A DNA stretch of 64,000 bases from Anaerolineae bacterium (GTDB lineage Bacteria > Chloroflexota > Anaerolineae > Promineifilales > Promineifilaceae). Of the stretch, positions 1 through 64,000 are shown in pieces. The stretch spans positions 1-64,000 of the forward strand of contig JAHBVI010000001.1 of NCBI GenBank assembly GCA_019637635.1. Direction: 5' to 3'. The position numbers and the translations under genes were made by a program. The notes under the pieces are model-generated. The model was given only the letters and a program-made list of their open reading frames with translations. It was not told the origin of the DNA and ran no database searches. Numbering within the stretch: position 1 is the stretch's first letter; each line of letters begins with the position of its first letter.

Positions 1-3000
1 AGGTCAGGCTGGTGCGGTTGCCCACCGGGTCATAGCCGTAACCGAGGTGACGGCCGAAGGCATCGGTCACATCCGTCACCCGGTTAAGCGGGTCAACCTG
101 CCACGTGGTCGTCCCCAGCCAATCGTCCATCTGGATGCGGTTGTTGTTTTCGTCGTAGAGATAGGTGACGCCGGTTCCATCCAGTTCATAGCTGATGGTG
201 TGCAGTTGGTTGTCCGGGTAATAGGTGTACTCCGTGCGGTAGCCATTGGCGTCAATCCGCGCCGTGCGATTGCCCACCGGATCATACTCATAATGCCACT
301 CGTTGAAATCAGCATCCACCTCCAGTATCATCCGGTTGAGTCCATCATAGGTGAAGTGCGTTTCATGCTCATTGGCATCCACGATAGTCAGCAGATTGCC
401 CACTTCGTCGTAAACGTAATGGGTATCCACATTCACGTCGGCGCTTTCCGGCTGGCCCGGCTGGTCATTCTGGTTGACGGTGATCAGGCGGTAGAGCGGA
501 TCATAATCGTAGCGGGTGGCAATGCCGTCCGCCTCAATAAGATGGGTCTGGTTACCCAGGGGATCATACCGGTAGGTGGTCGTCTCCTCTTCGGCGTTGG
601 TCACGCTTTCCAACCGATCCAGCACGTCATAGGTGTAGGTGGTGATGTGGCCGTTGCCGTCTGTCCAGGTGAGCAGGTTGCCATTGGGGTCATAGCTGTA
701 GCTGTCGGTATGTCCTTCGGCATCGGTACTGGACTTTAGGCGATACACTTTGTCATAGGTGTAACAATTGTTCGCATGGTCATTGGCATCAATCTGACAC
801 TGCACCTTGCCCATGGCATCATACGTCGTTTCCCACTCGCCCCCCATCGCATCCACCATTAACTCGACACGGTTCATGCCATCGTAAGTGAAGGTAGTCG
901 GATAACCCCGCGCATCCGTGATGATAAGCGTATTGCTCAAACGGTCATAGGCAAATTCAACTGAATGGCCTTCGGGATTGGTGATGGCAATCTGGCGGTT
1001 GAGGTCGTCCAGGGTGAAGGTGGTGGTATGGCCGTTGGCATCGGTGATCCACACCAGGTTGTTGACCCGGTCGTAACCAAAGCTGGTCTCGCCATTCTCA
1101 TTGTCAATGGTGAGGATGCGGCGATGGGCGGCATCGTATTGGTGTTCGGTCACATAGCTTTCGGTCTGGCGCGGGTCATACACAAAGCGCAGGTTGCCGG
1201 CGTTGTCGTACTCAAACGTTGTGGTGACGTTTTGGTCGTAGGTGGCTGCGCCGCCCTCCACGTAGTTTTGAATGAGATGGCTGAGACGGTCGAGTTCGTC
1301 GTATTCATAGCGGGTGATGACATCCAGCGGATCAATCATCTCCTGTAGATTGCCGTTGTGGTCGTAGAAGTATTGCCACAGGTTGTCATCGGCATCGCGC
1401 ATTGTCTCCAACCGATTCGCGCCGTCGTAGGTGAAGGTGGTGGTGTAACCTCGTGCATTGATAAGCCGCACCATCAACCCGTTGCCATCGTAGATGAAGC
1501 GCGTGACTTGTTCTTCCGCATCCTCACTGCGGATTAGTTCGTCACGGTCACTGTACTCGTAGAAGGTTTGGTGGCCCAAGGCATCGGTGAGGATTCGCAA
1601 ATTAGCGGCGATGTCGTATTGGAATTCGGTGGTGACGTTCGTTTCTTCGTCTACCGGCCCACCAGCCTCATAATTTTCGATGAGCCTGATCAGGCGATTC
1701 AAATCGTCATATTCGTATTTGGTGGCAAAATGTTCGGGGCAGGTTGTGCCATCGTATTCGCTGTTGCAAGCGGTCATGAGGATAATGTTGCCAACGCCAT
1801 CGTATTCGTAGAGGGTGTGGGTGTCTTCGGGGCCGTGTACGGCCGTCAGGTTATACACCGCATCATATTCAAACTCCCATACCCGGCCTTCCGCGTCCTC
1901 CATTGCTGCCAGCTTATCCATGTCGTTGTAAGTGTAAACGGTGGTAAAGCCCAGCTGGTTCTGCACCTGGGTCAGCATCTCTGAGGCATCATAGGTGTAG
2001 GAAATCACCCCGCCCAGCGGATCAATCTCAAATTCCAGATTGTCATTGGCATCAAAGCGAAAGCCCTGATGATAAGTCAGTGGCCCGTGGATGTCGGTCA
2101 GGTTGTCGTTGTCGTCGTAAGTGTAGGTGTACAGATTGCCGTTGCCATCAATCATCTCCACCACACGCCCCAAATCGTCATAAGCAAACGTCACTTCATC
2201 CCCGGCCCCATTGCGCGTCAGCGTCAGATCGCCAGTGACGGGATCATATTCATTGATCGTGAGGTTGCCATTGAAATCAACAATGCGCTCCGGCAGGCCG
2301 CGTGGGTCATACGTAATGGTGCTGGTGTAACCGAGGGTGTCAGTGATTTCGGTGAGGTTGCCGACTGAATCGTAGTCGTAAAGAGTGGTGCGGAAACGGC
2401 CGTCTTCAATCTTCGTTGTCTGGCTGATCACCCGGTTCAGGTTATTGTAGGCCCATGCCTGCTGCCAGCCCAACGGCCCCGTTTCCGTCAGGCGATTGCC
2501 CTGGTCGTCAAACGTCCAATGCCATTCCCGCCCTTCCTGGTCACGACGATAGATGCGGTTGAAATCCTCATCATAGTCGAACGCTTCAGAGGTATTATTG
2601 GCGTATTCAATCAAAACCAGCCGTTTGTCATCATCATAGTGATAAATGGTGGTGTGGTTGAACATATCGGTAATGGTTACGGTATGGGCATCGTCATCGT
2701 AGACAAAAGTCCGCCGCTCATTTTCGCCCACCCACTGTTCAATAACACGCCCTTTGTCATCATAACTCTGTTCGTTTTTGTAATGACCTTTAGGGGTGAT
2801 GACACCGGTAAGCAGGTAATCGTAGGCTTCGTAGACCTGCCCAGCCACATCAACCAATGTGCCAATATAGCGTTCTTCATATTCGTATTGCCAGGTGTGG
2901 TCACGGCCGTTGCTAAAACCAACCAGCTTGTTGCCCTCATAAGCAAACCCAACCTGCCGCCCTTCGGGGGCTGTCAGAGTTTCGATGAAGCCATCGCCGT

Positions 3001-5674
3001 TATAGGCAATGTTGACCCAACGCCCGGCATCATTCTGAATGCGCGTCAATTGGTCGCCGGTGTAAACAAACTCGATTTCATTGCCATTCCGATCCCGCAT
3101 GGCAATTAAACGGCCGTCCCCATCAAACTCATACTCCTCCAAAGATTTCTTCTTGAGAATGAAGTTGCTGCCACTTTGCCACAACTGGTCGTGAATATCC
3201 GGCGTTTGCGGCGCATAAGTGCCATCGCCATTATCGGTGAAGAGGATTTTACGGCCGTCGGCATAGTTGATCTCCGCTCCTGACAACAACAGATTATTCA
3301 CCAACCGCATATCCATCTGGTACGGGAAACGCCATCCCTGACCCACAATGCCAATCCGGCTGTCCTGCGAGTTATACGTCAGGACAATCTCAATATCCGA
3401 TCCCCCCGCCCCGGCCACAGTCAGCGCCTCAACCTGTTCCACCTTATTGCCCGTCCCTGGCACTACCGGATTGCCAATCGGCCGATCCCATCCACAAGGA
3501 TTAACACAACTCAACCCAAGATGCCTGAAAAACGGCGAACGGCTGTTGGCGCTGATACTGGCTGTATTTCCAGCAGCATCCGTGGCTGTGATAATGAAAT
3601 TCACGGCCCGGTTTGTGGGAATTTTGGTGATGATGGCACTATACACATCGGCGCCAAACTGGGGCGTTGGGGTAAGTGGGATCGAGAGGGTGCCAATATC
3701 ATTTGTAAGAGAATAACTGGCAATCGTGCCACTGTTGTCAGTAATTTTTGCCTTAATGCTCAGATTACCCTGCCCATCAGGCCACACTTCTATTAGTTGG
3801 ATAGTTGGCGGCAAATAGTCGCCAGTGCCACCGCCGCCACCATCACCTTCGCACCCAACTTCTGCCTGGAAGTTGCTCACTACACTGAGTGGGCCATAAG
3901 GCTGTTGATGATCATAATACAGACAGGGAGCATAACCTACCAGGTCGTCAGTGGTACTATAAACTACCCGATCCAATATCCAATGAAATGTAATCGTTTC
4001 TGTTATTGGTACCGGATTGGGGTATGTGAATTGCAGCGAAGACGGCCCAACTACTTCTTCACGGTACCAGTTAGTGCCATCGCTAAACTCAGCGACTAAT
4101 ATAGCATAAGCCGTTGGCCCAGCAGTGCCAGGGGAAGGATCAACCGAAGCGAGAACACTAAATGTCACGGTTCCATCCCCTAAATTCTCACTGTGTGTAG
4201 CTACATTGAGAATCTGAGGATAGTTTAAGTGCGCCTCAGCCACACCGTTTGTAATACCTATAAAGCCATTGTCAAATAAGTTGTAAGGTTGTTCCCGGAA
4301 ATCATGATAGGCATCTCTGTAAGTATCAGGTGGCCCATTTGGATCAGTATCGCTTGTGGGCATTCCAAGCCAGGAAATGGCAGATGGATAGACATCATAA
4401 ATATCCGTCGCCAGGAAGTAGGCCATACCCAAACCGGTATTGTAGACGAGCCAGCCATTGTCAAAATGAGCCACCCACGTACCATCTAAAGGCCCGGAGC
4501 CTATATAATCACCCAAAGCACCGAGGCCAACCCGGAAACAGGCTTCTTCAAAAGCTGGCTGGATCGAACTGGGAATGGGAGTCCAATCTATATCCCCGCA
4601 GTTGGGCAGGAGCAGCAGGGCAAAAAGGGTAAAATGGTCGGTTACAGCTACGGCTACATTAGCTTCTGGCTGCATAGAAGTGGCTAACGGTATCCATAGG
4701 GCCTGGGGTGTGTGCCAGTACCCAACAAACCCTCTGCTTTCCTCTACTCCTGAGAAGACCGTCTCAGGATAATGAAGGGTTAACGTCAGGCTTTTCTGAA
4801 ACTGAGTAACGGGCACCCCCTCTTGAGTTTGCGCCGTTAAATCAAAATAAGCGCCATAAGTTTCCCGGTTTCCTGGCACAGGTGTACCGAGTAATGATTC
4901 ATAAGCAAAGATAGTTGTTGTGGTGACGGCTCCCGGTGGAATCATCAACTCAAGAACGCCATCCGTCGTGGTCAAAACACCGCCATCGTCAGGTGTAACG
5001 GTAATCTGATTGGGGATAGGCTCTGGTTCGGGTGGGGGCGGGGCGCCGGTGGTATTGTGGGCAATGATAGGAAGGTAGATGTAGACGGGAGATTGGAGAT
5101 TGGTGGTGGCTATGGAGGGTAGCTTGGGGCCATAAACAGGCGGGGAGAGATTTTCAGGAGTAGCAACGGCCGTACCCCCTCCCAACACCTTCTCCATCTT
5201 AGCCACAGAGCGCACCACGGCCGCCTCGCCGCCAAAATCGAGGGGTTCATTTTCCCCTTCCGGCTGTGGCAGAGCCGCCAGGTCAGCCGCCTGGGGCTGC
5301 CCGGTCTGTAATTGGGCGACAGGGTTGGGAGCAGACGGCGGGTTAACGGCCGTTACCGGCAAATTTACCGCGGGCATGGACACGGCCGTTTGCCCCCCAA
5401 ACGGTTCCAGCCGGGCCACGCCAGCCAGTCCGGCTGATGACAAAACCTCATGCATCGCCGCTTCGTGGGCATCCGCCGCCAACGCCAGATCAGGCATGGC
5501 CGCCTTGTCCGCCATGAGCAAGTCTAAACCAGCTTCCGTAGGGGATAAAATTGCTTCAGCTTGAGATGGTTGGTTGGCAACGGCCGTCGCCACCCCCGCC
5601 AACGGCCCCACCAACAAGGTGGCAGCCAATATGATATTCAAGAAATACAACATTCCCGAACCGGCACGTTTCAT
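1..5674 (-). CDS. Giant secreted RHS/YD-repeat protein, C-terminus beyond the window
   Basis: The reverse strand reads as one open frame from ATG at 5674 to the left edge (1,891 codons seen, no stop). Residues 1-35 form a signal peptide with a hydrophobic core after MKRAGSG. A Pro-rich stretch and a ZU5-like segment (PPGAV, around residues 220-260) follow. Then comes an RHS N-terminal segment (NPVVPGTGNK, about residues 725-760), and from about residue 830 to the edge there are dozens of YD-type repeats with patterns such as YDDLGR and GNLxxxTD. RHS proteins form a hollow beta shell that usually encloses a C-terminal toxin or adhesin tip; that part is not in the window. The ATG is preceded by GGAGGAAAA. 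Plus-strand frames here are shadows. Confidence 0.93.
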   Translation of the reverse strand, partial: MKRAGSGMLYFLNIILAATLLVGPLAGVATAVANQPSQAEAILSPTEAGLDLLMADKAAMPDLALAADAHEAAMHEVLSSAGLAGVARLEPFGGQTAVSMPAVNLPVTAVNPPSAPNPVAQLQTGQPQAADLAALPQPEGENEPLDFGGEAAVVRSVAKMEKVLGGGTAVATPENLSPPVYGPKLPSIATTNLQSPVYIYLPIIAHNTTGAPPPPEPEPIPNQITVTPDDGGVLTTTDGVLELMIPPGAVTTTTIFAYESLLGTPVPGNRETYGAYFDLTAQTQEGVPVTQFQKSLTLTLHYPETVFSGVEESRGFVGYWHTPQALWIPLATSMQPEANVAVAVTDHFTLFALLLLPNCGDIDWTPIPSSIQPAFEEACFRVGLGALGDYIGSGPLDGTWVAHFDNGWLVYNTGLGMAYFLATDIYDVYPSAISWLGMPTSDTDPNGPPDTYRDAYHDFREQPYNLFDNGFIGITNGVAEAHLNYPQILNVATHSENLGDGTVTFSVLASVDPSPGTAGPTAYAILVAEFSDGTNWYREEVVGPSSLQFTYPNPVPITETITFHWILDRVVYSTTDDLVGYAPCLYYDHQQPYGPLSVVSNFQAEVGCEGDGGGGGTGDYLPPTIQLIEVWPDGQGNLSIKAKITDNSGTIASYSLTNDIGTLSIPLTPTPQFGADVYSAIITKIPTNRAVNFIITATDAAGNTASISANSRSPFFRHLGLSCVNPCGWDRPIGNPVVPGTGNKVEQVEALTVAGAGGSDIEIVLTYNSQDSRIGIVGQGWRFPYQMDMRLVNNLLLSGAEINYADGRKILFTDNGDGTYAPQTPDIHDQLWQSGSNFILKKKSLEEYEFDGDGRLIAMRDRNGNEIEFVYTGDQLTRIQNDAGRWVNIAYNGDGFIETLTAPEGRQVGFAYEGNKLVGFSNGRDHTWQYEYEERYIGTLVDVAGQVYEAYDYLLTGVITPKGHYKNEQSYDDKGRVIEQWVGENERRTFVYDDDAHTVTITDMFNHTTIYHYDDDKRLVLIEYANNTSEAFDYDEDFNRIYRRDQEGREWHWTFDDQGNRLTETGPLGWQQAWAYNNLNRVISQTTKIEDGRFRTTLYDYDSVGNLTEITDTLGYTSTITYDPRGLPERIVDFNGNLTINEYDPVTGDLTLTRNGAGDEVTFAYDDLGRVVEMIDGNGNLYTYTYDDNDNLTDIHGPLTYHQGFRFDANDNLEFEIDPLGGVISYTYDASEMLTQVQNQLGFTTVYTYNDMDKLAAMEDAEGRVWEFEYDAVYNLTAVHGPEDTHTLYEYDGVGNIILMTACNSEYDGTTCPEHFATKYEYDDLNRLIRLIENYEAGGPVDEETNVTTEFQYDIAANLRILTDALGHQTFYEYSDRDELIRSEDAEEQVTRFIYDGNGLMVRLINARGYTTTFTYDGANRLETMRDADDNLWQYFYDHNGNLQEMIDPLDVITRYEYDELDRLSHLIQNYVEGGAATYDQNVTTTFEYDNAGNLRFVYDPRQTESYVTEHQYDAAHRRILTIDNENGETSFGYDRVNNLVWITDANGHTTTFTLDDLNRQIAITNPEGHSVEFAYDRLSNTLIITDARGYPTTFTYDGMNRVELMVDAMGGEWETTYDAMGKVQCQIDANDHANNCYTYDKVYRLKSSTDAEGHTDSYSYDPNGNLLTWTDGNGHITTYTYDVLDRLESVTNAEEETTTYRYDPLGNQTHLIEADGIATRYDYDPLYRLITVNQNDQPGQPESADVNVDTHYVYDEVGNLLTIVDANEHETHFTYDGLNRMILEVDADFNEWHYEYDPVGNRTARIDANGYRTEYTYYPDNQLHTISYELDGTGVTYLYDENNNRIQMDDWLGTTTWQVDPLNRVTDVTDAFGRHLGYGYDPVGNRTSLT

Positions 5675-5716
5675 CAGATTTTCCTCCGTTTTCTACAATG
5701 GGCGCAACCGGAACAC

Positions 5717-5755
5717 AAAAAAGAGCCGGCATCGTCAAGCGACGGAGCCGGCTCT
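5717..5755 (-). terminator. Hairpin plus T-run in the leader of the RHS gene
   Basis: On the minus strand a 9-bp stem (AGAGCCGGC/GCCGGCTCT) encloses a smaller CGTC/GACG stem and is followed by six T. It lies about 45-80 bases upstream of the RHS start codon, downstream of any likely RHS promoter. It could therefore be an attenuator rather than the end of a neighbouring transcript, since the neighbour already has its own terminator at 5991-6021. Confidence 0.6.
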
Positions 5756-5990
5756 ACAATGGCAATGGTGTCTGGTGTGGCGCACTACAATAAAAACACA
5801 TGATCGGTATGAACTTACACTACTACCTGTACTTGTTTTTCATGGGGCCTTGTCTGGCAAAACGTAACCCCATAAAACCTAACACAAACTTGCCGCCACT
5901 GTAGTCAACTTAACTTACAAGCTGCCTAAACAGGCGGCGTCAATTATTTGATTGTGTGGTTTATGCGGAGTAGCGGGATGGGTAATGGTA
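5756..5990. other. Gap between the RHS gene and the CoxE-like gene
   Basis: No credible gene is seen. The minus strand here would be the transcribed leader or promoter zone of the RHS gene. It contains an imperfect stem (ATGGGG at about 5870 and CCCCAT at about 5842), but I could not assign it to a riboswitch class. Confidence 0.4.
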
Positions 5991-6021
5991 AAAAAATAGG
6001 GCGATTTTCAAAATCGCCCTA
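5991..6021 (-). terminator. Intrinsic terminator of the MoxR-CoxE operon
   Basis: A nearly perfect 12-bp stem TAGGGCGATTTT/AAAATCGCCCTA with a very small loop is followed on the minus strand by a run of T. It lies 70 bases after the stop codon of the CoxE-like gene. Confidence 0.75.
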
Positions 6022-6090
6022 CAAATTTAGCTGTGGGTTGGCCGAAAAGGGCCACGAATTTTCTTGCTGAACCTTCGCGTCCCGCGTGGA

Positions 6091-7470
6091 TCAGGTATTG
6101 GTGAGGAGTTTGTCTACGGCCGTAGCCAACTGCGCCAGATTCCGCACCACAAACACCTCGTCGCACACCGGCACATAATCCCACATATCGCTGTCGCCGG
6201 TGCCCCACTGCTGCTGGTGTTCCGGGTTCAGCCAGATGAGGCGGCGCGCCCGCCGTTGTAAATCTTTCATCAGGTCAATGCGCGGCGAGTTGTAATTGTT
6301 GCGGGCATCACCCAGGACCACGACGGTGGTACGGCCGTCAACCGAATCCAGCCAGTTGTGGTAAAACGTATCCAGGCTGTTGCCAAAATCGGTGGCGTAA
6401 TAACCGGGTGGAATGTTGTAGAGTACCTGCGTCACCGCCTCCGCCGCCCGCGCCCCCGCCAGCGTCACGCTGATCTCGTGCATGTCTGAATTGAAGGCAA
6501 AACTACGCGCCTTGGCCACCTGGTCTTGTAGTTCATAGGTCAGCCGCAGCATAAATTCCGCCACCGAACGCATCGAAGTCGAAACGTCACAAATCAGCAC
6601 CAGACTGGGCTTGAGCTTATTCTTTTTCCACTTCAACTCCATGGGCACACCGCCATAGCGCAGGTTAGTGCGAATGGTGGATTTAGAGTCAAAACGCCCT
6701 TTGGTACCCTTTTTGCGTCGCAGCGCCGCCCGGCTGCGCATTTGGGTGATGAGCCGTGCCACTTCCTTGCGCAGGGCGTTAGCCTCCTCTTCGGTCAGCG
6801 ATTGCAGCGGTTTGTGCATCAGGTCAGAGCCATGTAGTTCGTCGTTGGGGCGGTTGGCGCGCTGCTCGGCGATTTGCGCCCCCACCTGCTGCGCCACCTG
6901 CTGTTCTAATGCTTCCCGGTTGGCTTCCACGATCCCCAACAGCTTTTGAATGGATTCCCAACTCATGCCCATCTTCTGCAACTGCTCCACCAACTGTTGT
7001 AGTTGCTCTTCCAGGTGCCCCATGCCCATTTGTTGCAACATGCGCCGCGTCACCCAACGCGCTTCACGGGGGTCATTGGCCCACTGCGCCCCGGCCCGGT
7101 TGGCCATCTCTTCTAGCTCTTCTTTGGTGGGGCCATTGCCGCTGGTGAGCCAATCGAGCAGCTGCTGGAAACGGCCGCTCATCCCCGCCAATGCCTGTTG
7201 CAACATTTGCTGCTCGTCCGGGCTGAGGTCTTCCGTGGCGTTCATCAAGGGCGGCCCACCGCTGCCAAAATAGAGCGGGAACAGCTCGTCAAACGCCTGA
7301 AAATCGTCCTTCTCTTTGATCAGCGTCGCCCGCAGTGACGCCTGGAAAAGTGTTTTATCGCTAACACCCAGGCTCTCCACCGCGTGCAGCGCATCCACCG
7401 ACTCCGCCAGCGACACGCGCACCCCCGCCGCCCGCAGCCCGCGTATGAATTCGACGACTCGTTTGTCCAT
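6091..7470 (-). CDS. CoxE-like von Willebrand factor A protein
   Basis: A 459-residue protein with a long N-terminal helical region (residues 1-280, Gln/Glu-rich around 95-210) and a C-terminal VWA domain. The metal-ion-dependent adhesion site is visible as DVSTS after LVLIC, with a later GDARNN segment. VWA proteins of this type (COG3552, CoxE-like) work with MoxR AAA+ ATPases in metal-centre insertion or complex remodelling. The MoxR gene lies directly upstream on the same strand, separated by a palindromic spacer. No CO dehydrogenase genes are nearby, so the client is unknown. The cytoplasm is the likely location, as no signal peptide is present. Confidence 0.9.
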   Translation of the reverse strand: MDKRVVEFIRGLRAAGVRVSLAESVDALHAVESLGVSDKTLFQASLRATLIKEKDDFQAFDELFPLYFGSGGPPLMNATEDLSPDEQQMLQQALAGMSGRFQQLLDWLTSGNGPTKEELEEMANRAGAQWANDPREARWVTRRMLQQMGMGHLEEQLQQLVEQLQKMGMSWESIQKLLGIVEANREALEQQVAQQVGAQIAEQRANRPNDELHGSDLMHKPLQSLTEEEANALRKEVARLITQMRSRAALRRKKGTKGRFDSKSTIRTNLRYGGVPMELKWKKNKLKPSLVLICDVSTSMRSVAEFMLRLTYELQDQVAKARSFAFNSDMHEISVTLAGARAAEAVTQVLYNIPPGYYATDFGNSLDTFYHNWLDSVDGRTTVVVLGDARNNYNSPRIDLMKDLQRRARRLIWLNPEHQQQWGTGDSDMWDYVPVCDEVFVVRNLAQLATAVDKLLTNT

Positions 7471-7479
7471 CTTTCCTCC

Positions 7480-7552
7480 GTGAGCCGTAATTCGTATGCC
7501 GTAATCCGTATGCCGACGGGTTACGGCTCACGGATTACGGATTACGAATCAC
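7480..7552. repeat. Inverted 'CCGTAATCCGTA' word repeat
   Basis: One arm holds repeats of CCGTAATTCGTATG and CCGTAATCCGTATG; the other holds TTACGGCTCACGGATTACGG and GATTACGAATCAC, its approximate reverse complement. The right arm contains the stop codon of the MoxR gene. Related words occur at 21238-21285 and 51893-51958. Confidence 0.75.
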
Positions 7553-8484
7553 CGGTTATACCGTCCCCGCCGGGCCGTATCGCTGCCGCTGCCGCCCATC
7601 ATGCGGCGGGCTTTTTGCACGTCGGCTTCGTATTTCAGCAGGACGGTGAGGGTGTTGGTGAGCGTTTGTTCGTCAATGTGTTCGGCGTTGAGGGCGACCA
7701 ATGCCCGCGCCCAATCCAGAGTTTCGCTGATGCTGGGGGTTTTGCGCAAATCCATTTGCCGCAGTTGGTGGACAACGGCGACGGCCTGCTTGGCCAGTTC
7801 GGGGCGCAGGTTGGGCACTTTCAAGCGCACAATTTCCAGTTCGGCGTCCTGGGTGGGGTAATCTACATAGAGATAAAGGCAGCGCCGTTTAAGCGCTTCG
7901 CTGAGTTCACGGGTGTTGTTGCTGGTGAGCAGCACCATCGGTTGGTGTTTGGCAACAATGGTGCCCAGTTCGGGTACGCTCACCTGAAAATCGCTGAGGA
8001 CTTCCAGCAAGAAGGCTTCAAATTCCACGTCGGCGCGGTCAATTTCATCTATGAGCAGGACGACGGGGCGGTCAGAAGTGAGGGCGGTGAGCAGGGGGCG
8101 GGGGAGCAGGAAGTTTTCGGAGAAAAAGACATCTTCTTCCTGGGCCAGGCGGCTGGCGGCTTCGGCAAGGCTGTTTACATCGCCCAGGATGTTGCGCAGG
8201 GTGTCGCGCAGCAGTTGGGTATACAGCATTTGTTTGGCGTATTCCCATTCGTAAAGAGCTTTGCTCTCGTCCAGCCCTTCGTAACATTGCAGGCGAATGA
8301 GGGGCATGTCCAGGGCGGCGGCCCAGGATTTGGCGAGTTCGGTCTTGCCCACGCCGGCCGGGCCTTCGGCCAGAACCGGTTTGCACAGGGCGTGCGCCAG
8401 GTAAACCACCGTGCCGATTTCGGCGGAGGCGATGTACTGCTGGCGGCCTAACTGCTGTCTGACATCATCTATATTTTTGAACAT
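7549..8484 (-). CDS. MoxR-family AAA+ ATPase
   Basis: A 311-residue protein with Walker A GPAGVGKTELAK (about residues 39-50) and Walker B VVLLIDEIDRA. A sensor-1 segment LLTSNNTREL and sensor-2 arginines follow, which is the usual layout of MoxR proteins. It hydrolyses ATP to remodel a partner complex together with the VWA protein encoded immediately downstream. The minus-strand order MoxR then CoxE-like is the canonical pair. The ATG is preceded by GGAGAAACC. Length and motifs are complete. Confidence 0.93.
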   Translation of the reverse strand: MFKNIDDVRQQLGRQQYIASAEIGTVVYLAHALCKPVLAEGPAGVGKTELAKSWAAALDMPLIRLQCYEGLDESKALYEWEYAKQMLYTQLLRDTLRNILGDVNSLAEAASRLAQEEDVFFSENFLLPRPLLTALTSDRPVVLLIDEIDRADVEFEAFLLEVLSDFQVSVPELGTIVAKHQPMVLLTSNNTRELSEALKRRCLYLYVDYPTQDAELEIVRLKVPNLRPELAKQAVAVVHQLRQMDLRKTPSISETLDWARALVALNAEHIDEQTLTNTLTVLLKYEADVQKARRMMGGSGSDTARRGRYNR

Positions 8485-8664
8485 GATGGTTTCTCCATTT
8501 TTAAGTTTCTGATCCGCGAAGAACGCGAAGGGCGCGAAGGATATTTTAACGGCCGTACCCCATTTGTCACCCTAGACCTTCGTTCAGTAAGTTGGGAAGT
8601 CGCCAGACCTGTGGTTGATTGTAGAACGGAAAACGGGAAAGGCAAGGGGGGAGGGAGATATTAG
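8485..8664. other. Gap upstream of the MoxR gene
   Basis: No gene is seen. It holds a short tandem word (CGCGAAGAACGCGAAGGGCGCGAAGG, near 8515-8541) and one ACGGCCGT. The MoxR promoter is expected here, but I do not see a clear consensus. Confidence 0.5.
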
Positions 8665-8719
8665 GAGATTAGGGGAGTGGGAGATTGAGAATCCCTTAAT
8701 CTCCCACTCCCCTAATCTC
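8665..8719. repeat. Perfect 22-bp inverted repeat of the GGAGATT family
   Basis: GAGATTAGGGGAGTGGGAGATT-type arm at 8665-8686 is exactly complementary to 8698-8719, with an 11-nt loop. It abuts and contributes the first base of the stop codon of the GNAT gene and could terminate transcription from the minus strand. Confidence 0.8.
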
Positions 8720-9627
8720 TACACATTGTGGGCCAGGTAAACCACGCTTTCCGTCTGGCGGAAGCCCAGGCTGTGGTAGAGATGGAGGGCCGGTTTATTG
8801 TTGGCCCAGACGCCGAGGGTCACGGCCGTGCTCCCCTGTGCTGCTAATTGTGACAAGACCAGGTGGAGGAGGGTACGGCCGAAGCCCTGCCCCTGTTTTT
8901 CCGGGATGATGCCAATGGGTTCTAGCTGGACGGTATTGTTTGCCTGTGGCCGCAGCCAGACAAACCCGATGGGGGCGTCCTCTTCCAGCAAAAAGAGCAG
9001 GTCTTCGCTATTTTGTACGGTAGCCGCTACCTCGGCCTCGGTGAAGGGCTGGTTCCAGGGTAGCCCGGTGAAGCAAGCGGCGTACAATCGGCAGAAGAGG
9101 GGGATGGCGGTGGGGAGTGGGAATGGTTGCAAGTAGCAAGTAGCAGAGCCTGCCCTGAGCTTGCCGAAGGGTGGCAAGTGACCATTGACCATTGACCATT
9201 GACCGTTGACCATTGACAATTCCATCATCCGCTCTTCATGTTCGATGAAGAAGTCGTTTTTGCGCAGGAAGTGGGCGGCGGGGGTGCCCAGGTGGGGAAC
9301 GGGGTAGGAGAGTTGGGTAACGGCCGTACCCGCCAACTCCGTCTTGATGTGGGTGAGCAGGCGTGTGCCATAACCCTGCCGCTGCCGGGCAGGGGCCACA
9401 AACCCTTCCAATTCCACCAGGCCAGGCAGTCCGGGCACGGGCAGGCAGGCGGCATAGGCAATAGGGGTATTGTCAACGGTGAGCGTCCAGGCACGGCCGT
9501 CCACTCGCAAAATCCCATCCACATGCGCCCCCCAGCTTTGGCGGGTATGGGGCCGGTGGGGGAAGAGGGTGTTATGTACGGCCGTGAGTGCCGCCGCATC
9601 CACCTGTTCATAAGGACGAATCATCAA
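8719..9627 (-). CDS. Tandem GNAT acetyltransferase with a repeat-encoded linker
   Basis: A 302-residue protein with two GNAT folds. Domain 1 (residues 1-135) has the acetyl-CoA loop RQRQGYGTRLL. Domain 2 (about 168-302) has EKQGQGFGRTLL and a typical C-terminal HSLGF. GNATs move an acetyl group from acetyl-CoA to an amine; the substrate cannot be told. Between the domains lie about 30 residues (SMVNGQWSMVNG then PFGKLRAGSA) encoded by two kinds of dispersed repeat, so the linker seems to have been invaded in frame. The start ATG at 9627 has no strong ribosome site. Confidence 0.87.
   Translation of the reverse strand: MMIRPYEQVDAAALTAVHNTLFPHRPHTRQSWGAHVDGILRVDGRAWTLTVDNTPIAYAACLPVPGLPGLVELEGFVAPARQRQGYGTRLLTHIKTELAGTAVTQLSYPVPHLGTPAAHFLRKNDFFIEHEERMMELSMVNGQWSMVNGHLPPFGKLRAGSATCYLQPFPLPTAIPLFCRLYAACFTGLPWNQPFTEAEVAATVQNSEDLLFLLEEDAPIGFVWLRPQANNTVQLEPIGIIPEKQGQGFGRTLLHLVLSQLAAQGSTAVTLGVWANNKPALHLYHSLGFRQTESVVYLAHNV
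9142..9222. repeat. Repeat insertion inside the GNAT gene
   Basis: On the plus strand it reads CCTGCCCTGAGCTTGCCGAA (a widespread bacterial repeat core), then four copies of a CATTGACC word. It translates in frame as the linker between the two GNAT domains and has no counterpart in ordinary GNAT folds. Confidence 0.75.
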
Positions 9628-9685
9628 TAGCTGTCACCTTTTCTGACCTGACGTACAATGGATTCAGGATTTTGGAGATTACCCT

Positions 9686-9730
9686 ATGAAGGATTAAATT
9701 CATAATTCATCCTTCATAATTCATAATTTT
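9686..9730. repeat. Word repeat of AATTCAT with inverted arms
   Basis: ATGAAGGAT at 9686-9694 is complementary to ATCCTTCAT at 9709-9717; the CATAATTCAT word occurs on both sides. It sits just upstream of the ribosome site of the next gene. Confidence 0.6.
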
Positions 9731-9742
9731 GAAGGAGATGGG

Positions 9743-10438
9743 TTGTTGAAACAATCAAACGCGATGTTGGAAATGTTGGCGCCGGTGGTGGATGGCACGG
9801 CCGTGCTGATTGGCTTTTTCTTTCTGGCCGATATGAGCGCCTGGTTTACGGAGCGGCGGGCCACCAATATGGTCGCCCTGACGCTGGTGTATTTTGTCTT
9901 TTGTGTGGCTGTGTATCTCATCCGCAAGTTGGAGCCGCAGGTGACGGCGGCGGAAGCGAAGCTGACCATTCCCGAATGGTTGACGGCGCGACCTACCATG
10001 ACGGTGTTCGCCGTCCTTTTTGGCCTGACACTGGCGGTGCTGCTGTTGAATCAGTTGGGGTATTGGGAATCCATTTTTATTGTGGATGACCGCCGATTGG
10101 GGGCGGGAGAGTCTTCGGCGTTTTTTGTGTATGCGCCAGGGGCGTTTATCGCCGCCGCTTTGTTTTATATCCTGGTGCTAAGCGCGCCAACGCGAGAAAC
10201 GATCCTGGTAAACAGCCGCCGGTATGTGCCACTGGCGCTGGTGGGGCTGGTGGGAGTGAATGGGATGATGGTGTTGCTCACGGCCGTATTCCAATCCCTG
10301 CTTCTTCCCTGGTATCTCCTGCTGCCCGCCTTGCTATTACTGTTTGGCCCGCCGCGTGTGTGGTATTTGTGCAAACGGCCGTCATTCCTACCGTTAATCA
10401 CTTTTTTGTTGATGGTCGTATTCTTGGCCGTGATGTGA
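9743..10438 (+). CDS. Polytopic membrane protein of unknown function
   Basis: A 231-residue hydrophobic protein with about six membrane helices (for example the stretches around residues 12-30, 45-62, 85-105, 125-145, 160-180 and 190-230). I do not recognise a family. The likely start is TTG at 9743, because GAAGGAGA at 9731-9738 lies at a good distance and no ATG fits better; an internal ATG at 9764 is possible. It stands alone between a minus-strand GNAT gene and a minus-strand toxin-antitoxin pair. Confidence 0.7.
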   Translation: MLKQSNAMLEMLAPVVDGTAVLIGFFFLADMSAWFTERRATNMVALTLVYFVFCVAVYLIRKLEPQVTAAEAKLTIPEWLTARPTMTVFAVLFGLTLAVLLLNQLGYWESIFIVDDRRLGAGESSAFFVYAPGAFIAAALFYILVLSAPTRETILVNSRRYVPLALVGLVGVNGMMVLLTAVFQSLLLPWYLLLPALLLLFGPPRVWYLCKRPSFLPLITFLLMVVFLAVM

Positions 10439-10583
10439 TCCTGGGGCGATTGAAAAAGGTGGCTCTTTGAGAACACAGGGCGCGGCGGTTGGGTACGGCC
10501 GTGAACCACTCCCGCATCGCCCGCCACAAATGTAGGTTGCCCCGCAATCTCCACTCGGTTGGCTCCGGTGCAACACGGTCTTT
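10439..10583. other. Short gap after the membrane protein gene
   Basis: The minus strand has a short open stretch with coding-like composition but no start or family match that I can support. It might be a gene remnant. It carries one ACGGCCGT. Confidence 0.3.
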
Positions 10584-11051
10584 TCAAAAAGTCCAGTTCT
10601 CTTGTTCCATGAATCCTTCCAAATTCAGACAATTGATGCCAAAGTGCTGACAGATATTGGGGACCCTGGATGAGTTTGGTTTGAATAGTTCTTCCGTAAC
10701 CACACAACCATTTAACGATTTGGCTTTAGCAATGACAAATGGGTCGGCTACCGGCTTCCCTTGTAACTGCTCTTGTTTCCGCACAAGGGATTGAAAATGG
10801 GGTATAGCAAATATCTGCGCGACAAAACGTAATTCATCCGGTTCAGGGGAATGAAAAAAGTCGGGATGTTTTTTAGCCCATTCTGCCAGGGCATCTTCTT
10901 GTTGACTGATTTCGTTCTTAACCTCCCGTACAGAGATGATAGTTTGGGATTCAACAGCCTGGGCAAACTTCTGCCACAAAGAAGGGAATCGGCTAGGATA
11001 GTAGTGCCTGAATAGAGCAATTAAAGTGTTGCTGTCAAAAACGTAAGTCAC
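10584..11051 (-). CDS. PIN-domain protein, DUF4411 type, probable toxin nuclease
   Basis: A 155-residue protein beginning YVFDSNTLIAL, with acidic residues typical of PIN-fold metal-dependent RNases. Asp near residue 5 is followed by Glu in VKNEI (about 44) and by VADPFVIAKA with an Asp near residue 112. It matches the DUF4411 family, which normally pairs with an ImmA/IrrE-type protein. Its start overlaps the stop of the upstream gene by four bases (ATGA), showing translational coupling. Inferred role: RNA-cleaving toxin of a type II-like module. Confidence 0.85.
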   Translation of the reverse strand: MTYVFDSNTLIALFRHYYPSRFPSLWQKFAQAVESQTIISVREVKNEISQQEDALAEWAKKHPDFFHSPEPDELRFVAQIFAIPHFQSLVRKQEQLQGKPVADPFVIAKAKSLNGCVVTEELFKPNSSRVPNICQHFGINCLNLEGFMEQENWTF

Positions 11052-12217
11052 GCTCCTGCTCCTCTTGGCAAGATCAACGCTTCCATACCGGGCACACTGC
11101 TTGTCTTTACCCCCAGATAATCGGCAAGTTGTTCAACAGATATTTTGTTTTGATAGAGACGCCCGAAGACCAACTCCAGATAACGTTCGCCCAAATACGC
11201 GCCTTGTGTACGATAATAGTCCCCACCGCTGCCCTGTTTGTCCACCACATTGTTACGCCATTCTTCAACCAACTGTTCGTAGAGTTGCGGAGTCACCAAC
11301 TTCTTATCAAGCAGACGTCGCAGGATGACTTCCCGGCTGACGCTGTATTGATTTGCCAGGGTGCTTATGGTTGTTTCGTTAATAAGCAACCCACCAATGC
11401 GGTGGTCAAAGTCAGCTTCGGGAACCAGAAAGGCAGCCGCAAAACGGTTACAAAGGACTTCGATTTGTTTGTTTCGCCCGCTGAGGCTGTTAATATAACG
11501 ATCATCCGGTCTATCTATCCCTCCCGTCCCAGATAAAAGGTGAGCCAGTTCGTGAAATAGTGTAAATATCTGTCGTGTGACGGCCGTGCTGTTGTTGACA
11601 TAGATTAGAGGAAAGTGGTTATCATGTAGACAAAAGCCAGAGACCGCTTCTTCTCTAAACGCATCCTTAAAGACAAAAACGCCACAATTTTCCAGGGCAT
11701 TACGCCATGTTTTGAATGCTTCGTCGCTGCTCCGCCATTTGAATTGCTCGGCCAGTTCTATGCCTAAGTATTGACGAACAAGATAGGCAAGTTCTTCTAC
11801 AGGAGTATCAAGGGAAAATTGCAGATCGCGCACAATCTGCCGTCTGGCCGGATTTGCACCCTCATATAGCTCGTAAAGATTGAGTTGCATTGCCTGGGCA
11901 CGACGTAGGAGAAATCGCAAGCGCGGTGATAGACGCTGTATTTCAGAATCAGGCAAGGTGCGGAAGGCTTGTTGAGGTGTTTCTTCAGCAGGAGGCTGCG
12001 GGAAGAAGAAGATGGCAATTGGTCGCTTATATACCTCATACGCCAGCCTTTCAAGCTGCACGTAATCGGGCGCTGCCTCACCACTTTCCCACGCTTTAAT
12101 GGTTTCAACCGTGATCTTTTTACGGTTTAGTTTCTGCACAACCTCATCAATGGAAAGCCCGGCAGTTGTACGTGCCCACTGTAAAACCATAGGGTTAATT
12201 GGACTTGTGTCTGTCAT
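11048..12217 (-). CDS. XRE-ImmA/IrrE metallopeptidase-type antitoxin
   Basis: About 389 residues from ATG at 12217 (MTDTSPINPM). An N-terminal helix-turn-helix of the XRE type (ARTTAGLSIDEVV) is followed by a zinc peptidase domain of the ImmA/IrrE family with HELAH in FTLFHELAHLL. An upstream TTG at 12298 and ATG at 12232 are in frame but less convincing. Proteins of this layout accompany DUF4411 PIN proteins and act as regulator or antitoxin; some ImmA proteins cleave repressors. A four-base overlap with the PIN gene supports one operon. The pair carries only one ACGGCCGT, consistent with a mobile module. Confidence 0.87.
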   Translation of the reverse strand: MTDTSPINPMVLQWARTTAGLSIDEVVQKLNRKKITVETIKAWESGEAAPDYVQLERLAYEVYKRPIAIFFFPQPPAEETPQQAFRTLPDSEIQRLSPRLRFLLRRAQAMQLNLYELYEGANPARRQIVRDLQFSLDTPVEELAYLVRQYLGIELAEQFKWRSSDEAFKTWRNALENCGVFVFKDAFREEAVSGFCLHDNHFPLIYVNNSTAVTRQIFTLFHELAHLLSGTGGIDRPDDRYINSLSGRNKQIEVLCNRFAAAFLVPEADFDHRIGGLLINETTISTLANQYSVSREVILRRLLDKKLVTPQLYEQLVEEWRNNVVDKQGSGGDYYRTQGAYLGERYLELVFGRLYQNKISVEQLADYLGVKTSSVPGMEALILPRGAGA

Positions 12218-12450
12218 CTTGTTGCTCACCATTGAGTAGTCAATAACGGCATCTTGTGGCTGATTGAGGACATTATGTGTTTCCTCCAGATTTGGCAACG
12301 GCCTTACAGCCAGGCTGTTCTCGGTAGCCCTACCTGTTATGGTTATGATACCGGAGGATAGTAGAGGCGTCTAGTGCCGGTTATCAGTAATTCAATTCGT
12401 GAATGGATTTGCAAGAGATTGGAAGATCGTCGTGTCACCCCTTCACCTGC
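12218..12450. other. Gap between the toxin-antitoxin pair and the SARP-like gene
   Basis: No gene is supported. It would hold the antitoxin promoter on the minus strand. An in-frame N-terminal extension of the antitoxin from TTG at 12298 covers part of it. I see no clear terminator for the regulator gene. Confidence 0.4.
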
Positions 12451-15400
12451 TCACTCCCTCACCGCATCACCCAACAGGGCGCGATGGCTAGGCACGGCCG
12501 TCAAAAAGCGCTGCCGGTCATCGGGATTATGCAAGGTGGCGGCACGGCCGTGCAAGAACGCCCTGGCCCGCTCTAACACCCAACCGGCACGGCCGTCACC
12601 CGCTGCCAGGCAGATGTGGACACAGGTCAGGTAGATGAAGGCCGGGTCTTCCGCGCCGCCCAGCTCTTTGTGCGCCAGGAATTCCAGGATCGGTTCGATG
12701 TGGCCCAGGGCGGTGGGCAGTTGATTTCGCCGGCAGGCTACCGCCGCCAACCCCGCCAGGGCATCATTCACCCGCGCCCCTTCGCCCCACTGCCGCCGCA
12801 GCGCCAACAGACGCTCGTAAACGGCCGTCGCCTCTTCCAGCCGCCCCAACGTGGTCAACCCATGCCCTTTTACCGTCAGCGCCACCCCTTCGATGTACGG
12901 GTCGTGGGCCAGGGCCAGGCTGAGGGCGCGGTTGCTGTTTTGCACGGCCGTCGCCGCCTCCCCCTGATGCCATTGCAGCAGCGCCAGCCCCACCAGCGCC
13001 CACCCCTCCTTGCGCGGCGCGGCCTGCGCCTGCATGGCCGCAATCGTTTGCCGGTACGTTTGGGCTGCCGCCGCCAGATCGCCCATCTGGTGCTGCGCCG
13101 CTGCCAGATACACCTGCTCCCATTCCCACTGCCGGTCGCCCATGTGGTGGCGAATAGCCACCGCCCGCTCCAGATGGGTGAGCGCCTGGTCATACGCTCC
13201 TTCGCTCAGGTATAAATTTCCCAACGCCAGATAACCAGAGGCGATGCGCTGCTGGTCATGCACCTCCTGGGCAATGGTCAAGCCCTGTTGGTAATGGGCA
13301 ATGGCCTGGGCGATGTCATCCTGGTGATGGTAAATGATAGCCATGTTGTGCAGGGTGCGCCCTTCGCCGGGGCGGTTGGCCGTTTGCTGGTGCAGCGGCA
13401 GGGCAGCGGCATAACAGGCCGCGGCGGTGGCAAAATCGCCCAGGTAATAGTGAACCAGACCCAGGTTGGTGTGGGCTTCTGCTTCCAGTTGCTTCAGGCC
13501 ATGCGTTTGCGCCAGCATCAGGGCGTGGCTGAATTGGTCACGGGCCATCTGGTGTTCGCTTCGATGCCAATGCGCCAGCCCAATTTGCAGATGCGCGGCT
13601 ACCTGATCGGCCGGGTCTGTTTCGGCGGACATATAACTGAGTGCGGTGTGGGCGGCGATCAGGGCGTCGTCATAGCTGCCCATCCGGTTTTGCAGGCTGC
13701 TTAACGCCAGGTGTAGTTTCAGCAGGGCGGCGGGATCGGGCTGGTCGGCCAGCGCCGCGATGCCCTGCTGCATCAGCAGCACGCCCACGGCAAATGGCCC
13801 CTGGTAAAGATAGTAGCGGCTGAGTCCGGCAACGGCCGTTGCCAGCAAATCTGCCTGCCGCTGCCGCACCGCCCATTCCCAGGCGGTGTGGATATTTTCC
13901 AGTTCGGCCGCCAGTTGTTCCAGGCCGTGCCAGACGTTGGCGCCATCGAGTTCTGCTTCATACGCATGGACGTAGGCGCAAAAGTGGGCGCTGTGGCGCT
14001 GCCGGGCCTCTGTTTCCAGCCCGGCGTTTTGTAACGCTTCGGCCGCAAACTGGCGGGCCAGTTCGTGCATGTCATACCGGTGGGCGGTGGGCTGGCGCAG
14101 CAGCGATTTGCCAAGAAGAGAACGGAGTACGGCCGTGTTCGCCCCGCTGATGGCTCTGGCTGCGGCGGCGTCAAAGCCGTTGCGACACACGGAAAGCTGG
14201 CTGAAAACCTGCTGCTCATGGGCGGGCAGCAGTTCCCAGGAATGATTGAACATGGCCCGGATGCTGCGGTGGCGGGCGGGCAGGTCACGGGCGCGGCTGC
14301 TGAGAAAGTCCAGATTTTGCTGAATTTGGGTGGCAATCTGCGCCGGGGAAAAGGCGCGGCTGGCGGCAGCCGCCAGTTCAATGCCCAGTGGCAGCCCATC
14401 TACCAACCGGCAAATGGCAATCACGTCGGCCACGTTTTCCGGGCTGAGGGCGAAGTCCGGTTGGGCGCGCTGCGCCTGTTTGATAAAAAGCTGCACGGCG
14501 TCATAAGCAAGCGCCGCCTCTAGGGTGGCGTCGCGGTCCGGCCAATCCAATCCGTGTAGTTCTAACACCTGCTCCGTGGGCGCATCCAGCCGTTCTCTGG
14601 ACGTGACCAGCAGTTGCACGTGGGGGGCGGCGCGCAAAATGTCGGTGAGTACGGCCGTGTGTACCTGCAAATGTTCAAAGTTGTCCAGTACCAGCAGGCA
14701 TTGTTTGGGGCGTAGAAAATCGAGCAACTGCTGCCGGGGCGGTTGGGCGGTGGCGGGTACACCCAGTAAGCTGTTGAGGGTGGCCTGGAAAAAGTCTGGC
14801 AGCGTGCCCGCCAGGGCGAGAAAAAAGACGCCATGTTCGTAATCGCTAGACAGGTCGGCGGCGGCTTGCAGCGCCAGACGGGTTTTTCCCACGCCGCCCA
14901 ACCCCTGCAGGGTGAGCAGCCGGGTATGGGGCTGGTCGAGTAGTTGGCTGATTTGCACCAGTTCGTGCTGGCGGCCAATGAAGGGGGTGAAGTGGGTGGG
15001 GAAGTGGATGGGCTGCGGCGGGGCGTGGCGGATGCGTTGGTAAACGGCCGTTGTTTCTGGCTGTGGCGCTACGCCTAATTCGGCCGCCAAAATTTGCTGG
15101 CAGTTGGTGTATTGTGCCAGGGCGGCGCTGCGCTGCCCGCTGCGGGCCAGCAGGCGCATCAGCAGGCGGTGAGAGGCTTCGTGCAGGGGGTCCATGGCCA
15201 GCAGGCGGGTGGTGTGCCGAATACCACGAGCGTATTGGCGGTGGTGCAGGGAGTGGGCGGCGAGGGTTTCCAGGGTGGTCACGGCCGTGAGCCGCAGGCG
15301 TTCCCGTTCCAGCGCCGCCCATTCGTCAAAAGCATACCCGTCGCGCAAAAAGAACCCGGCCAGAAAATCCCCTTTGTACAGTTCAATGGCGCGTTCAAAG

Positions 15401-15744
15401 CTGACAGGTCTGTCAGCTTTGGTGTCGGTTAATGCTTCAAACCCGGCCACATCCAGCCAGACGTCGCCGGCCAGGTTGAGGGCGATGGTATGCCGGTCAA
15501 TGCGCAAAAATTCGTCCAGATGTTGGCGCAGGTCAGACAGGGTTTTGCGCAGGTTGGCCTGCGCCTGGGCCGGGTCGCTGTTATCCCACAGGAAGGCGGC
15601 CAGTTCATCCCGCCCAATGGGGCGGGCGTTACAGGCCAGGTAAACCAGCAGCGCCTCTGTTTTGCGCGATTTGAAGGTGGTGAGGGCACGGCCGTACACC
15701 TTTACCACCAGCCCACCTAATAGTTCAATGCTTAATGCGGCCAT
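12451..15744 (-). CDS. SARP-like regulator with BTAD, NB-ARC ATPase and TPR repeats
   Basis: A 1,097-residue protein. Residues 1-90 resemble an OmpR-type winged helix (FKSRKTEALLVYLA), and about 95-240 form a bacterial transcriptional activation (BTAD) domain. An NB-ARC/STAND ATPase follows with P-loop GLGGVGKTRLAL and Walker B CLLVLDNFEHL. The last 450 residues are TPR repeats (for example AEAHTNLGLVHYYLGDFATA). Such proteins sense a signal with the TPR part and switch on genes when ATP-bound. Gene context does not reveal the target; the Aap transporter starts 570 bases away on the opposite strand. A 24-bp palindrome of the CTGACAG type lies inside the BTAD coding region. Confidence 0.92.
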   Translation of the reverse strand: MAALSIELLGGLVVKVYGRALTTFKSRKTEALLVYLACNARPIGRDELAAFLWDNSDPAQAQANLRKTLSDLRQHLDEFLRIDRHTIALNLAGDVWLDVAGFEALTDTKADRPVSFERAIELYKGDFLAGFFLRDGYAFDEWAALERERLRLTAVTTLETLAAHSLHHRQYARGIRHTTRLLAMDPLHEASHRLLMRLLARSGQRSAALAQYTNCQQILAAELGVAPQPETTAVYQRIRHAPPQPIHFPTHFTPFIGRQHELVQISQLLDQPHTRLLTLQGLGGVGKTRLALQAAADLSSDYEHGVFFLALAGTLPDFFQATLNSLLGVPATAQPPRQQLLDFLRPKQCLLVLDNFEHLQVHTAVLTDILRAAPHVQLLVTSRERLDAPTEQVLELHGLDWPDRDATLEAALAYDAVQLFIKQAQRAQPDFALSPENVADVIAICRLVDGLPLGIELAAAASRAFSPAQIATQIQQNLDFLSSRARDLPARHRSIRAMFNHSWELLPAHEQQVFSQLSVCRNGFDAAAARAISGANTAVLRSLLGKSLLRQPTAHRYDMHELARQFAAEALQNAGLETEARQRHSAHFCAYVHAYEAELDGANVWHGLEQLAAELENIHTAWEWAVRQRQADLLATAVAGLSRYYLYQGPFAVGVLLMQQGIAALADQPDPAALLKLHLALSSLQNRMGSYDDALIAAHTALSYMSAETDPADQVAAHLQIGLAHWHRSEHQMARDQFSHALMLAQTHGLKQLEAEAHTNLGLVHYYLGDFATAAACYAAALPLHQQTANRPGEGRTLHNMAIIYHHQDDIAQAIAHYQQGLTIAQEVHDQQRIASGYLALGNLYLSEGAYDQALTHLERAVAIRHHMGDRQWEWEQVYLAAAQHQMGDLAAAAQTYRQTIAAMQAQAAPRKEGWALVGLALLQWHQGEAATAVQNSNRALSLALAHDPYIEGVALTVKGHGLTTLGRLEEATAVYERLLALRRQWGEGARVNDALAGLAAVACRRNQLPTALGHIEPILEFLAHKELGGAEDPAFIYLTCVHICLAAGDGRAGWVLERARAFLHGRAATLHNPDDRQRFLTAVPSHRALLGDAVRE
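15397..15420. repeat. CTGACAG palindrome inside the SARP-like gene
   Basis: AAAGCTGACA and TGTCAGCTTT are perfectly complementary around a GGTC centre. It resembles the CCTGACAGG hairpins found between genes at 17461, 33405 and 35352, but here it is read in frame as part of the BTAD region. Confidence 0.7.
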
Positions 15745-16312
15745 GTTTTAAAATTGAGAGTAGAGATCGGAGATTGGTCAAATCTCCAACGTCCAGGGAC
15801 CATTTTGAGATCGTTTGCCCGGTATACTACCCATCAGATTATAAACGCCCGCCCCTGGCCGCACGTCAGATTGGGACTAGAGAACTATGCCAGAAGTAAG
15901 CAAGGAGACAACGCGGGCCACAGCCCGCTGCCAGGGATGGGAATTCACAATTCATCATTTCCACAAGACAATTTGACCATTTCCCCTGGCTGGTTATACT
16001 AGAAAACAAAAGCCCCCGTTCTGGAAGAGACGGTAAGGTTTTCGCTTTCTCGGATTTACCGAACGCAGCAATACGCGCACCATCAACCCAATATGCATCA
16101 AACGAATCTTTGCTGGAAATCGTCGTTATTAGTCTGTTCTCACCCAGGATGAACACGGCCGTAGCCGTTGGCTTAGATTAAAGTGGCAGGTGCTACAACC
16201 TGCAAGGAGGTGAAGAGTTCCCATACTACCGAAAACAACATGTGATTCATAGTGGCTTCAACGATGGAGATGAGGCCCCCCCCTTGTAAAACCGTTTTTT
16301 TGGAGGAGAAAC
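15745..16312. other. Long gap between the regulator and the amino-acid transporter
   Basis: A short GGAGATT-type repeat lies at 15760-15790. A promoter-like sequence is at 15973-16000, and about 300 bases of possible leader follow before aapJ, with one ACGGCCGT. A 96-codon minus-strand open frame (15866-16156) has no recognisable features and I do not call it a gene. Confidence 0.5.
15973..16000 (+). promoter_or_regulatory. Sigma-70-like promoter toward the Aap operon
   Basis: TTGACC at 15973-15978 and TATACT at 15995-16000 are separated by 16 bases. This would give a leader of about 305 bases before aapJ, long enough for regulation, though I recognise no riboswitch in it. Confidence 0.5.
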
Positions 16313-17446
16313 ATGAACAAAAAACCCTTTGTTTTGATAATTAGCTCATTATTATTTGCCCTGATGCTAACCGCCTGTGGCGGCAGCACCCAAACCGTGG
16401 AAGTTACCCGTGAAGTGGAAGTCACCCGCATTGTGGAAGTGGCAGCGGAAGCCGCCCCCTCACAACCGGTAGCCGTTACTTTTGCCGAGGGCGGCGCTAC
16501 CCTCAAGCAAGTGCAAGATCGCGGCGTGTTGAAATGTGGGGGCAACCAGAATGTACCCGGCTTCGGCTATCTGGACCCGGCCAGTGGTGATTTTACCGGC
16601 TTTGATATTGATTTCTGCCATGCGATTGCTGCGGCCGTTTTAGGTGATGCCAGCAAAATTGAAGTGACCCCCACCACCGGTGACAGTCGCTTTCCCACTC
16701 TGCAATCCGGCGAAGTGGATGTGTTGATCCGCAACACTACCTGGACATTCAGCCGGGATACGGCGCTGGGTTTTGATTTCACCCCCACCACCTTCTATGA
16801 TGGGCAGGGCATGATGGTACGCCGCGACAGCGGCATCGAAACGTTGGAAGACCTGCGCGGCGGTACCGTCTGTGTGCAATCCGGTACCACCACAGAAAAG
16901 AACCTGGCTCAATACTTTGATGGTATTGGCGTGCGCATTGAGATTCTGGTGTATGAAGATGCCGTAGCCACCCGCGAGGCGTATGACAGCGGCGCCTGCG
17001 ATGGTTTCACCACCGACAAGTCTGGTCTGGTTTCCCAGCAAATTTTGCTGGCTGACCCGAACGCCCACCAGATTTTGGTGGAAGATATGTCCCGCGAACC
17101 GTTGGGGCCGTTGACCCGGCATGGCGATAATAACTGGAATGATATTGTCTCCTGGGTTGTCTACTGCACCATCAACGCCGAATTCCTGGGCGTGAACCAG
17201 GCAAATGTGGACAGTATGCTGGGCGGTGATGACCCGGTGGTGGCCGATTTGTTAGGCGAAACAGGCGATCTGGGCCAAAACTTTGGGCTTGCCAATGATT
17301 GGTGTTACCAGGTGATCAAGCAGGTGGGTAACTATGAAGATATCTACATGCGCAACCTGGGTCCCAGCACACCATTTGACCTGCCCCGTGGGCTGAATGC
17401 GCTCTATACGGACGGCGGTATTCTGTATCCGATTCCGTACAAGTAA
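16313..17446 (+). CDS. aapJ: General amino-acid ABC transporter substrate-binding lipoprotein
   Basis: A 377-residue lipoprotein: hydrophobic signal ending in LTACGG (lipobox Cys about residue 22), a short linker of E-V-T-R repeats, then an SBP_bac_3 domain (GYLDPASGDFTGFDIDFC, VLIRNTTWTFSRD, VCVQSGTTTEKN). It matches AapJ/BztA, which bind polar L-amino acids. The ATG follows GGAGGAGAAAC. The permease and ATPase genes follow in the order J-Q-M-P. A strong hairpin at 17461-17494 directly after the stop could make this gene more expressed than the permeases, as is usual for binding proteins. Confidence 0.93.
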   Translation: MNKKPFVLIISSLLFALMLTACGGSTQTVEVTREVEVTRIVEVAAEAAPSQPVAVTFAEGGATLKQVQDRGVLKCGGNQNVPGFGYLDPASGDFTGFDIDFCHAIAAAVLGDASKIEVTPTTGDSRFPTLQSGEVDVLIRNTTWTFSRDTALGFDFTPTTFYDGQGMMVRRDSGIETLEDLRGGTVCVQSGTTTEKNLAQYFDGIGVRIEILVYEDAVATREAYDSGACDGFTTDKSGLVSQQILLADPNAHQILVEDMSREPLGPLTRHGDNNWNDIVSWVVYCTINAEFLGVNQANVDSMLGGDDPVVADLLGETGDLGQNFGLANDWCYQVIKQVGNYEDIYMRNLGPSTPFDLPRGLNALYTDGGILYPIPYK

Positions 17447-17460
17447 CAAGTAACAGTTGA

Positions 17461-17494
17461 AAACCTGACAGGTCTGAAAAGACCTGTCAGGTTT
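17461..17494 (+). terminator. Hairpin of the CCTGACAGG family after aapJ
   Basis: AAACCTGACAGGTCT and AGACCTGTCAGGTTT form a 15-bp perfect stem with a 4-nt loop, 14 bases after the aapJ stop. The T-run is weak, so it is either a partial terminator or an RNA-stabilising stem within the operon. Confidence 0.65.
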
Positions 17495-17514
17495 CATTTG
17501 TTTAGGGAGTGGGT

Positions 17515-19166
17515 ATGTCAGAATCAAGCCACCGCCCGCCCTCATCAACGTATACAACCCACGAGCGCATACCGTTTTGGCGCGACGGCCGTGTCCTGGG
17601 TGTATTGGCGCAGATCCTCTTTGTCATTGTGGTGGGGTCCGTCATTTACTGGTTCATCAGCAATGTGGCCGCCAACCTGAGCCGCTTAGGTGACTCCCAG
17701 TTTGTCTGTCTCTATGGCACCACCGAACAATGGTCATATCGCTGCGCCTTTGACTATTTGTCTTCTGAAGCCCAATTCGACATCTCCGAATCGGTCATCC
17801 CCTATCGAACCAGCGATTCTTACTGGCAGGCCATCCGGGTGGGGCTGCTCAACACCGTCAAAGTCTCTTTTATCGGTATTATTTTAGCCACAATTCTGGG
17901 TACCCTCACCGGCATCGCCCGCCTCTCTCAAAACTGGTTAGTTCGCAACATTGCCAAAACCTACATAGACATCATTCGCAACACACCCCTGTTGTTGCAG
18001 CTCTTTTTTCTCTATTTTGTGGTACTGCTGTTGGAACTGCCGGCGGTGGGTGCGGCGCTGCAACCATTTGGGCTGCCCATTTACATCAGCCAACGGGGCA
18101 TCAACTTTCCCAAAGTTGTTACCCTTAGCTCTTTTGCCATCTGGTTTGCATTTATTGTCCTGGCCCTGATTCAGGCGCAATTTTTGTGGATGTACCTGGG
18201 GGCGCGTGAAGAGAAGACCGGCAAAACCAGCAGCCGGTTGTTTTGGTGCATCTTTTCCTTTTTCGTCGTGGTGGGCCTGGGCTGGCTGGTGGCCAGCAGC
18301 ACGGCTCACAACGAAGGGTTCCTGGTGGCCAGAGCTGCCCGTGTGCGTGAATTTTCTGACCTGGAATCGCTGATGGAGCGCCGGCTGCGGCTGGATAATA
18401 TCCGGTTGTTGGATGAGTATGTGGAAAGGGGCCGCCTGAGCGCCGATGATGTGGCGGCATCGGCGCTGCTGGTGTGCAGCGTACAAGATTCACCTTCAGA
18501 GGTAAACCTGACGGCGCAATTGCGGGCGGCGGGTATTCCTTACAAGGTGAACCGTTTTGCCCGGCCAGACCAGGCCATTGATGCCTATGCAGAGGAGGCG
18601 ACGTGTGATGTTTTGGTGGCGCCCAAAGCAACGCTGGCGGCGGAGCGCAATCTTTTGGAAGACAGCGCCAACCATATGATTGTGCCGGTGCGGGAAACGC
18701 CGGCCCGTTGGGCTGTTCCGGCGCTGGAAGGGTTCAATTTTGTGGGCGGCAGCCGTATGTCGCTGGAATTTACGGCGCTGCTGGTGGGGTTGGTGGTGTA
18801 TACGGCCGCGTTTATTGCCGAGATTGTGCGCGCCGGTATCCTCTCGGTGGGCAAGGGGCAAAGCGAAGCGGCGCGGGCGTTGGGCCTCTCGGAAGGGCAG
18901 CGGCTGCGGCTGATTGTGCTGCCCCAGGCGCTGCGCGTCATCATTCCGCCGCTCACCAGCCAATGACCTGAACCTGACCAAAAATTCCAGCCTGGCGCTG
19001 GCGGTATTATCCCGATTTGTGGCGGGTGATGAGCATTATCGGCAACCAGTCTGGCCGTTCCATTCAACCCATTATTCTGACGGCATTGACCTACCTGACC
19101 TTTAGCATCGTCATCTCCTTGTTCCTGAACTGGTACAACAAGCGGATTCAGTTGGTGGAGAGATAA
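17515..19166 (+). pseudogene. aapQ: Amino-acid ABC permease AapQ, frameshifted near its 3' end
   Basis: ATG at 17515 with AGGGAG before it. The frame stays open to a stop at 18964, but the homologous C-terminus continues in two other frames. An apparent extra base near 18962 and two missing bases near 19006 break the end; after repair the protein would run through YPDLWRVMSIIGNQSG to the stop at 19164-19166, about 550 residues. It has membrane helices near residues 30-52, 110-135, 155-180, 205-228, 245-262 and 420-440, and an EAARALGL loop that contacts the ATPase. A roughly 140-residue periplasmic insertion lies at 262-405. The frameshifts may be assembly errors or real decay. Confidence 0.85.
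18454..18694 (+). other. Binding-protein-like segment inside AapQ
   Basis: Residues about 316-396 of AapQ (LLVCSVQDSPSEVNLTAQL, then DVLVAPKATLAAERNLL) can be aligned by eye with AapJ (GTVCVQSGTTTEKNLAQYF, then DGFTTDKSGLVSQQILL). The order of hydrophobic strands and the Ala-Tyr/Cys-Asp spacing agree. It sits in the loop between two membrane helices on the outer face. AapQ proteins of proteobacteria are about 400 residues and lack such a domain as far as I know. Confidence 0.6.
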
Positions 19167-19218
19167 TGCGTGATGCGTGATGCGTGACCCCATGTCTCAC
19201 GCATCACGCATCACGCAT
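19166..19218. repeat. Perfect inverted repeat of the GCGTGAT word
   Basis: Three copies of ATGCGTG at 19166-19187 are exactly complementary to 19197-19218 (22-bp stem, 9-nt loop). It fills the gap between aapQ and aapM, beginning at the last base of the aapQ stop codon. Confidence 0.85.
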
Positions 19219-19228
19219 CACAAAAAAC

Positions 19229-21238
19229 ATGGCTACCACATCCAAACCAAGAACAGTAACACGCCTTCCCCACATTCACTTCAATTGGGGCCAATGGGTG
19301 AGTGACCATATTACCCGAAGCTGGCTGCTGGCTTTGTGGCTGCTGCTGCTCACGGTAATTACGGTGCGGTTTACGCTCTCGCGGCTGGAAGCGACGCCGG
19401 TGACAACGATTGTGGTGTTGGTGGTCTGGGCGGTCAGCGTGGCGATCACGGTGTATGCGGAGCTGATTCACCGGCACACGGCCGTGACCCTCTGGCTGCG
19501 TAACAATCTCTACAACTCCCTCACCAATGTCCAACTAACGCTCATTCTGGCTCTGGCCATTCTGGCCATCATCTTTGGCCTGTTTAACTATGCCGTCACC
19601 ACCGCCAGCTTCCTGACGGTGCCGACCACCAATCTGCGGGCGGAAGCGGCCCCTGCCATTGGTGACAACTTCTGTTTCCGCATTGGAGCGCAAGATGCGG
19701 AAAGCGGCGGGGTGGTGAATGGGGACCCAACCTGTTTCCCGCGCTGGGCGTTTGTGCCCGAACTGTCGGAAACAAACATTAACGAGACGCCATTGGGCGT
19801 GGCCGCCGCCGCTTTTTGTTTTGATACACTCAGGGATGATGAGGAAAACGGCCGTACCTGCTTCACCAGCACCGCCGAAAATCCTGCCCTCTATGCCGTC
19901 TCCATCCAGTTCAGCGGCGCCAACTGGGGCGCCGTCTGGGCCAACCTGACCAACATGATGGTCTTCCGCTATAACCGCGCTGAATTGTGGCGGGTGTGGT
20001 TGTCTGCGGCCTTTGGCCTCCTGTTAGCTCTGGCCAGCTTTGTGGTCTATCGTGATGGCTTCCAGCACAAACGCATCCGCCGTGCCCTCACCTACCTCTG
20101 GCTGGCCTCCCCCATCATCTTTTACGTGCTGCTCGCCGGGGTACGACCGGTGACGGTTAATGAGTTCGTCAGCGAAGCCCTGCCCCTGGTGGGCATGGTT
20201 GTGCTGGCGGCGCTGCTGTGGTGGGCCAACCGCTACCTCAACCGCACCTACCCACCTGGTATTGGTGAATCAGAATGGGCGCGGCTCGGCCGTATTTTGC
20301 TGACCCTCACCGCCGGTATCTTTGCCTTCCTGGCCTTTTTCAGCGTCATCGAACTGATCTTTCTCTTTTTTGGCCTGTTCAAAACAGGCGAGAAGCCGCT
20401 CCTTGTGCCGGTGAACCCGGACGTGGACTGGGGCGGGTTTATGCTGACGCTCATCATCACCGCTTTTGCCATTGTTGTTTCCTTTCCGTTGGGTGTATTG
20501 CTGGCGCTGGGGCGGCGCAGCACCATTCGCGGCATTCCCAACTGGGTCACATATCCGGTCGCCTTTGCCATTATGATTTGGGGATTGCTCAACAGCACCC
20601 CCGAACTGCGTGCGACGGCCCGTAACAACTTTGAACTATTACTGGCTTACTGGCCGTTGGCATTGCCCTTCATCGCCTATGTTTTTCAGCGAGTATGGAA
20701 AGGGAACGTGGTCGCCGGTTTTTGCACCCTGTACATTGAATTTATTCGCGGCATCCCCCTCATTACCGTTCTCTTCCTCTCCATTATCCTGTTTCCCATT
20801 TTCCTGCCGCCGGGCATGGAATTCTTGAAAACGTGGCGGGTGATGTGGGCCTTTGCCTTCTTCTCGGCAGCGTACATGGCAGAAAATGTGCGCGGTGGTT
20901 TGCAGGCCATTCCCAGAGGCCAGTACGAAGCGGCCGATTCACTTGGCCTGGGCACATTTAGCAAGTACCGGTTAATCATTTTGCCGCAAGCCTTACGCGC
21001 CGTGATCCCGGCCATTACCGGCCAATACATTGGCCTGTTTAAGGACACGACGTTGGTTGCCATTGTCGGCTTGCTGGATATTTTGGGGGTTGCCAACTCC
21101 ATCGCTTCCCAACCCCAATGGTTGGGTGTACGCCGCGAAGCATATTTGTTCATCGCCCTCCTCTACTTCGTTGTTTCGGCCATCATCGTTAGCTATTCTG
21201 AACGGCTGGAACGGCAAACGGGGTTGGGGGAGCGGTAA
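19229..21238 (+). CDS. aapM: Amino-acid ABC permease AapM
   Basis: About 669 residues from ATG at 19229 (MATTSKPRTV); an upstream start at 19184 would lie in the repeat and is unlikely. The C-terminal third is the permease core, with helices and the coupling loop QYEAADSLGLGTFSKYRLI, followed by the conserved GQYIGLFKDTTLVAIVGL. The N-terminal part has extra helices and a Cys-containing periplasmic loop (about residues 130-235). It is longer than proteobacterial AapM/BztC (about 385-430 residues). It pairs with AapQ to form the membrane channel for amino acids delivered by AapJ. Confidence 0.92.
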   Translation: MATTSKPRTVTRLPHIHFNWGQWVSDHITRSWLLALWLLLLTVITVRFTLSRLEATPVTTIVVLVVWAVSVAITVYAELIHRHTAVTLWLRNNLYNSLTNVQLTLILALAILAIIFGLFNYAVTTASFLTVPTTNLRAEAAPAIGDNFCFRIGAQDAESGGVVNGDPTCFPRWAFVPELSETNINETPLGVAAAAFCFDTLRDDEENGRTCFTSTAENPALYAVSIQFSGANWGAVWANLTNMMVFRYNRAELWRVWLSAAFGLLLALASFVVYRDGFQHKRIRRALTYLWLASPIIFYVLLAGVRPVTVNEFVSEALPLVGMVVLAALLWWANRYLNRTYPPGIGESEWARLGRILLTLTAGIFAFLAFFSVIELIFLFFGLFKTGEKPLLVPVNPDVDWGGFMLTLIITAFAIVVSFPLGVLLALGRRSTIRGIPNWVTYPVAFAIMIWGLLNSTPELRATARNNFELLLAYWPLALPFIAYVFQRVWKGNVVAGFCTLYIEFIRGIPLITVLFLSIILFPIFLPPGMEFLKTWRVMWAFAFFSAAYMAENVRGGLQAIPRGQYEAADSLGLGTFSKYRLIILPQALRAVIPAITGQYIGLFKDTTLVAIVGLLDILGVANSIASQPQWLGVRREAYLFIALLYFVVSAIIVSYSERLERQTGLGER

Positions 21239-21288
21239 TCCGTGATCCGTAATCTGTAATCTGTGATCGGACTTCGGATTACGAAAAC
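21238..21288. repeat. Word repeat of the CCGTAATC family
   Basis: CCGTGATCCGTAATCTGTAATCTGTGATC is followed by TTCGGATTACG, a partial inverse copy. It occupies the aapM-aapP gap and ends just before the AAGGAG ribosome site of aapP. Confidence 0.6.
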
Positions 21289-21299
21289 AAGGAGAAACT

Positions 21300-22076
21300 A
21301 TGACCACCTCAAAACCAATCACCACACGGCGGTTATTGGGAGAATACATCATTGAATGTGAGAATGTGCATAAGTGGTATGGCGATTTTCATGCACTGAA
21401 GGGGATTGATTTGCAGGTGAAGTCGGGTGAGGTGATTGTGATTATTGGCCCGTCTGGCAGTGGCAAATCTACCTTCATACGCTGCCTGAACCGGCTGGAA
21501 GAACACCAGGAAGGGGAGATTGTGGTAGATGGTATTACGCTGAGTTATGATGTGCGTAACATCGCCGAAATCCGGCGCGAAGTGGGCATGGTATTCCAGC
21601 AGTTTAATCTGTTTCCTCACCTGACGGTGCTGGAAAATGTGACCTTAGCGCCGATTCATGTGCGCAAATGGTCGCGGGATAGGGCCGAAGAGACGGCGAT
21701 GAAGTGGCTGCTGCGGGTAGGCATTCCCGAACAGGCCAACAAATATCCGGGGCAGCTTTCCGGGGGGCAGCAGCAGCGGGTGGCCATTGCCCGCACGCTG
21801 ACGATGGAGCCGAAGATTTTGCTTTTTGATGAACCAACCAGCGCTTTAGACCCGGAAATGATTAAAGAGGTTCTGGATGTGATGCGCGATCTGGCCGGTG
21901 GTGGGTATACCATTTTGGCGGTGACGCATGAGATGGGTTTTGCCCGTGAGGTGGCGGATCGCGTCATTTTTATGGATGCGGGGCAGATTGTGGAAGAAAA
22001 TATCCCCGAAAACTTCTTCAGCAACCCCAAAAACGAACGGACAAAACTTTTCCTCTCTCAGATTTTGCACCATTAA
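21300..22076 (+). CDS. aapP: Amino-acid ABC transporter ATP-binding protein
   Basis: A 258-residue ATPase with Walker [10 protein letters not shown], signature [10 protein letters not shown], Walker [13 protein letters not shown] and the H-loop VTHEMGFA. It powers the AapJQM uptake system from the cytoplasmic side. The ATG is preceded by AAGGAGAAACT. All motifs and the family length (about 245-260) are complete. It is the last gene of the operon and converges on the presumed anti-sigma gene, with a 32-bp palindrome between the two. Confidence 0.95.
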
Positions 22077-22080
22077 AGAG

Positions 22081-22112
22081 GTAATGGGGTAATTACGTAA
22101 TTACCCCATTAC
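22081..22112. terminator. Perfect 32-bp palindrome between convergent genes
   Basis: GTAATGGGGTAATTAC is followed immediately by its exact reverse complement, and further ATTACCC words continue to 22131. It can fold on both strands and may end transcription from both sides; it belongs to the word-repeat type of gap element. Confidence 0.7.
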
Positions 22113-22120
22113 CCAATTAC

Positions 22121-24670
22121 TCAATTACCCGTCGCCGGTATGTAGATTTTGAAGGTGGTCGCGCCGTCGGGGCTACGGCCGTGAATCAACCACACCGGAC
22201 GCGCTGTTTGTACACCGGTTAAGGGGGGTGGGCCGGCAAATGGGGTGTTGGCAGACACGGCCGTGTGGTCATATGCCGGTTCATAGTAGTAAACCAGTTC
22301 CATCCGCTCCAACACCATCTCTTGCGCCGTCGCCACCGGGTTGTTGAAAGGGCTGTAGGGGATGACCTGGGCTTTGCTTTCCAACGGAAATTCGGACACA
22401 TCGCTGGCCTGGGCAATGTAACTGTCGTGGGATGAACTGTGCAGGATGAGGGACGGCAGCCCAGTCTCCGTCTGCCCAGGGTAGACAAGCCCGGTGATGA
22501 GTATTTGCGGGCTGGACACGATAGGGTCATTTTCACCGAAGTACACATTCCCCCAGGCGATGAGATAGCGTTGATCGCTGGCATGGTCTACAAAGACGGC
22601 CGTTTCCACCCCATCCATCGTCTCCAACTCAATGTGCCCCAGGAAGTTTTGCAGCGCGGCGTCCGGCCAGACGGCCGTGTAGCCCTCCACCGCCAGAGCG
22701 ATGCCCGGCCATTCCTCAGACGTTTCCAGTATGCCGTCTATCTGCACAAAACGGCCGTGATACTCAGCCAACGCCAATAACGTTTCATCCGCCGCCGTCA
22801 ACGGCACATTACCGGCGATCAGGCCCTGTTCGTTCAGTAATTGCAACTGCGCCCGGACGTCCTGGCTGCCATCCTTTCTTTCAAAAATGAGGGCATTCAG
22901 AGTGCCGGTCAACACCACCGGAGCGCCCACGCCATACGCTTCCACCAGAGCCGCTTCCGGGCTGTCTGGCGACAGGAAAAAGGCGCCGCTGGCTACCATG
23001 CCAGCGCCACCGCCGCCAACGGAAATGACACTGCGTTCCACGGTCACACTGCCATCGCTGCCGGTGGTTTCCACCATTTCCTCAACGACCATGGGATCGG
23101 CAGCGGTGGGAACCGGGATGGCTTCCACGACGCTGGTCATCATGCTCACCCCGCCCTCGGACATGGGCGCTTCGGAGGCGGGTGGGCGGGTGATATTTTG
23201 CCAGGTTAACACCTCGCCTGTTTCCGGGGGCGTTTCGGCGCAAACCTCAATCCGGTCGCCTGCGCTTAAGGCGTCGGGCGCATCGGGCAGGCGGTAGCGG
23301 TCGCCCTCGTCTGTGGTCAGCCAGCCGCCGTCCGTTTCCTGGCTGACCGCACCTTTGAGGCAGCTAAACGGGGCATACGAACTATATGACGGGCGGCCTG
23401 CCTCCCATTCGGTAATGGTGAGTTCCCATTCGCCGGGGGCGATAACGGCCGTGATCACCCCCCGCACCACCACGTCCCCCATCATCAGATCGGGGTCGGT
23501 CAACTCCCTGGCCTTGTCCCCCACCAGATGGTAAATACCCGGCGACAATTGCCCATAGAGGGTGGCGCGTACCTCATCTCCTGCGGCGGCTACCAGCACA
23601 TTCGGCCAGCCGCGCACTTCTACTTCGTCCCCTATCTGGTGTACCGGCGGCGGTGGGCTAAAACTTTCAAAAGGTGTTGTCGCCGGGTTTGTCATTGATG
23701 TTTCCATGGCAAAGGAGGTCAATTCCCCGGCCTGGTAGGCATCATAGGCCGCCTGGGCCGGGATGATGGCGACCATCTCGCCGGGCGTGAACTGGACGCG
23801 GGTGAAATTGCCATACCACACACGGCCGTCCGGCCCCACCGTCAGGTTGATGCCCACGCCGCTCATCTGGCCGTTTAAGGCATAACCGGCAGCCGGTTCC
23901 AGCAAAACGTAGACGGTGCGCATCGGCCCTTGCCCGGCCGGCCCCCCTTCTACCACCTGGTACCTGTCCGGCAGCAGGTCGTGGGCGGCCAGAAAGTCAA
24001 TGGCGCTATCGGTCGCTGCCGCAAACGACACAGGCTCCTCGTCCGCTGCTACTTGCGCCATTTCCTGCCCGGAAGAGTAATAGATGCTGCCGGGGCCGTA
24101 TCCTTGAAAGGCCAGCGATTCGTCATTGCTGCCGATCACCTGCAACATACCCGGCTGGCGCGGGTCGGTAAAGAGTTTGGGGTCAGGAATGCCAAAGTCG
24201 GCGGCCCAGGCGACGGCTTCGGCAGCGGTGGTGGGCAGTGGTTCAAATTCAAGCTGGTACAGGGGCAGTTCGGCCGGCGCGGCGGGGAAAGGGTTAGCCG
24301 GCGGCGCGGCGCGGTCTGCTACCGGGATGGCGTCGCCGCTGTGAACCGGTTCGGCCTGGGGATTGGCCCACGCCTGCCACAGTTTAGGGCCGCCCCAGGC
24401 AATCAAGGCGATCAGGCCGACAACGGCCGTGACCCCCACCACTCTTGGCACAAACCGCAGCACCAGCCAATCGGCCAGGGAGCGCGGCGATTTGGTCTGG
24501 CGCGCTTCTGCTTGCAGCCGCCCGGAGAGTTCATGGACAAACTGCGGGCGCGGCTCTACCTGTTCCGCCTGCTGCCGCAGTTGGTCTACCACCTGCCGTG
24601 TGGCCGCATCCGGGGCAGCATGGCGCTGCGGGTCATCAATGTAATTGTTTAGTTGGTCTTTCTCATTCAT
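22121..24670 (-). CDS. Large membrane-anchored protein, presumed anti-sigma partner
   Basis: An 849-residue protein. Residues 1-75 are cytoplasmic and charged; one membrane helix follows (about 76-97, VTAVVGLIALIAWG); the remaining 740 residues face outward and have no family that I recognise. It starts 86 bases after an ECF sigma gene on the same strand, which is the usual place for an anti-sigma factor. The N-terminal part lacks the HxxxCxxC motif of zinc anti-sigma proteins, so the assignment rests on position and topology. The very large external part could be the sensor. Confidence 0.7.
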   Translation of the reverse strand: MNEKDQLNNYIDDPQRHAAPDAATRQVVDQLRQQAEQVEPRPQFVHELSGRLQAEARQTKSPRSLADWLVLRFVPRVVGVTAVVGLIALIAWGGPKLWQAWANPQAEPVHSGDAIPVADRAAPPANPFPAAPAELPLYQLEFEPLPTTAAEAVAWAADFGIPDPKLFTDPRQPGMLQVIGSNDESLAFQGYGPGSIYYSSGQEMAQVAADEEPVSFAAATDSAIDFLAAHDLLPDRYQVVEGGPAGQGPMRTVYVLLEPAAGYALNGQMSGVGINLTVGPDGRVWYGNFTRVQFTPGEMVAIIPAQAAYDAYQAGELTSFAMETSMTNPATTPFESFSPPPPVHQIGDEVEVRGWPNVLVAAAGDEVRATLYGQLSPGIYHLVGDKARELTDPDLMMGDVVVRGVITAVIAPGEWELTITEWEAGRPSYSSYAPFSCLKGAVSQETDGGWLTTDEGDRYRLPDAPDALSAGDRIEVCAETPPETGEVLTWQNITRPPASEAPMSEGGVSMMTSVVEAIPVPTAADPMVVEEMVETTGSDGSVTVERSVISVGGGGAGMVASGAFFLSPDSPEAALVEAYGVGAPVVLTGTLNALIFERKDGSQDVRAQLQLLNEQGLIAGNVPLTAADETLLALAEYHGRFVQIDGILETSEEWPGIALAVEGYTAVWPDAALQNFLGHIELETMDGVETAVFVDHASDQRYLIAWGNVYFGENDPIVSSPQILITGLVYPGQTETGLPSLILHSSSHDSYIAQASDVSEFPLESKAQVIPYSPFNNPVATAQEMVLERMELVYYYEPAYDHTAVSANTPFAGPPPLTGVQTARPVWLIHGRSPDGATTFKIYIPATGN

Positions 24671-24697
24671 GGCTTATGACCTCACTCGTAATTGGTT

Positions 24698-24753
24698 TGT
24701 TTGTTGTAGGCACTTTAGTGCCTTTGGCAGGCGATAAATCGCCTACTACAAAC
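24698..24753. repeat. Compound hairpin between sigma and anti-sigma genes
   Basis: The outer arms TTTGTTGTAGGC and GCCTACTACAAA enclose two inner palindromes, AGGCACTTTAGTGCCT and AGGCGATAAATCGCCT. It fills the gap of the two-gene operon, so it may tune the sigma to anti-sigma ratio. Confidence 0.65.
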
Positions 24754-24756
24754 CGC

Positions 24757-25308
24757 TCACACACATTTCTCTTTTAACTCGGCAATGGCGCGGGAGACGA
24801 GCATTTTGACGGATGCTTCGCTTTTGCGCATGGCCGCGGCCGTTTCGGCCACACTCAGCCCGCCCCAAAAGCGCAGGTAAACGGCCTCGCGCCGGTCTGG
24901 GCTGCACGCGCCCAACGTTTGTTGGATGCAATCCCATACGCCCTGGCGGTAAACCTGCTGCTCTAACGAGGGGATATGGGGGTCGGGCAGGGCAACGGCC
25001 GTGTCCAACCCCTCTTCCGGTTTACGATACCGCCCCCGGTGGAAGTCGGCGCATTTCCGCCGGGCAATGCCAAACAGCCAGGCGGCAAATGATCCCCGGC
25101 CGTTATAGCGGGGCAGCGCCGCCCACGCCGCCAGGAAAATTTGCGCCGTCAGGTCTTCGGCTTCGGTGGGGCAGTTTGTCTGGGCAAAACAGTAGCGGTA
25201 CACGGCCGTGACATGCCGCCGGTACAACAGATCAAACAGTTGCGTGTCTGTGCGCGCCGCTTTTGCCAGTTGCGCGTCATTAACGTTTTGTAGTTGTTCA
25301 ACAATCAT
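24757..25308 (-). CDS. ECF-type RNA polymerase sigma factor
   Basis: A 183-residue protein from ATG at 25308 (MIVEQLQNVN), chosen because GGAGGTTTG precedes it; an upstream ATG at 25497 lies inside a repeat. Region 2 is seen around residues 18-85 (FDLLYRRHVTAVYRYC, AEDLTAQIF, FAAWLFGIARRK). Region 4 follows at about 120-180 with LSVAETAAAMRKSEASVKML as the helix-turn-helix. It directs RNA polymerase to stress or envelope genes. The membrane protein downstream is its likely inhibitor. Confidence 0.93.
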   Translation of the reverse strand: MIVEQLQNVNDAQLAKAARTDTQLFDLLYRRHVTAVYRYCFAQTNCPTEAEDLTAQIFLAAWAALPRYNGRGSFAAWLFGIARRKCADFHRGRYRKPEEGLDTAVALPDPHIPSLEQQVYRQGVWDCIQQTLGACSPDRREAVYLRFWGGLSVAETAAAMRKSEASVKMLVSRAIAELKEKCV

Positions 25309-25386
25309 CAAACCTCCAGATTTAGAACGTTCCACCTTATTTGTCGCTCTACTCACGGAAAGGTAACATCTGCCACACTTTTTCGT

Positions 25387-25495
25387 GTCATTCCGAGGGT
25401 CTTCGAGAGCTTGTCCTGAGCCTGTCGAAGGAAGGAATCCCACCCAATTGTACAGGAGAGAGATTCCTCGCTCCGAAGACTCCGCTCGGAATGAC
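25387..25495. repeat. TCATTCCGAG inverted repeat
   Basis: GTCATTCCGAG at the left and CTCGGAATGAC at the right bracket inner words such as CTTGTCCTGAGCCTGTCGAA and GATTCCTCG. A relative lies at 29908-29993. Elements with these words are common in many bacterial genomes. It separates the divergent sigma-factor and serine-hydrolase genes. Confidence 0.8.
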
Positions 25496-25537
25496 ATGCG
25501 AGGACAAAAGTATGAACTCGATCCGAGGAGAAACGAT

Positions 25538-26932
25538 ATGACAAATCATTGGCAAGAAAACACGGCCGTGCGTTCCGGCCTTGATCTCTTTGCTGCCTGG
25601 GTAGATTCACAGCGGGCGTATAAAAATTTACCAGGGCTGGCGGCCGGCGTGGTGGTGGGGCCGGAGTTGGTCTGGGCGCAGGGTTTTGGTTATGCGGACG
25701 TGGCCCGGCAAATCCCGGCCACGCCAGACACCATCTACCGCATTGCCAGCATCACCAAGCTGTTCACGGCCGTAGCCATTCTGCAACTGCGCGACCAGGG
25801 CAAATTGCAGCTAGATGATCCGGTAGCCAGCCATCTGCCCTGGTTTAACATGCCCGGCCCCACTGCCAACGCGCCGGCGATTACCATTCGCCACCTGCTG
25901 ACGCACACCGCCGGGCTGCCCCGCGAGGCCGCTTTCCCTTACTGGACGGATGGGCAGTTCCCCACCCTGAGCCAGATTCAAGAGAGTGTGGGGCAGCAGG
26001 TAACGGCCGTGCCTCCCGAAACCCGCTTCAAATACTCCAACCTGGGGCTGTCTCTGGCCGGGGCGATTGTCGCGCAGGCTGCCAGCCTGCCTTATGAAGC
26101 CTACGTGCAAGAACACATTTTACGGCCGTTGGGCATGAGCAGCACCTTTGTGGAAACCATTGACCCGCACCATGAACGGCTGGCGGTGGGCTACGGCCGT
26201 CGCCTGCCCGGCCGCCTGGAACGGGAAATCATGCCCTTCACCGACTGCCAGGGCATTACCCCCGCCGCCAATATGGCCACCACCGTCAGCGACCTGGCCC
26301 GTTTTGCCAGCTTCCACCTGGGCGATGGGGCGGTGGGGGGCCATCGCCTGCTGCGCCAGAGTACCCTGCGCGAGATGCAGCGCGTCCATTGGCTGAACCC
26401 GGACTGGCAAAGCGGCTATGGTCTGGGTTTCAGCATCACCCGCCAGAAGGACAAAACCTACATCGGGCATGGCGGCGCGGTGTTAGGCTACCGCACGCTC
26501 TTGCGCCTGTGCCCGGCGGAGGGTACGGCCGTTGTCGTCCTGACCAATGCCGATGATGGCGATCCGCTGGCTTACGTGGACAAGCTGTTTCAATGGGTTG
26601 TGCCGCCCCTGTTGGCGGCACGGCCGTCGGCCACACCTGCCCAACCAGACCTGGCCTGGCAGCAGTACGTGGGCAAATATCGGGACGCCTGGGGCGACAT
26701 GCAAATCCTTATACAAAACGGCGAATTGCTGGCGCTTGACCCCTCGCAGCCGGACCCGCTGCTGGCGACGATCCGGTTTATACCTGTGGCCGAACACACG
26801 TTCCGCATGGAATCCGAGAATGGCTTCCTCTCCCCGGATGAACTGGCGATATTTGAGGTGGATGAAGGGGACGGCCGTGTTACCCGCATCCGCCTGGGCA
26901 ACACCTACATCGAGCGGATGGCAGGGTGGTAG
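25538..26932 (+). CDS. Serine hydrolase of the beta-lactamase (class C/PBP4-like) family
   Basis: About 464 residues from ATG at 25538, preceded by CGAGGAGAAACG. Motif 1 is SITK (catalytic Ser and Lys) in IASITKLFTAVA; motif 2 is YSN in FKYSNLGLS; motif 3 is HGG in GHGGAVLGY. This is the beta-lactamase/penicillin-binding fold, which in bacteria serves as esterase, peptidase or D-amino-acid hydrolase. The last 100 residues form a small lipocalin-like tail often seen after such domains. There is no signal peptide, so it is likely cytoplasmic. Its exact substrate is unknown. Confidence 0.9.
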   Translation: MTNHWQENTAVRSGLDLFAAWVDSQRAYKNLPGLAAGVVVGPELVWAQGFGYADVARQIPATPDTIYRIASITKLFTAVAILQLRDQGKLQLDDPVASHLPWFNMPGPTANAPAITIRHLLTHTAGLPREAAFPYWTDGQFPTLSQIQESVGQQVTAVPPETRFKYSNLGLSLAGAIVAQAASLPYEAYVQEHILRPLGMSSTFVETIDPHHERLAVGYGRRLPGRLEREIMPFTDCQGITPAANMATTVSDLARFASFHLGDGAVGGHRLLRQSTLREMQRVHWLNPDWQSGYGLGFSITRQKDKTYIGHGGAVLGYRTLLRLCPAEGTAVVVLTNADDGDPLAYVDKLFQWVVPPLLAARPSATPAQPDLAWQQYVGKYRDAWGDMQILIQNGELLALDPSQPDPLLATIRFIPVAEHTFRMESENGFLSPDELAIFEVDEGDGRVTRIRLGNTYIERMAGW

Positions 26933-26935
26933 GGC

Positions 26936-26998
26936 AGTGCCAGGCACAGGGCACGAAGCTTTGGGCTGCCCAGGACGTTATGCCCTGTGCCTGGCACT
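26936..26998 (+). terminator. 18-bp perfect stem after the serine hydrolase gene
   Basis: AGTGCCAGGCACAGGGCA (26936-26953) is exactly complementary to 26981-26998, with a 27-nt loop. No T-run follows, so it may be a word-repeat element that also slows polymerase. Confidence 0.55.
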
Positions 26999-27023
26999 TC
27001 AACACGGCGTGAGGTACAAGAGT

Positions 27024-27299
27024 ATGAAGGATGAATATGATTTTTCAAGTGGCAAACGCGGGGCGATCTTCTCCAGCAAGGGAAAAACGCGCATAACGAT
27101 TTATCTTGATGACGCTATTCTGGAAGAGTTTCGTTCCAGAGCGGAGGATGCAGGCACAGGTCACCAGACACTGATAAATGATGCCCTCAAGGAGTATTTA
27201 GGCCAAACTTCTGAAAAGCCAGTGACAGAATCCGTATTACGCCGTGTCCTTCAGGAAGAATTTCCACAAATGGCTCATACACCCAACCCCTCCCCCTGA
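27024..27299 (+). CDS. BrnA-like ribbon-helix-helix antitoxin, orphan
   Basis: A 91-residue protein with a short basic start and a ribbon-helix-helix region TRITIYLDDAILEEFRSRAE then HQTLINDALKEYL, as in BrnA/CopG antitoxins. In BrnTA modules the BrnT toxin gene is just upstream; here the 90 bases upstream contain only the 18-bp stem and no toxin is seen. It may be a solitary regulator or the remnant of a module. The ATG at 27024 follows GAGGTACAAG. Confidence 0.8.
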   Translation: MKDEYDFSSGKRGAIFSSKGKTRITIYLDDAILEEFRSRAEDAGTGHQTLINDALKEYLGQTSEKPVTESVLRRVLQEEFPQMAHTPNPSP

Positions 27300-27357
27300 T
27301 TATTTGACCACTCCCTGCTGTCTAATTGTAGGTGCATGGGAGCGGTGTTTCTAAAGT

Positions 27358-27747
27358 TTGAAACAGTCAATTGTTCACGTAGCGTTGGTGGTGCGGGAGT
27401 ATGATGAGGCGATTGCCTTTTTTTGCCAGAAACTGCGTTTTACGCTGGTGGAGGATACCTACCAGCCGGAACAGGACAAACGCTGGGTTGTCGTCGCGCC
27501 GCCGGGATCCAGCGGCACAAACCTGCTGTTAGCCCGCGCCACCACGCCAGAGCAAACGGCCGTGATCGGCCAACAAACCGGCGGCAGAGTTTTCCTCTTT
27601 TTACAAACCGATGATTTCTGGCGGGACTATCACAACATGCTGACAGCCGGTGTTCAGTTCGTCCGCCCGCCTAAAACGGAGCTTTATGGCACGGTGGCGG
27701 TATTTGCGGATTTGTACGGGAATTTGTGGGATTTGATTGGGGAGTAG
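27358..27747 (+). CDS. VOC (glyoxalase/bleomycin-resistance fold) protein
   Basis: A 129-residue protein with the paired beta-alpha-beta modules of the VOC superfamily: IVHVALVVREYDEAIAFFC at the start and TVAVFADLYGNLWDLIG at the end. The His near residue 7 and the Glu at the last residue are candidate metal ligands. Members act as metal-dependent isomerases, dioxygenases or resistance proteins; the reaction cannot be assigned. The start is TTG at 27358, since no ATG precedes the first strand. Its stop lies next to a GGAGATT-type repeat. Confidence 0.85.
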   Translation: MKQSIVHVALVVREYDEAIAFFCQKLRFTLVEDTYQPEQDKRWVVVAPPGSSGTNLLLARATTPEQTAVIGQQTGGRVFLFLQTDDFWRDYHNMLTAGVQFVRPPKTELYGTVAVFADLYGNLWDLIGE

Positions 27748-27804
27748 AGATCGGAGATTGGAGATTGACCCATCTCCAATCCCTAATCTCTAATCTCCGA
27801 TCTC
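27747..27804. repeat. GGAGATT-family inverted repeat between convergent genes
   Basis: GAGATCGGAGATTGGAGATT and the opposite arm AATCTCTAATCTCCGATCTC form a long stem with a partly repeated loop. It spans the gap between the VOC gene and the next minus-strand gene, reaching into both stop codons, and could act as a two-way terminator. Confidence 0.8.
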
Positions 27805-28639
27805 AAAACGCTTCCGCCGAATAAACATCATCCATCGTCACCAAAATATCATTCAACTCAGTCACTTCGTCGGCAATTTCCTGGCGCAGCCGCCGCGCCC
27901 GCGCCCGGTCTATGTCTTTGGCCTCGAATAACATGGTCTGGGAGTAGATGGTGCCCAGGTGGGTGAGGGAATTTTCCAGTTGCAGCCGCGCCCGTTTGAT
28001 GGTGTTGTCCAGCGTGTCCAGAGTGCGCAACTGACTGTGCAACCCTTCTATTGTTTCTTCTAGTTGCTGTTTCACGGCCGTGTCCCGTGTACCCTCTTTC
28101 TCCCGCTGTAACTGCCGCAGCCGTTCCTCGGCCCGTTTGCGGTCGCGCTCCAAAACGGTGGCGTCATTTTGATAGTTGTCAATGCGCAGCGCCAGATCAT
28201 AGATATTTTCCAGCCAGTCATCAATCTGGCCCAGCGTCTCGGTCAATTCATCGCGCAAGACGGTATCAGTGCGTTTGTTAATGCCCTCTTGGATGCGCGC
28301 CCGATAATCCAGCGCCTCGGCCATACGCTGCTGCAAATACTTGTCTTTGAGCCGCTCCGGTTTATAGTCGTGGCGCAGCACTTTGGCGGCTACCTGGCGT
28401 TTGAATTCCGGGTCGGTCAGGCTGCTGGCAACTAAGGCGGCTTCTACGGCCGTGCCCCCCAACAACCATACCAGCGGCGGCAGCAGCCCAATAATAGCGG
28501 CATCGCTAAATACGGCGGAAGCAGCCGTCAGCAGGATCGTGGCGGCAATGACCACGGCGCTTTCCGGCCGAAAAATAGCCTCTTGAAACAGGGCATTGCG
28601 GACTCGTTTTTCCAGGGATGCACGGGTGTCGTTTGTCAT
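27803..28639 (-). CDS. Membrane-anchored coiled-coil protein
   Basis: A 278-residue protein with two membrane helices near residues 28-46 and 50-70 and a long charged coiled coil (about 75-260, e.g. LERDRKRAEERLRQLQREKE). No family was recognised. It lies in a minus-strand series with a TPR/zinc-ribbon membrane protein and PspA, all with similar coiled-coil or membrane-surface character. An envelope-stress role is an inference from that company only. The start ATG at 28639 precedes TNDTRASLEK. Confidence 0.75.
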   Translation of the reverse strand: MTNDTRASLEKRVRNALFQEAIFRPESAVVIAATILLTAASAVFSDAAIIGLLPPLVWLLGGTAVEAALVASSLTDPEFKRQVAAKVLRHDYKPERLKDKYLQQRMAEALDYRARIQEGINKRTDTVLRDELTETLGQIDDWLENIYDLALRIDNYQNDATVLERDRKRAEERLRQLQREKEGTRDTAVKQQLEETIEGLHSQLRTLDTLDNTIKRARLQLENSLTHLGTIYSQTMLFEAKDIDRARARRLRQEIADEVTELNDILVTMDDVYSAEAF

Positions 28640-28680
28640 GGTTAGAGATTGGAGAATGGAGATTGGCTAAGCGCGCACAT

Positions 28681-29856
28681 CTACTCCCTTTTTTGTTGTG
28701 CCTGTTGTTGCACGGTATGTAGCAGGCGCGTAATTTCGGCCTGGGTGTCTGGATGGGAAGCCAGACGCTGTGCGCTTTGTAATACATCCAAACTGCGGGC
28801 ATAAAAACCGAGCCGGGCATACGCTTCACCTAAGGCGCGCTGGTAGGTGATGCGTGTTGGCTCCAGAGCTACGGCCCGCTGCCAGTTGAGTACGGCCGTG
28901 GCCCACAACCCACTTTTGGTCAGGCGCTGCGCCGCGCCGTGATATTCGCTGGCATGGCGCAGCCCTTTGGTGACGGCAGCCTCTTGCCGGAAGCGCACCC
29001 GGTCAAAATCCGGCGCGGCGCGCAGGGCAAACAGCAGCGCCAGCGCCGCCATTGCCACCTGCAATCCTTTGATAATTTTCCACGTACCCCGCGTTACCGG
29101 TTCGACGATCCCCTGGATGGCTGCATCCAGACGGTCAAAGGCAACGGCGCTGAGGTCGGGATCGATCAGCAGTTGGGCAATACCGGCAATCATAATGAGG
29201 ATCAACACCATGATGGCCAGGATATTGGCCCAATACTGGCGGAAATTGAGGCACACGGCCGTTACCAACAACAGCACCATCATCAAAGCGCCGGTAATCA
29301 CCACCAGCGGGTTTTGCAGCGTCACGGCGCTGTACCCAATCTGCGCGGCATAGGTGACGGCAACGGCCGTCATGGTGAACCAATACAAGACCAGATTGCT
29401 GCTGGGGGTGGCATAGCGGTAAAGCTGCACCACCAAATGGTGATGGCAGGCCGGGCAGCGTGTGTCGTCGGGGGTGATGGGGGCGGCGCAGAAGCCGCAC
29501 AAGGGGATGTTTTGTGACCAGACATCATCGAATTGTTCATGCTGTTGATAGATAATCTGGGGGGATGTGGTGGCGGCAACGGCCGTGACGGGGGCAACGG
29601 CCGTGCTGCCATTATCCAGGCCAATCAACATCCGCCGGGCGGCGGCGTTTTCCGGGTTCAGCGCCAGCACATTTTCCAGGCAAGTACGTTTGTCGGCATC
29701 TTCTTCTACCACCCGGCTCAACCAGAGCCAGCCGCGTTCATTATCCTCAGCCGCGTCTACGACCTTCAGCAGGAGCAGACGGGCCTTTTCTGGCTGGCCT
29801 TCTTTAACGGCCGTGATCCCATCTTGCAGCCAACGCTCAACCTCAATTTCGGTCAT
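28681..29856 (-). CDS. TPR and zinc-ribbon membrane protein
   Basis: A 391-residue protein. Residues 1-80 look like TPR helices (ITAVKEGQPEKARLLLLKVV); about 125-145 carry a zinc ribbon with two Cys pairs (CGFCAAP, CPACHHH); three or four membrane helices follow between 155 and 280. The C-terminus has further TPR-like helices (LGEAYARLGFYARSLDVLQ). Proteins of this layout recur in Chloroflexota, but I know no function. The minus-strand order is this gene and then the coiled-coil gene, 41 bases apart. Confidence 0.75.
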   Translation of the reverse strand: MTEIEVERWLQDGITAVKEGQPEKARLLLLKVVDAAEDNERGWLWLSRVVEEDADKRTCLENVLALNPENAAARRMLIGLDNGSTAVAPVTAVAATTSPQIIYQQHEQFDDVWSQNIPLCGFCAAPITPDDTRCPACHHHLVVQLYRYATPSSNLVLYWFTMTAVAVTYAAQIGYSAVTLQNPLVVITGALMMVLLLVTAVCLNFRQYWANILAIMVLILIMIAGIAQLLIDPDLSAVAFDRLDAAIQGIVEPVTRGTWKIIKGLQVAMAALALLFALRAAPDFDRVRFRQEAAVTKGLRHASEYHGAAQRLTKSGLWATAVLNWQRAVALEPTRITYQRALGEAYARLGFYARSLDVLQSAQRLASHPDTQAEITRLLHTVQQQAQQKRE

Positions 29857-29907
29857 GGTAGTTTAGCACACCGTTAAACAAGTCTTCTTAACCTTAAAAC
29901 CTTACCT

Positions 29908-29993
29908 GTCATTCCGAGCGTAGTCTGCGGAGCGAGGAATCTTTCTCCTGGAACACCACGGAAGATTCCTCGTCGAAGACTCCTCGGAATGAC
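29908..29993. repeat. TCATTCCGAG inverted repeat, second copy
   Basis: GTCATTCCGAG and CTCGGAATGAC form the ends; GAGGAATCTTTCTCC and GGAAGATTCCTCG form inner arms. It belongs to the same family as 25387-25495 and lies upstream of the TPR/zinc-ribbon gene. Confidence 0.8.
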
Positions 29994-30043
29994 ACGAGAA
30001 AGTTCATGTTATTTTCTTAACAGTGTATTTAGGGAGATTGATT

Positions 30044-30075
30044 AGAGATTGGAGATTCGTCAATCTCCAATCTCT
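30044..30075. repeat. GGAGATT-family hairpin after pspA
   Basis: AGAGATTGGAGATT and AATCTCCAATCTCT pair perfectly around a CGTC loop, a few bases beyond the pspA stop codon on the minus strand. Confidence 0.8.
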
Positions 30076-30083
30076 ACCTAACT

Positions 30084-30824
30084 TTATTCCCCAGCCGCCG
30101 CTGCCGATTCGTCTGCGGCGCGTTCTTCTTGTTTGTAAACGGACGGCTCGGCCAACCCTAACCGCCGCTTGCGCTCTTCCAATTGAATGTCCAACTCAGC
30201 CTTGCCCAGGGACGTGTCCATCTGGCTATCCAGGCGGCTGGCGTACATTTCACTGTGGGCAGAGGCTTTGTCTAGCCGTGAGCGAATAGATTCACCCAGC
30301 CGGGCAATGTCGGCGTCGCCCACCCCTTCCAGATCGTCCAGGCTTTTGATGGCTTTGACGGTGGCTTCCTTAGATTTGGCCAGCCGCAGCAGCGCTTCCA
30401 ACTCCTGCTGCTCCTGGCGGATGGTGACCAGTTTGGCCTGCAATTTCAGGCGGGCATTGAGCAGCGCCTCATATTCGCGCTGTTGCCGCACCCACTGTTC
30501 GTGATATTGTTCTTCCAGGCGGCGGGTAGTATTGAGTTCGTTTTGGGCGGCGCGGGCCAGATCCGGTTTGCCCTGCATCAGCAGCATATCAATGTTCCGG
30601 TCAAGTTGGTCGCCTTTCTTTTTATACTCGTTGTATTTGCGTTCCATGGTTTTGACTTCACCGCCAACGGTGGCGGCCGCGTCTTCCAGGTCATCCAGAT
30701 TTTTTTCGGCGTCGCGGATGTATTGTTTCATTACCGCCGGGGAGTTGGCTTGCAGCGCCTGGTCTACCATCGCGTGCAAATTTGCCTGGATGAGGGTTTG
30801 GGTTTTTTCCAATAATGAGGCCAT
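30084..30824 (-). CDS. pspA: PspA/IM30 (ESCRT-III-like) membrane-stress protein
   Basis: A 246-residue protein from ATG at 30824 (MASLLEKTQTLIQANLHAMV), preceded by AAAGGAGAACT. It is almost entirely helical and coiled, with the family's AVMKQYIRDAEKNLDDLE segment near residues 28-45. PspA binds stressed membranes from the cytoplasm, forms rods and limits proton leakage. The Ala/Glu-rich C-terminus after residue 225 is variable in the family. Neighbouring membrane/coiled-coil genes and the hybrid kinase suggest an envelope-stress group; that link is an inference. Confidence 0.9.
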   Translation of the reverse strand: MASLLEKTQTLIQANLHAMVDQALQANSPAVMKQYIRDAEKNLDDLEDAAATVGGEVKTMERKYNEYKKKGDQLDRNIDMLLMQGKPDLARAAQNELNTTRRLEEQYHEQWVRQQREYEALLNARLKLQAKLVTIRQEQQELEALLRLAKSKEATVKAIKSLDDLEGVGDADIARLGESIRSRLDKASAHSEMYASRLDSQMDTSLGKAELDIQLEERKRRLGLAEPSVYKQEERAADESAAAAGE

Positions 30825-30849
30825 GAATAGTTCTCCTTTATAAGTTTGC

Positions 30850-30882
30850 AAAAGTTCAACTTTTCCTAAAAGTTGAACTTTT
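30850..30882 (-). terminator. 15-bp hairpin after the hybrid kinase gene
   Basis: AAAAGTTCAACTTTT and AAAAGTTGAACTTTT are complementary around three bases. On the minus strand it follows the kinase stop by 100 bases and ends in T-rich sequence. It also lies upstream of pspA. The rest of the 30825-30981 gap shows nothing else. Confidence 0.6.
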
Positions 30883-30981
30883 TACGCCAGCAATGCCCAT
30901 TGTAAAGCATGGTAACAGGTTGAACAAGTGAGGGTGAATTGTCGGGTGTGCGGATTGTTTGTTGAGGAGCAGGGTGCGCCC

Positions 30982-33315
30982 TCAGGTGGGCACGTGGATG
31001 GGTAAGGTGATGGTGAAACAACTGCCGCTTTCACCGCTTTCACCGCTTTCGCCGCTTTCGGGGGAGAATTGGCCGCTGAGACGGCCGTGATGCAGCGCCA
31101 CATACTGTTTAACAATGTGCAGGCTGGCGGCATAGTCGGGGGCGTCAATCAGGTTGATCTCCTCAGACGCCAGGACTTGTTGAAAGCAGGCCAATGCCGC
31201 TGCCTGGATGGGGGCGACGGTCGTGACCGATACATGCACTTCTTCCTCCTCCTGGCTGAGCGATATGTTGGCGGCAGGTGGGCGTGTTTCCGCCTGGGTG
31301 ATGCTGAATCTTAACAGGCGTTCGACGCAGTCAGACAACATGCGGGAATTGCCAAAGATGGTGGGGGTTTCCGGCAGAAAGGTACAGGTGACCACTGTTT
31401 CCGGGTGGTATTGACGGCCGTATACCTGGCTTAACTCATACAGCAGCAACCCAAACGCGGCGATGGGCTGCGCTTCCCAGGTGTAAGAAACGGTGGCCTC
31501 GCCGGTTTGCAATTCGGCCAGGGTAATCAAATCCTTCACAAGCTCGTTCAGACGTTCGCTCCCTTTTTTGATTTCAACTAAGGAAGCGGCCAGTTCCTCT
31601 GGCGATTCAACGCTGTCTAATCCCTGGGCCAGTTTGAGGGTGTGAACATTGACGGCCGTCAGGGGGTGCATCATTTCTCGTGTCACCAGGTTCAAAATCC
31701 CCCGCTTCAGCACCTCAAAATCCGCTTGCACCAACTGCTGCGATTGGAAATGTTTGTCCAGCCGTTTTTCCACCAGTTTTAGCACATCATCCGGTTCATA
31801 GGGCTTGATGATATATTCTTCCACACCCAGCCGCCGGCCTTTGTATTCGTCTTGTTTTTCGCCTTTGGCCGTTAGAAAGATAAAGGGAACATGCACCCAT
31901 TGCGGATTTTCGCGTACCGTTTGCAGGAATTGGTACCCGTCCATTTGGGGCATCATAATGTCAGAAATAATCAAATCTGGTTGGTGGTCTTGTAAAATTT
32001 CCAACCCTTCACGGCCGTTCGTGGCTGTTAAGATGTGCAGGTCATACCGTCCCTCAAACAGCAGGAGCAAATCGGCCAGGCCGTGTAACAGGTTTTCTTC
32101 ATCTTCCACCAGCAGCAAGGTGGCCGGGATGCGGTTGTTAGCCGGGCGCACCGGCCACTCACCCTCAGGCGCATACATGGGCAGCAGTACGGTAAAAACG
32201 CTGCCATTATTCTCTTCACTATGCAACACAATACGGCCGTGATGCAATTCCACCAGATCGCGGGCAATGGTCAACCCCATGCCCGCCCCCTGCTGCTCCA
32301 TCAACGAGCGGTTATACTGCTCAAATAAATCAAAAATTCGTTCATGCATGGCCGCCGGAATGCCCAACCCCGTGTCGCTGAAAGCCACGCCCACCTCATG
32401 TCCTTGTGTAAAAACTGTCACCTGTACCAGCCGCTTCCGGCCCGTCACCGGCGCCGTAAACTTGATGGCATTGTTCAGCAGGGCGTCAAAAGCTGTTTGC
32501 AACCCGGCAGCGTCACCCCAAAAAGAGGGCGCCCGCGTCGCCGGTTCAAAGAGAATGGTCACCTGCTCCTCATCGGCAAACGGCCGTTGCCCATCAATAA
32601 CTGCCTGCACCAGACCATTCAAATCATCAATCCGATGACGGCGCTGCGCAAACTGCTGCGCCATCGCGCCGCTGCGCAGTTCAATAACCTGAATCAGCGC
32701 GCCCACCAGATTCGTCAGCCGCACACAGCCCGTTTGAATCCCATGTAAATACTCGCCATAATTCCGGTCAGCCTGGCGCGTTTCCAGGCTATTCAGGTAG
32801 TGATCCAGCATATCGTAATAAGCTGTCACGTAAGTGAGCGGGGTTCTAAACTCATGGTTTAGAATCTGCATCATATTCTTTTTCAACGATTCCAGGGTTT
32901 GCTCCCGGCGTTTGCGCCGCTCAAAACTACGATCCAACTGCGTCTGGATCAATTCGGCCAGTTCCCCCATCACAAAAGGTTTTGTCAGATACAGGTCGGC
33001 GTCACTCAACCGCCCTTTGCGCACATCTAGCTCTTTGCCTCGCGCCGTCAGGAAAATAAAAGGAATGTGTGTCCAGTCCGGGTTCTGGCGTACATAGCGC
33101 AAAAATTCAAAACCATCCATGCCCGGCATCATAATATCAGACACAATCAAATCCACCGGATGTTGCCTCATCATCTCCAGCGCAATCTGACCATTCCCGG
33201 CTTTTAGGGGGCGCAAATTGTAGCGAGAGGGGAAAACCTCCAGAGCATCGGCTATGCCGTTCAGCATATCTACATCATCTTCTACGATGAGGATGGTCAC
33301 CACACGACTTTTCAT
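30982..33315 (-). CDS. Hybrid sensor kinase with two receivers and a degenerate second kinase
   Basis: About 777 residues from ATG at 33315 (MKSRVVTILIVED). Receiver 1 (about 5-125) has the phospho-Asp in DLIVSDIMMPG. Kinase 1 has the H-box NHEFRTPL (about 158) and a complete ATPase with DTGLGIP. Receiver 2 (about 405-525) has DLIISDIMMPQ. A second H-box-like segment reads TREMMHPLT, with Arg where the phospho-His should be. The tail before the last strand holds repeated Ser-Gly-Glu. No membrane helix or sensor domain is seen, so signals must come through the receivers. No separate output regulator lies nearby. Confidence 0.9.
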   Translation of the reverse strand: MKSRVVTILIVEDDVDMLNGIADALEVFPSRYNLRPLKAGNGQIALEMMRQHPVDLIVSDIMMPGMDGFEFLRYVRQNPDWTHIPFIFLTARGKELDVRKGRLSDADLYLTKPFVMGELAELIQTQLDRSFERRKRREQTLESLKKNMMQILNHEFRTPLTYVTAYYDMLDHYLNSLETRQADRNYGEYLHGIQTGCVRLTNLVGALIQVIELRSGAMAQQFAQRRHRIDDLNGLVQAVIDGQRPFADEEQVTILFEPATRAPSFWGDAAGLQTAFDALLNNAIKFTAPVTGRKRLVQVTVFTQGHEVGVAFSDTGLGIPAAMHERIFDLFEQYNRSLMEQQGAGMGLTIARDLVELHHGRIVLHSEENNGSVFTVLLPMYAPEGEWPVRPANNRIPATLLLVEDEENLLHGLADLLLLFEGRYDLHILTATNGREGLEILQDHQPDLIISDIMMPQMDGYQFLQTVRENPQWVHVPFIFLTAKGEKQDEYKGRRLGVEEYIIKPYEPDDVLKLVEKRLDKHFQSQQLVQADFEVLKRGILNLVTREMMHPLTAVNVHTLKLAQGLDSVESPEELAASLVEIKKGSERLNELVKDLITLAELQTGEATVSYTWEAQPIAAFGLLLYELSQVYGRQYHPETVVTCTFLPETPTIFGNSRMLSDCVERLLRFSITQAETRPPAANISLSQEEEEVHVSVTTVAPIQAAALACFQQVLASEEINLIDAPDYAASLHIVKQYVALHHGRLSGQFSPESGESGESGESGSCFTITLPIHVPT
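31024..31062. repeat. 9-bp tandem repeat in the kinase C-terminus
   Basis: About four copies of CGCTTTCAC-type units encode the Gly-Glu-Ser repeats in the last 20 residues of the kinase. The copy number could vary by slippage without shifting the frame. Confidence 0.7.
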
Positions 33316-33404
33316 GGGTGCATTATAGCATAAGCCAGGAGGCAAACTGAGAGGAACAAAGTACCCAAACGAGGCGACACGTGGGCGGTGGGAGGAACTA
33401 CAAA

Positions 33405-33452
33405 AGACCTGACAGGGTTTTAACCCGGCTGGTAATAAACCCTGTCAGGTCT
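33405..33452 (-). terminator. CCTGACAGG-family hairpin after the LPQTG gene
   Basis: AGACCTGACAGGGTTT and AAACCCTGTCAGGTCT form a perfect 16-bp stem with a 16-nt loop. It lies 23 bases beyond the stop of the minus-strand LPQTG gene and upstream of the kinase gene, so it probably separates the two transcripts. Confidence 0.65.
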
Positions 33453-33474
33453 GGGCGTTGAAGGCACCTTCCGC

Positions 33475-34212
33475 TTAATTTGTGCGCAATCGGTGGGCCG
33501 CAAATAGGACGACCACCAGGAGCAAGCCGATCAGGGCAATGGCCCATGTTTCCAGGCCGGTTTGCGGCAAGGCGCCGGTTTGGGAACCGGCGACTGTGGT
33601 TGGCGTGCTGCCGGCGACAATCACGCTGCCGCTGCTGCCGGCGCCGGTATCACCACTACCACCACCGGCAACGGCCGTGCCGCCGCTCTCACCGCCACTG
33701 CCGGCAACGGCCGTGCCAATGATAATTGTACCGGGAACGCCTTCACCACCCGCACCCGGCGCCGTTTCCTCATCACCACCCGCGCCCGCTTCTTCCCCAT
33801 CGCCTGTTTCCGCGCCATCCGTAGACCCCTCGTCGCCCCCAGTTCCCACCGAACCCAATACGCTGGTTGGGGTGGCGGTGGCTACTTCGGCCACAGCGGC
33901 CGGCGTGCTGGTATTGGTGGCCTGTGGTTCTGGCGTCTGCGTGGGTGCGGCCTGCGCCGTTTCTGTTTCGATGATGAACTGGGCGATGGCCGTGTTTGTT
34001 ACCATCACAATGGCATTTTGTGTTTCAATGGCCGAAATTTCGGTCGAATTGGTTGTGCCGCTGTTGTCCAACATCATCAACACGACCACACAGGCAGCAG
34101 CTAACACAAACACGGTTATCAATGCCCCAGCAGCCATCAAAAATGGCCGATTACTCGATGCACTTCCTTCTTCTTCTACCAGATACTCATCATCCGCGAA
34201 TTCATCTTCCAT
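33475..34212 (-). CDS. Surface protein with LPQTG sorting signal
   Basis: A 245-residue protein. An acidic cytoplasmic N-terminus (MEDEFADDEYLVEEE) is followed by a membrane helix (about 25-48). A Thr/Gly/Ala/Ser low-complexity stalk comes next, and then a C-terminal LPQTG, a hydrophobic helix and the basic tail HRLRTN. The tail matches the cell-wall sorting signal recognised by sortases, but the N-terminal helix is not a cleavable signal, which is unusual. It starts 70 bases after the KOW/barrel gene and may be the last gene of the MutL operon. No sortase is in the window. Start chosen: ATG at 34212 with GGAGGCAACCA before it. Confidence 0.8.
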   Translation of the reverse strand: MEDEFADDEYLVEEEGSASSNRPFLMAAGALITVFVLAAACVVVLMMLDNSGTTNSTEISAIETQNAIVMVTNTAIAQFIIETETAQAAPTQTPEPQATNTSTPAAVAEVATATPTSVLGSVGTGGDEGSTDGAETGDGEEAGAGGDEETAPGAGGEGVPGTIIIGTAVAGSGGESGGTAVAGGGSGDTGAGSSGSVIVAGSTPTTVAGSQTGALPQTGLETWAIALIGLLLVVVLFAAHRLRTN

Positions 34213-34282
34213 TGGTTGCCTCCATTTAACCCGGCGGTGGCGCGGTCAAAAAAAAGACCGGCCACAGCGAGAATAATGACTC

Positions 34283-35341
34283 CTAAATAATAACGTCCAC
34301 ATTGGCAAAGGGCGTGAAGACCACCTGCCCATCGGCCAGACGAATGTTGGCCCCCTGCGCTTTGGCGCCGGTTGCCAGCAATTGTGACAGCATGAAAATT
34401 TCAACCACTTCCCCGGTTTGCCCCACAAAAGGGGCACGCAGCAGGCGTACTTTTTGCCCAATTTGCAGCGGTTTGTTGGCCTGCACGGCTTCGCTGCTGG
34501 GGGTAGCCGGTTCGGGGATAATGATCTCTGGTCGCTGGCCCCGGCTGGCGTCATAATTGGCAAAGAGCGAAGTTTCGCGCCCTTCTACTTGCTGCAGCAG
34601 GCCAAATATAACGGGGGACATGCTTTGTTTGCCAACGCCATCGGTTAAAATGATGGGGTATTTCAACCCGTAAGCAGCATCGCATAAATCAGCGGTCATA
34701 CTGCCGGCAATGATTCCGGCTACGGCCATTTCTTGCGCCAGGTGCAGCACTTCTTCATGTTCCAACCTGCCCACTGCCAAAATGTGTTTATTTACTTCAC
34801 CTGTCAGTTGATCTTTGGCTAAGAAGCCGTTGTTGCTGCGCGACATGATCTTCAACTTGCCGTGGTTTTCTTTGCGTGATCCCCAAATACCTTGAATGAA
34901 AGCGCCATAAGTTTCAATGACCACGCCTCTGTCACCCACATGGCTGACCACTTTGCCAGAAACCAGGGCAGGTGTTTCTACCCAATCGGCAGCTTGTTGG
35001 ATGAAGATACGGCCGTTAATCACATCATATAATTCACCGGCCACAGGGGATATAACCTGCCGGGCGCGCAGCCCTTTTTTCTGCGCCAGAACGGTACCTT
35101 CATCTACCGCAGAATTTTTTTCCACGATGACAAGTTCATTTACCTTTTCTGGTGGCACACCTAAAATCTGGCCGGCATCTACGATGACAAAAACGGTTTG
35201 CATTGGCGTGCGGGCCACGATCTGGCCGGGGGTGACTTCCGTGCCAATTTTTACAATCATTTCCCCGCTTTGCGGCAATACCCGCTCGCGGCGAATTTTC
35301 ATATGCGGCTGAATAATGGTTGTGCGTGTGTAATGTTCCAT
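34283..35341 (-). CDS. Barrel-sandwich hybrid plus KOW-like protein beside MutL
   Basis: About 352 residues from ATG at 35341 (MEHYTRTTIIQP). The N-terminal 140 residues look like biotinyl/lipoyl-type barrel-sandwich modules (SGEMIVKIGTEVTPGQIVAR, then SPVAGELYD) but lack a biotin- or lipoyl-lysine motif. The middle is mixed alpha/beta. The end has a KOW-like SH3 segment (GQKVRLLRAPFVGQTGEVVE). No signal or membrane helix is seen. It follows the MutL-type gene after a 90-base gap containing a hairpin, and shares its orientation. I know no function for such a protein. Confidence 0.75.
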   Translation of the reverse strand: MEHYTRTTIIQPHMKIRRERVLPQSGEMIVKIGTEVTPGQIVARTPMQTVFVIVDAGQILGVPPEKVNELVIVEKNSAVDEGTVLAQKKGLRARQVISPVAGELYDVINGRIFIQQAADWVETPALVSGKVVSHVGDRGVVIETYGAFIQGIWGSRKENHGKLKIMSRSNNGFLAKDQLTGEVNKHILAVGRLEHEEVLHLAQEMAVAGIIAGSMTADLCDAAYGLKYPIILTDGVGKQSMSPVIFGLLQQVEGRETSLFANYDASRGQRPEIIIPEPATPSSEAVQANKPLQIGQKVRLLRAPFVGQTGEVVEIFMLSQLLATGAKAQGANIRLADGQVVFTPFANVDVII

Positions 35342-35351
35342 GATTGCTCGC

Positions 35352-35413
35352 AGACCTGACAGGTTTTCACCAGTTCGATTTGGAACCCCATAGGTCAAAA
35401 ACCTGTCAGGTCT
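35352..35413 (-). repeat. CCTGACAGG-family hairpin between MutL and KOW genes
   Basis: AGACCTGACAGGTTTT and AAAACCTGTCAGGTCT form a perfect 16-bp stem with a 30-nt loop. The stem lies inside the operon, directly before the KOW-protein start codon, so it may reduce or tune downstream expression. Confidence 0.7.
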
Positions 35414-35431
35414 TATTTCTTCGCCTCGCCA

Positions 35432-37195
35432 TCAACCACCCAAATCCCACTGCCATTTACGCATCAGGCTGCGCCGGTCATTGGGGTCACGCGGCAGAGC
35501 CAACGGCCGTCCGCGGGCATCAATGACCAGCCCACCCACCAAACCGCCCTTCAGCGTCAGCGTTTTTCCCTGGCCGGGGCCAAACCCAATATCAAAACGC
35601 CCGGTTGGTTTTACCGTCACCTGGGCTTCCTGGCCGGGGGAAATGGGAAACACCTCAATCTTGCCAAATTCAATTTCCCCTTCAAACCGGGCGGTTGGTG
35701 ATTCAATGACAATGTCCAGCACCTTTTTGCCCGGCTGCCCTTTGCCTGCCGGGGCAATTACCCAGCCCAATTCGGAGAGTACCCCGGCGGCCAACGTCTG
35801 CACCACAACCAGCGGTTGCTGGCCGGCCAATACCCCCAACGGCGGCAAAACGCCATATTGGTCCAATCCCACCGAAAATATGCCGGTTGGTTGCAGGGCA
35901 TCGAGTAACAGCAGCATCACCTGGCCCGGACGTGGCGCTCTGGCAAAAACAGCGCCATGCACCAACAGCCGGTCAAAAGCAGGCACATGCAGCGCGTGGC
36001 CGTTTGACGCCCAATGCCATTCAACGGCCGTAGACTGCAATGCACAGTGCAACATGGCCCGCGCCGCCGCCTGTTCCAGATGTAAATCCGCTTCCGTCAG
36101 CGGGATCGTTTGAGGGTAGAGCGATTTATTAACCAGGTAATTGGCTACGTCCGGTTCATCTACCTCGTCCGGCAGCCAACGCATGATGTTGTCTACGGCC
36201 GTGTGCTGCAGCAAATGGGCCATCGGCTCACCCATGCCCAAATCCGTGCGCACAGAGAGATGCACCTGGCCCGCCTGGGCCATCACCAGGGTAGTGCTGT
36301 TACTACCCAAATCAATGCCCAATACCCGCTGCTCTTGCCCGGCATAATAGTGGCACACATGGGCAAAGCCCCGCGCCGTGGGCAGTGTGGGAAAACCGGC
36401 CCACTCACTTAGCTCATGGATGCCGGGCAAATTTTGAATTTTAATATCTTCATACAACTCCTCCGCCAGCCGCATCACATCATCCAACTGCTCTGTTGCC
36501 AGATCGGGGCGGATGTTGTTCGCCATATGCAAATGAGCGTTTCCCTCCAGCAGTCCCCGCACCTGTTCCCGCAGTTTCAAGTTGCCCGCGTACAGCACGT
36601 GAGGTAGCTGGCTGTCGGCCAGCACCATGGCCGCTACCACTGCCACTTCCACCAGCCGCAGCAGACGCTCTTCCGCGCCGCCATCCGTACCACCGGCAAT
36701 GGCAATGAGATCGGGGCGGCTTTTGATGACGGCCGTAATCTGCTCCGCTTCCGGGCGTGTGTCGGCCAGGCTCACCACCTCCACCTCTTGCACATAAATC
36801 GTGCGCAGCGCCTTGCGCAAACTGGCCAGACTCATCTCGTCATACAGCCCCACCAGCACCGTTTTAAGCGGCGAAGGCGCGCTGACAACCATGGCAAAAT
36901 GGTCAACCCCAGAGCCGTCTTTGCGGGGTGGGCGAATGAGATGCCCTCGTTCATTGAGTAGTTTCCGGCCCGTTATCTCTGAGAGGCGGCCTATCCCCTG
37001 CTGCACACAGGTCATCACATCTAGCCAGGGCAGTCGCGCCGTGGTGGGCACAGAAGCACAGGCCACCAACCGGTAACTGCCATCAACGGTATCAATCAGG
37101 ATCACCGTCGTGTTGGTAGCGCCAATGTCGGCCAGGACAAATGATTTTTCCAGGTCATCTATTTCCTGGATGGGCTTTTCTTCCAATTCAGCCAT
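35432..37195 (-). CDS. MutL-family actin-like ATPase (glutamate mutase L type)
   Basis: About 587 residues from ATG at 37195 (MAELEEKPIQEID), two bases after the previous stop. It shows two phosphate-1 loops of the actin/Hsp70 fold: FVLADIGATNTTVILID (about residue 20) and VLGIDLGSNSTTLVMA (about 290). The central IAIAGGTDGGAEERLL matches the MutL family. In clostridia, GlmL/MutL lies between the glutamate mutase subunits and is thought to serve that B12 enzyme. No mutase subunit is visible here; the partners are membrane and scaffold proteins. A role as an ATP-driven assembly or envelope factor is my inference. Confidence 0.87.
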   Translation of the reverse strand: MAELEEKPIQEIDDLEKSFVLADIGATNTTVILIDTVDGSYRLVACASVPTTARLPWLDVMTCVQQGIGRLSEITGRKLLNERGHLIRPPRKDGSGVDHFAMVVSAPSPLKTVLVGLYDEMSLASLRKALRTIYVQEVEVVSLADTRPEAEQITAVIKSRPDLIAIAGGTDGGAEERLLRLVEVAVVAAMVLADSQLPHVLYAGNLKLREQVRGLLEGNAHLHMANNIRPDLATEQLDDVMRLAEELYEDIKIQNLPGIHELSEWAGFPTLPTARGFAHVCHYYAGQEQRVLGIDLGSNSTTLVMAQAGQVHLSVRTDLGMGEPMAHLLQHTAVDNIMRWLPDEVDEPDVANYLVNKSLYPQTIPLTEADLHLEQAAARAMLHCALQSTAVEWHWASNGHALHVPAFDRLLVHGAVFARAPRPGQVMLLLLDALQPTGIFSVGLDQYGVLPPLGVLAGQQPLVVVQTLAAGVLSELGWVIAPAGKGQPGKKVLDIVIESPTARFEGEIEFGKIEVFPISPGQEAQVTVKPTGRFDIGFGPGQGKTLTLKGGLVGGLVIDARGRPLALPRDPNDRRSLMRKWQWDLGG

Positions 37196-37197
37196 AG

Positions 37198-37842
37198 CTA
37201 AGGGTTCAGTGCCTGCATATAGAAATAAATCCGGCCAGCCAACAAAACAAAGCTGGTATTCAGCAGCGCCGCAAACAGCGCGCCAAAGGTTATCATCAAC
37301 ACGGCGCGGCCCAGCCACACAATGCCCTGCTGCCAACGCGCCGGTTCCCACACGCCGCTGCCGCCGGCCCGGAACGCGGTGAATTGAAATGACAACAGTG
37401 TCAGCGCCGCCAACACAGCGATGAGAATGCCGCGCAAGGGATCACTGGTGTTGGCATAGGTGCCGGTTAACTGTGGCCACAGCGTCCCGGTTAAAGCGCC
37501 CAGAAAGGCAATGGCCGCGCCCACACCCACCAGCAGCGCCAACGGGATGTTGCCCACCCAACTGGCCGCGCGCAGCCGGCGCAGCAGCAAAAACAATGCC
37601 AGCAAAATGGGAACCAGCAGATAAATGGTGTCGGCCGGGCCGGGATTTTCGGTGATGGTGCGGTAGACAGGTTCAAATACTTGCTGCACCACAACCACCA
37701 CAGCATAAGCGGCGCTGGCCCCAACCAGAATGTGTATGGCCAGGCGATAAGGAATCCTATCTCCAATGAAGAGATAGCTGTAAATACAGAGCGTCAGGGT
37801 GAGTCCCACCAATAGGCCGATGAAATCTGCATTCAGGGTCAT
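37198..37842 (-). CDS. Polytopic membrane protein of the MutL operon
   Basis: A 214-residue protein with about six membrane helices (for example near residues 7-25, 33-52, 68-85, 95-118, 135-155 and 180-205). No family was recognised. Its start is two bases after the stop of the zinc-ribbon scaffold gene and its stop is two bases before the MutL start, so the three are translated as a unit. The N-terminus MTLNADFIGLLVGL resembles the kind of small integral protein that anchors an ATPase to the membrane. Confidence 0.78.
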   Translation of the reverse strand: MTLNADFIGLLVGLTLTLCIYSYLFIGDRIPYRLAIHILVGASAAYAVVVVVQQVFEPVYRTITENPGPADTIYLLVPILLALFLLLRRLRAASWVGNIPLALLVGVGAAIAFLGALTGTLWPQLTGTYANTSDPLRGILIAVLAALTLLSFQFTAFRAGGSGVWEPARWQQGIVWLGRAVLMITFGALFAALLNTSFVLLAGRIYFYMQALNP

Positions 37843-37844
37843 AA

Positions 37845-40800
37845 TTATCTTGTACGACGCTGGGCGGTAATGCCGGTAATTAAATAGATGAGTGCGCCCA
37901 ACAGCAGGACAACCACCGCCAACATTTGGGCGGCAACCTGGGCATTGAATAAGGTGCGGGCATCCGTTAATTGGGCGTTACGGTAATAGGTTTGCTGGTA
38001 CACGGCCGTGCCCGGTATGCCATTCACCACACCGGCAAGCTGAGCCGTGTCAAAATAGGGCAGCGCCAGGGGCGTTAATGCCTGGGTGACGCCGGCTATC
38101 ATCGGCCGGTCGGCGGGAGCGCCCACCTGCTCCACCCAATTGACCAATGTTTGCCGGTCGGCCGTCAGCACAATGATCAAGGAGACATCGGCCAACGCCT
38201 GTTCCTGGCTGGCCGGTAGGGGCGCGCCAAACAGGGCGTCACAGTTGGCGGACTGGTTCAGACATTCACCTAACCGCCGTAGCCCAATGGCCCCACCCGG
38301 CAAATAACCCAGGGGCACGGCCGTGTCCATCCCGATCTGTTCGGTAACATCTGCTGCTACTTTGACGCCGGGGGTATATTGGCTCAGCGTCAGCACACGG
38401 GTTTGCGCGTCGGCTAACTGCATCAGCAGCGTCTCCGCTTCTGGCGTCAACTCACCGGCCATAGCCGGCGTATATTCAAAGGCAATCAATACCGTGCCGC
38501 CGGCGGTCTGGCTCACGGCCGTGTTCACGCCCGTTAATGCCGCTGACGGCCGTAGTTGGGTCGGGATGACGGGAATTTCACCACGCAAACCTAAAATGAC
38601 GACCAGCAGCAGCACCACCACAAATAACGGCCGTATCCAACCCGAAATATCACGCGCCGTTTGCCGGGTGGTTGTTGTCTCGGCCCCCTGCCCATCCTGC
38701 GCCAATTGGCGCAGCAAATTCGCCTGCTGCACCTGCTCTGGACTGACGCCAAATTGCTCTAAAGGATCGGCCACCCGTGGCAGGGCGATCACCGGTTCCA
38801 CCGCCACCACACCGCGCAGACCACTCAAGGGGCCAAACGATTCCTCCGGCCCGGTCGCCTCCACTTTGGGGCTTTCGCCGGTCAGCTCTACCGGTTTTAG
38901 CTCCATCACCCAGGCCGGGATGTCTGCCTTGGGCAGCAGGTCTTGCAGCGGCACGGCCGGTGGTAGATCGTCGAGAATGGCGCTCCATTCATCGCTGGCC
39001 CCGGTCATGCCGGTTGCGCCCGCCGGTTGGTCGGCCAGAAAATCGGCGTCGGCTGCATCCAGCGTTAAGCCGGGCTGAAGCCAATCGGGAATGTCGGCAA
39101 GCTGCGTGTCGGCCGGCATGGCAATGGATGGGGCAGCGCCGGCATCGTGGGAAATGTCTTGCAGCCAGTCTGGTAAATCAGCGCCGGCCAATTCTTCGGG
39201 TACACCGGCCAACGTTTCCGGCGTTTTATCGCGCCAGACAGAGGCTAAAACGCTCTCTGTCATCGCCTGTCCGGGGCGCATATTGGCGATCCAATCCGGC
39301 AGCTCATCGCTGGGGATCAGTTCCCCTTCCTCATCTACCATTTCCGGTAGTGAGGTGGTGGCGTCAAGCTGGCTGATCCACGCCGGCAGTTCCCCTTCTG
39401 GTTCGGCCACATCAAAAGAGCTTTCTGCCGCCCAATCTTCATCTGTATAAGGGGCGACGTCGGGAATAACGGCCGTGTCGTCGGCAAACTCCTCTGCAAA
39501 ATCGGCGATGGGGGCGGCGGGCACAGCCGCTTCGTCTACGCCTGGTTCCGGCGCTCCCGGTTCTTCTATTTCCGGCAGCCGTAAATCTTCTGGCCCCATG
39601 GCCGCCAGCGCCGCCAGCCAGTCTGGCTCATCAGACAGGATGCCATCGGTGAAGAGATCATCTGTCTCCGAAACGTCTGACAGCAATTTATCCATTGCCT
39701 CATCATCCAGATGCAGGCTGCCACTCTGACGCAGAAAATTAATCTCTGTTGCTGCTGCCAGGCTCTCTGTTTTGAAAATGTCGTCCAGACTATCGCTCTC
39801 CAGATCATACCCGGTCGGCGCTGCTAAATCTGCCGATGCGGCCACACCGGCCAGCCAATCGGGCAACTCTTCGGCAATGCCTGGTTGAGACTGGAAAATG
39901 GAGGCCAGCTCTTCTTCTGTTTCCTCCAGCCAGCCAAAGTCACTGGGGATTTCTGGCGAGATGGCGGCTTTTTCTGGCGGCGCCGCTTCATCCAGCCAGC
40001 TGAATTGCTCAGTTTCTTCATCTGCCGGAGGCGCTGTGTCGCTAAACCAGGCAGCCAGCCGGGCCGCCTCATCTGGCTGCGGTTTGGCCGGGGGTGTCGC
40101 TTCGGTCTCTGGCGCTTCGGCAAACCAATCCATGAGGCCCCGGTCAGCTTGAGAATCGGCGGGAGTTACGGCCGTTTCCTCTTCATCGCCCCAATCATCA
40201 AACCAGTCGGCTAAACCCTCTTCCAATGGCGCACTAATCTCTGCTGCCGGTTTGTCCGCTGGTTTGCCCGCCGGTTCAGCAAACCAGGCTGCCAGCCTGC
40301 CCGTTTCTGATGGCCCGACGCTGCTTTCGTCCCAGGTTTCATCCTCTTCTGGGAAGTCCTCTTCTGGGAAATCGGCTTCTGCGAAATCGGTGAGCCAATC
40401 TGTCAGGTCTTCCTGAACCTGCCCGGCGTCAACGGCTTCGGTGTCTGGTTCTGCGCTGGCCTCCACAAACCAATCTGTCAATCGTCCGGCTTCGGCTGCG
40501 CTTCCTTCGCCTGGTACCGGCGTGGCCTCTTCCTCTTCATCTCGAAAATCAGAAAGCCAGTCGGTGAGGTTGTCTTGAAGCTCATCCGCGGCCATGGGCG
40601 CCACGGAAGATGGTGTTCCTTGTACGGCTAACCATTCCGTCAGGTCAGGGGCATCGGATTCGCTTGCCGCCGCCCATTCGTCTTCTGACTCAATCGGCGT
40701 GTCTGCTAACCAACTGGTCAAACTCTCTTGATCTTCTTTGCCGGGCGTCACGGTGCTGTCCGCCTCCTGAGATAACCAGGAGGTGAGGCTGTCGGCGGGC

Positions 40801-41576
40801 TGCCGAGGCAAATTCCAATCATCCTCTTCTTCTAGCTGGGAGGATGACAACCAGCTCGTCAGGCTTTTTTCGGCTTCCGGTGGTTGGGGGGGCAACGGCC
40901 GTGCTGCTTTTGCCGGCTTTTCTGGCGTCCCACTCTCTTCCTCATCTACACCGACCGACTTTGCCGGGGGTGGCCCCGTTTTACCGGCCGATGGCCCGGC
41001 ATCCATTAGCCAATCGGGTAAATCGGCTTCATCTTCCGCGAAAAGATCATCCGGGAGGGTTGGCGTTGCTTCCGCGCGCCCTAACAAATCCTTGTAAAAC
41101 TCGGTGGAAATAATGGTGGGGGCATGGATGATGGGGTCGGAGTCCTCTTCATCAACCAACCATTCTGGCAGATCGTCCGTGTGCCTTTTGCGAGTCAACT
41201 CCTCAATACGCGGCAGGTCTAACCCTGCCAGATCGTCGCTGTCAGGTTCCCGGCCCATTTTGCCGGTCTTGAGCCAATCCGGTACCTTGTTGGGGTCCAG
41301 GTCGCCGGTTTCTCCGGGGCGGCGGGCCGGTAAGGAAAAAGCCCCTTTGACGGGGGCGGCCGGTTCATCTTTGGCTTTGGCCTCAGGGCGTGGCTCTTCA
41401 GGAATTAAGCGGGTGCCGCAATGATCACAAAAAACACGGTCAATGGGGTTCGACGTGCCACAGTTGACGCAGATGATGTGGGTACCCAGGGGTAATTTTG
41501 CCCCGCAGTTGTTACAAAATTTACTGCCGGCCGGGTTTGAAAAGGCACACTCTTTACAAACAATTTCCTGACTCAT
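37845..41576 (-). CDS. Zinc-ribbon scaffold protein with many acidic Trp motifs
   Basis: A 1,243-residue protein. Two zinc ribbons begin it (CKECAFSNPAGSKFCNNC and CVNCGTSNPIDRVFCDHC). About 850 residues of acidic, probably disordered sequence follow. They hold roughly twenty motifs of the form Leu-x-x-Trp-Leu/Phe/Ile (LTSWLS, LTDWLS, LADWFDDW, LPDWLQ, IPAWVM). A membrane helix (around 985-1005) precedes a folded external domain and a second helix near the end (VVVLLLGALIYLITG). Regular spacing of short motifs on a long tether suggests a multivalent docking platform; that is inference. It overlaps the preceding gene by four bases (ATGA). Confidence 0.85.
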   Translation of the reverse strand: MSQEIVCKECAFSNPAGSKFCNNCGAKLPLGTHIICVNCGTSNPIDRVFCDHCGTRLIPEEPRPEAKAKDEPAAPVKGAFSLPARRPGETGDLDPNKVPDWLKTGKMGREPDSDDLAGLDLPRIEELTRKRHTDDLPEWLVDEEDSDPIIHAPTIISTEFYKDLLGRAEATPTLPDDLFAEDEADLPDWLMDAGPSAGKTGPPPAKSVGVDEEESGTPEKPAKAARPLPPQPPEAEKSLTSWLSSSQLEEEDDWNLPRQPADSLTSWLSQEADSTVTPGKEDQESLTSWLADTPIESEDEWAAASESDAPDLTEWLAVQGTPSSVAPMAADELQDNLTDWLSDFRDEEEEATPVPGEGSAAEAGRLTDWFVEASAEPDTEAVDAGQVQEDLTDWLTDFAEADFPEEDFPEEDETWDESSVGPSETGRLAAWFAEPAGKPADKPAAEISAPLEEGLADWFDDWGDEEETAVTPADSQADRGLMDWFAEAPETEATPPAKPQPDEAARLAAWFSDTAPPADEETEQFSWLDEAAPPEKAAISPEIPSDFGWLEETEEELASIFQSQPGIAEELPDWLAGVAASADLAAPTGYDLESDSLDDIFKTESLAAATEINFLRQSGSLHLDDEAMDKLLSDVSETDDLFTDGILSDEPDWLAALAAMGPEDLRLPEIEEPGAPEPGVDEAAVPAAPIADFAEEFADDTAVIPDVAPYTDEDWAAESSFDVAEPEGELPAWISQLDATTSLPEMVDEEGELIPSDELPDWIANMRPGQAMTESVLASVWRDKTPETLAGVPEELAGADLPDWLQDISHDAGAAPSIAMPADTQLADIPDWLQPGLTLDAADADFLADQPAGATGMTGASDEWSAILDDLPPAVPLQDLLPKADIPAWVMELKPVELTGESPKVEATGPEESFGPLSGLRGVVAVEPVIALPRVADPLEQFGVSPEQVQQANLLRQLAQDGQGAETTTTRQTARDISGWIRPLFVVVLLLVVILGLRGEIPVIPTQLRPSAALTGVNTAVSQTAGGTVLIAFEYTPAMAGELTPEAETLLMQLADAQTRVLTLSQYTPGVKVAADVTEQIGMDTAVPLGYLPGGAIGLRRLGECLNQSANCDALFGAPLPASQEQALADVSLIIVLTADRQTLVNWVEQVGAPADRPMIAGVTQALTPLALPYFDTAQLAGVVNGIPGTAVYQQTYYRNAQLTDARTLFNAQVAAQMLAVVVLLLGALIYLITGITAQRRTR

Positions 41577-42205
41577 TTGTTATACGGCCGTTCTAATCCG
41601 ATCAGCATACGCACCGACAGCAAAATAGAACCAAGCGCCACTCCTATGAGCAAACCACGTACACCGGCAATCACGATCACATTTTGGATCACGTCTTGAA
41701 TACGGAAAAACCATTCGCTCAACAGCGGCGGCGCCCAGGATGTGACCAACAAGACATCAGCGGCTAAAACGAGTACGGCTGTGACCAAAAACAATATAGA
41801 CCACACCGTGCGCTGCCGCTTCATCAATTGAAACCCGGCAAATAACAAGAAAAAGGCCAACAACGAAGCCAGCGCCGCTTCTAATGGCGCTTGAACCCAA
41901 TCAAAATAATGGGTCATGCCATTTTCGGTTATCCCTATCCGGTCTAACACCGCAATGGTAAATACCGCGGCCATGCTGAGAATGAGAACCAGACTATACA
42001 AATTCCCTTTTCTAACAGTCCGGTTCAAATGCACCACGAACAGATTTAATACACCCAAAACCAGCGCAAAGGCCACCAGCAGCCCGGCCCAACCCAGAGT
42101 CAGGTTTGTTACTACTGGCGGCAGGTTAAACACCAGCCCCAACAGCGTCAGCCAGCCAAAAAACAGGGCGATGGCTATGGGTAACAGTTGGTTCGTGCGG
42201 CGCAT
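41573..42205 (-). CDS. Polytopic membrane protein of the MutL operon
   Basis: A 210-residue protein with five or six membrane helices (near residues 8-28, 38-56, 70-88, 105-125, 135-155 and 175-200). No family was recognised. The ATGA overlap with the scaffold gene and a two-base gap from the gene before it indicate coupled translation. It is similar in size and hydrophobicity to the membrane protein at 37198-37842, but I see no clear sequence match between them. Confidence 0.77.
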   Translation of the reverse strand: MRRTNQLLPIAIALFFGWLTLLGLVFNLPPVVTNLTLGWAGLLVAFALVLGVLNLFVVHLNRTVRKGNLYSLVLILSMAAVFTIAVLDRIGITENGMTHYFDWVQAPLEAALASLLAFFLLFAGFQLMKRQRTVWSILFLVTAVLVLAADVLLVTSWAPPLLSEWFFRIQDVIQNVIVIAGVRGLLIGVALGSILLSVRMLIGLERPYNK

Positions 42206-42207
42206 AC

Positions 42208-42951
42208 TCAGAAAAGACCTTCAACCAGGGCCAACAAAACGATCCCGCCGGCTAAAATCCAGCGAATGATGTCTTGCAACTGTAATGTAGCCAGACGGCT
42301 GGGGTCATCTCGCAGGTAAGCGCCAGCCGCCAGCAGCTCTTCACCTACCAGCACATTCTGGCTAAATGCCGTGGCTACCGCCAACGCCGAGGGGTCATCT
42401 GTGCCTAATAGTTGGTCCAGACGGCGGTTGTTGGCGGCTTCGGCAATCAGGGCCAGTTCGGGGCCAAATCGGCCTACGGCAATGTTGCCGGTGACGCGAT
42501 CTTGCTGCAAGAGGCTGGCGGCGCCGCCAGCATAGATGAAGGGGGTTGTTTCGGGGGCAATAAAGCGCACCTGGTCGGGGGCAAACTCACCGCTGCGCCC
42601 GGTTTCCTGGTAGGCGTGGCGCAAACTGCCCTGGGCAATGGGCAACAAGGTGCCTTCGCCCACCGTAACCAATGGCGGGGTGCTGTTGGCGCAGCCATCA
42701 ACAGCCAGGTGATCCAATACCTGGAGAGCGGCAATGGTGGTGGGGGCGGCCTGGTTTACCAGACCGGCCTGCCCCAGGGTGACGTGCAGGGGACTGCCGC
42801 TTTCGATGGAGCGGCCCAGCTGGCCTTTAATGCCATCTAAAGCGGGCAACGGCCGTAACGCCACCTGCCGCCCAACCTGGACGCTGCGGGTTAACAAAAA
42901 CAGTAATACGGCTAAGGCCGCTATAATGCCCAGGATAATCAGTGGGGTCAT
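42208..42951 (-). CDS. Membrane-anchored protein, possibly DUF6754-like
   Basis: About 247 residues from ATG at 42951 (MTPLIILGIIAALAVLLFLL). One N-terminal and one C-terminal membrane helix frame a folded region with VTLGQAGLVN, TPPLVTVGEGTLLP and VRFIAPETTPFIYAGG. I associate this pattern with the DUF6754 family common in Chloroflexota, but this is from memory. An upstream ATG-like frame extension to 43083 would overlap the previous gene and is rejected. The ATGA at 42948-42951 couples it to the small gene before it. Confidence 0.78.
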   Translation of the reverse strand: MTPLIILGIIAALAVLLFLLTRSVQVGRQVALRPLPALDGIKGQLGRSIESGSPLHVTLGQAGLVNQAAPTTIAALQVLDHLAVDGCANSTPPLVTVGEGTLLPIAQGSLRHAYQETGRSGEFAPDQVRFIAPETTPFIYAGGAASLLQQDRVTGNIAVGRFGPELALIAEAANNRRLDQLLGTDDPSALAVATAFSQNVLVGEELLAAGAYLRDDPSRLATLQLQDIIRWILAGGIVLLALVEGLF

Positions 42952-43223
42952 GCCTGTTCTGCCTCTCCTGCGTTTAACCTGACGAGTAATGCGCGCACGG
43001 CCGTTGGCTCGGCCAGGAGTTGTGCCAGTTGTCGTACCAGATGCGAGGGGATAAAGAGGGAAAGCGCCGGCTGTGCTACCCACAACACCTGCTCCCCAAA
43101 AAAATGGAACGGGGGGCCACCCTCCAATAAAATAGTTACAGGCGTTTGCCAGCCACGGCGGCGCACGGCCGTCGCCAGCTTTTCTATAAATTCACCCGCT
43201 TCCTGTGCCCGTAACTCTTCCAT
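42948..43223 (-). CDS. Small protein opening the MutL operon
   Basis: About 91 residues from ATG at 43223 (MEELRAQEAGEFIEKLATAV). It looks like a soluble alpha/beta protein (GWQTPVTILLEGGPPFHFFG, VLWVAQPALSLFIPSHLV). A TTG at 43274 would add 17 residues with two Cys; I prefer the ATG, though its ribosome site is weak. It is the first gene after the operon promoter and is linked to the next gene by an ATGA overlap. No family was recognised. Confidence 0.68.
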   Translation of the reverse strand: MEELRAQEAGEFIEKLATAVRRRGWQTPVTILLEGGPPFHFFGEQVLWVAQPALSLFIPSHLVRQLAQLLAEPTAVRALLVRLNAGEAEQA

Positions 43224-43292
43224 TTTCCGGTTGTTTGGGCTATGCCCGGCACTGCTGGCACAGCCACACTTCAACTTGACGTAACATAATGT

Positions 43293-43335
43293 TGTAAAGC
43301 GGAGTATAACACGTTTACAAAAGGGTGTAAAGCGG
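43293..43335 (-). promoter_or_regulatory. Promoter and possible operator of the MutL operon
   Basis: On the minus strand TTTACA (43331-43326) and TATACT (43308-43303) are 17 bases apart, a near-consensus sigma-70 promoter. A dyad TTTACA/TGTAAA overlaps the -35 box. The plus-strand word TGTAAAGCGG occurs at 43293-43302 and again at 43326-43335, 33 bases apart, about three helical turns, bracketing the -10. This is the layout expected for a repressor acting on two sites. The rest of the gap to 43482 holds nothing I can name. Confidence 0.6.
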
Positions 43336-43482
43336 GCAAAGGGGTTCCTTGTAGTAATACTACAACATTAGGACTATGGTCATGGGGCCAGGGAAATTAA
43401 GTGTTGCCGCTTGTTAGATAAAGGTTTTGGGCAGAGCAGCGGCGGGTGGGTAGGCGGCCCCGCCCTGCCTGTTGCCCAGAAA

Positions 43483-43845
43483 TCAATCGGGCAGGAACCA
43501 ACTTAACAGGGTGCTGACGATGGTAATGACGATGCTGGCTAAGAAGGCGACGATACTGTTTTGCACCATGCCGCTGCCGGTGAATTCCAGACCCACATTA
43601 AGCCAACTAACCAACAGGAGCATCAGGGTATTGATGACCAATGTGAAGAGGCCTAATGTGGCGATGGTAAGAGGTAAGGTGAGCAGTTTGACAAGTGGCC
43701 GTACAAACGCATTGACCAGGCCGAACACAATAGCCACGATGGCCAGTTGTACCCATTGATCGGTTAAATAAATGTTGGGTACCAGGGAAGCGGCAACCAA
43801 CAAGGCGATCATATTGATGCCAATTTTGATGAGTATTTTTATCAC
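43483..43845 (-). CDS. YvlD/phage-holin-like four-helix membrane protein
   Basis: A 120-residue protein with four membrane helices and the family segment NAFVRPLVKLLTLPLTIATLG. It belongs to the Phage_holin_4_2 (YvlD) family, which is chromosomal in most bacteria and not evidence for a prophage. The ATG at 43845 is preceded by GAAGGAAAAAGCC. Function is unknown; in Bacillus YvlD lies in a cell-envelope stress regulon. Confidence 0.88.
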   Translation of the reverse strand: MIKILIKIGINMIALLVAASLVPNIYLTDQWVQLAIVAIVFGLVNAFVRPLVKLLTLPLTIATLGLFTLVINTLMLLLVSWLNVGLEFTGSGMVQNSIVAFLASIVITIVSTLLSWFLPD

Positions 43846-43955
43846 GGCTTTTTCCTTCGTAAATAGAACATAGATAAAATCAGGCTACCTGCATTCTCTG
43901 TCATTTATAGTTGTAAGTGTGGTGAGGAACAAAAATTCAATTAAGTGCGGGACTC

Positions 43956-44043
43956 GTCATTCCCGCGAAGGTGATAACCCATGTTTTGAAGGAGTAGATG
44001 CCTGCCTTCGCAGAGCCAGCCCCCGCGTAGGTGGGGGCATGAC
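43956..44043. repeat. GTCATTCCCGCG dispersed repeat
   Basis: GTCATTCCCGCG at the left and GGGGGCATGAC at the right, with inner words GCGAAGG and CCTTCGC, form an imperfect inverted element of a type widespread in bacteria. It lies between the CcmC-like and YvlD genes. Confidence 0.7.
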
Positions 44044-44106
44044 ACTCTGAAGTTCCGCCGGTTATTGAATCCTCGTTCCTAAGTGTTAGAAGTCTACTGC
44101 TTTTGT

Positions 44107-44709
44107 TCAGGATGAGCGAGAAAAGGCTTTTTGAATGAACCATACCAGCCAGGCCAGCATCAGGCTGAACAGGATAAATACGGCCAAGAACGTGAATTGT
44201 ATACCATTGGATTCTGTGGTGCGCACAGGATTGGGCGGATGCAGTACTAATGCGGCCTGCCTATTGAGCCACAAGATCAGCCCCCACAGGAGGATGGGGA
44301 GAAGCCCTACCGGGCGTGAGGGCGGCAGCCACGCCAGAAGCACCTGCACAATCAGGGCTATGGCCAGACCATTGAGCGCGGCGGCCATGCGTGGTTCCTG
44401 CAACAACACGCCGCCCCAATTGATTTGTGAAGCCACCATACTCATGGCAATACCGGCGCCGTATACGGCCGTACTCATCCACCCCACTATCTGTAGCCAG
44501 CGCATCCAGGCAAGCCGCCCCGTCATAAAAATAGCCAGCCCCAACAGACCAGCCGCGCCTAACCCCACCATCCCGGCCCAGGTAAGCCCCACATGCAAAT
44601 AGACCGACTTAATGCCACTGCCTAACGTTCGCTCATCTGGCCCTAACCATACCACCAGACAAAGCAGCAGCATAATGCCCGCAATGGTTGCCCAACCACG
44701 TTTACTCAA
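44107..44709 (-). CDS. Small membrane protein, CcmC/CcsA-like in pattern
   Basis: About 200 residues from TTG at 44709, whose first bases overlap the fabH stop codon. Six membrane helices are seen. Segments SVYLHVGLTWAG, INWGGVLLQEPRM and LHPPNP recall the haem-handling CcmC/CcsA family (conserved His residues and a Trp-rich motif), but the Trp-rich signature WGxxWxWD is degraded to WGGVLLQEP. No other cytochrome c maturation gene is in the window. I rate the family link as weak; a membrane protein coupled to fabH is certain only in topology and position. Confidence 0.6.
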   Translation of the reverse strand: MSKRGWATIAGIMLLLCLVVWLGPDERTLGSGIKSVYLHVGLTWAGMVGLGAAGLLGLAIFMTGRLAWMRWLQIVGWMSTAVYGAGIAMSMVASQINWGGVLLQEPRMAAALNGLAIALIVQVLLAWLPPSRPVGLLPILLWGLILWLNRQAALVLHPPNPVRTTESNGIQFTFLAVFILFSLMLAWLVWFIQKAFSRSS

Positions 44710-45881
44710 AGATCGTTCTCCCGTGTCTTTTTGTCGCCATCTTTCAGGGAAGCGTCGGGGGTGGGCGAGCCGCCAATCCAGGCGCCAAAGCGACGGCCGT
44801 ACCGCTTCATCTTTGAACGGCCTCGGGCATACACATAGCGGGCGCGCCGCCATTCCCGGCGCGGCAGGGAAACGTCTGGCGGGGTCACATTCCACTTTAC
44901 CAATGAGGCCGCCCAGGTCAACCCGCCGCCAAAACCCACAAAAATCACGTTGTCATCGGGTTGGAGACGGCCGTCTTTCACGGCGTCACACAGGGCAATG
45001 GGAATAGAGGCGGCGGACGTGTTTCCCATCCACTGCACGTTGGTATAAAACATTTCTTCTGGCAGTTTGAGCCGTTTGGCAGCCGCTTCGATAATGCGGG
45101 TGTTCGCCTGGTGGGGCACAATCAGGTCTACGTCTTCCAGGGCCATGTTGGCTTTGCGCAGCGTTTCATGCACGGAATCGGCAATGACCTGGGTGGCAAA
45201 GCGGAAGACCTGACGGCCGTCCATAGCAATCGTATTGCGTTTATGCCCGTTGTGAAAATACTCCGGCCCCAGGGTGGGGACGGGGTTGTGGTAAACGGCC
45301 GGCAGGCTGAGCAAATCGCCGCCGGAGCCATCAGAGCGCAGCGTGGAAGCCAATACGCCGCCGGGAATGTTGCTGCCTTTGAGGACCACAGCGCCTGCGC
45401 CATCGCCAAACAAAACACAGGTGCCCCGGTCTTCCCAATCCAACACCCGCGTCATCGTTTCCGCGCCAATGACAATGGCATTACGCACAGAGCCGGTGGC
45501 GATGGCCTGCGCTGCCATGTCCAGACCATAAACAAAGCCGGAACAGGCGGCGCTGAGATCAAACGCACCCGCTTTTATGGCTCCCAGATAATCCTGCACG
45601 CGGCAGGCGGTGGAAGGGAAAATGTATTCAGGGGTGGAGGTGGCTACAATAATGAGTTCCACCTGGGAAGGGTGCAGATCGGCGACGGCCAAAGCGCGAG
45701 CGGCAGCTTCAAAAGCCAGCGTGGCCGTGGTCTCCCGCTCCCCGGCAATGTGCCGTTCGTGGATGCCGGTGCGCCGTATAATCCATTCGTCGGTTGTTTC
45801 GATCATGCGTTCCAGATCGTGATTGGTAAGAACCCGGTCAGGTACATATTTGCCCCAACCGATGATGTGTGCATATTTCAT
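44706..45881 (-). CDS. fabH: Beta-ketoacyl-ACP synthase III with an Arg-rich C-terminal tail
   Basis: A 391-residue protein. The thiolase fold is complete: Cys in SAACSGF (about 112), His in VPHQANTR and Asn in GNTSAAS. FabH condenses acetyl-CoA (or a branched starter) with malonyl-ACP to begin fatty-acid synthesis. Family members are about 320-330 residues; here about 60 extra residues rich in Arg and Lys (REWRRARYVYARGRSKMKR) follow the last catalytic strand. The downstream membrane gene starts within its stop codon. No other fab genes are nearby. It starts at ATG 45881 (MKYAHIIGWGKYVPD). Confidence 0.92.
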   Translation of the reverse strand: MKYAHIIGWGKYVPDRVLTNHDLERMIETTDEWIIRRTGIHERHIAGERETTATLAFEAAARALAVADLHPSQVELIIVATSTPEYIFPSTACRVQDYLGAIKAGAFDLSAACSGFVYGLDMAAQAIATGSVRNAIVIGAETMTRVLDWEDRGTCVLFGDGAGAVVLKGSNIPGGVLASTLRSDGSGGDLLSLPAVYHNPVPTLGPEYFHNGHKRNTIAMDGRQVFRFATQVIADSVHETLRKANMALEDVDLIVPHQANTRIIEAAAKRLKLPEEMFYTNVQWMGNTSAASIPIALCDAVKDGRLQPDDNVIFVGFGGGLTWAASLVKWNVTPPDVSLPRREWRRARYVYARGRSKMKRYGRRFGAWIGGSPTPDASLKDGDKKTRENDL

Positions 45882-45905
45882 CGTTTTCCTCTACAGATGG
45901 ACGGT

Positions 45906-45978
45906 GGATGCTGTGTTTTCTTGTGATTGGTTCAATCTTCAGGATTGAACTAATCTTGTATCAAAACACAGGGCATCC
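45906..45978. repeat. Nested hairpin between fabH and the metallopeptidase gene
   Basis: Outer arms GGATGCTGTGTTTT and AAAACACAGGGCATCC enclose an inner stem ATTGGTTCAATCTT/GGATTGAACTAAT (45926-45954). The inner word TTGGTTCAATCTT recurs at 60772-60804. It lies in the divergent promoter region; the remaining gap to 46112 holds no gene. Confidence 0.7.
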
Positions 45979-46112
45979 GGTTCGGTTACGATAGAGTGAA
46001 TTGTATGCCAGGCAGCAATGGCAATTCAATGAGAAATATGAGAGCCAGTGGTTTTTTCCTATGGACAGGCAGCGTCACCCGGCTATGCTTATAGGGGATA
46101 AGGTGAACAACC

Positions 46113-48314
46113 ATGAACGAAACTATTCGCGTGATTCCTCCCTCTGATCCGGCGCCGGACAGACCGCGCTGGCTGCCGTGGCTGGCTGCCGGTTGTGTGT
46201 TTATGCTGCTGTGCCTGGGCTGCGTGGGGGTAGTCGGTCTGGGTGGCGGTTATTATGCCTATACCCAATTCCGTTTGGGGCCAACAGCCAATGTGTCCGC
46301 CACGGAAACGGCCCAGGCTGCTCTGGCCCATACCGAGACGCTGCCTGAAAACACAGCTACGGCGCCTGGTCAAGACCCGCCCACGCTCCAACCACCCCCC
46401 ACAGCCACGATTGAAGATACACCAACCGATACTCCCCTGCCGCCGGTAGAGACGCCAACCGCAGAAGCAACGGCCGTGTCCACCATTGATTTATCCGTGC
46501 CCACCCAGATCAACCAGATGCCGGCGCCGCCAAGAGCCGGGCAAGATTTGCAGCAGCTTTACATCACAGAATTCCCGGCGCATGATTTTTATGACACGGC
46601 CGTGCGCCTGAACAACTACAGCGGCCCCCGCACCATCACCGCCCCCACTTACCAGCCCGGCGATACCCATTCTTTTACCGTTGATGGCGACAGAATCCAG
46701 GCCACGCTGGCTGCCGTAACTGAGAATACCTATTTCTGGGTGGCCGAAGGCGCAGACATCAGCACTGCCGCTGCCGTCGCTGCCGCCAACCACTTTGAAG
46801 CAGCCTATTACGAATCATTGGTCAACCTGTTTGGGCCGGTCTGGCAGCCCGGCGTAGACAACGATCCCCGCTTTTCCGTGCTGCACCTGAGCAGTTCGGC
46901 CGCCGATGAGTTAGGTTTTTTTCGCGGCGAAGATGAATATCCGCGCACCATTGCCCCTGGCTCCAACGAGCAAGAGATCATTTACCTGAACATGGGTGAA
47001 CTGGAAATGGGGGAGGATTTGTATTACGCCACCCTGATACATGAGGTGCAGCATCTCATCCAGTGGAATATGGACCCCGGCGAAGCGGCCTGGATGAATG
47101 AAGGGTTGTCACAGTTGGCGGAAATAGCCCTGGGTTTCACCGATACGGCCGAAACCAGAGATTACCTGGAAAACCCGGCCACTCCCCTCAACAGTTGGAA
47201 CTATGATGATGAGGTGATTTACGCGCATTATGCCGGGGCGTATTTGTTTCTGGTGTATGTGTGGGAGCAGTTGGGGGAAACGGCCGTGCAAGAGTTAGCC
47301 CGCCACCCGGCCACCGGTATGGCCGGGGTTTATGCCATTTTACAAGGGTTCGCTCCCGACATTTCCCTGGAACAGTTTACGGCCAATTGGGCCGCAGCCA
47401 ATTATCTGGACAATGGCGTCACGGTAGCGCGGGGCGTAGACGGCCGTTACCATTACCAAAATCTGACGTTACGGCGACCCACCCTGCACCAAAAAGCCAC
47501 CGCCAACCAGACGTATGACGAAATAGACAGCCTGGCCCAATTTGGCGTACATTATATTGACCTGCGAGAGTGGCGTGGGCCGGTGACGATCTCTTTTGCC
47601 GGGGACACGGCCGTGCCGCTGATAGACGCCAGCCTCAACCAGACCGCCGATAATCTCTTCTGGTATGCCCCCGCTGTTGATGAGATGAACGCCCGCCTCA
47701 CCGGCCTCTACGATCTCAGCAATGTCAACCAGGCCACGCTCACTTATTCCACCTGGTATGACCTGGAAGAAGAGTATGATTTTGCCTACCTTTCCGCTTC
47801 CACCGATGGCGGCCAGACCTGGCAGATGCTCACCCCTGAACACAGCAGCCGGGGCAATAGAGGACGTGGGTATAACGGCCGTAGCGCCGCCAAACCCGGC
47901 GCCCAAAATGGCTGGCTGAAAGAAAATATTTCCCTCAATGCCTTCACCGGGCAGCCCATCCAGCTTCGCATTGACGTCATTACCGATTCCGGCATCACCG
48001 GGCAGGGATTCGCCATAGACGATATTTCCGTCACCGGCCATCAGGCTGCCTCCTTCACCGACGGGCCGGAAAACTGGCAGGCTGAAGGTTTTGTGCTGAC
48101 CGGCGGTTGGCTGCCCCAAAGATGGTCTGTACTCTTGATTGAAGAAAAGGTGGAAGGCGAACCCGGCCCGCGTGTTACCCCTCTGGCATTAGATGACCTG
48201 AATCGGGGGCAATGGGTAGTCAATATGGGCAAAGGGGGCGGCGTGTTAATGATTATGCCGCAAACCCCCTTCACCCAAAATGAAGCCGTTTACTGGCTCA
48301 ACATCACCCCATAA
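46113..48314 (+). CDS. Large secreted gluzincin metallopeptidase, membrane-anchored
   Basis: A 733-residue protein. A short cytoplasmic start (MNETIRVIPP) and one membrane helix (about 20-50) lead to a Thr/Pro-rich stalk. The catalytic domain follows with HEVQH in LIHEVQHLIQW (about 312) and NEGLSQLAE about 20 residues later; this zinc-binding HExxH plus downstream Glu marks a gluzincin. The C-terminal half has beta-rich modules like those of immune inhibitor A-type peptidases (YDFAYLSASTDGGQTW, GFAIDDISV). It probably digests extracellular protein. The ATG follows AAGGTGAAC. A strong bidirectional terminator follows. Confidence 0.87.
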   Translation: MNETIRVIPPSDPAPDRPRWLPWLAAGCVFMLLCLGCVGVVGLGGGYYAYTQFRLGPTANVSATETAQAALAHTETLPENTATAPGQDPPTLQPPPTATIEDTPTDTPLPPVETPTAEATAVSTIDLSVPTQINQMPAPPRAGQDLQQLYITEFPAHDFYDTAVRLNNYSGPRTITAPTYQPGDTHSFTVDGDRIQATLAAVTENTYFWVAEGADISTAAAVAAANHFEAAYYESLVNLFGPVWQPGVDNDPRFSVLHLSSSAADELGFFRGEDEYPRTIAPGSNEQEIIYLNMGELEMGEDLYYATLIHEVQHLIQWNMDPGEAAWMNEGLSQLAEIALGFTDTAETRDYLENPATPLNSWNYDDEVIYAHYAGAYLFLVYVWEQLGETAVQELARHPATGMAGVYAILQGFAPDISLEQFTANWAAANYLDNGVTVARGVDGRYHYQNLTLRRPTLHQKATANQTYDEIDSLAQFGVHYIDLREWRGPVTISFAGDTAVPLIDASLNQTADNLFWYAPAVDEMNARLTGLYDLSNVNQATLTYSTWYDLEEEYDFAYLSASTDGGQTWQMLTPEHSSRGNRGRGYNGRSAAKPGAQNGWLKENISLNAFTGQPIQLRIDVITDSGITGQGFAIDDISVTGHQAASFTDGPENWQAEGFVLTGGWLPQRWSVLLIEEKVEGEPGPRVTPLALDDLNRGQWVVNMGKGGGVLMIMPQTPFTQNEAVYWLNITP

Positions 48315-48318
48315 TAAA

Positions 48319-48350
48319 GACATCCGATTTTTTTGAAAAATCGGATGTCT
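48319..48350. terminator. Bidirectional intrinsic terminator
   Basis: GACATCCGATTTTT and AAAAATCGGATGTC form a 14-bp stem with a T-run and A-run at the loop side. It lies 5 bases after the peptidase stop and 21 bases before the stop of the convergent secreted-protein gene, so it serves both strands. Confidence 0.85.
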
Positions 48351-48370
48351 CTCAATCAATCTAACCGCTT

Positions 48371-49510
48371 CTAGCCACTGCAAAAATCAGCCGTCGTGGT
48401 GGTGTTCCAGAACCAGTTATAGCTGAAGTAAGGCGAACCCTGGGCGCGAATGGCAATCTGGCTTAACCCTTTCACACCATCAGGAATGGGCATGCTAAAG
48501 CGGGCTGTCCCGCCGCTGCCGGAATTAAACGTACCTGCCGGATAACCTAACAGTCCTTGTGTGCCCATAGCCCCCATCGTCACCGTGAAGTTCATATTAG
48601 CCGGGTAATTGGCCGTCTGGAACTGCACCGAACTATCACGCACCACCTGGCAAATCTTGATTGTGGGAATACCCGTGACCGGTGGCACCACAACAATGGG
48701 TGGCGTGGGGGTTGGCTGACCGCCGGTACTGCCACCGGTTGTGTTATTCCAGAACCAGTTGTAGGCATAAAACGGATTGGCATGGCGTGTTTGGGCGCGA
48801 ATGGCAATGCGGGCCTGCCCGCGCAGTTCGGCCGGGATGTTGAAGGTCTGCTGGATGGCCCCACCGGCGCCGGAATTAATCTCACCTACTTTGATGCCGC
48901 CAATGCCCTGCGTATACATCAGCCCCATGGTCACGTCAAAAAGCTGGTTTGGCGGGAAATTGTTGGTCAGAATGGTGACATTGGTATCGGTGGTAACGCT
49001 GACGATGCTGAAAGTGGGGATACCCACGTAGCTGGGCGGCGGTACCGGTTGGCCACCGCTGCCGCCCGAAGTGCCGCTGGTATTGTTCCAGAACCAGTTA
49101 AAGCTGTAATACCCCTGGGCGCTGTCCAGCCGGATGGCAACTTGCTGCTGCCCTTTCAGAAAATTGGGAATGGCATAGGTGGCTGCGCCATCCCCCCGGC
49201 TGGAATCAAAGGAACCCACTACTTCGCCACCCAAACCGGCGGTGCCCATATAATTCATGCGCACGGTGAATATCTGGCCCTGGGGATAATTGTGGGTCTG
49301 GATGGTGACGGTCTGGTCCGTTACCACACTGACAATGGAAATAGTGGGGATGGTCTGGCTGGCGGCGCTGGTGGTGCTGGCGCCCAGCAGCAGGAAGAGG
49401 GAAAGAGCAAACATGACCATTCCCAACAGTCGCCAGGGGGAACGGCCGTGAACCACCACATGCTTTGCGTTAGACGCCGGCAGACTCCCGTGATCAATTT
49501 GATTGGACAT
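48371..49510 (-). CDS. Secreted protein with three homologous beta repeats
   Basis: A 379-residue protein. A signal region (residues 22-50, MVMFALSLFLLLGASTT) is followed by three repeats of about 95-105 residues. Each begins with IPTxxIxxVxxDxxVxIxTxNxP and ends in YxxNWFWNNT (residues about 55-150, 160-265 and 280-379). Pro/Gly-rich linkers (PPPSYVG, PTPPIVVVPP) separate them. Such beta-sandwich repeats are frequent in Chloroflexota surface proteins; the function is unknown, probably adhesion or sheath. Downstream is the shared terminator at 48319-48350. Confidence 0.8.
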   Translation of the reverse strand: MSNQIDHGSLPASNAKHVVVHGRSPWRLLGMVMFALSLFLLLGASTTSAASQTIPTISIVSVVTDQTVTIQTHNYPQGQIFTVRMNYMGTAGLGGEVVGSFDSSRGDGAATYAIPNFLKGQQQVAIRLDSAQGYYSFNWFWNNTSGTSGGSGGQPVPPPSYVGIPTFSIVSVTTDTNVTILTNNFPPNQLFDVTMGLMYTQGIGGIKVGEINSGAGGAIQQTFNIPAELRGQARIAIRAQTRHANPFYAYNWFWNNTTGGSTGGQPTPTPPIVVVPPVTGIPTIKICQVVRDSSVQFQTANYPANMNFTVTMGAMGTQGLLGYPAGTFNSGSGGTARFSMPIPDGVKGLSQIAIRAQGSPYFSYNWFWNTTTTADFCSG

Positions 49511-49698
49511 ACAAACCTCCTTATACAGTTGTTCGATAAAATAGGGAGTACGGCCGTTGGTCTGCCCTGGCAGGCAAACGATTAAAAGCAGGTTTAATCT
49601 ATCCGATTAAAATGCTCAATTACCATACCCCTCATGCACCATGACCGCATTATACAACAAGATTATGTCACGTTCTATAGAACATTCATTCGTTATGT
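49511..49698. other. Promoter-side gap of the three-repeat protein
   Basis: No gene is seen. It contains the AAGGAGG ribosome site of the secreted-protein gene near 49512-49520, one ACGGCCGT and AT-rich sequence likely to hold its promoter. Confidence 0.45.
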
Positions 49699-49740
49699 AA
49701 AAAAAAAGCCCACCGGCTGGTCTGGCAACCGGTGGGCTTT
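49699..49740 (-). terminator. Intrinsic terminator of the V4R gene
   Basis: AAAGCCCACCGG and CCGGTGGGCTTT form a 12-bp stem; on the minus strand it is followed by a run of eight or nine T. It lies 26 bases past the V4R stop codon. Confidence 0.88.
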
Positions 49741-49766
49741 GGCGGCAAAGTAAAAACGAGGAAGCG

Positions 49767-50402
49767 TTACATGGGGTTCTTTTCAATCACAATCACGCCG
49801 ACCTCATCCCCTTTGGCAATACAGTGGGTGGGCGTGACGTTATACCGTTTATCGGCATCGGCAAAATTCTCCAATGCTCCTTGTAAAACCCCAACCGCCA
49901 GATAACAAACTGGCGAGTCTGAAGTCCGGCCCGTACACATAGGGCATACATGGATATTCCAATACCAGGCCGTGTCATCCTCTTCCACACTGACCTGTTG
50001 GTCACTCACCTGGTTGAAAAACTTGGCAAAAAATTGTAACCCCAAAGAGACCCGCCGCTCAAAAGAGCCAATTTTCATGGCAGCGCGGGCCGCTTTGGCA
50101 ATCTGCCCAAAATGCTCAATGCCATCATTCAACGTCTTTTTACCGGCGCGGGTGGCAAAGGCGCGCGCCCCTCTGGGGCCATACATATCCCAATAAGCTT
50201 GCTGCAACTTGCCCACCTGGTCAAAAGGGAATTCCTTCTTCATATTATCAGGGGGGTAGTTACCAATATACTCCGGGAGTCCAGCCAGATTCAACAGCGA
50301 ATTGACGCCATTTTTGCCGATGATTTCCTCTGTCGAAATCAAGAGGATACGCATCCACCTGTTCGGGTAGAAACAATTTTCATTTTGTGTGCCTGAACTC
50401 AT
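49767..50402 (-). CDS. V4R (4-vinyl reductase) domain protein
   Basis: A 211-residue protein from ATG at 50402 (MSSGTQNENCFYPN); an upstream ATG at 50417 is possible. The C-terminal part has the V4R layout with Cys residues in HVCPMCTGRTSDSPVCYLAVGVLQGAL. V4R domains bind hydrophobic ligands or metals and occur in BchJ, in regulators and in protein-trafficking factors. There are no bacteriochlorophyll genes here, so a photosynthetic role is not implied. It has its own terminator and stands alone. Confidence 0.85.
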   Translation of the reverse strand: MSSGTQNENCFYPNRWMRILLISTEEIIGKNGVNSLLNLAGLPEYIGNYPPDNMKKEFPFDQVGKLQQAYWDMYGPRGARAFATRAGKKTLNDGIEHFGQIAKAARAAMKIGSFERRVSLGLQFFAKFFNQVSDQQVSVEEDDTAWYWNIHVCPMCTGRTSDSPVCYLAVGVLQGALENFADADKRYNVTPTHCIAKGDEVGVIVIEKNPM

Positions 50403-50441
50403 TTTTACCTCCAACAACCGAGTGACTTGTGGATTGAGACC

Positions 50442-50464
50442 CTAAGGGTTTCTGAAACCCTTAG
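50442..50464. other. Small hairpin upstream of the V4R gene
   Basis: CTAAGGGTTTC and GAAACCCTTAG pair perfectly around one base. It lies in the gap between the divergent V4R and beta-propeller genes; its role is unclear. Confidence 0.5.
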
Positions 50465-50617
50465 CCCTTGCCTGATTTTAGCAAGAGCGCGCTAATTATA
50501 GTACACCTGTACAAATCTTACATAATCAAAACAGGGTGGATTACCTGGGAAAATTATACTATGTCTACTTGATGCCTTCAATGATAGCGCATTTTTTCAA
50601 AAAGTGCCTACACATTA

Positions 50618-50647
50618 TTGACAGGCAAACCAGCCTTTTGTTATGAT
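50618..50647 (+). promoter_or_regulatory. Sigma-70-like promoter of the secreted beta-propeller gene
   Basis: TTGACA at 50618-50623 and TATGAT at 50642-50647 are separated by 18 bases. The predicted start lies about 105 bases before the ATG at 50762. Confidence 0.6.
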
Positions 50648-50761
50648 GCCGCATGGGAGTGACGTTTAGCCAGATTTCCCTATAGTGTGTGCCATAAGCC
50701 AGATAACAACTGCCGGTAGCTTACCGGTAGGTGGCCGTTTCTGGCAAAGGAGGAAAACAAA

Positions 50762-51896
50762 ATGTCTCATTTGTTGTGGTTATTACGCAAAGTTAGTCTC
50801 CTGCTGGTCATGGTCATTTTTGCGTCATCCACAGTCCACCACGCCACTGGCCAGCCGTCTCCACTTCCCGGCCCGGCCGCGCCGCCCGGCCCCGCCGGAG
50901 TGGTTTTTGTGCAATTCCCCGAAGACGGGGGGGGGGGTAACAACTACGCTCTATCCGCTGGGCAGTGACGACGATATGCCCGTTCTGCCCCAGGCCATCC
51001 CCCTCTATAGCCAGCCAGACCCGCCCCGCTGCCAGACCGACGCCGTCCACGCCTCCCCCAATGGCGCTGCCCTCCTGCTGCAATACAATTGTGAAGACAC
51101 CCTCTTTGCCCGGTTGCTTGACCTGAATAATCCCGATGCCGTTACCCTGTTAAACCAGGGTTACTTTATGAACTGGTCGCCGGATGGCGCGTGGCTGCTC
51201 TTCCGCGACATCGAAACGGGCCAGGTATGGCTTATCCCTGTTAACGGCGGCGAGTGGCAGCCGCTTGAGCTGCCCGCCGGTACCTATGACGCGGCCTTTG
51301 CCCCGGACGGCCAGCGCGTGTTATATGCAGCCTCAGTTGGCCTGGGTTTTGGCAGCGAGATGGGCGTTCTGAATCTGGCCGATGGCCGCCTGGCTCCCTG
51401 GCAAACGTTTCCCGACCAGCTAGTGGCTCACGCCGCCTGGTCGCCGGATGGTAATTACCTGGCTTATGTGCTGCTGCCGGACACCAACATACCTTTTGTC
51501 ATCGGTGAATTGTGGCTGGCTGAACCAACCAGCGGCCAGCAGCTAACCCTGTTGGCAGAAGTGGATGCCGGGCATGGTTATGCGCCGGCCTGGTCGCCAG
51601 ACAGCGCCAGCCTGGTCTACGTCCACCGGGAAAACCCGGATGACATTCAGGCGGACCTTGAGCCGCTGGCCTTACGCAGCAATCTGTACCAGGTAGACGT
51701 GTATGCCGGTACGGTAACGCCCATTACCCAATTTGCGGACAGTCTGGTCTATGACGCTGTTTGGTCGCCGGATGGTTTGCTGGCCTTCACTGCTGATGAT
51801 GCCATCTGGATGTGGACGCCTGGGGAAACGGCCGTACCGGTCAGCCCGCCCGGAATTTACCGTCACCCTGCCTGGTTATCAGCCCCTATCCCGTAA
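50762..51896 (+). pseudogene. Secreted beta-propeller (TolB-like) protein, frameshifted at a G tract
   Basis: ATG at 50762 follows AAAGGAGGAAAACAA and opens a signal peptide (LLWLLRKVSLLLVMVIFASS) and a Pro-rich stretch in one frame. After a run of eleven G (50927-50937) the frame stops at 50966-50968. The rest, a six-bladed beta-propeller with repeated WSPDG and FAPDGQ turns, continues in the next frame to 51896. Ten G would join the two parts as EDGGGV. So the protein is either phase-variable by slippage, or the eleventh G is a sequencing error. It lies upstream of a second beta-propeller lipoprotein and the M23 peptidase. Confidence 0.85.
50927..50937. repeat. Homopolymer of eleven G
   Basis: The longest single-base run noticed in the window lies just after the signal peptide of a secreted protein and decides its reading frame. 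One base fewer restores the frame. Confidence 0.9.
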
Positions 51897-51958
51897 TCCG
51901 TTATCCGTAATCCGTTATCCGTAAGCCGTACTCCGATTACCGATAACCGATTACCCTC
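51893..51958. repeat. Word repeat of the CCGTAATCCGTTAT family
   Basis: CGTAATCCGTTATCCGTAATC-type copies are followed by GATTACCGATAACCGATTACC, a rough inverse. It touches the stop codon of the beta-propeller gene and ends at the AAAGGAGG ribosome site of the next gene. Confidence 0.7.
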
Positions 51959-51971
51959 AAAGGAGGCCCAT

Positions 51972-53225
51972 ATGAAACCCCAATACCTGCTGGCGTGCCT
52001 GGGCTGGTTGCTGTTGATAAGTGGCTGCACGGCCGTGCCAGAGAGCGCAGCTACTGTACCCGCCACCCGCATGGTGGGTGAGACCGCCACGGCTGCTACT
52101 ACCTTGCCCGCCCACACACCTTTGTCTGCTGCCGTTACGGCCACACTATTGCCTAATAGCACCTCTGCCCTCATGGAAGCGCCGATGCTGCCGGCTGCGG
52201 CCGTGCGGCAGACGCAGGCGGCGCTGGTTGCTGTTTACACTCCACTCCCATCCAAAACCCCCACACCTACCGCCACCCCTTTTACAGGCCCGGTCTGGCC
52301 CATTCTTTTTGCTGGTGTGCCATGCGTATCTGGACATTTCTATTGCACTGATCCCGAACGGCATGAGCCGATGCAATGGTATCAGGTTTACAGCGATGGT
52401 TCCGGCTTTAGATCTGTGGATCAATTGGAAAATCCCGACATGGTTATTCAACGCATCCGCTTTTCGCCTGATGGCTCTTTGATGGCTTATTGGGCGGCTT
52501 CATCCGAACACCGGCACCTTTTTTTGGCTGACTTGAACAACAAAAATCCAATAGAACTGGTTGTTGTTCCTGCTGAACAAGGCGCTTTAATGCAAGGGTT
52601 TGACTTTGTGCCAGAAACTAATTGCCTGGTCATCTGGTGGTCAGACATCCAGCAAGTGGCAGAATTTGAGACAGTCTCTGTGGAACAAGTATGTCCTGGC
52701 CATGCCGAACCACAAGAATTAGGTGTATTTGAACTTCCGTTTCGATCTGGAGGTTATCTATTATCTCCGCAAGGAGATGCTTTTCTGGCGCATAGTAGGA
52801 ATCGAGATCAAAATCTGCAGTTGTATATTCAAAAGATAGACGCCACTTCACCACCTCTCTTTCTTTTCACATCTGAAGATGAGCTTGCCTTCTTATCACC
52901 ACGGCGTTGGCAGCCAGATGGGCAGGCCATTGAGTTTATTCTTAACAGATACCACTCCCTTTCCTATGACCAGGCTGCCATTACCAAATATGCTATCAGC
53001 CGAGATGGGCAAACGGTGGAAAGTTATCTTCTTGTGGAAGACGCACCTTTTGGTTTGTGCTGTGACTGGTCGCCAGACGGCCGTGAAATTGTAATCGCCC
53101 TTCTTGACAGACCATCAGAGATAAATGGCATATACGTGTTTAATCTGGAAGATGCCAGTTGGCGACAAATTCTGCCAGGATTTCAACTCGATAGAGGGCC
53201 AATCTGGAGTCCGGAGATGCCATAA
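51972..53225 (+). CDS. Lipoprotein with TolB-like beta-propeller
   Basis: A 417-residue protein. The signal ends in LLLISGCTAV (lipobox Cys about residue 17). A Thr/Ala/Pro-rich linker of about 90 residues leads to a beta-propeller with turns such as IRFSPDGSLMAYW and CCDWSPDGREIVIA. It is likely anchored on the outer face of the membrane, with an unknown ligand. ATG at 51972 is preceded by AAAGGAGGCCC. It has the same layout as the preceding frameshifted gene and precedes the M23 peptidase; the three may form one secreted-protein operon. Confidence 0.85.
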   Translation: MKPQYLLACLGWLLLISGCTAVPESAATVPATRMVGETATAATTLPAHTPLSAAVTATLLPNSTSALMEAPMLPAAAVRQTQAALVAVYTPLPSKTPTPTATPFTGPVWPILFAGVPCVSGHFYCTDPERHEPMQWYQVYSDGSGFRSVDQLENPDMVIQRIRFSPDGSLMAYWAASSEHRHLFLADLNNKNPIELVVVPAEQGALMQGFDFVPETNCLVIWWSDIQQVAEFETVSVEQVCPGHAEPQELGVFELPFRSGGYLLSPQGDAFLAHSRNRDQNLQLYIQKIDATSPPLFLFTSEDELAFLSPRRWQPDGQAIEFILNRYHSLSYDQAAITKYAISRDGQTVESYLLVEDAPFGLCCDWSPDGREIVIALLDRPSEINGIYVFNLEDASWRQILPGFQLDRGPIWSPEMP

Positions 53226-53345
53226 GTGCGTGTTATTGCGGAAACCATGCGCTCATTTCTGGGGCTGGTTTCAGCATCTCAAAAATTAGTTTTATTAGCA
53301 ACAGGGTTTATCCCGTTACTCTATATCATACGAGGAGGTGTAATT

Positions 53346-55175
53346 GTGTCCACTACGGCTAGAAAAACAATTTTTCTGTTTATTTGTATCTTGAGCCTGA
53401 TTGCTGTCTACCAATTTATAAGCCCCCCAGCGCTAAGAGCAGCCCAGGCTGTCACCTTTTTGACCCCGCCTTACTTTGGCACAAAAACGCTCAATGCCGT
53501 CTTTGACCACGAATATCCAACCCGCTTTACCCAGATGACGCCACCTGACATAGATGGTAGCGTCGTAAACCGGGATGGTTTTACACATACAACCGGTGAT
53601 TGTTCGAGATACAGTGGCCATGCGGGGATTGATTATGGCGTGACGTATGATTACGTTTTAACAACACATGATGGCGTCGTTACTGAGGCAGGTTGGTCAA
53701 ATCCAGCAAACCGTCGTGACGGGCTAGGATTACGTGTAGAAATACAAACGACGGGGCCAGGCGACATTTATAGGACACGTTATGGGCATCTCAGCGGCTT
53801 GGTAGTGCAAAAAATGCAAACTGTCGTCCAGCAGGAAATCATCGGCATGAGTGGTCATACTGGCAATTCTACAGACCCTCATTTGCATTTTGAGGTGCAA
53901 AAGCGACACGTGCATCAGAACGGTAATGTAAGATTCTACCCTGTGAATCCGTATGGATGGGCTAGTGTCAACCCGCAAAGGCTAAACGATCCCTGGGAAA
54001 ATGCGGAAGATGGGCGACCGGCAAGTGTAAATTTGTGGCAAAATCGGCCCAGTATTTCAACAGAACTGTGTTCATATGCTTCTGGCACACCACTACCGCC
54101 ATCTGATAAACCCCCGTTTACCCCCGACTTGGACAATCCGGTACACCGAGTAATTGACGACACTGATGGCCGCTTTTCCCATGACATTCCCTGGGTACAT
54201 GTCCCAGATTGTGCGGCAGGTGAGTGTTATGGCGGTACCTATTGGTGGTTGAGACGGACGTCTAGCTTCCCAAACTACAGCGCCACCTGGCAGTTGTATG
54301 TGCATGATCTGGCAGTGGGCAGCTATGATGTTTATGCCTACATTCCCAGCGCGCATTCCAATTCCGCGGAGGCGTATTACCAGATTCATCACAATAGTAA
54401 ATTGCACAGTGCGCGTATCGCCCAGAGCGAGTTTCATAAACCAGACCGCCCCCGTACCTGGGCCTACCTGGGCCGGTATGACTTCAGTGATGGCATAAAT
54501 GTACTCCAACCCCAGCGTATCGTTGTCTATCACAATGGCGATGTTGGCCAGGACGTAGCCGCTGACGCCATCGCCCTGGTGCTGGCCGACGGCCCGCCAG
54601 ACCTGAATCTGCCCATTGCTGTGGGCAGCGACGACGCCGGCCGTAATGCCAGTACCGGTTGTGGCTTTTCCACGGCCCACAACGAAATCTACCTGGGGCG
54701 CTGCGCCAGTGGTGCAAATCTCGTCAGTGGTTTTCGTTACGGCAACGTGGCGCTCCCGGCCAACGCAACCATCACCCGGGCGCACCTCCTGTTGACAGTG
54801 GACGGGACTTATACACAGACGCTGCGCCTGCGCTTCTATGGCGAGCCCAATCCAAATTCGCCAACGTTCAGCAGCAATAACCGGCCGGAAGACCGCCCGC
54901 TGACCAATGCCTGGAGCTACTGGTATGTCCCTTCTGCCGATGAGTGGAAGTGGGTTCCCTTGCTCCCCCAAACTCGCTACAGCCCAAATGTGGGTCCGGT
55001 GGTGCAGGAGATAGTGAATCACTTCGCCTGGCTGCCGGGCAAATCGCTGACGTTTATAGTCAAACCGGCGCCTGACTTTAGCGGCAATGTGTATCGCCGG
55101 GTAATAGCTTATGAACGGCCTTACTTTCCGCCGGGTACACACGCCGCACGGTTGCTGGTTTGGTATGATGAATGA
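53346..55175 (+). CDS. Secreted M23 (LytM-type) peptidase with C-terminal beta modules
   Basis: About 609 residues from GTG at 53346, chosen because GAGGAGGTG lies just before it and a signal peptide follows (FLFICILSLIAVYQF). The frame is open upstream to 53226. The M23 domain has the zinc ligands HAGIDYG (His, Asp) and HLHFEV, with GHLSG between them; such enzymes cut peptidoglycan cross-links or inspect the wall. A golvesin-like carbohydrate-binding segment (YWWLRRTSSFPNYSATW) and a beta-sandwich with NATITRAHLLLTV follow. No ACGGCCGT occurs in the gene and its base composition is less GC-rich at the start, hinting at a different origin. Confidence 0.88.
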   Translation: MSTTARKTIFLFICILSLIAVYQFISPPALRAAQAVTFLTPPYFGTKTLNAVFDHEYPTRFTQMTPPDIDGSVVNRDGFTHTTGDCSRYSGHAGIDYGVTYDYVLTTHDGVVTEAGWSNPANRRDGLGLRVEIQTTGPGDIYRTRYGHLSGLVVQKMQTVVQQEIIGMSGHTGNSTDPHLHFEVQKRHVHQNGNVRFYPVNPYGWASVNPQRLNDPWENAEDGRPASVNLWQNRPSISTELCSYASGTPLPPSDKPPFTPDLDNPVHRVIDDTDGRFSHDIPWVHVPDCAAGECYGGTYWWLRRTSSFPNYSATWQLYVHDLAVGSYDVYAYIPSAHSNSAEAYYQIHHNSKLHSARIAQSEFHKPDRPRTWAYLGRYDFSDGINVLQPQRIVVYHNGDVGQDVAADAIALVLADGPPDLNLPIAVGSDDAGRNASTGCGFSTAHNEIYLGRCASGANLVSGFRYGNVALPANATITRAHLLLTVDGTYTQTLRLRFYGEPNPNSPTFSSNNRPEDRPLTNAWSYWYVPSADEWKWVPLLPQTRYSPNVGPVVQEIVNHFAWLPGKSLTFIVKPAPDFSGNVYRRVIAYERPYFPPGTHAARLLVWYDE

Positions 55176-55255
55176 GGCAGAAATTGGTCATCTGCTTTTG
55201 ACAACCTGTGGGTCATTTGTTACCATTTGGCGCACAACTGAATAGAAAAATAAAA

Positions 55256-55398
55256 CACTTCTTATCCAGAGAGGTCGAGGGACCGGCCCGATGACACCTC
55301 AGCAACCGCCCGGCGGCGCAGCCAACGGGAAATGGTGCTAAATCCGGCAGAAGGGTAGCACACCAAGCTACCAACGCTTCTGGGAGATGAGCAAGTGG
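55256..55398 (+). ncRNA. SAM-I (S-box) riboswitch
   Basis: The S-box core is readable: CTTATCCAGAGAGGTCGAGG, GACCGGCCCGATGA, CAGCAACC and GGTGCTAAATCC, closing with GATGAGCAAGTG that pairs with CACTTCTT at the start. It senses S-adenosylmethionine. A strong terminator follows at 55420, so the switch probably stops transcription of the downstream transsulfuration gene when SAM is plentiful. Confidence 0.93.
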
Positions 55399-55419
55399 CG
55401 CACAGGAATGATACCCGGA

Positions 55420-55455
55420 CGCCCTTTCTGACATCTACCAGAAAGGGCGTTTTTA
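55420..55455 (+). terminator. Riboswitch-controlled terminator
   Basis: CGCCCTTTCTG and CAGAAAGGGCG form an 11-bp stem with an 8-nt loop followed by five T. It lies between the S-box aptamer and the PLP-enzyme gene, as expected for the expression platform of a SAM-I switch. Confidence 0.9.
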
Positions 55456-55458
55456 TTT

Positions 55459-55530
55459 GGAGATTGGGAGATTATGAGATTGAGAGATTGGGGATGAACC
55501 AATCTCTCAATCTCCAATCTCTCATCTCAA
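55459..55530. repeat. GGAGATT-family word repeat between riboswitch and gene
   Basis: Repeats of GGAGATTG/GAGATTGAGAGATTG form one arm and CAATCTCTCAATCTCCAATC the other. The stem could fold in the leader RNA between the riboswitch terminator and the AAGGAAG ribosome site. Confidence 0.8.
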
Positions 55531-55540
55531 GGAAGTAAAC

Positions 55541-56818
55541 ATGACCACAATTATCTTTTCATCCAATGGGAACAAAGCAGACACGGCCGTATCCCCCCCA
55601 CCTCCTTTTGGCCCTTCCACCCAGGCCGTCCACGGGGAGGTTGCCCGGCGCGTCTGGCAGCCACACCACAGCCTGACCACCCCCATCACCCAGACAGCCA
55701 CGTACACCTTCAAAGACACGGCCGATTTGTGTGCTTTTATGGAAGCGAAGATGTGGGGCGGTAGTGAGGAGCGGGGCGAATACGGCCGTTACGGCAACCC
55801 CACCGTGCGCAGCGTGGAAAAACGGATAGCGGCATTGGAAGGGGGCGGTGATGCCCTGCTCTTTCCCACGGGCATGACGGCCGTCACCCACACCCTGCTC
55901 TCCATCCTGCCCACCGGCAGCCATATCGTGATGACCGATGACTGCTACCGCAAAACGCGCCAGTTTTGCCATACCTTCCTGGCGCGGCTGGGCATTGAAA
56001 CAACGGCCGTGCCCATGGGCGATTACGACGCATTGGCCGCCGCCATTCGCCCGGAGACGCGCGTCATCCTCAGCGAAAGCCCCACCAACCCCTACCTGCG
56101 CGTGGCCGACCTGGAAAGGCTGGCGGCCATTGCCCGGCAGCACAAACGGGTAAAAACCATTATTGACAGCACCTTTGCCACGCCGGTGAACCAACGGCCG
56201 TTGACCTTTGGCATAGATCTGGTCATCCACAGCGGCACCAAATACCTGAGCGGGCACAATGACGTGATGGCCGGGGTGGTGGTGGGTGAGGCCGGGCTGC
56301 TGCACGCCCTGCGGCAGAGCCAGGGCATGTTGGGCGGCGTGGCCGATCCCCATGCCGCCTGGCTGGTGGAGCGCGGCCTGAAGACGCTGGCGCTGCGGGT
56401 GCGGCAGCAAAACGCCAGCGCCCAGGCGGTGGCTGAATTTCTGGAAGCACAGCCGCAGGTGGCGCGGGTCTGGTATCCGGGGTTGCCGTCCCATCCTGAC
56501 CACGCCATTGCCCGGCGGCAAATGGACGGCTTTGGCGGGGTGGTCAGCTTTGAGATCGCCCCCATCCCCGGCGAAAATCCGGCCGATACCACCTCCCGGT
56601 TTATTGACGCTATGACCATTCCCTACATCGCCCCCAGCCTGGGCGGCGTGGAAAGCCTGATCGAGCAGCCGGCCTATATGTCCTTCTACGAGCTTTCCAC
56701 GGAGGAAAGATTGACAATTGGCATCAAAGATAATCTGGTCAGATTTGCCATTGGCATTGAGGATACGGCGGATATAGTGGCGGATTTGGCGCAAGCATTA
56801 AAAGAGATTGGAGATTAG
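55541..56818 (+). CDS. Transsulfuration-type PLP enzyme (cystathionine gamma-synthase family)
   Basis: A 425-residue Cys/Met-metabolism PLP enzyme. The PLP lysine is in HSGTKYLSGHNDVMAG; the family segments GRYGNPT, ESPTNPYLRV and GGVESL are present. Members are cystathionine gamma-synthase, cystathionine lyase or O-acyl-homoserine sulfhydrylase. A SAM-I riboswitch upstream favours a role in making methionine, so gamma-synthase or sulfhydrylase is more likely than a lyase. Aspartate kinase follows 67 bases later, in the same pathway. The last residues (KEIGD) are read from a GGAGATT repeat. Confidence 0.9.
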   Translation: MTTIIFSSNGNKADTAVSPPPPFGPSTQAVHGEVARRVWQPHHSLTTPITQTATYTFKDTADLCAFMEAKMWGGSEERGEYGRYGNPTVRSVEKRIAALEGGGDALLFPTGMTAVTHTLLSILPTGSHIVMTDDCYRKTRQFCHTFLARLGIETTAVPMGDYDALAAAIRPETRVILSESPTNPYLRVADLERLAAIARQHKRVKTIIDSTFATPVNQRPLTFGIDLVIHSGTKYLSGHNDVMAGVVVGEAGLLHALRQSQGMLGGVADPHAAWLVERGLKTLALRVRQQNASAQAVAEFLEAQPQVARVWYPGLPSHPDHAIARRQMDGFGGVVSFEIAPIPGENPADTTSRFIDAMTIPYIAPSLGGVESLIEQPAYMSFYELSTEERLTIGIKDNLVRFAIGIEDTADIVADLAQALKEIGD

Positions 56819-56867
56819 GAGATTGGAGATTAAGAGGCCAATCTCCAATCTTTAATCTCCAATCTCT
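56803..56867. repeat. GGAGATT-family inverted repeat, between metB-like and lysC
   Basis: AGAGATTGGAGATT occurs twice in the left arm and AATCTCCAATCTCT with AATCTCCAATCTTT in the right. The left arm encodes the C-terminus and stop codon of the PLP enzyme. Confidence 0.85.
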
Positions 56868-56885
56868 ATATATTTGGAGTAAACA

Positions 56886-58298
56886 ATGACCCTGGTTATG
56901 AAATTCGGTGGCACATCGGTGGGGAGTGCGGCGGCGATGCGGGACACGGCCGTACTCATCACCCAGACGAAACAGGCGTGGGGGCAGGTGGTGGTGGTGG
57001 CTTCAGGCATGGGCAGCAAGCCAGAAAAAGTGACCGACCTGTTGCTGAATGGGGCGCACGCGGCGGCGGCGGGTGATGGCGAGACGTTTCGGCGCAATGC
57101 GACTTTGATGCGCGAGATTCACCGAGAAGCGATTGATGGCTTGCTGGAGCCGGATGGAGAACGGCAGGTGGTGTTGGCGGAAAACGGCCGTTTCATTGAC
57201 CGTTACGAAGCGTTATGTCAAGCCGTCTTTGTGCTGGGTGAACTCAGCCCACGGGCGCTGGACGCCATTGGCGGCATGGGCGAGCAGATGGCGGTGCGCA
57301 TCCTGGCGGCCTATTTGCGCCAGCAAGGGCAGCCCGCCGAAGCGATTGACGCTACCGAACTCATTGTGACGGATGACAACTTTTTGAACGCTTCCCCCTT
57401 AAAAGCGGAAACCAATGAGAAGACACGGGGGCGGTTACGGCCGTTGCTGGCCGCCAACACCATCCCCATCATCACCGGCTTCATTGGCGCCACGAAGGAA
57501 GGTATCACCACCACCCTGGGGCGCGGCGGCTCCGACTACACCGGGGCCATTTTGGGCGAGGCGCTGCAAGCGGACGAGGTGTGGATTTGGACGGACGTGG
57601 ATGGGGTGATGACGGCCGACCCGCGCATTGTATCCACCGCCAAAAGTATTCCCAGCCTCAGCTACCGCGAAGTGTCTGAGTTGGCCTTTTATGGAGCGAA
57701 GGTGCTGCACCCCAAAACGATGCGGCCATGTATTGAAAACGACATCCCCCTGCGTATTAAAAACACCTTCAACCCGGAACATCCCGGCACCGTCATTGTG
57801 CCCGATACAGGTGCGGCAAATGGCGGCATCAAAGCGGTGACGGCCATTAAGCAGCTCAGCCTGATCACGGTGGAGGGCAAGGGGATGCTGGGTGTGCCCG
57901 GTATTGCTGCCCGTACCTTTGGCGCGGTGGCGCGGGGCGGCCAGAGTGTGCTGCTCATCAGCCAGGCGTCGTCGGAGCAATCCATCTGTTTTGCTGCGCC
58001 GGAAAGCGGCACCAAAACTATTATTGGCAGCCTGGAAGCGGAGTTTGCCGAGGAATTGAAGCGGCAGGATATTGACCGTATTTGGGCGTTGGAGCCGGTC
58101 TCCATTGTCACCGTTGTGGGGGCGGGGATGCGGCACACGCCGGGTATTGCCGGGCGGCTGTTTATGGCGTTGGGCAATGCCAGCGTGAACGTGGTCGCCA
58201 TTGCCCAGGGGTCGTCGGAGTGCAGCATCAGCGTGGTGGTGGCGGATCATGATACGGGCACGGCCGTGTCCCAAATACACCGGCTCATTGGCAGTTAG
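56886..58298 (+). CDS. lysC: Aspartate kinase
   Basis: A 470-residue protein with the kinase motifs KFGGTSVG at the start, GRGGSDYTGA in the middle and the DVDGVMTADPR segment. Two C-terminal ACT domains follow (around 310-470: LITVEGKGMLGVPGIAART and IVTVVGAGMRHTPGIAGR), which bind lysine or threonine and inhibit the enzyme. It makes aspartyl phosphate, the first step to lysine, threonine and methionine. Standing downstream of the SAM riboswitch and PLP enzyme, it may be co-regulated with methionine synthesis. The ATG follows TTTGGAGTAAACA. Confidence 0.95.
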   Translation: MTLVMKFGGTSVGSAAAMRDTAVLITQTKQAWGQVVVVASGMGSKPEKVTDLLLNGAHAAAAGDGETFRRNATLMREIHREAIDGLLEPDGERQVVLAENGRFIDRYEALCQAVFVLGELSPRALDAIGGMGEQMAVRILAAYLRQQGQPAEAIDATELIVTDDNFLNASPLKAETNEKTRGRLRPLLAANTIPIITGFIGATKEGITTTLGRGGSDYTGAILGEALQADEVWIWTDVDGVMTADPRIVSTAKSIPSLSYREVSELAFYGAKVLHPKTMRPCIENDIPLRIKNTFNPEHPGTVIVPDTGAANGGIKAVTAIKQLSLITVEGKGMLGVPGIAARTFGAVARGGQSVLLISQASSEQSICFAAPESGTKTIIGSLEAEFAEELKRQDIDRIWALEPVSIVTVVGAGMRHTPGIAGRLFMALGNASVNVVAIAQGSSECSISVVVADHDTGTAVSQIHRLIGS

Positions 58299-58306
58299 TT
58301 TCCGAT

Positions 58307-58354
58307 GGAGGAGAGGCTTTAGCCGATGTCTGGTTCGCCTAAAGGCTCTCCTCC
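58307..58354 (+). terminator. Hairpin after aspartate kinase
   Basis: GGAGGAGAGGCTTTAG and CTAAAGGCTCTCCTCC form a 16-bp stem with one mismatch and a 16-nt loop, nine bases after the lysC stop. No T-run follows. Confidence 0.6.
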
Positions 58355-58593
58355 GACTGGTCGCTATATCCAACTAATCGCCAATGTACCCTGGTTAATC
58401 CTCAACTTAACCCTCATCTGGTTTCAGCTTAACGGCCGTCAACGGCCGTTTAATCCTCCGTCAACTTGTAAATGAACCCCTGGCCTTGTTGCCCCATTCC
58501 CATATGCGAATAATCGTAATGGAGTAATGGGGCATTTATGCAGCTCCCCGTCACTTACAATAACCAATTACCCTAAAGGAGTGTTTGTTTGAC
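58355..58593. other. Gap upstream of the iron-type binding protein
   Basis: No gene is seen. At 58431-58450 it holds two ACGGCCGT copies in direct contact (AACGGCCGTCAACGGCCGTT). A TTACTCCATTACG-type word pair lies at 58510-58530. Confidence 0.5.
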
Positions 58594-59763
58594 ATGCGAC
58601 GTTTAATAATTCTAGCTTTATTAGCCTTGTCTGTTTTGCTCATGGCCTGCCAGCCCCAAACGGAAACAGTGGAAGTAACCCGCGTCGTCACCGAAACGGA
58701 AGAGGTGGAAGTGACCCGCGTGGTAACAGAGACAGTGGTGGAGACAGTGGTAGAAACCGCCACAGAGTTGGTGGAAGTGACCCGCGTAGTAGAAGTGCCG
58801 GCCGAAGCGGAAGTGGCGGATCCGGGCACATTGATTATCTACTCTGGGCGCAGTGAAAGCCTGGTGCAGCCCATTATTGACCAGTTTGCGGCCGCCACCG
58901 GCATTGACGTGCAGGTGCGTTATGGCAGCACCTCGGAAATGGCCGGGGTTTTGCTGGAAGAAGGGGCCAACAGCCCGGCCGATATTTTTTATGCCCAGGA
59001 CCCCGGCGGGCTGGGCGCGGTGCAACAAGCCGGTTTGTTGCAGCCATTACCGGCGGAAATTGTGGCCCAGGTATCGCCCCGTTTTGTAGCCGAAGACGGC
59101 TCCTGGACAGGCATTTCCGGGCGGGCGCGGGTGGTGGTCTACAATACCAACACGATCACCGACCCGGCCACGCAACTGCCAGATGATCTGTGGGGATTCA
59201 CCGATCCGGCGTGGAACGGCCGTATTGGTTGGGCGCCCAGCAACGGATCCTTCCAGGCGATGGTCACGGCCATGCGCGCCGTCTGGGGCGAAGAGCAGAC
59301 CCGCGAATGGCTGCAAGGCATTCAGGCCAACAATCCGCGCGTCTTTGAAGGCAACACGCCCATTGTGGAGGCGGTAGCAAATGGGGAAGTGGCGGTAGGA
59401 TTTGTGAACCATTATTACCTCTACCGCTTCCTGAACGAGCAAGGAGAAGCGTTTGCGGCGCGCAACTACTTCCTGCCGTCCGGCGGCCCCGGTTCGCTGT
59501 TGATGGTTTCCGGCGCGGGCATTCTGGCAGGGGCGGACAATGGGGCCAACGCGGAGCGGTTTATCGCTTTTCTGCTCTCCGCGCCCGGCCAGCAATACTT
59601 TTCTGCGCAGACCTTTGAATATCCGGTGATTGAAGGCGTGCGCTCGGAAGCCACACCGTCGTTGGCGGAACTGGATGAACTGGCGCTGGATATTTCCCTG
59701 ACCGACCTGGCCGACCTGGAAGGGACGCAGGATATGTTGATTGATCTGGGGATTATTGAGTAA
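58594..59763 (+). CDS. Iron(III)-type ABC transporter substrate-binding lipoprotein
   Basis: About 389 residues from ATG at 58594 (MRRLIILALLAL); a TTG at 58585 is also possible because AAAGGAG lies close to it. The lipobox is LLMACQP. A linker with four E-V-T-R repeats follows, then a periplasmic binding fold like FbpA/FutA: TLIIYSGRSESLVQPIIDQF, YAQDPGGLGAV and ARVVVYNTN. The tyrosines in the second lobe (NHYYLYRF) match iron ligands. No permease or ATPase gene follows in the window, so the transporter partners are elsewhere. Confidence 0.9.
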   Translation: MRRLIILALLALSVLLMACQPQTETVEVTRVVTETEEVEVTRVVTETVVETVVETATELVEVTRVVEVPAEAEVADPGTLIIYSGRSESLVQPIIDQFAAATGIDVQVRYGSTSEMAGVLLEEGANSPADIFYAQDPGGLGAVQQAGLLQPLPAEIVAQVSPRFVAEDGSWTGISGRARVVVYNTNTITDPATQLPDDLWGFTDPAWNGRIGWAPSNGSFQAMVTAMRAVWGEEQTREWLQGIQANNPRVFEGNTPIVEAVANGEVAVGFVNHYYLYRFLNEQGEAFAARNYFLPSGGPGSLLMVSGAGILAGADNGANAERFIAFLLSAPGQQYFSAQTFEYPVIEGVRSEATPSLAELDELALDISLTDLADLEGTQDMLIDLGIIE

Positions 59764-60001
59764 TTGCTCAATTACCTCAATAGCAGTTCTCAATTTGGCA
59801 AAACCCGGCGATTAAAATCGCGGCAACAAAAGGCAAAGCCGACCTTCGTCGGCTAGAGACAGTCGGCGAAGGCCGACTTCGTCTCTTGTTGGTGCAGATT
59901 TATCTGTCGTCGCAAACAAAATTGAGAATTGCTGATTACTTTATTACCCATTTGCCTTCCCCTCAGGTAAAATTGCGGCCATCTTCATCTCTGGATGCAT
60001 C
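59764..60001. other. Gap with two palindromes, before the DUF92 gene
   Basis: No gene is seen. GCCGACCTTCGTCGGC (59838-59853) and AGTCGGCGAAGGCCGACT (59861-59878) are self-complementary and also partly complementary to each other. A TAAAATTGCGG segment near 59968-59978 may be part of the next promoter. Confidence 0.6.
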
Positions 60002-60790
60002 ATGGCTCAGCAGTTATTCCTGGCATTTTTTCTCAGCGTCCTCATCGTCGCCTTAGCCTTTTGGCGGGGTTCGCTCTCGAACTCTGGCGCGGTGGGGGCG
60101 TTGATTGTGGGTACGGTGACGTTTGGTTTTGGCGGCTGGCAGTGGGGGGTGTTGCTGGCGATTTTTTTCATCAGTTCCAGCCTGCTTTCCCATTATAAAG
60201 AACGCGAAAAGAAGGCGGTGGCCGAGAAGTTTGATAAGGGGCATCGCCGGGACATCTGGCAGGTATTTGCCAATGGCGGCGCAGGCGCCTTTTTTGCGTT
60301 GATGAATACCCTGGCGCCATCTGCCATCTGGCTGCCGCTGTTTGTGGGCGCCATGGCGGCGATGACGGCCGATACCTGGGCCACGGAATTGGGCACACTC
60401 AGTAAACGGCCGCCGCGCCTGATCACCAGCGGCAAAACGGTGGCGGTGGGTACGTCTGGCGGGATTTCGGCGTTTGGCACGGCCGTCTCCTTTGGCGGCG
60501 GTCTGCTTATTGGCGGTACGGCGGCGCTGCTCACCGGGCAGTGGGCGCTGGTTTTGGCCGGGGGGATGGGTGGCCTGTTTGGCTCGCTGTTTGACAGTTT
60601 GTTGGGGGCCACCGTGCAGCAAATTTACACCTGCGCCGTTTGCCAGAAGGAGACGGAAAAGCGGGTGCATTGTGGGCAGGCCACACGGCCGTTGCGCGGT
60701 TGGGCCTGGATGAACAACGATCTGGTCAACTTTCTGGCTTCTGTTTTTGGTGGGTTTACCGCTTTGTTAATAGGTTGGTTCAATCTTTAA
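60002..60790 (+). CDS. DUF92 (TMEM19-like) integral membrane protein
   Basis: A 262-residue protein with six or more membrane helices. Family segments include ADTWATELGTLSK and a charged loop SHYKEREKKAVAEKFDKGHRR. DUF92 proteins include plant VTE6, which phosphorylates phytyl phosphate, so a prenyl-phosphate kinase role is possible but unproved. A Cys-rich segment CAVCQKETEKRVHCG near the C-terminus is typical of the family. The ATG follows ATGCATC with no strong ribosome site. The final residues and stop codon are encoded by the repeat at 60772-60804. Confidence 0.87.
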   Translation: MAQQLFLAFFLSVLIVALAFWRGSLSNSGAVGALIVGTVTFGFGGWQWGVLLAIFFISSSLLSHYKEREKKAVAEKFDKGHRRDIWQVFANGGAGAFFALMNTLAPSAIWLPLFVGAMAAMTADTWATELGTLSKRPPRLITSGKTVAVGTSGGISAFGTAVSFGGGLLIGGTAALLTGQWALVLAGGMGGLFGSLFDSLLGATVQQIYTCAVCQKETEKRVHCGQATRPLRGWAWMNNDLVNFLASVFGGFTALLIGWFNL

Positions 60791-60804
60791 GATTGAACCA
60801 ACCT
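60772..60804. repeat. Hairpin with TTGGTTCAATCTT word, second copy
   Basis: AGGTTGGTTCAATCTT and AAGATTGAACCAACCT form a 16-bp perfect stem with one central base. It supplies the stop codon of the DUF92 gene and lies 8 bases before the next start codon. The word also occurs at 45926-45954. Confidence 0.8.
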
Positions 60805-60811
60805 CACACGT

Positions 60812-61738
60812 ATGAACAACATCCCCCCCGGCTTCACCCTCCTGCACACTTTCAGCGCCAACAAGCGTCACATCACCCGGCTGGCCTGGACGCCGGACGG
60901 GGCCGCGCTGGCTACCGCCTCGTATGACCAGACGGTGCGGTTATGGGACATTATGAGTGGCCGGGAAATACGAAAACTGATCGGCCACAGCAGTTCGGTG
61001 TTTGCGGTGGCGGCCGCGCCCGACGGCCGTTTTCTCCTCTCTACCTCGAAAAATGCACTCAAGGTGTGGGACCTGACCGGGACGGGCCTGTCGCGCTCGC
61101 TGCGCGGCCATGCCGACTATATTTACGCCATCGCCATCACCCCAGACAGCCAGACGGCCGTGACCGGTGATTTTGAAGGCAAACTGTTCCTGTGGCATCT
61201 GGCGACGGATACACCCACGGCGCAGATAACAGCGCACAAGGGGCGGGTGAACTGTGCCCTGGCGCTGGCGGATGGGGTCACGGCCGTGTCCGGCGGCGCG
61301 GAAGGGCAGGTGCGGTTCTGGCGCATCCCGGACGGGCAGCCCGTTGAGCAGATAGCGGCGCACAAAAAGGAAGTGTTGGCGCTGGCGCAATCGCCGGATG
61401 GGGCAGTGCTGGCTTCGGCCGGGCAAGACGGCCGCGTGCAAATCTGGCGCACGGCGGATCGGGCGGCGGTGTGTGGGCTGGCGGGGCATACGGGGGCGGT
61501 GACGGGTCTGTCCTTTGCGGCGGACGGCCGTTGGCTGGCGACCAAAGCGGCGGATGGCAAAGTCTATTTGTGGCGCTGCGCCGATTGGGCAAAGGTGGCT
61601 GCGCTGCCGGAATCCCATTCGGGCACGCTCTTTGCCGGGCTGGCCTTCCACCCCCATCTACCGATATTGGCGACGTTGGGGGAAGAGGACACGGCCGTGC
61701 GGCTCTGGCAGTTGGATGGGGATGTGCTTTCTGGGTGA
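60812..61738 (+). CDS. WD40-repeat protein, one seven-bladed propeller
   Basis: A 308-residue protein almost entirely made of WD40 blades. Each blade ends in a recognisable variant: VRLWD, LKVWD, LFLWH, VRFWR, VQIWR, VYLWR, VRLWQ. Starts such as HITRLAWTPDGAALA and IYAIAITPDSQTAV precede them. Seven blades make one closed ring, usually a protein-binding platform. No signal peptide or membrane helix is present, so it should be cytoplasmic. The ATG at 60812 follows the DUF92 stop by about 20 bases; the two may share a transcript. Confidence 0.93.
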   Translation: MNNIPPGFTLLHTFSANKRHITRLAWTPDGAALATASYDQTVRLWDIMSGREIRKLIGHSSSVFAVAAAPDGRFLLSTSKNALKVWDLTGTGLSRSLRGHADYIYAIAITPDSQTAVTGDFEGKLFLWHLATDTPTAQITAHKGRVNCALALADGVTAVSGGAEGQVRFWRIPDGQPVEQIAAHKKEVLALAQSPDGAVLASAGQDGRVQIWRTADRAAVCGLAGHTGAVTGLSFAADGRWLATKAADGKVYLWRCADWAKVAALPESHSGTLFAGLAFHPHLPILATLGEEDTAVRLWQLDGDVLSG

Positions 61739-61780
61739 AAGCCGCATTGAGGGGCTAAACCGTTCTCTTTGCGGTTATGT

Positions 61781-61786
61781 TATAAT
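61781..61786 (+). promoter_or_regulatory. -10 box of the small-protein/C39 operon
   Basis: A perfect TATAAT lies 41 bases before the ATG at 61828, and the sequence between is suitable for a short leader with GAAGGAG. The -35 region (AACCGT near 61758) is poor, so a factor may assist. This separates the WD40 gene from the next operon. Confidence 0.5.
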
Positions 61787-61827
61787 TCATAGGCCACGGT
61801 CATAACCGGGTGAAGGAGATTGAAGAC

Positions 61828-62181
61828 ATGACCATCACACTTGAGGCGGTTGATCTTCCTGAAAGCGGGCTGTTTGAACTCAATATCCATCAAACTGTAG
61901 ATATTCAAGTGAATGCCGCTACGGCCCGTCGCCGGGTGACGCGCTATGTGGGTGACACTATCGGCGATTTGCTTTATGGCGAACAACCAACACTTGTTTT
62001 ACAGGCGCAACGGGCTGTCTGGCGCGTGCCAGTAGTAATAGCTACCGGTGAAAGCGGCCGTATTGGGCAGGTGGGAGTAATAGATGTGGATGTAAAAACA
62101 GGTGGGTTAAACATCACAGAGCTTCTGGTGGAGGAGATCCAAAAAAATGCCCGCCGTCTTGTTACCCGTTCCCCACTTTGA
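61828..62181 (+). CDS. Small protein of unknown function, coupled to a C39-like peptidase
   Basis: A 117-residue protein from ATG at 61828 (MTITLEAVDLPE) with GAAGGAGATTG before it. It is likely a beta-rich soluble protein (VVIATGESGRIGQVGVIDVDV near the end). Arg-Arg-Arg in ATARRRVTRYVG is notable. I recognise no family. The next gene begins 35 bases before this one ends, in another frame, so the two products are probably made together. Confidence 0.75.
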   Translation: MTITLEAVDLPESGLFELNIHQTVDIQVNAATARRRVTRYVGDTIGDLLYGEQPTLVLQAQRAVWRVPVVIATGESGRIGQVGVIDVDVKTGGLNITELLVEEIQKNARRLVTRSPL

Positions 62182-62602
62182 ACAGAGCCAGTATGGTTAC
62201 TGTCTGCCAGCCTGTGTACGAATGGTTCTGGCATATCAGAACCGGCAGATGAGTGAACAAACGGTGGCCGAAATCCTCGGTACACAACCATTTGGCACCC
62301 CCATTTCTAGCGTCAACAAATTAAAGGCTATCAACTGTCAGATCGTATTTCGTTCATTTTCGGCAGTGGAACTGAAAAGCTATTTACAACAAGGAGTGCC
62401 CGTTATTGCGCGTGTTTGGACGGGAATGTTGACCTATTGGGCGGAATTAACCTTCCACGTTGTAGTTGTGGTGGGTTATGATGAGGAGCAGGTATTTCTG
62501 AACGACCCTGCTTTTGCGACCGCGCCGCAAGTTGTTCTACGGGATAGTTTTCTGGCGGCCTGGGCTGAATATGATGAAGTGGGTGTTGTCATTCAGGTCT
62601 AA
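62147..62602 (+). CDS. C39-like cysteine peptidase, single domain
   Basis: A 151-residue protein matching the Peptidase_C39_2 pattern. The catalytic Cys is in QYGYCLPACVRMVL (Cys about 19), the His in LTFHVVVVVGYD (about 105) and the Asp in LNDPAF. In bacteriocin exporters this fold removes leader peptides at Gly-Gly; as a free domain it is a general protease or a deubiquitinase-like enzyme. No exporter or leader peptide is visible here. Its start lies inside the preceding gene. The stop TAA (62600-62602) is within the 58-bp repeat. Confidence 0.82.
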   Translation: MPAVLLPVPHFEQSQYGYCLPACVRMVLAYQNRQMSEQTVAEILGTQPFGTPISSVNKLKAINCQIVFRSFSAVELKSYLQQGVPVIARVWTGMLTYWAELTFHVVVVVGYDEEQVFLNDPAFATAPQVVLRDSFLAAWAEYDEVGVVIQV

Positions 62603-62656
62603 CGGCCGTGAAACACCTCTTTCCTGTGCCAGCGAATGGAGTCCGGGAACGGCCGT
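62599..62656. repeat. 58-bp perfect direct repeat, left copy
   Basis: Identical to 63752-63809. It begins and ends with AACGGCCGT, so two copies of the octamer bracket the 40-bp core (GAAACACCTCTTTCCTGTGC onward). It overlaps the C39 stop codon. Together the two copies enclose the MNT-HEPN pair. Confidence 0.93.
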
Positions 62657-62873
62657 AGCCCCTCATCTACCGGTCGCGCAACAGCCCGTTGATTGCCCAC
62701 TACGTCAGGCTGTTCTAAAATGGACAAGTATGTGTCTTGTCCCGCGCCTATCTGCTGGAAGCGGACAGCACTATGACAACGGCAACAGAGCAACCGTTGA
62801 CCTTATCATCAACCTTTGGTTCTGCAAACACGCTAACGATGTGATGATACAATCCGTTTCAGAAGGTCAAATC
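62657..62873. other. Gap upstream of the nucleotidyltransferase gene
   Basis: No gene is supported. The minus strand has a short open frame ending in the repeat, and TTGACC at 62798 could be part of a promoter for the toxin-antitoxin pair. Confidence 0.4.
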
Positions 62874-63245
62874 ATGATGGAACTCTCACCTGAAAAGATT
62901 GCCCACTATCGCAAGTCGGCGCTACAGCGCCAGAAACGGGAAGAAGCTGAAATGAGCCAGCGGCGGCAGCAAGCATGGCAAATAGCCCGGCAGGCTGCCC
63001 ACCTGCTGCGCCAGGAATTTAAAGTCTCGCGGGTTGTGGTTTTTGGATCATTGGCGCGTGAGGGCAGCTTCAACCGGTGGTCAGATGTGGATATTGCCGC
63101 CTGGGGCATTGCGCCGGAAAACACATTCCGGGCGATTGGTGCTGTGATGGATTTGGAGACGGAGATACCGGTCAATCTGGTTGATGTGAATACGGCACGG
63201 CCGTCCTTGTTAGCTGCTATTGAGCGGGATGGTGTACCGATATGA
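62874..63245 (+). CDS. MNT-type nucleotidyltransferase antitoxin
   Basis: About 123 residues from ATG at 62874 (or 62877), with AGAAGG eight bases upstream. The polymerase-beta-like active site is complete: VVVFGSLAREGSFNRWSDVD gives the Gly-Ser and two Asp metal ligands. A later strand with ETEIPVNLVDV supplies a third acidic residue. In MntA-HepT systems such enzymes add AMP to the HEPN toxin and silence it. The stop overlaps the start of the HEPN gene (ATGA). An N-terminal helical extension of about 40 residues precedes the fold. Confidence 0.9.
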   Translation: MMELSPEKIAHYRKSALQRQKREEAEMSQRRQQAWQIARQAAHLLRQEFKVSRVVVFGSLAREGSFNRWSDVDIAAWGIAPENTFRAIGAVMDLETEIPVNLVDVNTARPSLLAAIERDGVPI

Positions 63246-63730
63246 TCGCTGCTTACCTGGATTTGGTGGCTCGCATTCACCAGGAAGTGAAGGACCTGGA
63301 ACGTGTTGTCGCTCGCGCCGAGCGCGGTGTTCAAGCGGCCCATGAGCGTCCAGAAGATCAAGATTTGTATTTTGATTCTGCGGCATTAAACCTGCATGAC
63401 TTTTATGCCGGCCTGGAGCGTATTTTTCAACAAATTGGGGCCGTGGTTGATGGCAAAATTCCTGGCGGCGGTAACTGGCATCGGGAACTATTACAGCAAA
63501 TGCAAACCGATATTCCTGAATTGCGGCCACCAGTATTATCGGCTGAATCGGTCACGGCCGTAGACGAGTTTCTGCGCTTTCGGCATGTGCTGCGCAACAT
63601 TTATGCGTTCCAGTTTGATCCGGAGCGGATTGCCCGGTTGGTTAGCCAGATGCGCCCTGCCTGGGGGCAGGTGCAAACAGAACTGTTGGCTTTTGCATAT
63701 TTTCTGGAGCAAGTTGCCAAAGGGGAATAG
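63242..63730 (+). CDS. HEPN (HepT-like) RNase toxin
   Basis: A 162-residue all-helical protein. The segment LRFRHVLRNIYAF holds the Arg-x-Arg-His and Arg-Asn residues expected near the HEPN ribonuclease site. The N-terminus (LVARIHQEVKDLERVVARAE) forms long helices. HepT toxins cleave RNA and are held inactive by the partner nucleotidyltransferase encoded just before it. The pair lies between two copies of a 58-bp repeat, suggesting acquisition or exchange as a cassette. Confidence 0.88.
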   Translation: MIAAYLDLVARIHQEVKDLERVVARAERGVQAAHERPEDQDLYFDSAALNLHDFYAGLERIFQQIGAVVDGKIPGGGNWHRELLQQMQTDIPELRPPVLSAESVTAVDEFLRFRHVLRNIYAFQFDPERIARLVSQMRPAWGQVQTELLAFAYFLEQVAKGE

Positions 63731-63751
63731 CTTTACCTATATCTCATGCTC

Positions 63752-63809
63752 CTAACGGCCGTGAAACACCTCTTTCCTGTGCCAGCGAATGGAGTCCGGG
63801 AACGGCCGT
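63752..63809. repeat. 58-bp perfect direct repeat, right copy
   Basis: Identical to 62599-62656, starting 1,153 bases further on and 21 bases after the HEPN stop. It ends directly before a new minus-strand coding region. Confidence 0.93.
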
Positions 63810-63824
63810 GTTAACAAAGAACTG

Positions 63825-64000
63825 CTACCACTCAACGTGATGCAGTTGACGGTCAAGGCCATAGTACGAAATAACAGTATGACCGACATGTAATATATGA
63901 CCCATCCTTTGCGATTTGGTCTTAAAGAGCGGCAACTGCAAGACCTCGCGTAACATACCGGGCACCTCAAAGCGACGTTCTGCAGGCAGCGGAAAATTGA
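63825..64000 (-). CDS. 3' end of an unidentified minus-strand gene
   Basis: The last 57 codons of a frame entering from the right edge are open and read sensibly (PLPAERRFEVPGMLREVLQL, then HILHVGHTVISYYGLD), ending at TAG 63825-63827. The sequence is His-rich near the end. No family can be named from this fragment. Confidence 0.6.
   Translation of the reverse strand, partial: NFPLPAERRFEVPGMLREVLQLPLFKTKSQRMGHILHVGHTVISYYGLDRQLHHVEW

Follow-up and report, generated by a model that had tools for sequence, protein, structure and literature searches.

The permease gene aapQ in the 64-kb window analysed here (the window being the whole stretch of DNA under study) encodes, between two membrane helices, a domain that derives from lobe 2 of an AapJ-type amino-acid-binding protein and that purifying selection maintains within a single Chloroflexota family, the Promineifilaceae. 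Lobe 2 was transplanted into the outer loop of AapQ with limits near both hinges of the binding protein.

The insert and its genomic setting

The plus strand of the window, on which all features described below are located, carries an aapJ-aapQ-aapM-aapP operon specifying an amino-acid importer, and the nearest relatives of this locus in the public record are MAGs labelled Chloroflexi or Anaerolineae. The first gene, aapJ (16313..17446; SBP_bac_3 1e-16, 4z9n 2.8e-91), encodes an intact lipoprotein-type amino-acid-binding protein of 377 aa; the AapQ insert is homologous to its lobe 2 (approximately residues 162-268). The permease ORF aapQ (17509..18966; 485 aa as it stands) matches BPD_transp_1 and HEQRo_perm_3TM (PF00528, 1.2e-14; TIGR01726, 5.8e-21), and its core, its EAA region and the aapJQMP operon, also seen in relatives, identify the product as a PAAT permease. 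It is followed by aapM (19184..21238), encoding an expanded partner permease of 684 aa in which no binding-protein-like part was found, and by the importer ATPase gene aapP (21300..22076; ABC_tran 2e-39).

Profiles and fold searches place the insert at AapQ residues 264-404 (18298..18720), in agreement with the coordinates of the first-pass annotation (18295-18725, residues 263-405). An alignment of ~80 AapQ sequences, some 40 of them insert-bearing, combined with hydropathy for the helices, defines it as a clean insertion of ~120-150 residues flanked by a hydrophobic helix at ~240-267 and a helix starting at ~417, immediately ahead of the helix running to the cytoplasmic EAA loop. The basic residues REEKTGKTSSR precede the first of these helices and the cytoplasmic EAA region follows the second; by the positive-inside rule and the conventions of the permease family, the insert would lie outside the membrane, which bears out the outward-facing loop proposed earlier.

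The insert was found in ~40 genomes from some 19 genera of the GTDB family to which the window belongs. In the AapQ proteins examined from other Chloroflexota families and from Proteobacteria no insert is present and helix runs straight to helix; therefore, the earlier claim that proteobacterial AapQ lacks this part holds for those aligned, and among the AapQ examined the insert is confined to the host family. A non-exhaustive contig scan, mostly with patterns lying outside the insert, retrieved insert-bearing loci that were all labelled Chloroflexi or Anaerolineae. Within the same GTDB family, genomes G014 and G032 (loci L092 and L093), both of one genus, encode AapQ without insert, either as an older form or as an acquired one.

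Compared with three close relatives, aapQ of the window has a G added at 18965, which creates a TGA stop, and lacks two bases after 19006, so that its last ~68 codons are out of frame and continue in other frames to ~19165; aapQ genes of the relatives have intact open frames of 553-571 codons. The simplest reading is a sequencing or assembly error, because the gene is otherwise conserved and both indels fall within ~41 bases; its decay is a conceivable alternative. Both changes are downstream of the insert, which is unaffected, and annotation of the gene as read would yield a truncated AapQ without its last helix.

Other peculiarities of the locus were also observed. The first outer loop of AapQ (residues ~60-95; 17690-17790) has a small two-cysteine stretch, QFVCLYGTTEQWSYRC, which proteobacterial AapQ apparently lacks, and the gap between aapQ and aapM (19164-19225) contains short GCGTGATGCGTGA-type repeats plus inverted copies. 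AapM of this GTDB family is 500-750 aa long versus ~400 elsewhere, with additional N-terminal hydrophobic segments and, between LALGRRS and CTLYIEFIRG, where other AapM have a short loop, a hydrophobic stretch of ~60 residues. Some AapM proteins, those of the window's genus plus a few relatives (L035, L036), have at residues ~140-250 (19600-19960) an outer insert with several cysteines, for which hhalign against the AapJ profile revealed no likeness to a binding protein.

Homology of the insert to lobe 2 of AapJ

A profile of 38 inserts aligned to AapJ profiles in hhalign with probabilities of 98.2-98.8, scores of 95-112 and E-values from 3.6e-14 to 8e-17. Of 100 column-shuffled profiles compared with the same AapJ profile, none scored above 22.9 (probability 3); the reversed insert profile scored 10, the AapQ core 21.5 and AapM 13-18. 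A blind search of 177,635 PDB sequences with a 10-insert profile returned one significant match, the Brucella AapJ-type protein 4z9n (E 1.8e-5). Chance resemblance can be rejected given the low scores of shuffled and reversed profiles and a PDB match to 4z9n only. Across a set of 400 Chloroflexota genomes, a 10-insert profile detected nothing but AapJ-sized genes outside the host family; all seven of these loci that were opened encode AapJ, followed in six by an AapQ frame that the insert profile did not match. As single sequences, none of ten inserts, that of the window included, matched Pfam SBP_bac_3 at E up to 10, which makes the insert a diverged homologue rather than a Pfam-recognised member of the family. 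Thus, the proposed resemblance to SBP_bac_3 stands at the level of family profiles and structure, and fails for the single window sequence against Pfam.

The AlphaFold2 model of the insert, obtained from ten sequences, has a pLDDT of 82 overall and of about 90 over residues 11 to 130, and displays the strand-helix alternation of the beta/alpha lobe fold. Foldseek with this model ranked 4z9n first (E 1.4e-5), and VIA-align gave a Z of 13.8 to the same structure (100 residues, rmsd 2.2) and of 14.1-14.6 to glutamate/aspartate-binding proteins (14.5 over 96 residues for 2ia4). The matched fold is lobe 2 of family-3 amino-acid-binding proteins, with model residues 6-139 fitting one lobe only. In a full-length AapQ model of a relative (L031, trimmed protein) the domain is positioned between helices 229-250 and 405-431. 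Other folds mimicking lobe 2 (YfiR/HmsC, uL10, class II fructose bisphosphatase) yielded weak matches only. Hence, the loop is confidently predicted to be folded, and neither of the outcomes named by the first-pass annotation as speaking against its proposal, an unstructured loop or the absence of a significant profile match, was observed.

That annotation had placed the AapJ-like stretch at residues 316-396; homology to the second lobe is confirmed, the limits are not, since the match spans ~267 to ~404. It starts with HNEGFLV (~267), corresponding to DGQGMMV of AapJ, and ends with ETPARWAVP, corresponding to SREPLGPLTR. These limits indicate that the whole of lobe 2 is present, between both hinge crossings, which in this fold would lie at the ends of the insert. 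Within the lobe, profile alignment and the helices of the model delimit a helical addition of ~33 residues (residues 287-318; 18367..18462), which every insert has, in about a third of cases ~6 residues shorter, and which no AapJ shares.

Residues, selection and origin

Residue conservation was counted by profile alignment of 38 inserts with 73 AapJ. Two cysteines are invariant in both groups, Cys323 (18475..18477; AapJ Cys187) and Cys366 (18604..18606; AapJ Cys229), and are probably joined by a disulfide bond. The insert glutamate E331 (36/38) and asparagine N333 (37/38) are retained from AapJ E195 and N197, and P344, R349 and E396 are invariant among inserts. The ligand-contacting positions are mostly changed. 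In GlnBP, K115, G119, S120 and D157 touch the ligand (PMC7400645), and equivalence to AapJ was established by hhalign with a GlnBP sequence in which R75, G119 and D157 occur at the expected numbers. The AapJ ligand loop GTTTE is replaced in the window by DSPSE (residues 327-331; 18487..18501), GTTT becoming mostly D-S-P/A-S among inserts: T193, present in 72 of the 73 AapJ, has a P or A counterpart in 31/38, and S occupies the T194 position in 29/38. Pro372 (18622..18624) stands in place of AapJ Asp235, equivalent to GlnBP Asp157 (PMC7400645); this aspartate is found in 73/73 AapJ and retained in 3/38 inserts. Taken with the loss of ligand binding in the GlnPQ single mutants SBD2(D417F) and SBD1(E184W) (PMC8025302), the lost contact positions suggest that the lobe has probably ceased to bind amino acids. 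On the other hand, inserts share conserved residues of their own, which points to a surface that has probably taken on another use.

Between close relatives, dN/dS is 0.07-0.24 for the insert and 0.02-0.10 for the N-terminal core of AapQ, the insert being the faster-evolving part. Inserts form one group on a long stem, with 42% identity among themselves and about 23% to any AapJ: 23.5% to AapJ of the same locus, 24.7% to that of other Chloroflexota and 21.7% to proteobacterial AapJ. The insert sits on a very long branch, and the source may have been either AapJ of the same operon or another AapJ. The AapQ core tree groups the insert-bearing proteins in one clade with low support (0.27), and it is likely, from these sequence comparisons, that they have a single origin.

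Possible roles in transport and relation to known systems

The first-pass annotation had proposed that a permease with this lobe could capture substrate directly, either alone or, as can be added, with AapJ lending its lobe 1 for the insert to close on. The insert is a genuine AapJ lobe 2 with its fold intact, and in GlnBP simulations the small domain can by itself accommodate ligand, in metastable states of lower affinity (PMC7400645). However, most copies no longer have the equivalents of GlnBP D157 and G119, with Pro a frequent replacement; the GlnPQ single mutants SBD2(D417F) and SBD1(E184W) have lost binding; and hhalign revealed nothing AapJ-like in the core of AapQ or in AapM that could complete a two-lobe cleft. 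The idea that AapM carries the missing lobe 1 was considered in its own right and gained no support, whether from the family profile or from the insert at genus level (probability 0.2). With AapJ still encoded upstream, direct capture of substrate is very improbable, and a docking or gating piece is more likely than a second receptor. Upstream of insert-bearing aapQ, AapJ is present except where the contig ends; the insert is therefore an addition to AapJ, not a substitute for it. Related Aap systems lack the insert, so transport as such does not depend on it.

We tentatively favour, with a confidence just short of even, a lobe that is no longer a receptor and that helps AapJ to dock, stay captured or open. 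The MalF P2 loop, working with the maltose-binding protein, serves as the model for such a role. The insert would form a rigid unit on the permease's outer side, engaging AapJ, most likely through its lobe 1 or in its open form, or packing on the AapQ/AapM vestibule, and it would thereby help AapJ to dock, to remain captured or to be kept open while ligand is released; contact with AapJ is itself a guess. Homology, fold, position and topology of the insert, the retention of AapJ in the same operon and purifying selection all favour this assistance to AapJ, and a conserved surface of its own with ligand contacts lost is what would be expected of an interaction surface, although the sequence of the insert changes more rapidly than that of the remaining AapQ and now lies far from any present AapJ (about 23% identity). 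It is possible, though unlikely, that the permease captured a lobe of its own binding protein that now acts as a permanent part of the transport cycle, e.g. by swapping in against lobe 1 of AapJ, upon which AapJ would open and release ligand into the channel. The structural mimicry of one AapJ lobe on the outer side of the permease would also suit a regulatory part, in which the insert competes for the docking face of AapJ or covers the resting vestibule and keeps the ATPase off until loaded AapJ arrives. Loss of ligand contacts would fit such a decoy, and in type I importers the low basal ATPase activity rises when the loaded binding protein docks (PMC7170509), but we regard regulation as rather unlikely. 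The faster evolution of the insert and its absence from close systems could alternatively denote a duplicated aapJ lobe tolerated in a permissive loop as folded filler without specific role; this is improbable, since the domain persists across some 19 genera (about 40 genomes), with invariant C, P, R and E positions and dN/dS well below 1.

Our preferred reading of a lobe assisting AapJ can be set against several known systems. The best sequence match and first Foldseek match of the insert, 4z9n, shares with it and with AapJ lobe 2 (SBP_bac_3, PF00497) the fold, the hinge-to-hinge segment and the two cysteines; the insert differs in being one of two lobes, housed in a permease, with ligand residues replaced and an extra 33-residue helical piece. 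AapQ of Proteobacteria and other Chloroflexota has the same permease core and aapJ-Q-M-P operon, without a domain at this loop. Ionotropic glutamate receptors and GluR0 also place a lobe of an amino-acid-binding domain between membrane helices, with both lobes there and ligand bound, and the fold search also returned the GluR0 ligand core (Z 11.0); the insert, in contrast, has only lobe 2 and no channel. CmpC/NrtC likewise reuse a binding-protein-like domain within an importer subunit, namely a complete, ligand-sensing regulatory domain on the ATPase; the structure of the CmpBCD regulatory domain, 9uai, is another of the fold matches. MalF P2 is not known to derive from the binding protein, whereas the insert is binding-protein-derived. 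Both are large folded inserts of a permease; that of MalF is periplasmic and contacts the binding protein, according to PMC3150292 and its references, and MalF P2 is reported to interact with MalE throughout the cycle (Daus et al. 2009, as cited there).

Whole binding proteins fused to importers are already known. In GlnPQ and OpuA, complete two-lobe ligand-binding domains are linked to the permease. A binding-protein domain covalently part of the permease is common to these systems (PMC8025302, PMC11065425) and to ours, which differs in having a lone, probably ligand-dead lobe between two helices while a separate AapJ remains. Such a lobe, running from hinge to hinge between permease helices beside an intact binding protein, was not found in the open-access papers searched. 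The insert illustrates how permeases can acquire a domain contacting their binding protein, and constitutes a natural test of the share of each binding-protein lobe in docking and release.

Follow-up and report, generated by a model that had tools for sequence, protein, structure and literature searches.

A conserved Chloroflexota gene cluster that may link a MutL-type ATPase and a KOW protein to a membrane assembly through a Trp-motif scaffold

The window analysed here is a stretch of 64,000 nucleotides from the genome of an Anaerolineae bacterium of the phylum Chloroflexota. On its minus strand, seven genes extend from position 43223 to position 34283, encoding in this order a small protein, a DUF6754 protein, the polytopic protein TM5a, the scaffold ZnW, the polytopic protein TM5b, a MutL-type protein and a KOW protein. 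A gene for an LPxTG protein lies 3′ of KOW as the eighth. The features of the locus are as follows:

43303..43331, minus strand: candidate promoter of the operon, TTTACA-17-TATACT, its second hexamer preceded by TG (consensus scan only)
42948..43223, minus strand: small protein, 91 aa, operon gene 1; found upstream of DUF6754 in 44 loci, no Pfam family
42208..42951, minus strand: DUF6754 protein, 247 aa, with a cytoplasmic domain flanked by two TM helices (PF20539, 7e-33; 47 loci)
41573..42205, minus strand: polytopic TM5a, 210 aa, about six TM segments (47 loci; no Pfam or PDB relative)
37845..41576, minus strand: scaffold ZnW, 1243 aa, with a double zinc ribbon (PF12773, 3e-10), an extended acidic low-complexity arm and a TM-ectodomain-TM unit, assigned from this match, the motif count and the topology
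37198..37842, minus strand: polytopic TM5b, 214 aa, about six TM segments (48 loci; no Pfam or PDB relative)
35432..37195, minus strand: predicted actin-like ATPase of the MutL type, 587 aa, whose C-terminal domain is specific to its clade (PF13941, 5e-54, residues 22-470)
34283..35341, minus strand: barrel-sandwich hybrid/KOW protein, 352 aa when read from ATG 35341; 178 of the 301 genomes have a family member
33475..34212, minus strand: N-terminally anchored Thr/Pro/Gly-rich protein ending in LPQTG, a TM segment and a basic tail (LPxTG in 19 of 23 family members)

The small protein and DUF6754 genes overlap at ATGA, as do those of TM5a and ZnW, while gaps of 2 bases separate DUF6754 from TM5a, ZnW from TM5b and, with the MutL start set at ATG 37195, TM5b from MutL. 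KOW begins about 90 bases after MutL, and the LPQTG gene about 70 bases after KOW. Open reading frames and Pfam profiles place every feature named in a first-pass annotation of this DNA where that annotation had put it. Its run of six genes with such overlaps or gaps holds, with KOW extending the run to seven; the LPQTG surface protein that it listed after KOW is indeed present, as an eighth gene that belongs mostly to Anaerolineae-type loci. Comparison with two relatives gives dN/dS values of 0.04-0.25, so that each of the eight genes is under purifying selection. The candidate promoter upstream of the first gene is sigma-70-like and matches the consensus at 10 of 12 positions; across the region overall, promoter-like matches show no excess over shuffled sequences.

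Conservation of the cluster was investigated in a sample of 301 Chloroflexota genomes, all from this one phylum, with families, genomes and loci coded (f, G and L, respectively). MutL scores above its family cut-off in 122 of these genomes, and DUF6754 in 66 genomes from 18 coded families (67 if any match is counted). The two genes share a contig in 53 genomes, and in every one of these DUF6754 precedes MutL by 2.2-6.3 kb on the same strand. The neighbourhood comparison that had been proposed as a check thus found the gene order to be kept, and the genes to be linked rather than scattered in relatives. In 12 of the 67 DUF6754-matching genomes the two genes are on different contigs. Nine of ten such cases inspected, some of them partly, can be explained by a break between contigs that in most cases falls in or close to the repetitive scaffold gene, which is how a single operon broken during assembly would look. 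In the two remaining genomes, the operon contig of G295 stops inside the scaffold, and the operon of G105 includes, where its contig ends, a MutL fragment missed by the first search. The module halves of G015 are on different contigs with TM5b and MutL away from the contig end, which may represent a real split of the operon.

In profile searches of 85 loci, the small protein was recovered in 44, DUF6754 and TM5a in 47 each, and TM5b and the membrane domain of the scaffold in 48 each. The order of the membrane-module genes is identical in all sampled loci that have them (47-48 of the 85), and no DUF6754 gene in the genomes sampled was seen apart from its neighbours. No relatives were found in viral contigs, and the sole match in a plasmid search was the true GlmL of Prevotella. 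Within the clade of operon MutL proteins, the branching agrees for the most part with the coded families, the pattern expected under vertical inheritance, and the system is best explained as one inherited vertically in Chloroflexota.

The composition of the loci is modular. The widest core is the MutL-KOW pair, to which a motif-bearing scaffold is often added and, in 18 families, the membrane module. Adjacency of MutL and KOW is repeated in deeply separated families. The membrane genes are missing in f28, f44, f46, f20 and others, where a soluble zinc-ribbon protein with Trp motifs directly precedes MutL and KOW. Since several families thus combine a motif protein with MutL and KOW alone, the basic function cannot depend everywhere on the membrane proteins. 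In several lineages (loci L070-L073 and L110-L113), the MutL-KOW pair occurs with neither membrane genes nor an upstream Trp-motif protein, and the scaffold of f19 consists of the TM-ectodomain-TM part only, its motif arm being absent. The motif is therefore not indispensable.

The MutL-type protein is a member of the superfamily described by PF13941, which it matches over model positions 2-446 of 450 (5e-54, 184 bits against a cut-off of 27). The closest named relatives of its gene are found in Chloroflexi and Anaerolineae metagenome-assembled genomes, at 82-97% identity. It scores far below the equivalog cut-offs both for GlmL (NF040745/TIGR01319; 66.6 bits against 475) and for the GlmL-related protein of ornithine degradation (NF040744; 47.5 bits against 600). 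The existence of the latter family corrects the earlier statement that MutL is known solely as a companion of glutamate mutase. In a quick maximum-likelihood tree with SH-aLRT support and no bootstrap, 34 operon MutL proteins and the true GlmL proteins fall on opposite sides of a branch whose length is 1.16 changes per column and whose SH-aLRT support is 100. The key residues of the phosphate-1, phosphate-2 and adenosine motifs are kept in 37 to 48 of 48 MutL sequences (D23 in 37, G25 in 47, T29 in 46, G297 in 47, G414 in 48 and D432 in 47). These conserved motifs support the assignment of the operon MutL as a probable actin-like ATPase, and ATP hydrolysis is predicted. A C-terminal domain that the Pfam model no longer covers carries the motif GGxLGLVIDARGRPLxLPxD and a near-invariant Trp, with C-terminal residues D559 and R561 present in all 48 sequences. 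MutL tails in f33 contain two copies of the Trp motif and end in basic, aromatic residues. The best PDB match of the operon-clade profile is PilM, a weak match with an E-value of 0.04 over 75 positions, and no FtsA family match was found in operon MutL with Pfam. An AlphaFold model of MutL, built with five close relatives, had a mean pLDDT of 35 and was unusable for the fold.

Glutamate mutase E (PF06368) scores above its cut-off in four of the 301 genomes. The genome studied here contains no PF06368 match, in agreement with the earlier remark that a mutase gene is absent. In G176, a true GlmL lies beside its mutase, and the operon MutL is a separate copy 486 kb away. A mutase subunit adjoining MutL in most genomes, the outcome named beforehand as counting against a distinct system, was therefore not what the sample contained. 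With the gene order kept and glutamate mutase missing, the proposal of an undescribed system built around a MutL-type actin-like ATPase has stood up; the accompanying suggestion of one complex that couples ATP hydrolysis to the membrane is a prediction.

The KOW family is the widest part of the system. In nine sampled loci from further families, a MutL gene lies directly upstream of KOW; at some of these the adjoining MutL is weakly matched or unmatched by the Pfam MutL model. In f23, f33, f59 and f62, KOW occupies another place in the genome, where its neighbours are a receiver protein and a response-regulator/histidine-kinase gene; the f59 copy adjoins the ATP synthase operon. The matches to KOW and RnfC_N in this protein fall just below the Pfam cut-offs, RnfC_N being matched by 15 of 46 family members. 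The C-terminal KOW part matches Spt5, NusG and L24, and three members show an N-terminal match to the hybrid domain of polymerase beta′; all these matches are weak and concern short motifs.

The scaffold ZnW combines its double zinc ribbon with a C-terminal TM-domain-TM unit and an arm rich in Trp motifs. The abundance of these motifs, already pointed out in the first-pass annotation, is far above chance: ZnW has 20 strict copies where 0.37 are expected, and at most two were seen in 200 composition shuffles. Motifs are enriched in most scaffolds, with up to 40 strict copies, and alignment of 803 occurrences on the Trp gives the consensus [DE]-[LV]-P-[AD]-W-L-[RQ]. Positive-inside counts place the zinc ribbon and motif arm inside and the ectodomain outside, a topology that connects the cytoplasm with the outside. 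The ectodomain has no Pfam relative, and its PDB matches are at chance level (best E-value 0.15). As for what the motif binds, its presence on a soluble protein directly before MutL, at loci without the membrane module, favours MutL or KOW as the probable partner. A TPR-like protein of 1984 aa encoded elsewhere in the genome contains ten such motifs, so that the partner may be shared or be something else.

In DUF6754, the 15 residues after TM1 contain on average 4.0 K+R compared with 0.07 before it, which places the domain inside (topology charge means were taken over 37-40 sequences). Its AlphaFold model was unusable for the fold (mean pLDDT 38), the PF20539 record gives no function, and nothing on DUF6754 or PF13941 was found in open PMC papers. 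The small protein, TM5a and TM5b have no Pfam match, and TM5a and TM5b have no PDB relative; together with the scaffold ectodomain, these proteins match none of the known families searched. Profile comparisons gave no support for TM5a and TM5b as paralogues, nor for a relationship of DUF6754 to the ectodomain, KOW or MutL. The LPxTG protein has the sortase-substrate pattern of LPxTG, hydrophobic stretch and basic tail in 19 of 23 family members, and the genome contains three sortase genes, so it may be a wall-anchored partner. Family members come mostly from Anaerolineae-type loci, where they directly follow KOW, and since the protein is absent from other lineages it is an accessory part.

Taken as a whole, the cluster looks like an ancient molecular machine at the cell membrane. 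Cytoplasmic actin folds are coupled to short motifs of membrane proteins in the PilM-PilN and FtsA-FtsN pairs. We see about an even chance that the cluster encodes a Chloroflexota system in which a MutL-KOW core, held by the Trp-motif scaffold, switches a membrane assembly. MutL and the barrel-sandwich/KOW protein would form a cytoplasmic core, which ZnW would hold at the membrane through the many weak [DE][LV]P[AD]WL[RQ] motifs of its cytoplasmic arm, its C-terminal domain lying outside. DUF6754 and the two polytopic proteins would make up the membrane part, whose state would be switched as MutL binds or hydrolyses ATP, an event sensed via the scaffold. By analogy with PilN and PilM, drawn from the shared actin fold, we favour a scaffold that would gather the actin-like ATPase through many weak Trp motifs. 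A fuller version, a membrane machine of a previously undescribed kind on the scale of the phylum, is put forward more tentatively; in it the multivalent scaffold would gather the MutL-family actin-fold ATPase into a large assembly, perhaps a condensate, which would drive an extracytoplasmic module. The data show gene linkage, gene order, positive-inside topology, conserved nucleotide motifs, motif enrichment and the absence of the mutase; mutual binding of the products, recruitment of the core by the motifs and assembly switching as the purpose are what we infer. Against this reading stand the lineages that have MutL-KOW but neither the motif arm nor the membrane genes, the motifs on the TPR-like protein, the families with KOW at another place and the separated module halves of G015.

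Several other explanations can be weighed against the proposed switch. MutL could instead be an ATP-dependent chaperone or reactivase for another enzyme or a membrane complex, with KOW and the scaffold presenting the client. Homology to GlmL, which is thought to act in this way on glutamate mutase, and the occurrence of the soluble core without membrane genes both speak for such a role, but no enzyme gene recurs beside the MutL-KOW pair in the loci examined, and neither the ectodomain nor the two polytopic proteins are obviously needed for it; we consider it unlikely. A direct link to glutamate mutase itself is hardly credible. Beyond the family name nothing suggests it, and it was rejected on the equivalog score, the rarity of the mutase across the sample and its absence here, the long and well-supported branch in the tree, and the lack of a mutase beside operon MutL, G176 having a true GlmL as well as the operon copy. 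That the genes are unrelated housekeeping genes which share a conserved operon and form no common complex is very improbable. Conserved order by itself is no proof of interaction, but a locus has either the whole set of membrane genes or none of it, and DUF6754 keeps to its neighbours in the genomes sampled.

The resemblance of the KOW protein to Spt5, NusG, L24 and the beta′ hybrid domain raises the idea of a co-translational or RNA-linked platform, on which KOW would bind the ribosome, RNA or polymerase and the membrane proteins would receive the product. KOW and barrel-sandwich folds are also plain protein-binding modules, however, and with matches so weak and short we hold this to be rather improbable. 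Slightly less weight still is given to a role in the cytoskeleton or in cell division, with MutL as an actin that acts in place of FtsA or alongside it. The actin-like fold, the membrane partners and the basic aromatic end of MutL in f33 would suit such a role, and the 20 listed genomes that lack FtsW contain no strong MutL match. These FtsW-negative genomes are mostly small and belong to related lineages, so the missing MutL is by itself no evidence for a link to peptidoglycan. Replacement of FtsA was rejected, as FtsA (an SHS2_FTSA protein) is present separately in 282 of the 301 genomes, including this one, and many genomes with both FtsW and FtsA are without the system.

The cell biology of Chloroflexota is described as poorly studied in a passage of one article (PMC7332563). 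A multi-gene system that is conserved over much of the phylum and contains several unmatched families offers a concrete target, and its Trp-motif arrays allow a simple test of ATPase recruitment. There is also a consequence for naming, as the MutL genes described here would mostly be labelled as companions of glutamate mutase although hardly any of the genomes has the enzyme.

Among known systems, the GlmL/MutL protein of glutamate (methylaspartate) mutase shares with the operon MutL an actin-like fold over the whole Pfam model and similar nucleotide motifs; the operon protein differs in its extra C-terminal domain, its separate clade and the lack of a mutase, with KOW, the scaffold and the membrane proteins as its putative partners. 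In type IV pili (PilM-PilN) and type II secretion (GspL), a membrane protein recruits a cytoplasmic actin-like protein by means of a short motif. In contrast to these, ZnW combines tens of motifs with a zinc ribbon and two TM helices, the polytopic pair and DUF6754 are additional, and no pilus or secretion family was found by Pfam among the operon's own products. FtsA is likewise actin-like and membrane-associated, and the tail of MutL in f33 is basic and amphipathic-looking; the operon MutL nonetheless lacks an FtsA family match, and genuine FtsA is encoded in the same genomes. The two-helix protein of the operon is a member of DUF6754 (PF20539). Wider searches of open PMC papers found nothing on the system. 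Because no known system of the same composition was found, and membership of GlmL and FtsA failed, we rate it as new: the names MutL, DUF6754, zinc ribbon and KOW are already in Pfam, and it is their composition that is new.

The gap between the operon's genes for the MutL-type actin-like ATPase and the barrel-sandwich/KOW protein contains a near-perfect inverted repeat. A hairpin of the attenuator kind is one possible reading of it, and a repeat element another.

Window 35353-35412: inverted repeat between MutL and KOW, arms GACCTGACAGGTTTT / AAAACCTGTCAGGTC

When presence anywhere in a locus was counted, the arm sequences were found in L002, L003 and L005, and were absent from L004.

The operon is followed in the window by a gene of a signalling type.

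Window 30982-33345: histidine-kinase-type gene with two receiver domains

Where KOW genes are unlinked from the operon, in families f23, f33, f59 and f62, a response-regulator/kinase gene and the gene of a receiver protein come after KOW (loci L148, L149, L150, L153 and L156), and the C-terminal domain of this receiver protein may be roadblock-like.

Assemblies appear to be broken repeatedly at the gene for the zinc-ribbon scaffold (genomes G012, G024, G052, G078, G206 and G274), probably because the repeats that encode its Trp motifs hardly differ at the DNA level. In draft genomes, both the length of the scaffold and its number of motifs may be put too low. Trp motifs also occur in a second protein, encoded outside the window on contig C179 of the same genome.

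L158:6778-12732, minus strand: 1984-aa TPR-like protein

Both of its ends bear TPR-like repeats, and the long, acidic middle carries many PDWL/DWL motifs resembling those of the scaffold. The protein is a possible second user of the scaffold motif's partner.

In family f33 (L050, L080 and L122), MutL proteins carry two Trp motifs on a C-terminal tail with a basic and aromatic end, for example SRKGWFRRK, which resembles a membrane-binding tip. In genome G184 (L011), an open frame of more than 1000 aa includes an internal MutL-domain match, which is a clear member of neither the clade of GlmL, the glutamate mutase companion, nor that of the operon.

Follow-up and report, generated by a model that had tools for sequence, protein, structure and literature searches.

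Eukaryotes offer well-documented cases of short docking motifs that are read in many copies at once; to our knowledge, few are known in bacteria. In the pyrenoid and the carboxysome, EPYC1 and CsoS2 are long, disordered proteins that carry many spaced copies of one short motif. Disordered pyrenoid linkers are treated in PMC11570498. A second kind of precedent comes from actin-fold ATPases: FtsA and PilM each bind a bitopic protein, FtsN and PilN respectively, by its short cytoplasmic tail (PMC7613929).

Here we describe a membrane protein, encoded in a 64,000-nucleotide stretch at the start of a contig from an Anaerolineae bacterium (the window), that resembles both. As in EPYC1 and CsoS2, many copies of one conserved motif lie in a linker that appears disordered by composition. 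Unlike those proteins, this scaffold is membrane-anchored and capped by zinc ribbons, its motif is unrelated, it has neither a shell nor Rubisco, and its docking is predicted. As with PilN and FtsN, a membrane protein with an N-terminal cytoplasmic tail is encoded beside an actin-fold ATPase whose model is nearest FtsA and PilM; short tail segments dock in those systems (PMC7613929) and are proposed to do so here. In contrast to the single tail of about 30 residues found there, the tail of the scaffold runs to about 970 residues with about 20 motifs and zinc ribbons; moreover, its outer domain is Rossmann-like, and the ATPase belongs to the MutL (GlmL-like) family, with no match to the FtsA model. 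In principle, the scaffold is a variation on known multivalent-motif scaffolds combined with tail-gripping actin-fold ATPases.

The scaffold gene and its operon

The initial annotation had placed at 37845-41576 a protein with two zinc ribbons, about twenty Leu-x-x-Trp-Leu motifs on an acidic tether, and one membrane helix with an external domain. These coordinates delimit an exact open reading frame of 1243 aa on the minus strand, which lies within a run of genes of conserved order:

42208..43083, minus strand: DUF6754 membrane protein, whose gene opens the conserved operon (Pfam PF20539, 8.6e-33; synteny)
41573..42205, minus strand: TMa, conserved hydrophobic membrane protein, 210 aa (synteny)
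37845..41576, minus strand (41576 -> 37845): scaffold gene, 1243 aa, ATG start; orthologues hold the equal operon position
41406..41576, minus strand: two zinc ribbons, residues 1-57 (Pfam DZR 3.4e-10, Zn_Ribbon_1 8.5e-10)
38652..41405, minus strand: acidic low-complexity linker, residues 58-975 (acidic composition; charge-hydropathy plot places most of it among disordered sequences)
38907..41285, minus strand: array of 20 phi-x-x-W-phi motifs, residues 98-890 (shuffle enrichment; dN/dS contrast)
38892..38927, minus strand: membrane-proximal motif, DIPAWVMELKP region (orthologue alignment)
38559..38651, minus strand: TM helix 1, residues 976-1006 (hydropathy; helix in the model)
37986..38543, minus strand: Rossmann-like domain flanked by both TM helices, probably extracellular (AF2 model)
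37857..37955, minus strand: TM helix 2, residues 1208-1240 (hydropathy; model)
37198..37842, minus strand: TMb, conserved hydrophobic membrane protein, 214 aa (synteny)
35432..37351, minus strand: MutL-like ASKHA (actin-fold) ATPase (Pfam MutL 7e-54; AF2 pLDDT 86.5)
34283..35398, minus strand: KOW / barrel-sandwich-hybrid protein (weak Pfam RnfC_N and KOW matches; class synteny)
33475..34212, minus strand: 245-aa protein, next gene in close relatives (no family match; loosely conserved)

Both zinc ribbons were found as described, with four CxxC pairs, a match to the Pfam double zinc ribbon family (DZR, PF12773; 40.3 bits against a cut-off of 27.3) that covers residues 7-54 only, and 80-98% identity in near relatives. 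The tether is indeed acidic: residues 71-975 contain 24% D+E and 5% K+R, and the linker as a whole (residues 61-975, 915 aa) abounds in A, E, D and P and has little K or R. Ordinary globular folding, which would have spoken against the original description, is disfavored for most of it, as most linker blocks fall on the disordered side of a charge-hydropathy plot; residues 561-660 and the blocks from 761 onward are exceptions. Judged from composition rather than by a trained predictor, the linker is thus likely to be disordered. The domain described as external (about 190 residues, in AF2 blocks at pLDDT 78-98), which probably does lie outside the cell, also stands, but two TM helices flank it, not one, and the linker would lie on the cytoplasmic side. 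Among solved folds, the model of the outer domain comes closest to the CODH epsilon subunit (Z 10.2, rmsd 3.0, 144 aligned), a likeness that seems to say little about function, and a Foldseek search with the domain returned generic Rossmann matches only, none below 1e-3. Homology between this domain and DUF6754 was rejected, as profile comparison found none. Recent tandem duplication within the gene was likewise rejected, since it holds only three short repeats of 9-15 bases.

Of 298 genomes of the class, 196 encode a relative of the C-terminal part of the scaffold (a 339-residue query). Wherever the fetched contigs were long enough, the gene order DUF6754 - TMa - scaffold - TMb - MutL-like ATPase - KOW protein was constant, with few divergent exceptions (for example L064). 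DUF6754 was found in 87 of the 400 genomes of the whole draw at E up to 1e-3, including other classes of the phylum, and the first five genes occur together in other Chloroflexota classes too; in several genomes of those classes the KOW gene is encoded elsewhere, unlinked to the operon. The impression that no bacterial family had been described this way held for Pfam, NCBIfam and the literature searched, none of which describes the operon or the scaffold family; the literature search returned nothing on DUF6754 or on LPDWL-type motifs in such proteins, and the operon as a whole matches nothing in the libraries searched. A family does exist, and it is phylum-wide: the scaffold belongs to it, and it has hitherto gone undescribed.

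Several observations concern gene boundaries and neighbors. The true start of the ATPase is probably downstream of the start of the 35432-37351 frame, because the N-terminal ~64 residues, which the model shows as disordered, overlap with TMb or the end of it, and because orthologues are mostly ~580-600 aa. An in-frame TGA was noted for several f11 genomes; in L051 the match overruns the gene's own stop by three codons, so recoding was rejected there. In the family of the window, the KOW gene is followed by a hybrid histidine kinase gene (30982-33345 in the window), downstream of which lies a PspA/IM30-family gene (30084-30851). Of five unlinked KOW loci retrieved from other classes, four also have such a kinase gene next to the KOW gene (for example L144 12276-13946); as a fixed partner the kinase was rejected, the association not being general.

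The motif array: consensus, copy number and selection

Among the 30 tryptophans of the linker (residues 61-975), 20 lie within [LIVMF]xxW[LIVMF], whereas 20,000 shuffles gave 1.2 on average and never more than 7, so the count first reported was right. The regular placement reported with it was only partly recovered: 11 of 19 gaps measure 22-29 residues, and the others range from 37 to 159. Motifs near the membrane have the class-wide LPDWL/IPDWL form, and the LTSWL, LTDWL and LAAWF forms are a speciality of the window genus and close genera. As T, A or M takes the place of P in many motifs of the window genus, the proline is evidently replaceable. The most conserved copy is the membrane-proximal one, the last of the array. 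It lies about 90 residues before TM helix 1 and is found in most orthologues, with the class consensus AEIPxWLxALRP followed by GPLAGLRGVLPxEP in the orthologue alignment. The rest of the array may have arisen from this copy as its ancestor.

Across relatives, the consensus from 314 motifs is [E/D]-[LIVM]-P-[D/E/A/S]-W-L, with a preference for L at +4 and an excess of R/K at +2 and of R at +5. Proline occupies -2 in 82% of motifs, acidic residues are favored at -4 and -1, and L at +1. The position four residues after the tryptophan is hydrophobic in 63% of cases (58 loci), compared with only 4-14% at +2, +3, +5, +6, +7 and +8. With +4 as the hydrophobic offset after W, L-3, W0, L+1 and phi+4 would share one face of an amphipathic helix.

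In 49 of the 58 loci the motif is enriched over shuffled sequences at p<0.01. The median over the loci is 12 copies, and motif count follows protein length (rho 0.84, 58 loci). Conservation of the motif in orthologues, on which the initial annotation had staked its reading, thus holds for the motif itself but not for its number, which runs from 0 to ~60, with none in some lineages. Scaffolds at L047, L102 and L104 are motif-free, as are the minimal TM-domain-TM forms at L099 and L105, and degenerate P(x)WL forms remain at L055 and L064. Because some lineages have only the TM-domain-TM core, this core can do without the cable. At the other extreme are giant orthologues of 2885 aa with ~40 motifs (L046 9720-18377) and 2661 aa with ~60 motifs (L066). 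At L046 an upstream open reading frame (18381-20000) also carries motifs, and the two are perhaps one gene split by a stop or an assembly error.

A comparison with the relative L113, whose linker is 51% identical, shows W retained in 19 of the 20 motifs, the -3 position in 18, -2 in 17 and +1 in 16, whereas other hydrophobic residues are kept at 80 of 143 positions and D/E at 102 of 205. In three comparisons dN/dS was 0.04-0.06 in the motif core and 0.16-0.19 in the rest of the linker, synonymous sites being near saturation in the most distant of the three. Purifying selection acts about 3-4 times more strongly on the motif core than on the surrounding linker.

Multivalent docking, which was proposed at the outset, is the best-supported reading, because the motif is conserved phylum-wide while the linker drifts, shows helix periodicity and is under stronger purifying selection; binding itself is predicted, and the motif helices would be the docking elements. 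The spacing of hydrophobic stickers in an acidic spacer and the free copy number would also suit helices that stick to each other or to the membrane, as a sticker-and-spacer condensate or an amphipathic anchor without a specific reader. We judge this improbable, as P at -2 in most motifs, acidic residues at -4 and -1, L at +1 and the strong selection are more specific than a generic sticker requires, and the net negative charge of the linker disfavors anionic membranes.

A second carrier of the motif

A genome-wide search with the pattern [LIMVF]-P-[DE]-W-[LF] found two multi-site clusters within single genes, the window scaffold and a TPR protein of the form TPR-(xPDWL)n-TPR (1984 aa; contig C179, G000:C179; L033 4778-10732, minus strand). 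The two are alike in motif, acidic linker and roughly in copy number, the TPR protein carrying 16 motifs in an acidic middle. They differ in that the TPR protein has TPR ends, no zinc ribbon or TM helix that we could see, and an unlinked gene. Its N-terminal TPR family is class-wide, many members carry the motif, and its motifs show the same +4 preference as the membrane scaffold (80 of 150).

This second carrier bears on whether the reader lies in the operon at all. In an alternative that we consider unlikely, though well short of far-fetched, the cable would dock on a general cytoplasmic hub encoded outside the operon, which reads both scaffolds and links them. The motif clusters in just two unrelated proteins of the genome, with equal +4 preference, and both carriers are class-wide. 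Furthermore, the window genome has partly lost the proline at -2 in both (48% and 69% P, each the lowest of the genomes compared), which hints at a shared reader. As the TPR scaffold lies outside the operon and is motif-less in several lineages, the reader may be a general protein. The hub is harder to reconcile with several lineages that have motifs in the membrane scaffold and none seen in the part of the TPR homologue examined. That the two scaffolds co-vary in D/E at the motif was rejected as evidence of a link, because background composition explains the shared preference equally well.

Candidate readers and the proposed complex

The MutL family PF13941 includes GlmL, the glutamate mutase accessory protein. 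The operon ATPase is a member of this family (183.7 bits against a cut-off of 27) but falls far below the GlmL equivalog cut-off (NF040745; 66.1 bits against 475), and glutamate mutase had no match among the neighbors scanned. Its AF2 model is nearest FtsA (Z 14.8, rmsd 9.6, 283 aligned), with FtsA bound to an FtsZ peptide (Z 14.5, rmsd 6.1, 261 aligned) and PilM:PilN (Z 12.5, rmsd 6.2, 264 aligned) also high in the ranking; acetone carboxylase and other ASKHA proteins come close behind. In the window genome (G000), the FtsA model TIGR01174 hits one gene on contig C2 and, more weakly, three other loci, none of which is the window ATPase.

Given the FtsA/PilM precedent and operon adjacency, the operon ATPase is the first candidate reader. 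We hold this partner assignment tentatively and think it rather doubtful. Actin-fold proteins have a common fold without common partners, which counts against choosing a partner by fold. In addition, the ATPase is retained in motif-less lineages and can therefore do without the motif. In four motif-less loci, two of them related, profile scores deviated by -0.5 to -3.0 sd for MutL, -2.2 to -3.6 sd for KOW and -0.7 to -3.3 for DUF6754, and MutL and KOW score below the prediction from the membrane partners, the profiles having been built mostly from motif-bearing lineages. We treat this drop as a lead only, and KOW falls at least as much as MutL, which counts against a MutL-specific signal. The case for the KOW protein as the obvious reader is itself weakened by its position outside the operon in several genomes of other classes, though it is present there.

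The FtsA-like fold raises a further alternative, namely that the motifs imitate the C-terminal tail of FtsZ ([DE]-I-P-A-F-L-R) and compete with it for FtsA, SepF or similar readers. Both FtsZ proteins of the window genome end in this layout, EIPAFLRRR / DIPAFLRKR, with F for W. We regard such mimicry as very unlikely: unselected positions place the FtsZ tails only in the top 2.7-3.8% of ordinary aromatic 5-mers, a weak signal, and true FtsA is present in 20 of 20 genomes tested, including motif-less ones. The two FtsZ genes are G000:C112:61060 and G000:C2:17017 (L073, L074), with tails EIPAFLRRR and DIPAFLRKRENQ; given an assembly contamination of 8%, one of them may be foreign.

We return to the operon-based reading, to which we give an even chance: the protein would serve as scaffold subunit in a hitherto undescribed membrane complex of the Chloroflexota, presenting many copies of a docking helix on a disordered cable with the ATPase as partner. 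In this model, the outer Rossmann-like domain and the two TM helices would form a core with DUF6754, TMa and TMb. The N-terminal part would be a disordered, acidic cytoplasmic cable with a zinc-ribbon cap and many copies of the amphipathic helix phi-P-x-W-L-x-x-phi, each docking weakly on one common reader, so that the number of copies would provide avidity, clustering and reach. The reader would be the actin-fold MutL-like ATPase of the operon, gripping the cytoplasmic tail of a membrane protein in the mode of PilM-PilN or FtsA-FtsN; that the ATPase is clustered at the membrane in this way is a guess.

The operon spans several Chloroflexota classes, and we found no described function for it. 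It is conceivable, if somewhat less than probable, that it encodes a phylum-wide machine without known counterpart, in which a polyvalent cable recruits many actin-fold ATPases to the membrane through a private motif code common to the TPR scaffold, and in which the cable has grown and shrunk during evolution around a constant core complex. For motif-based docking in bacteria, the locus offers a case in which the consensus is clear, selection has left a measurable signature, the operon is conserved and two unrelated proteins carry the motif.
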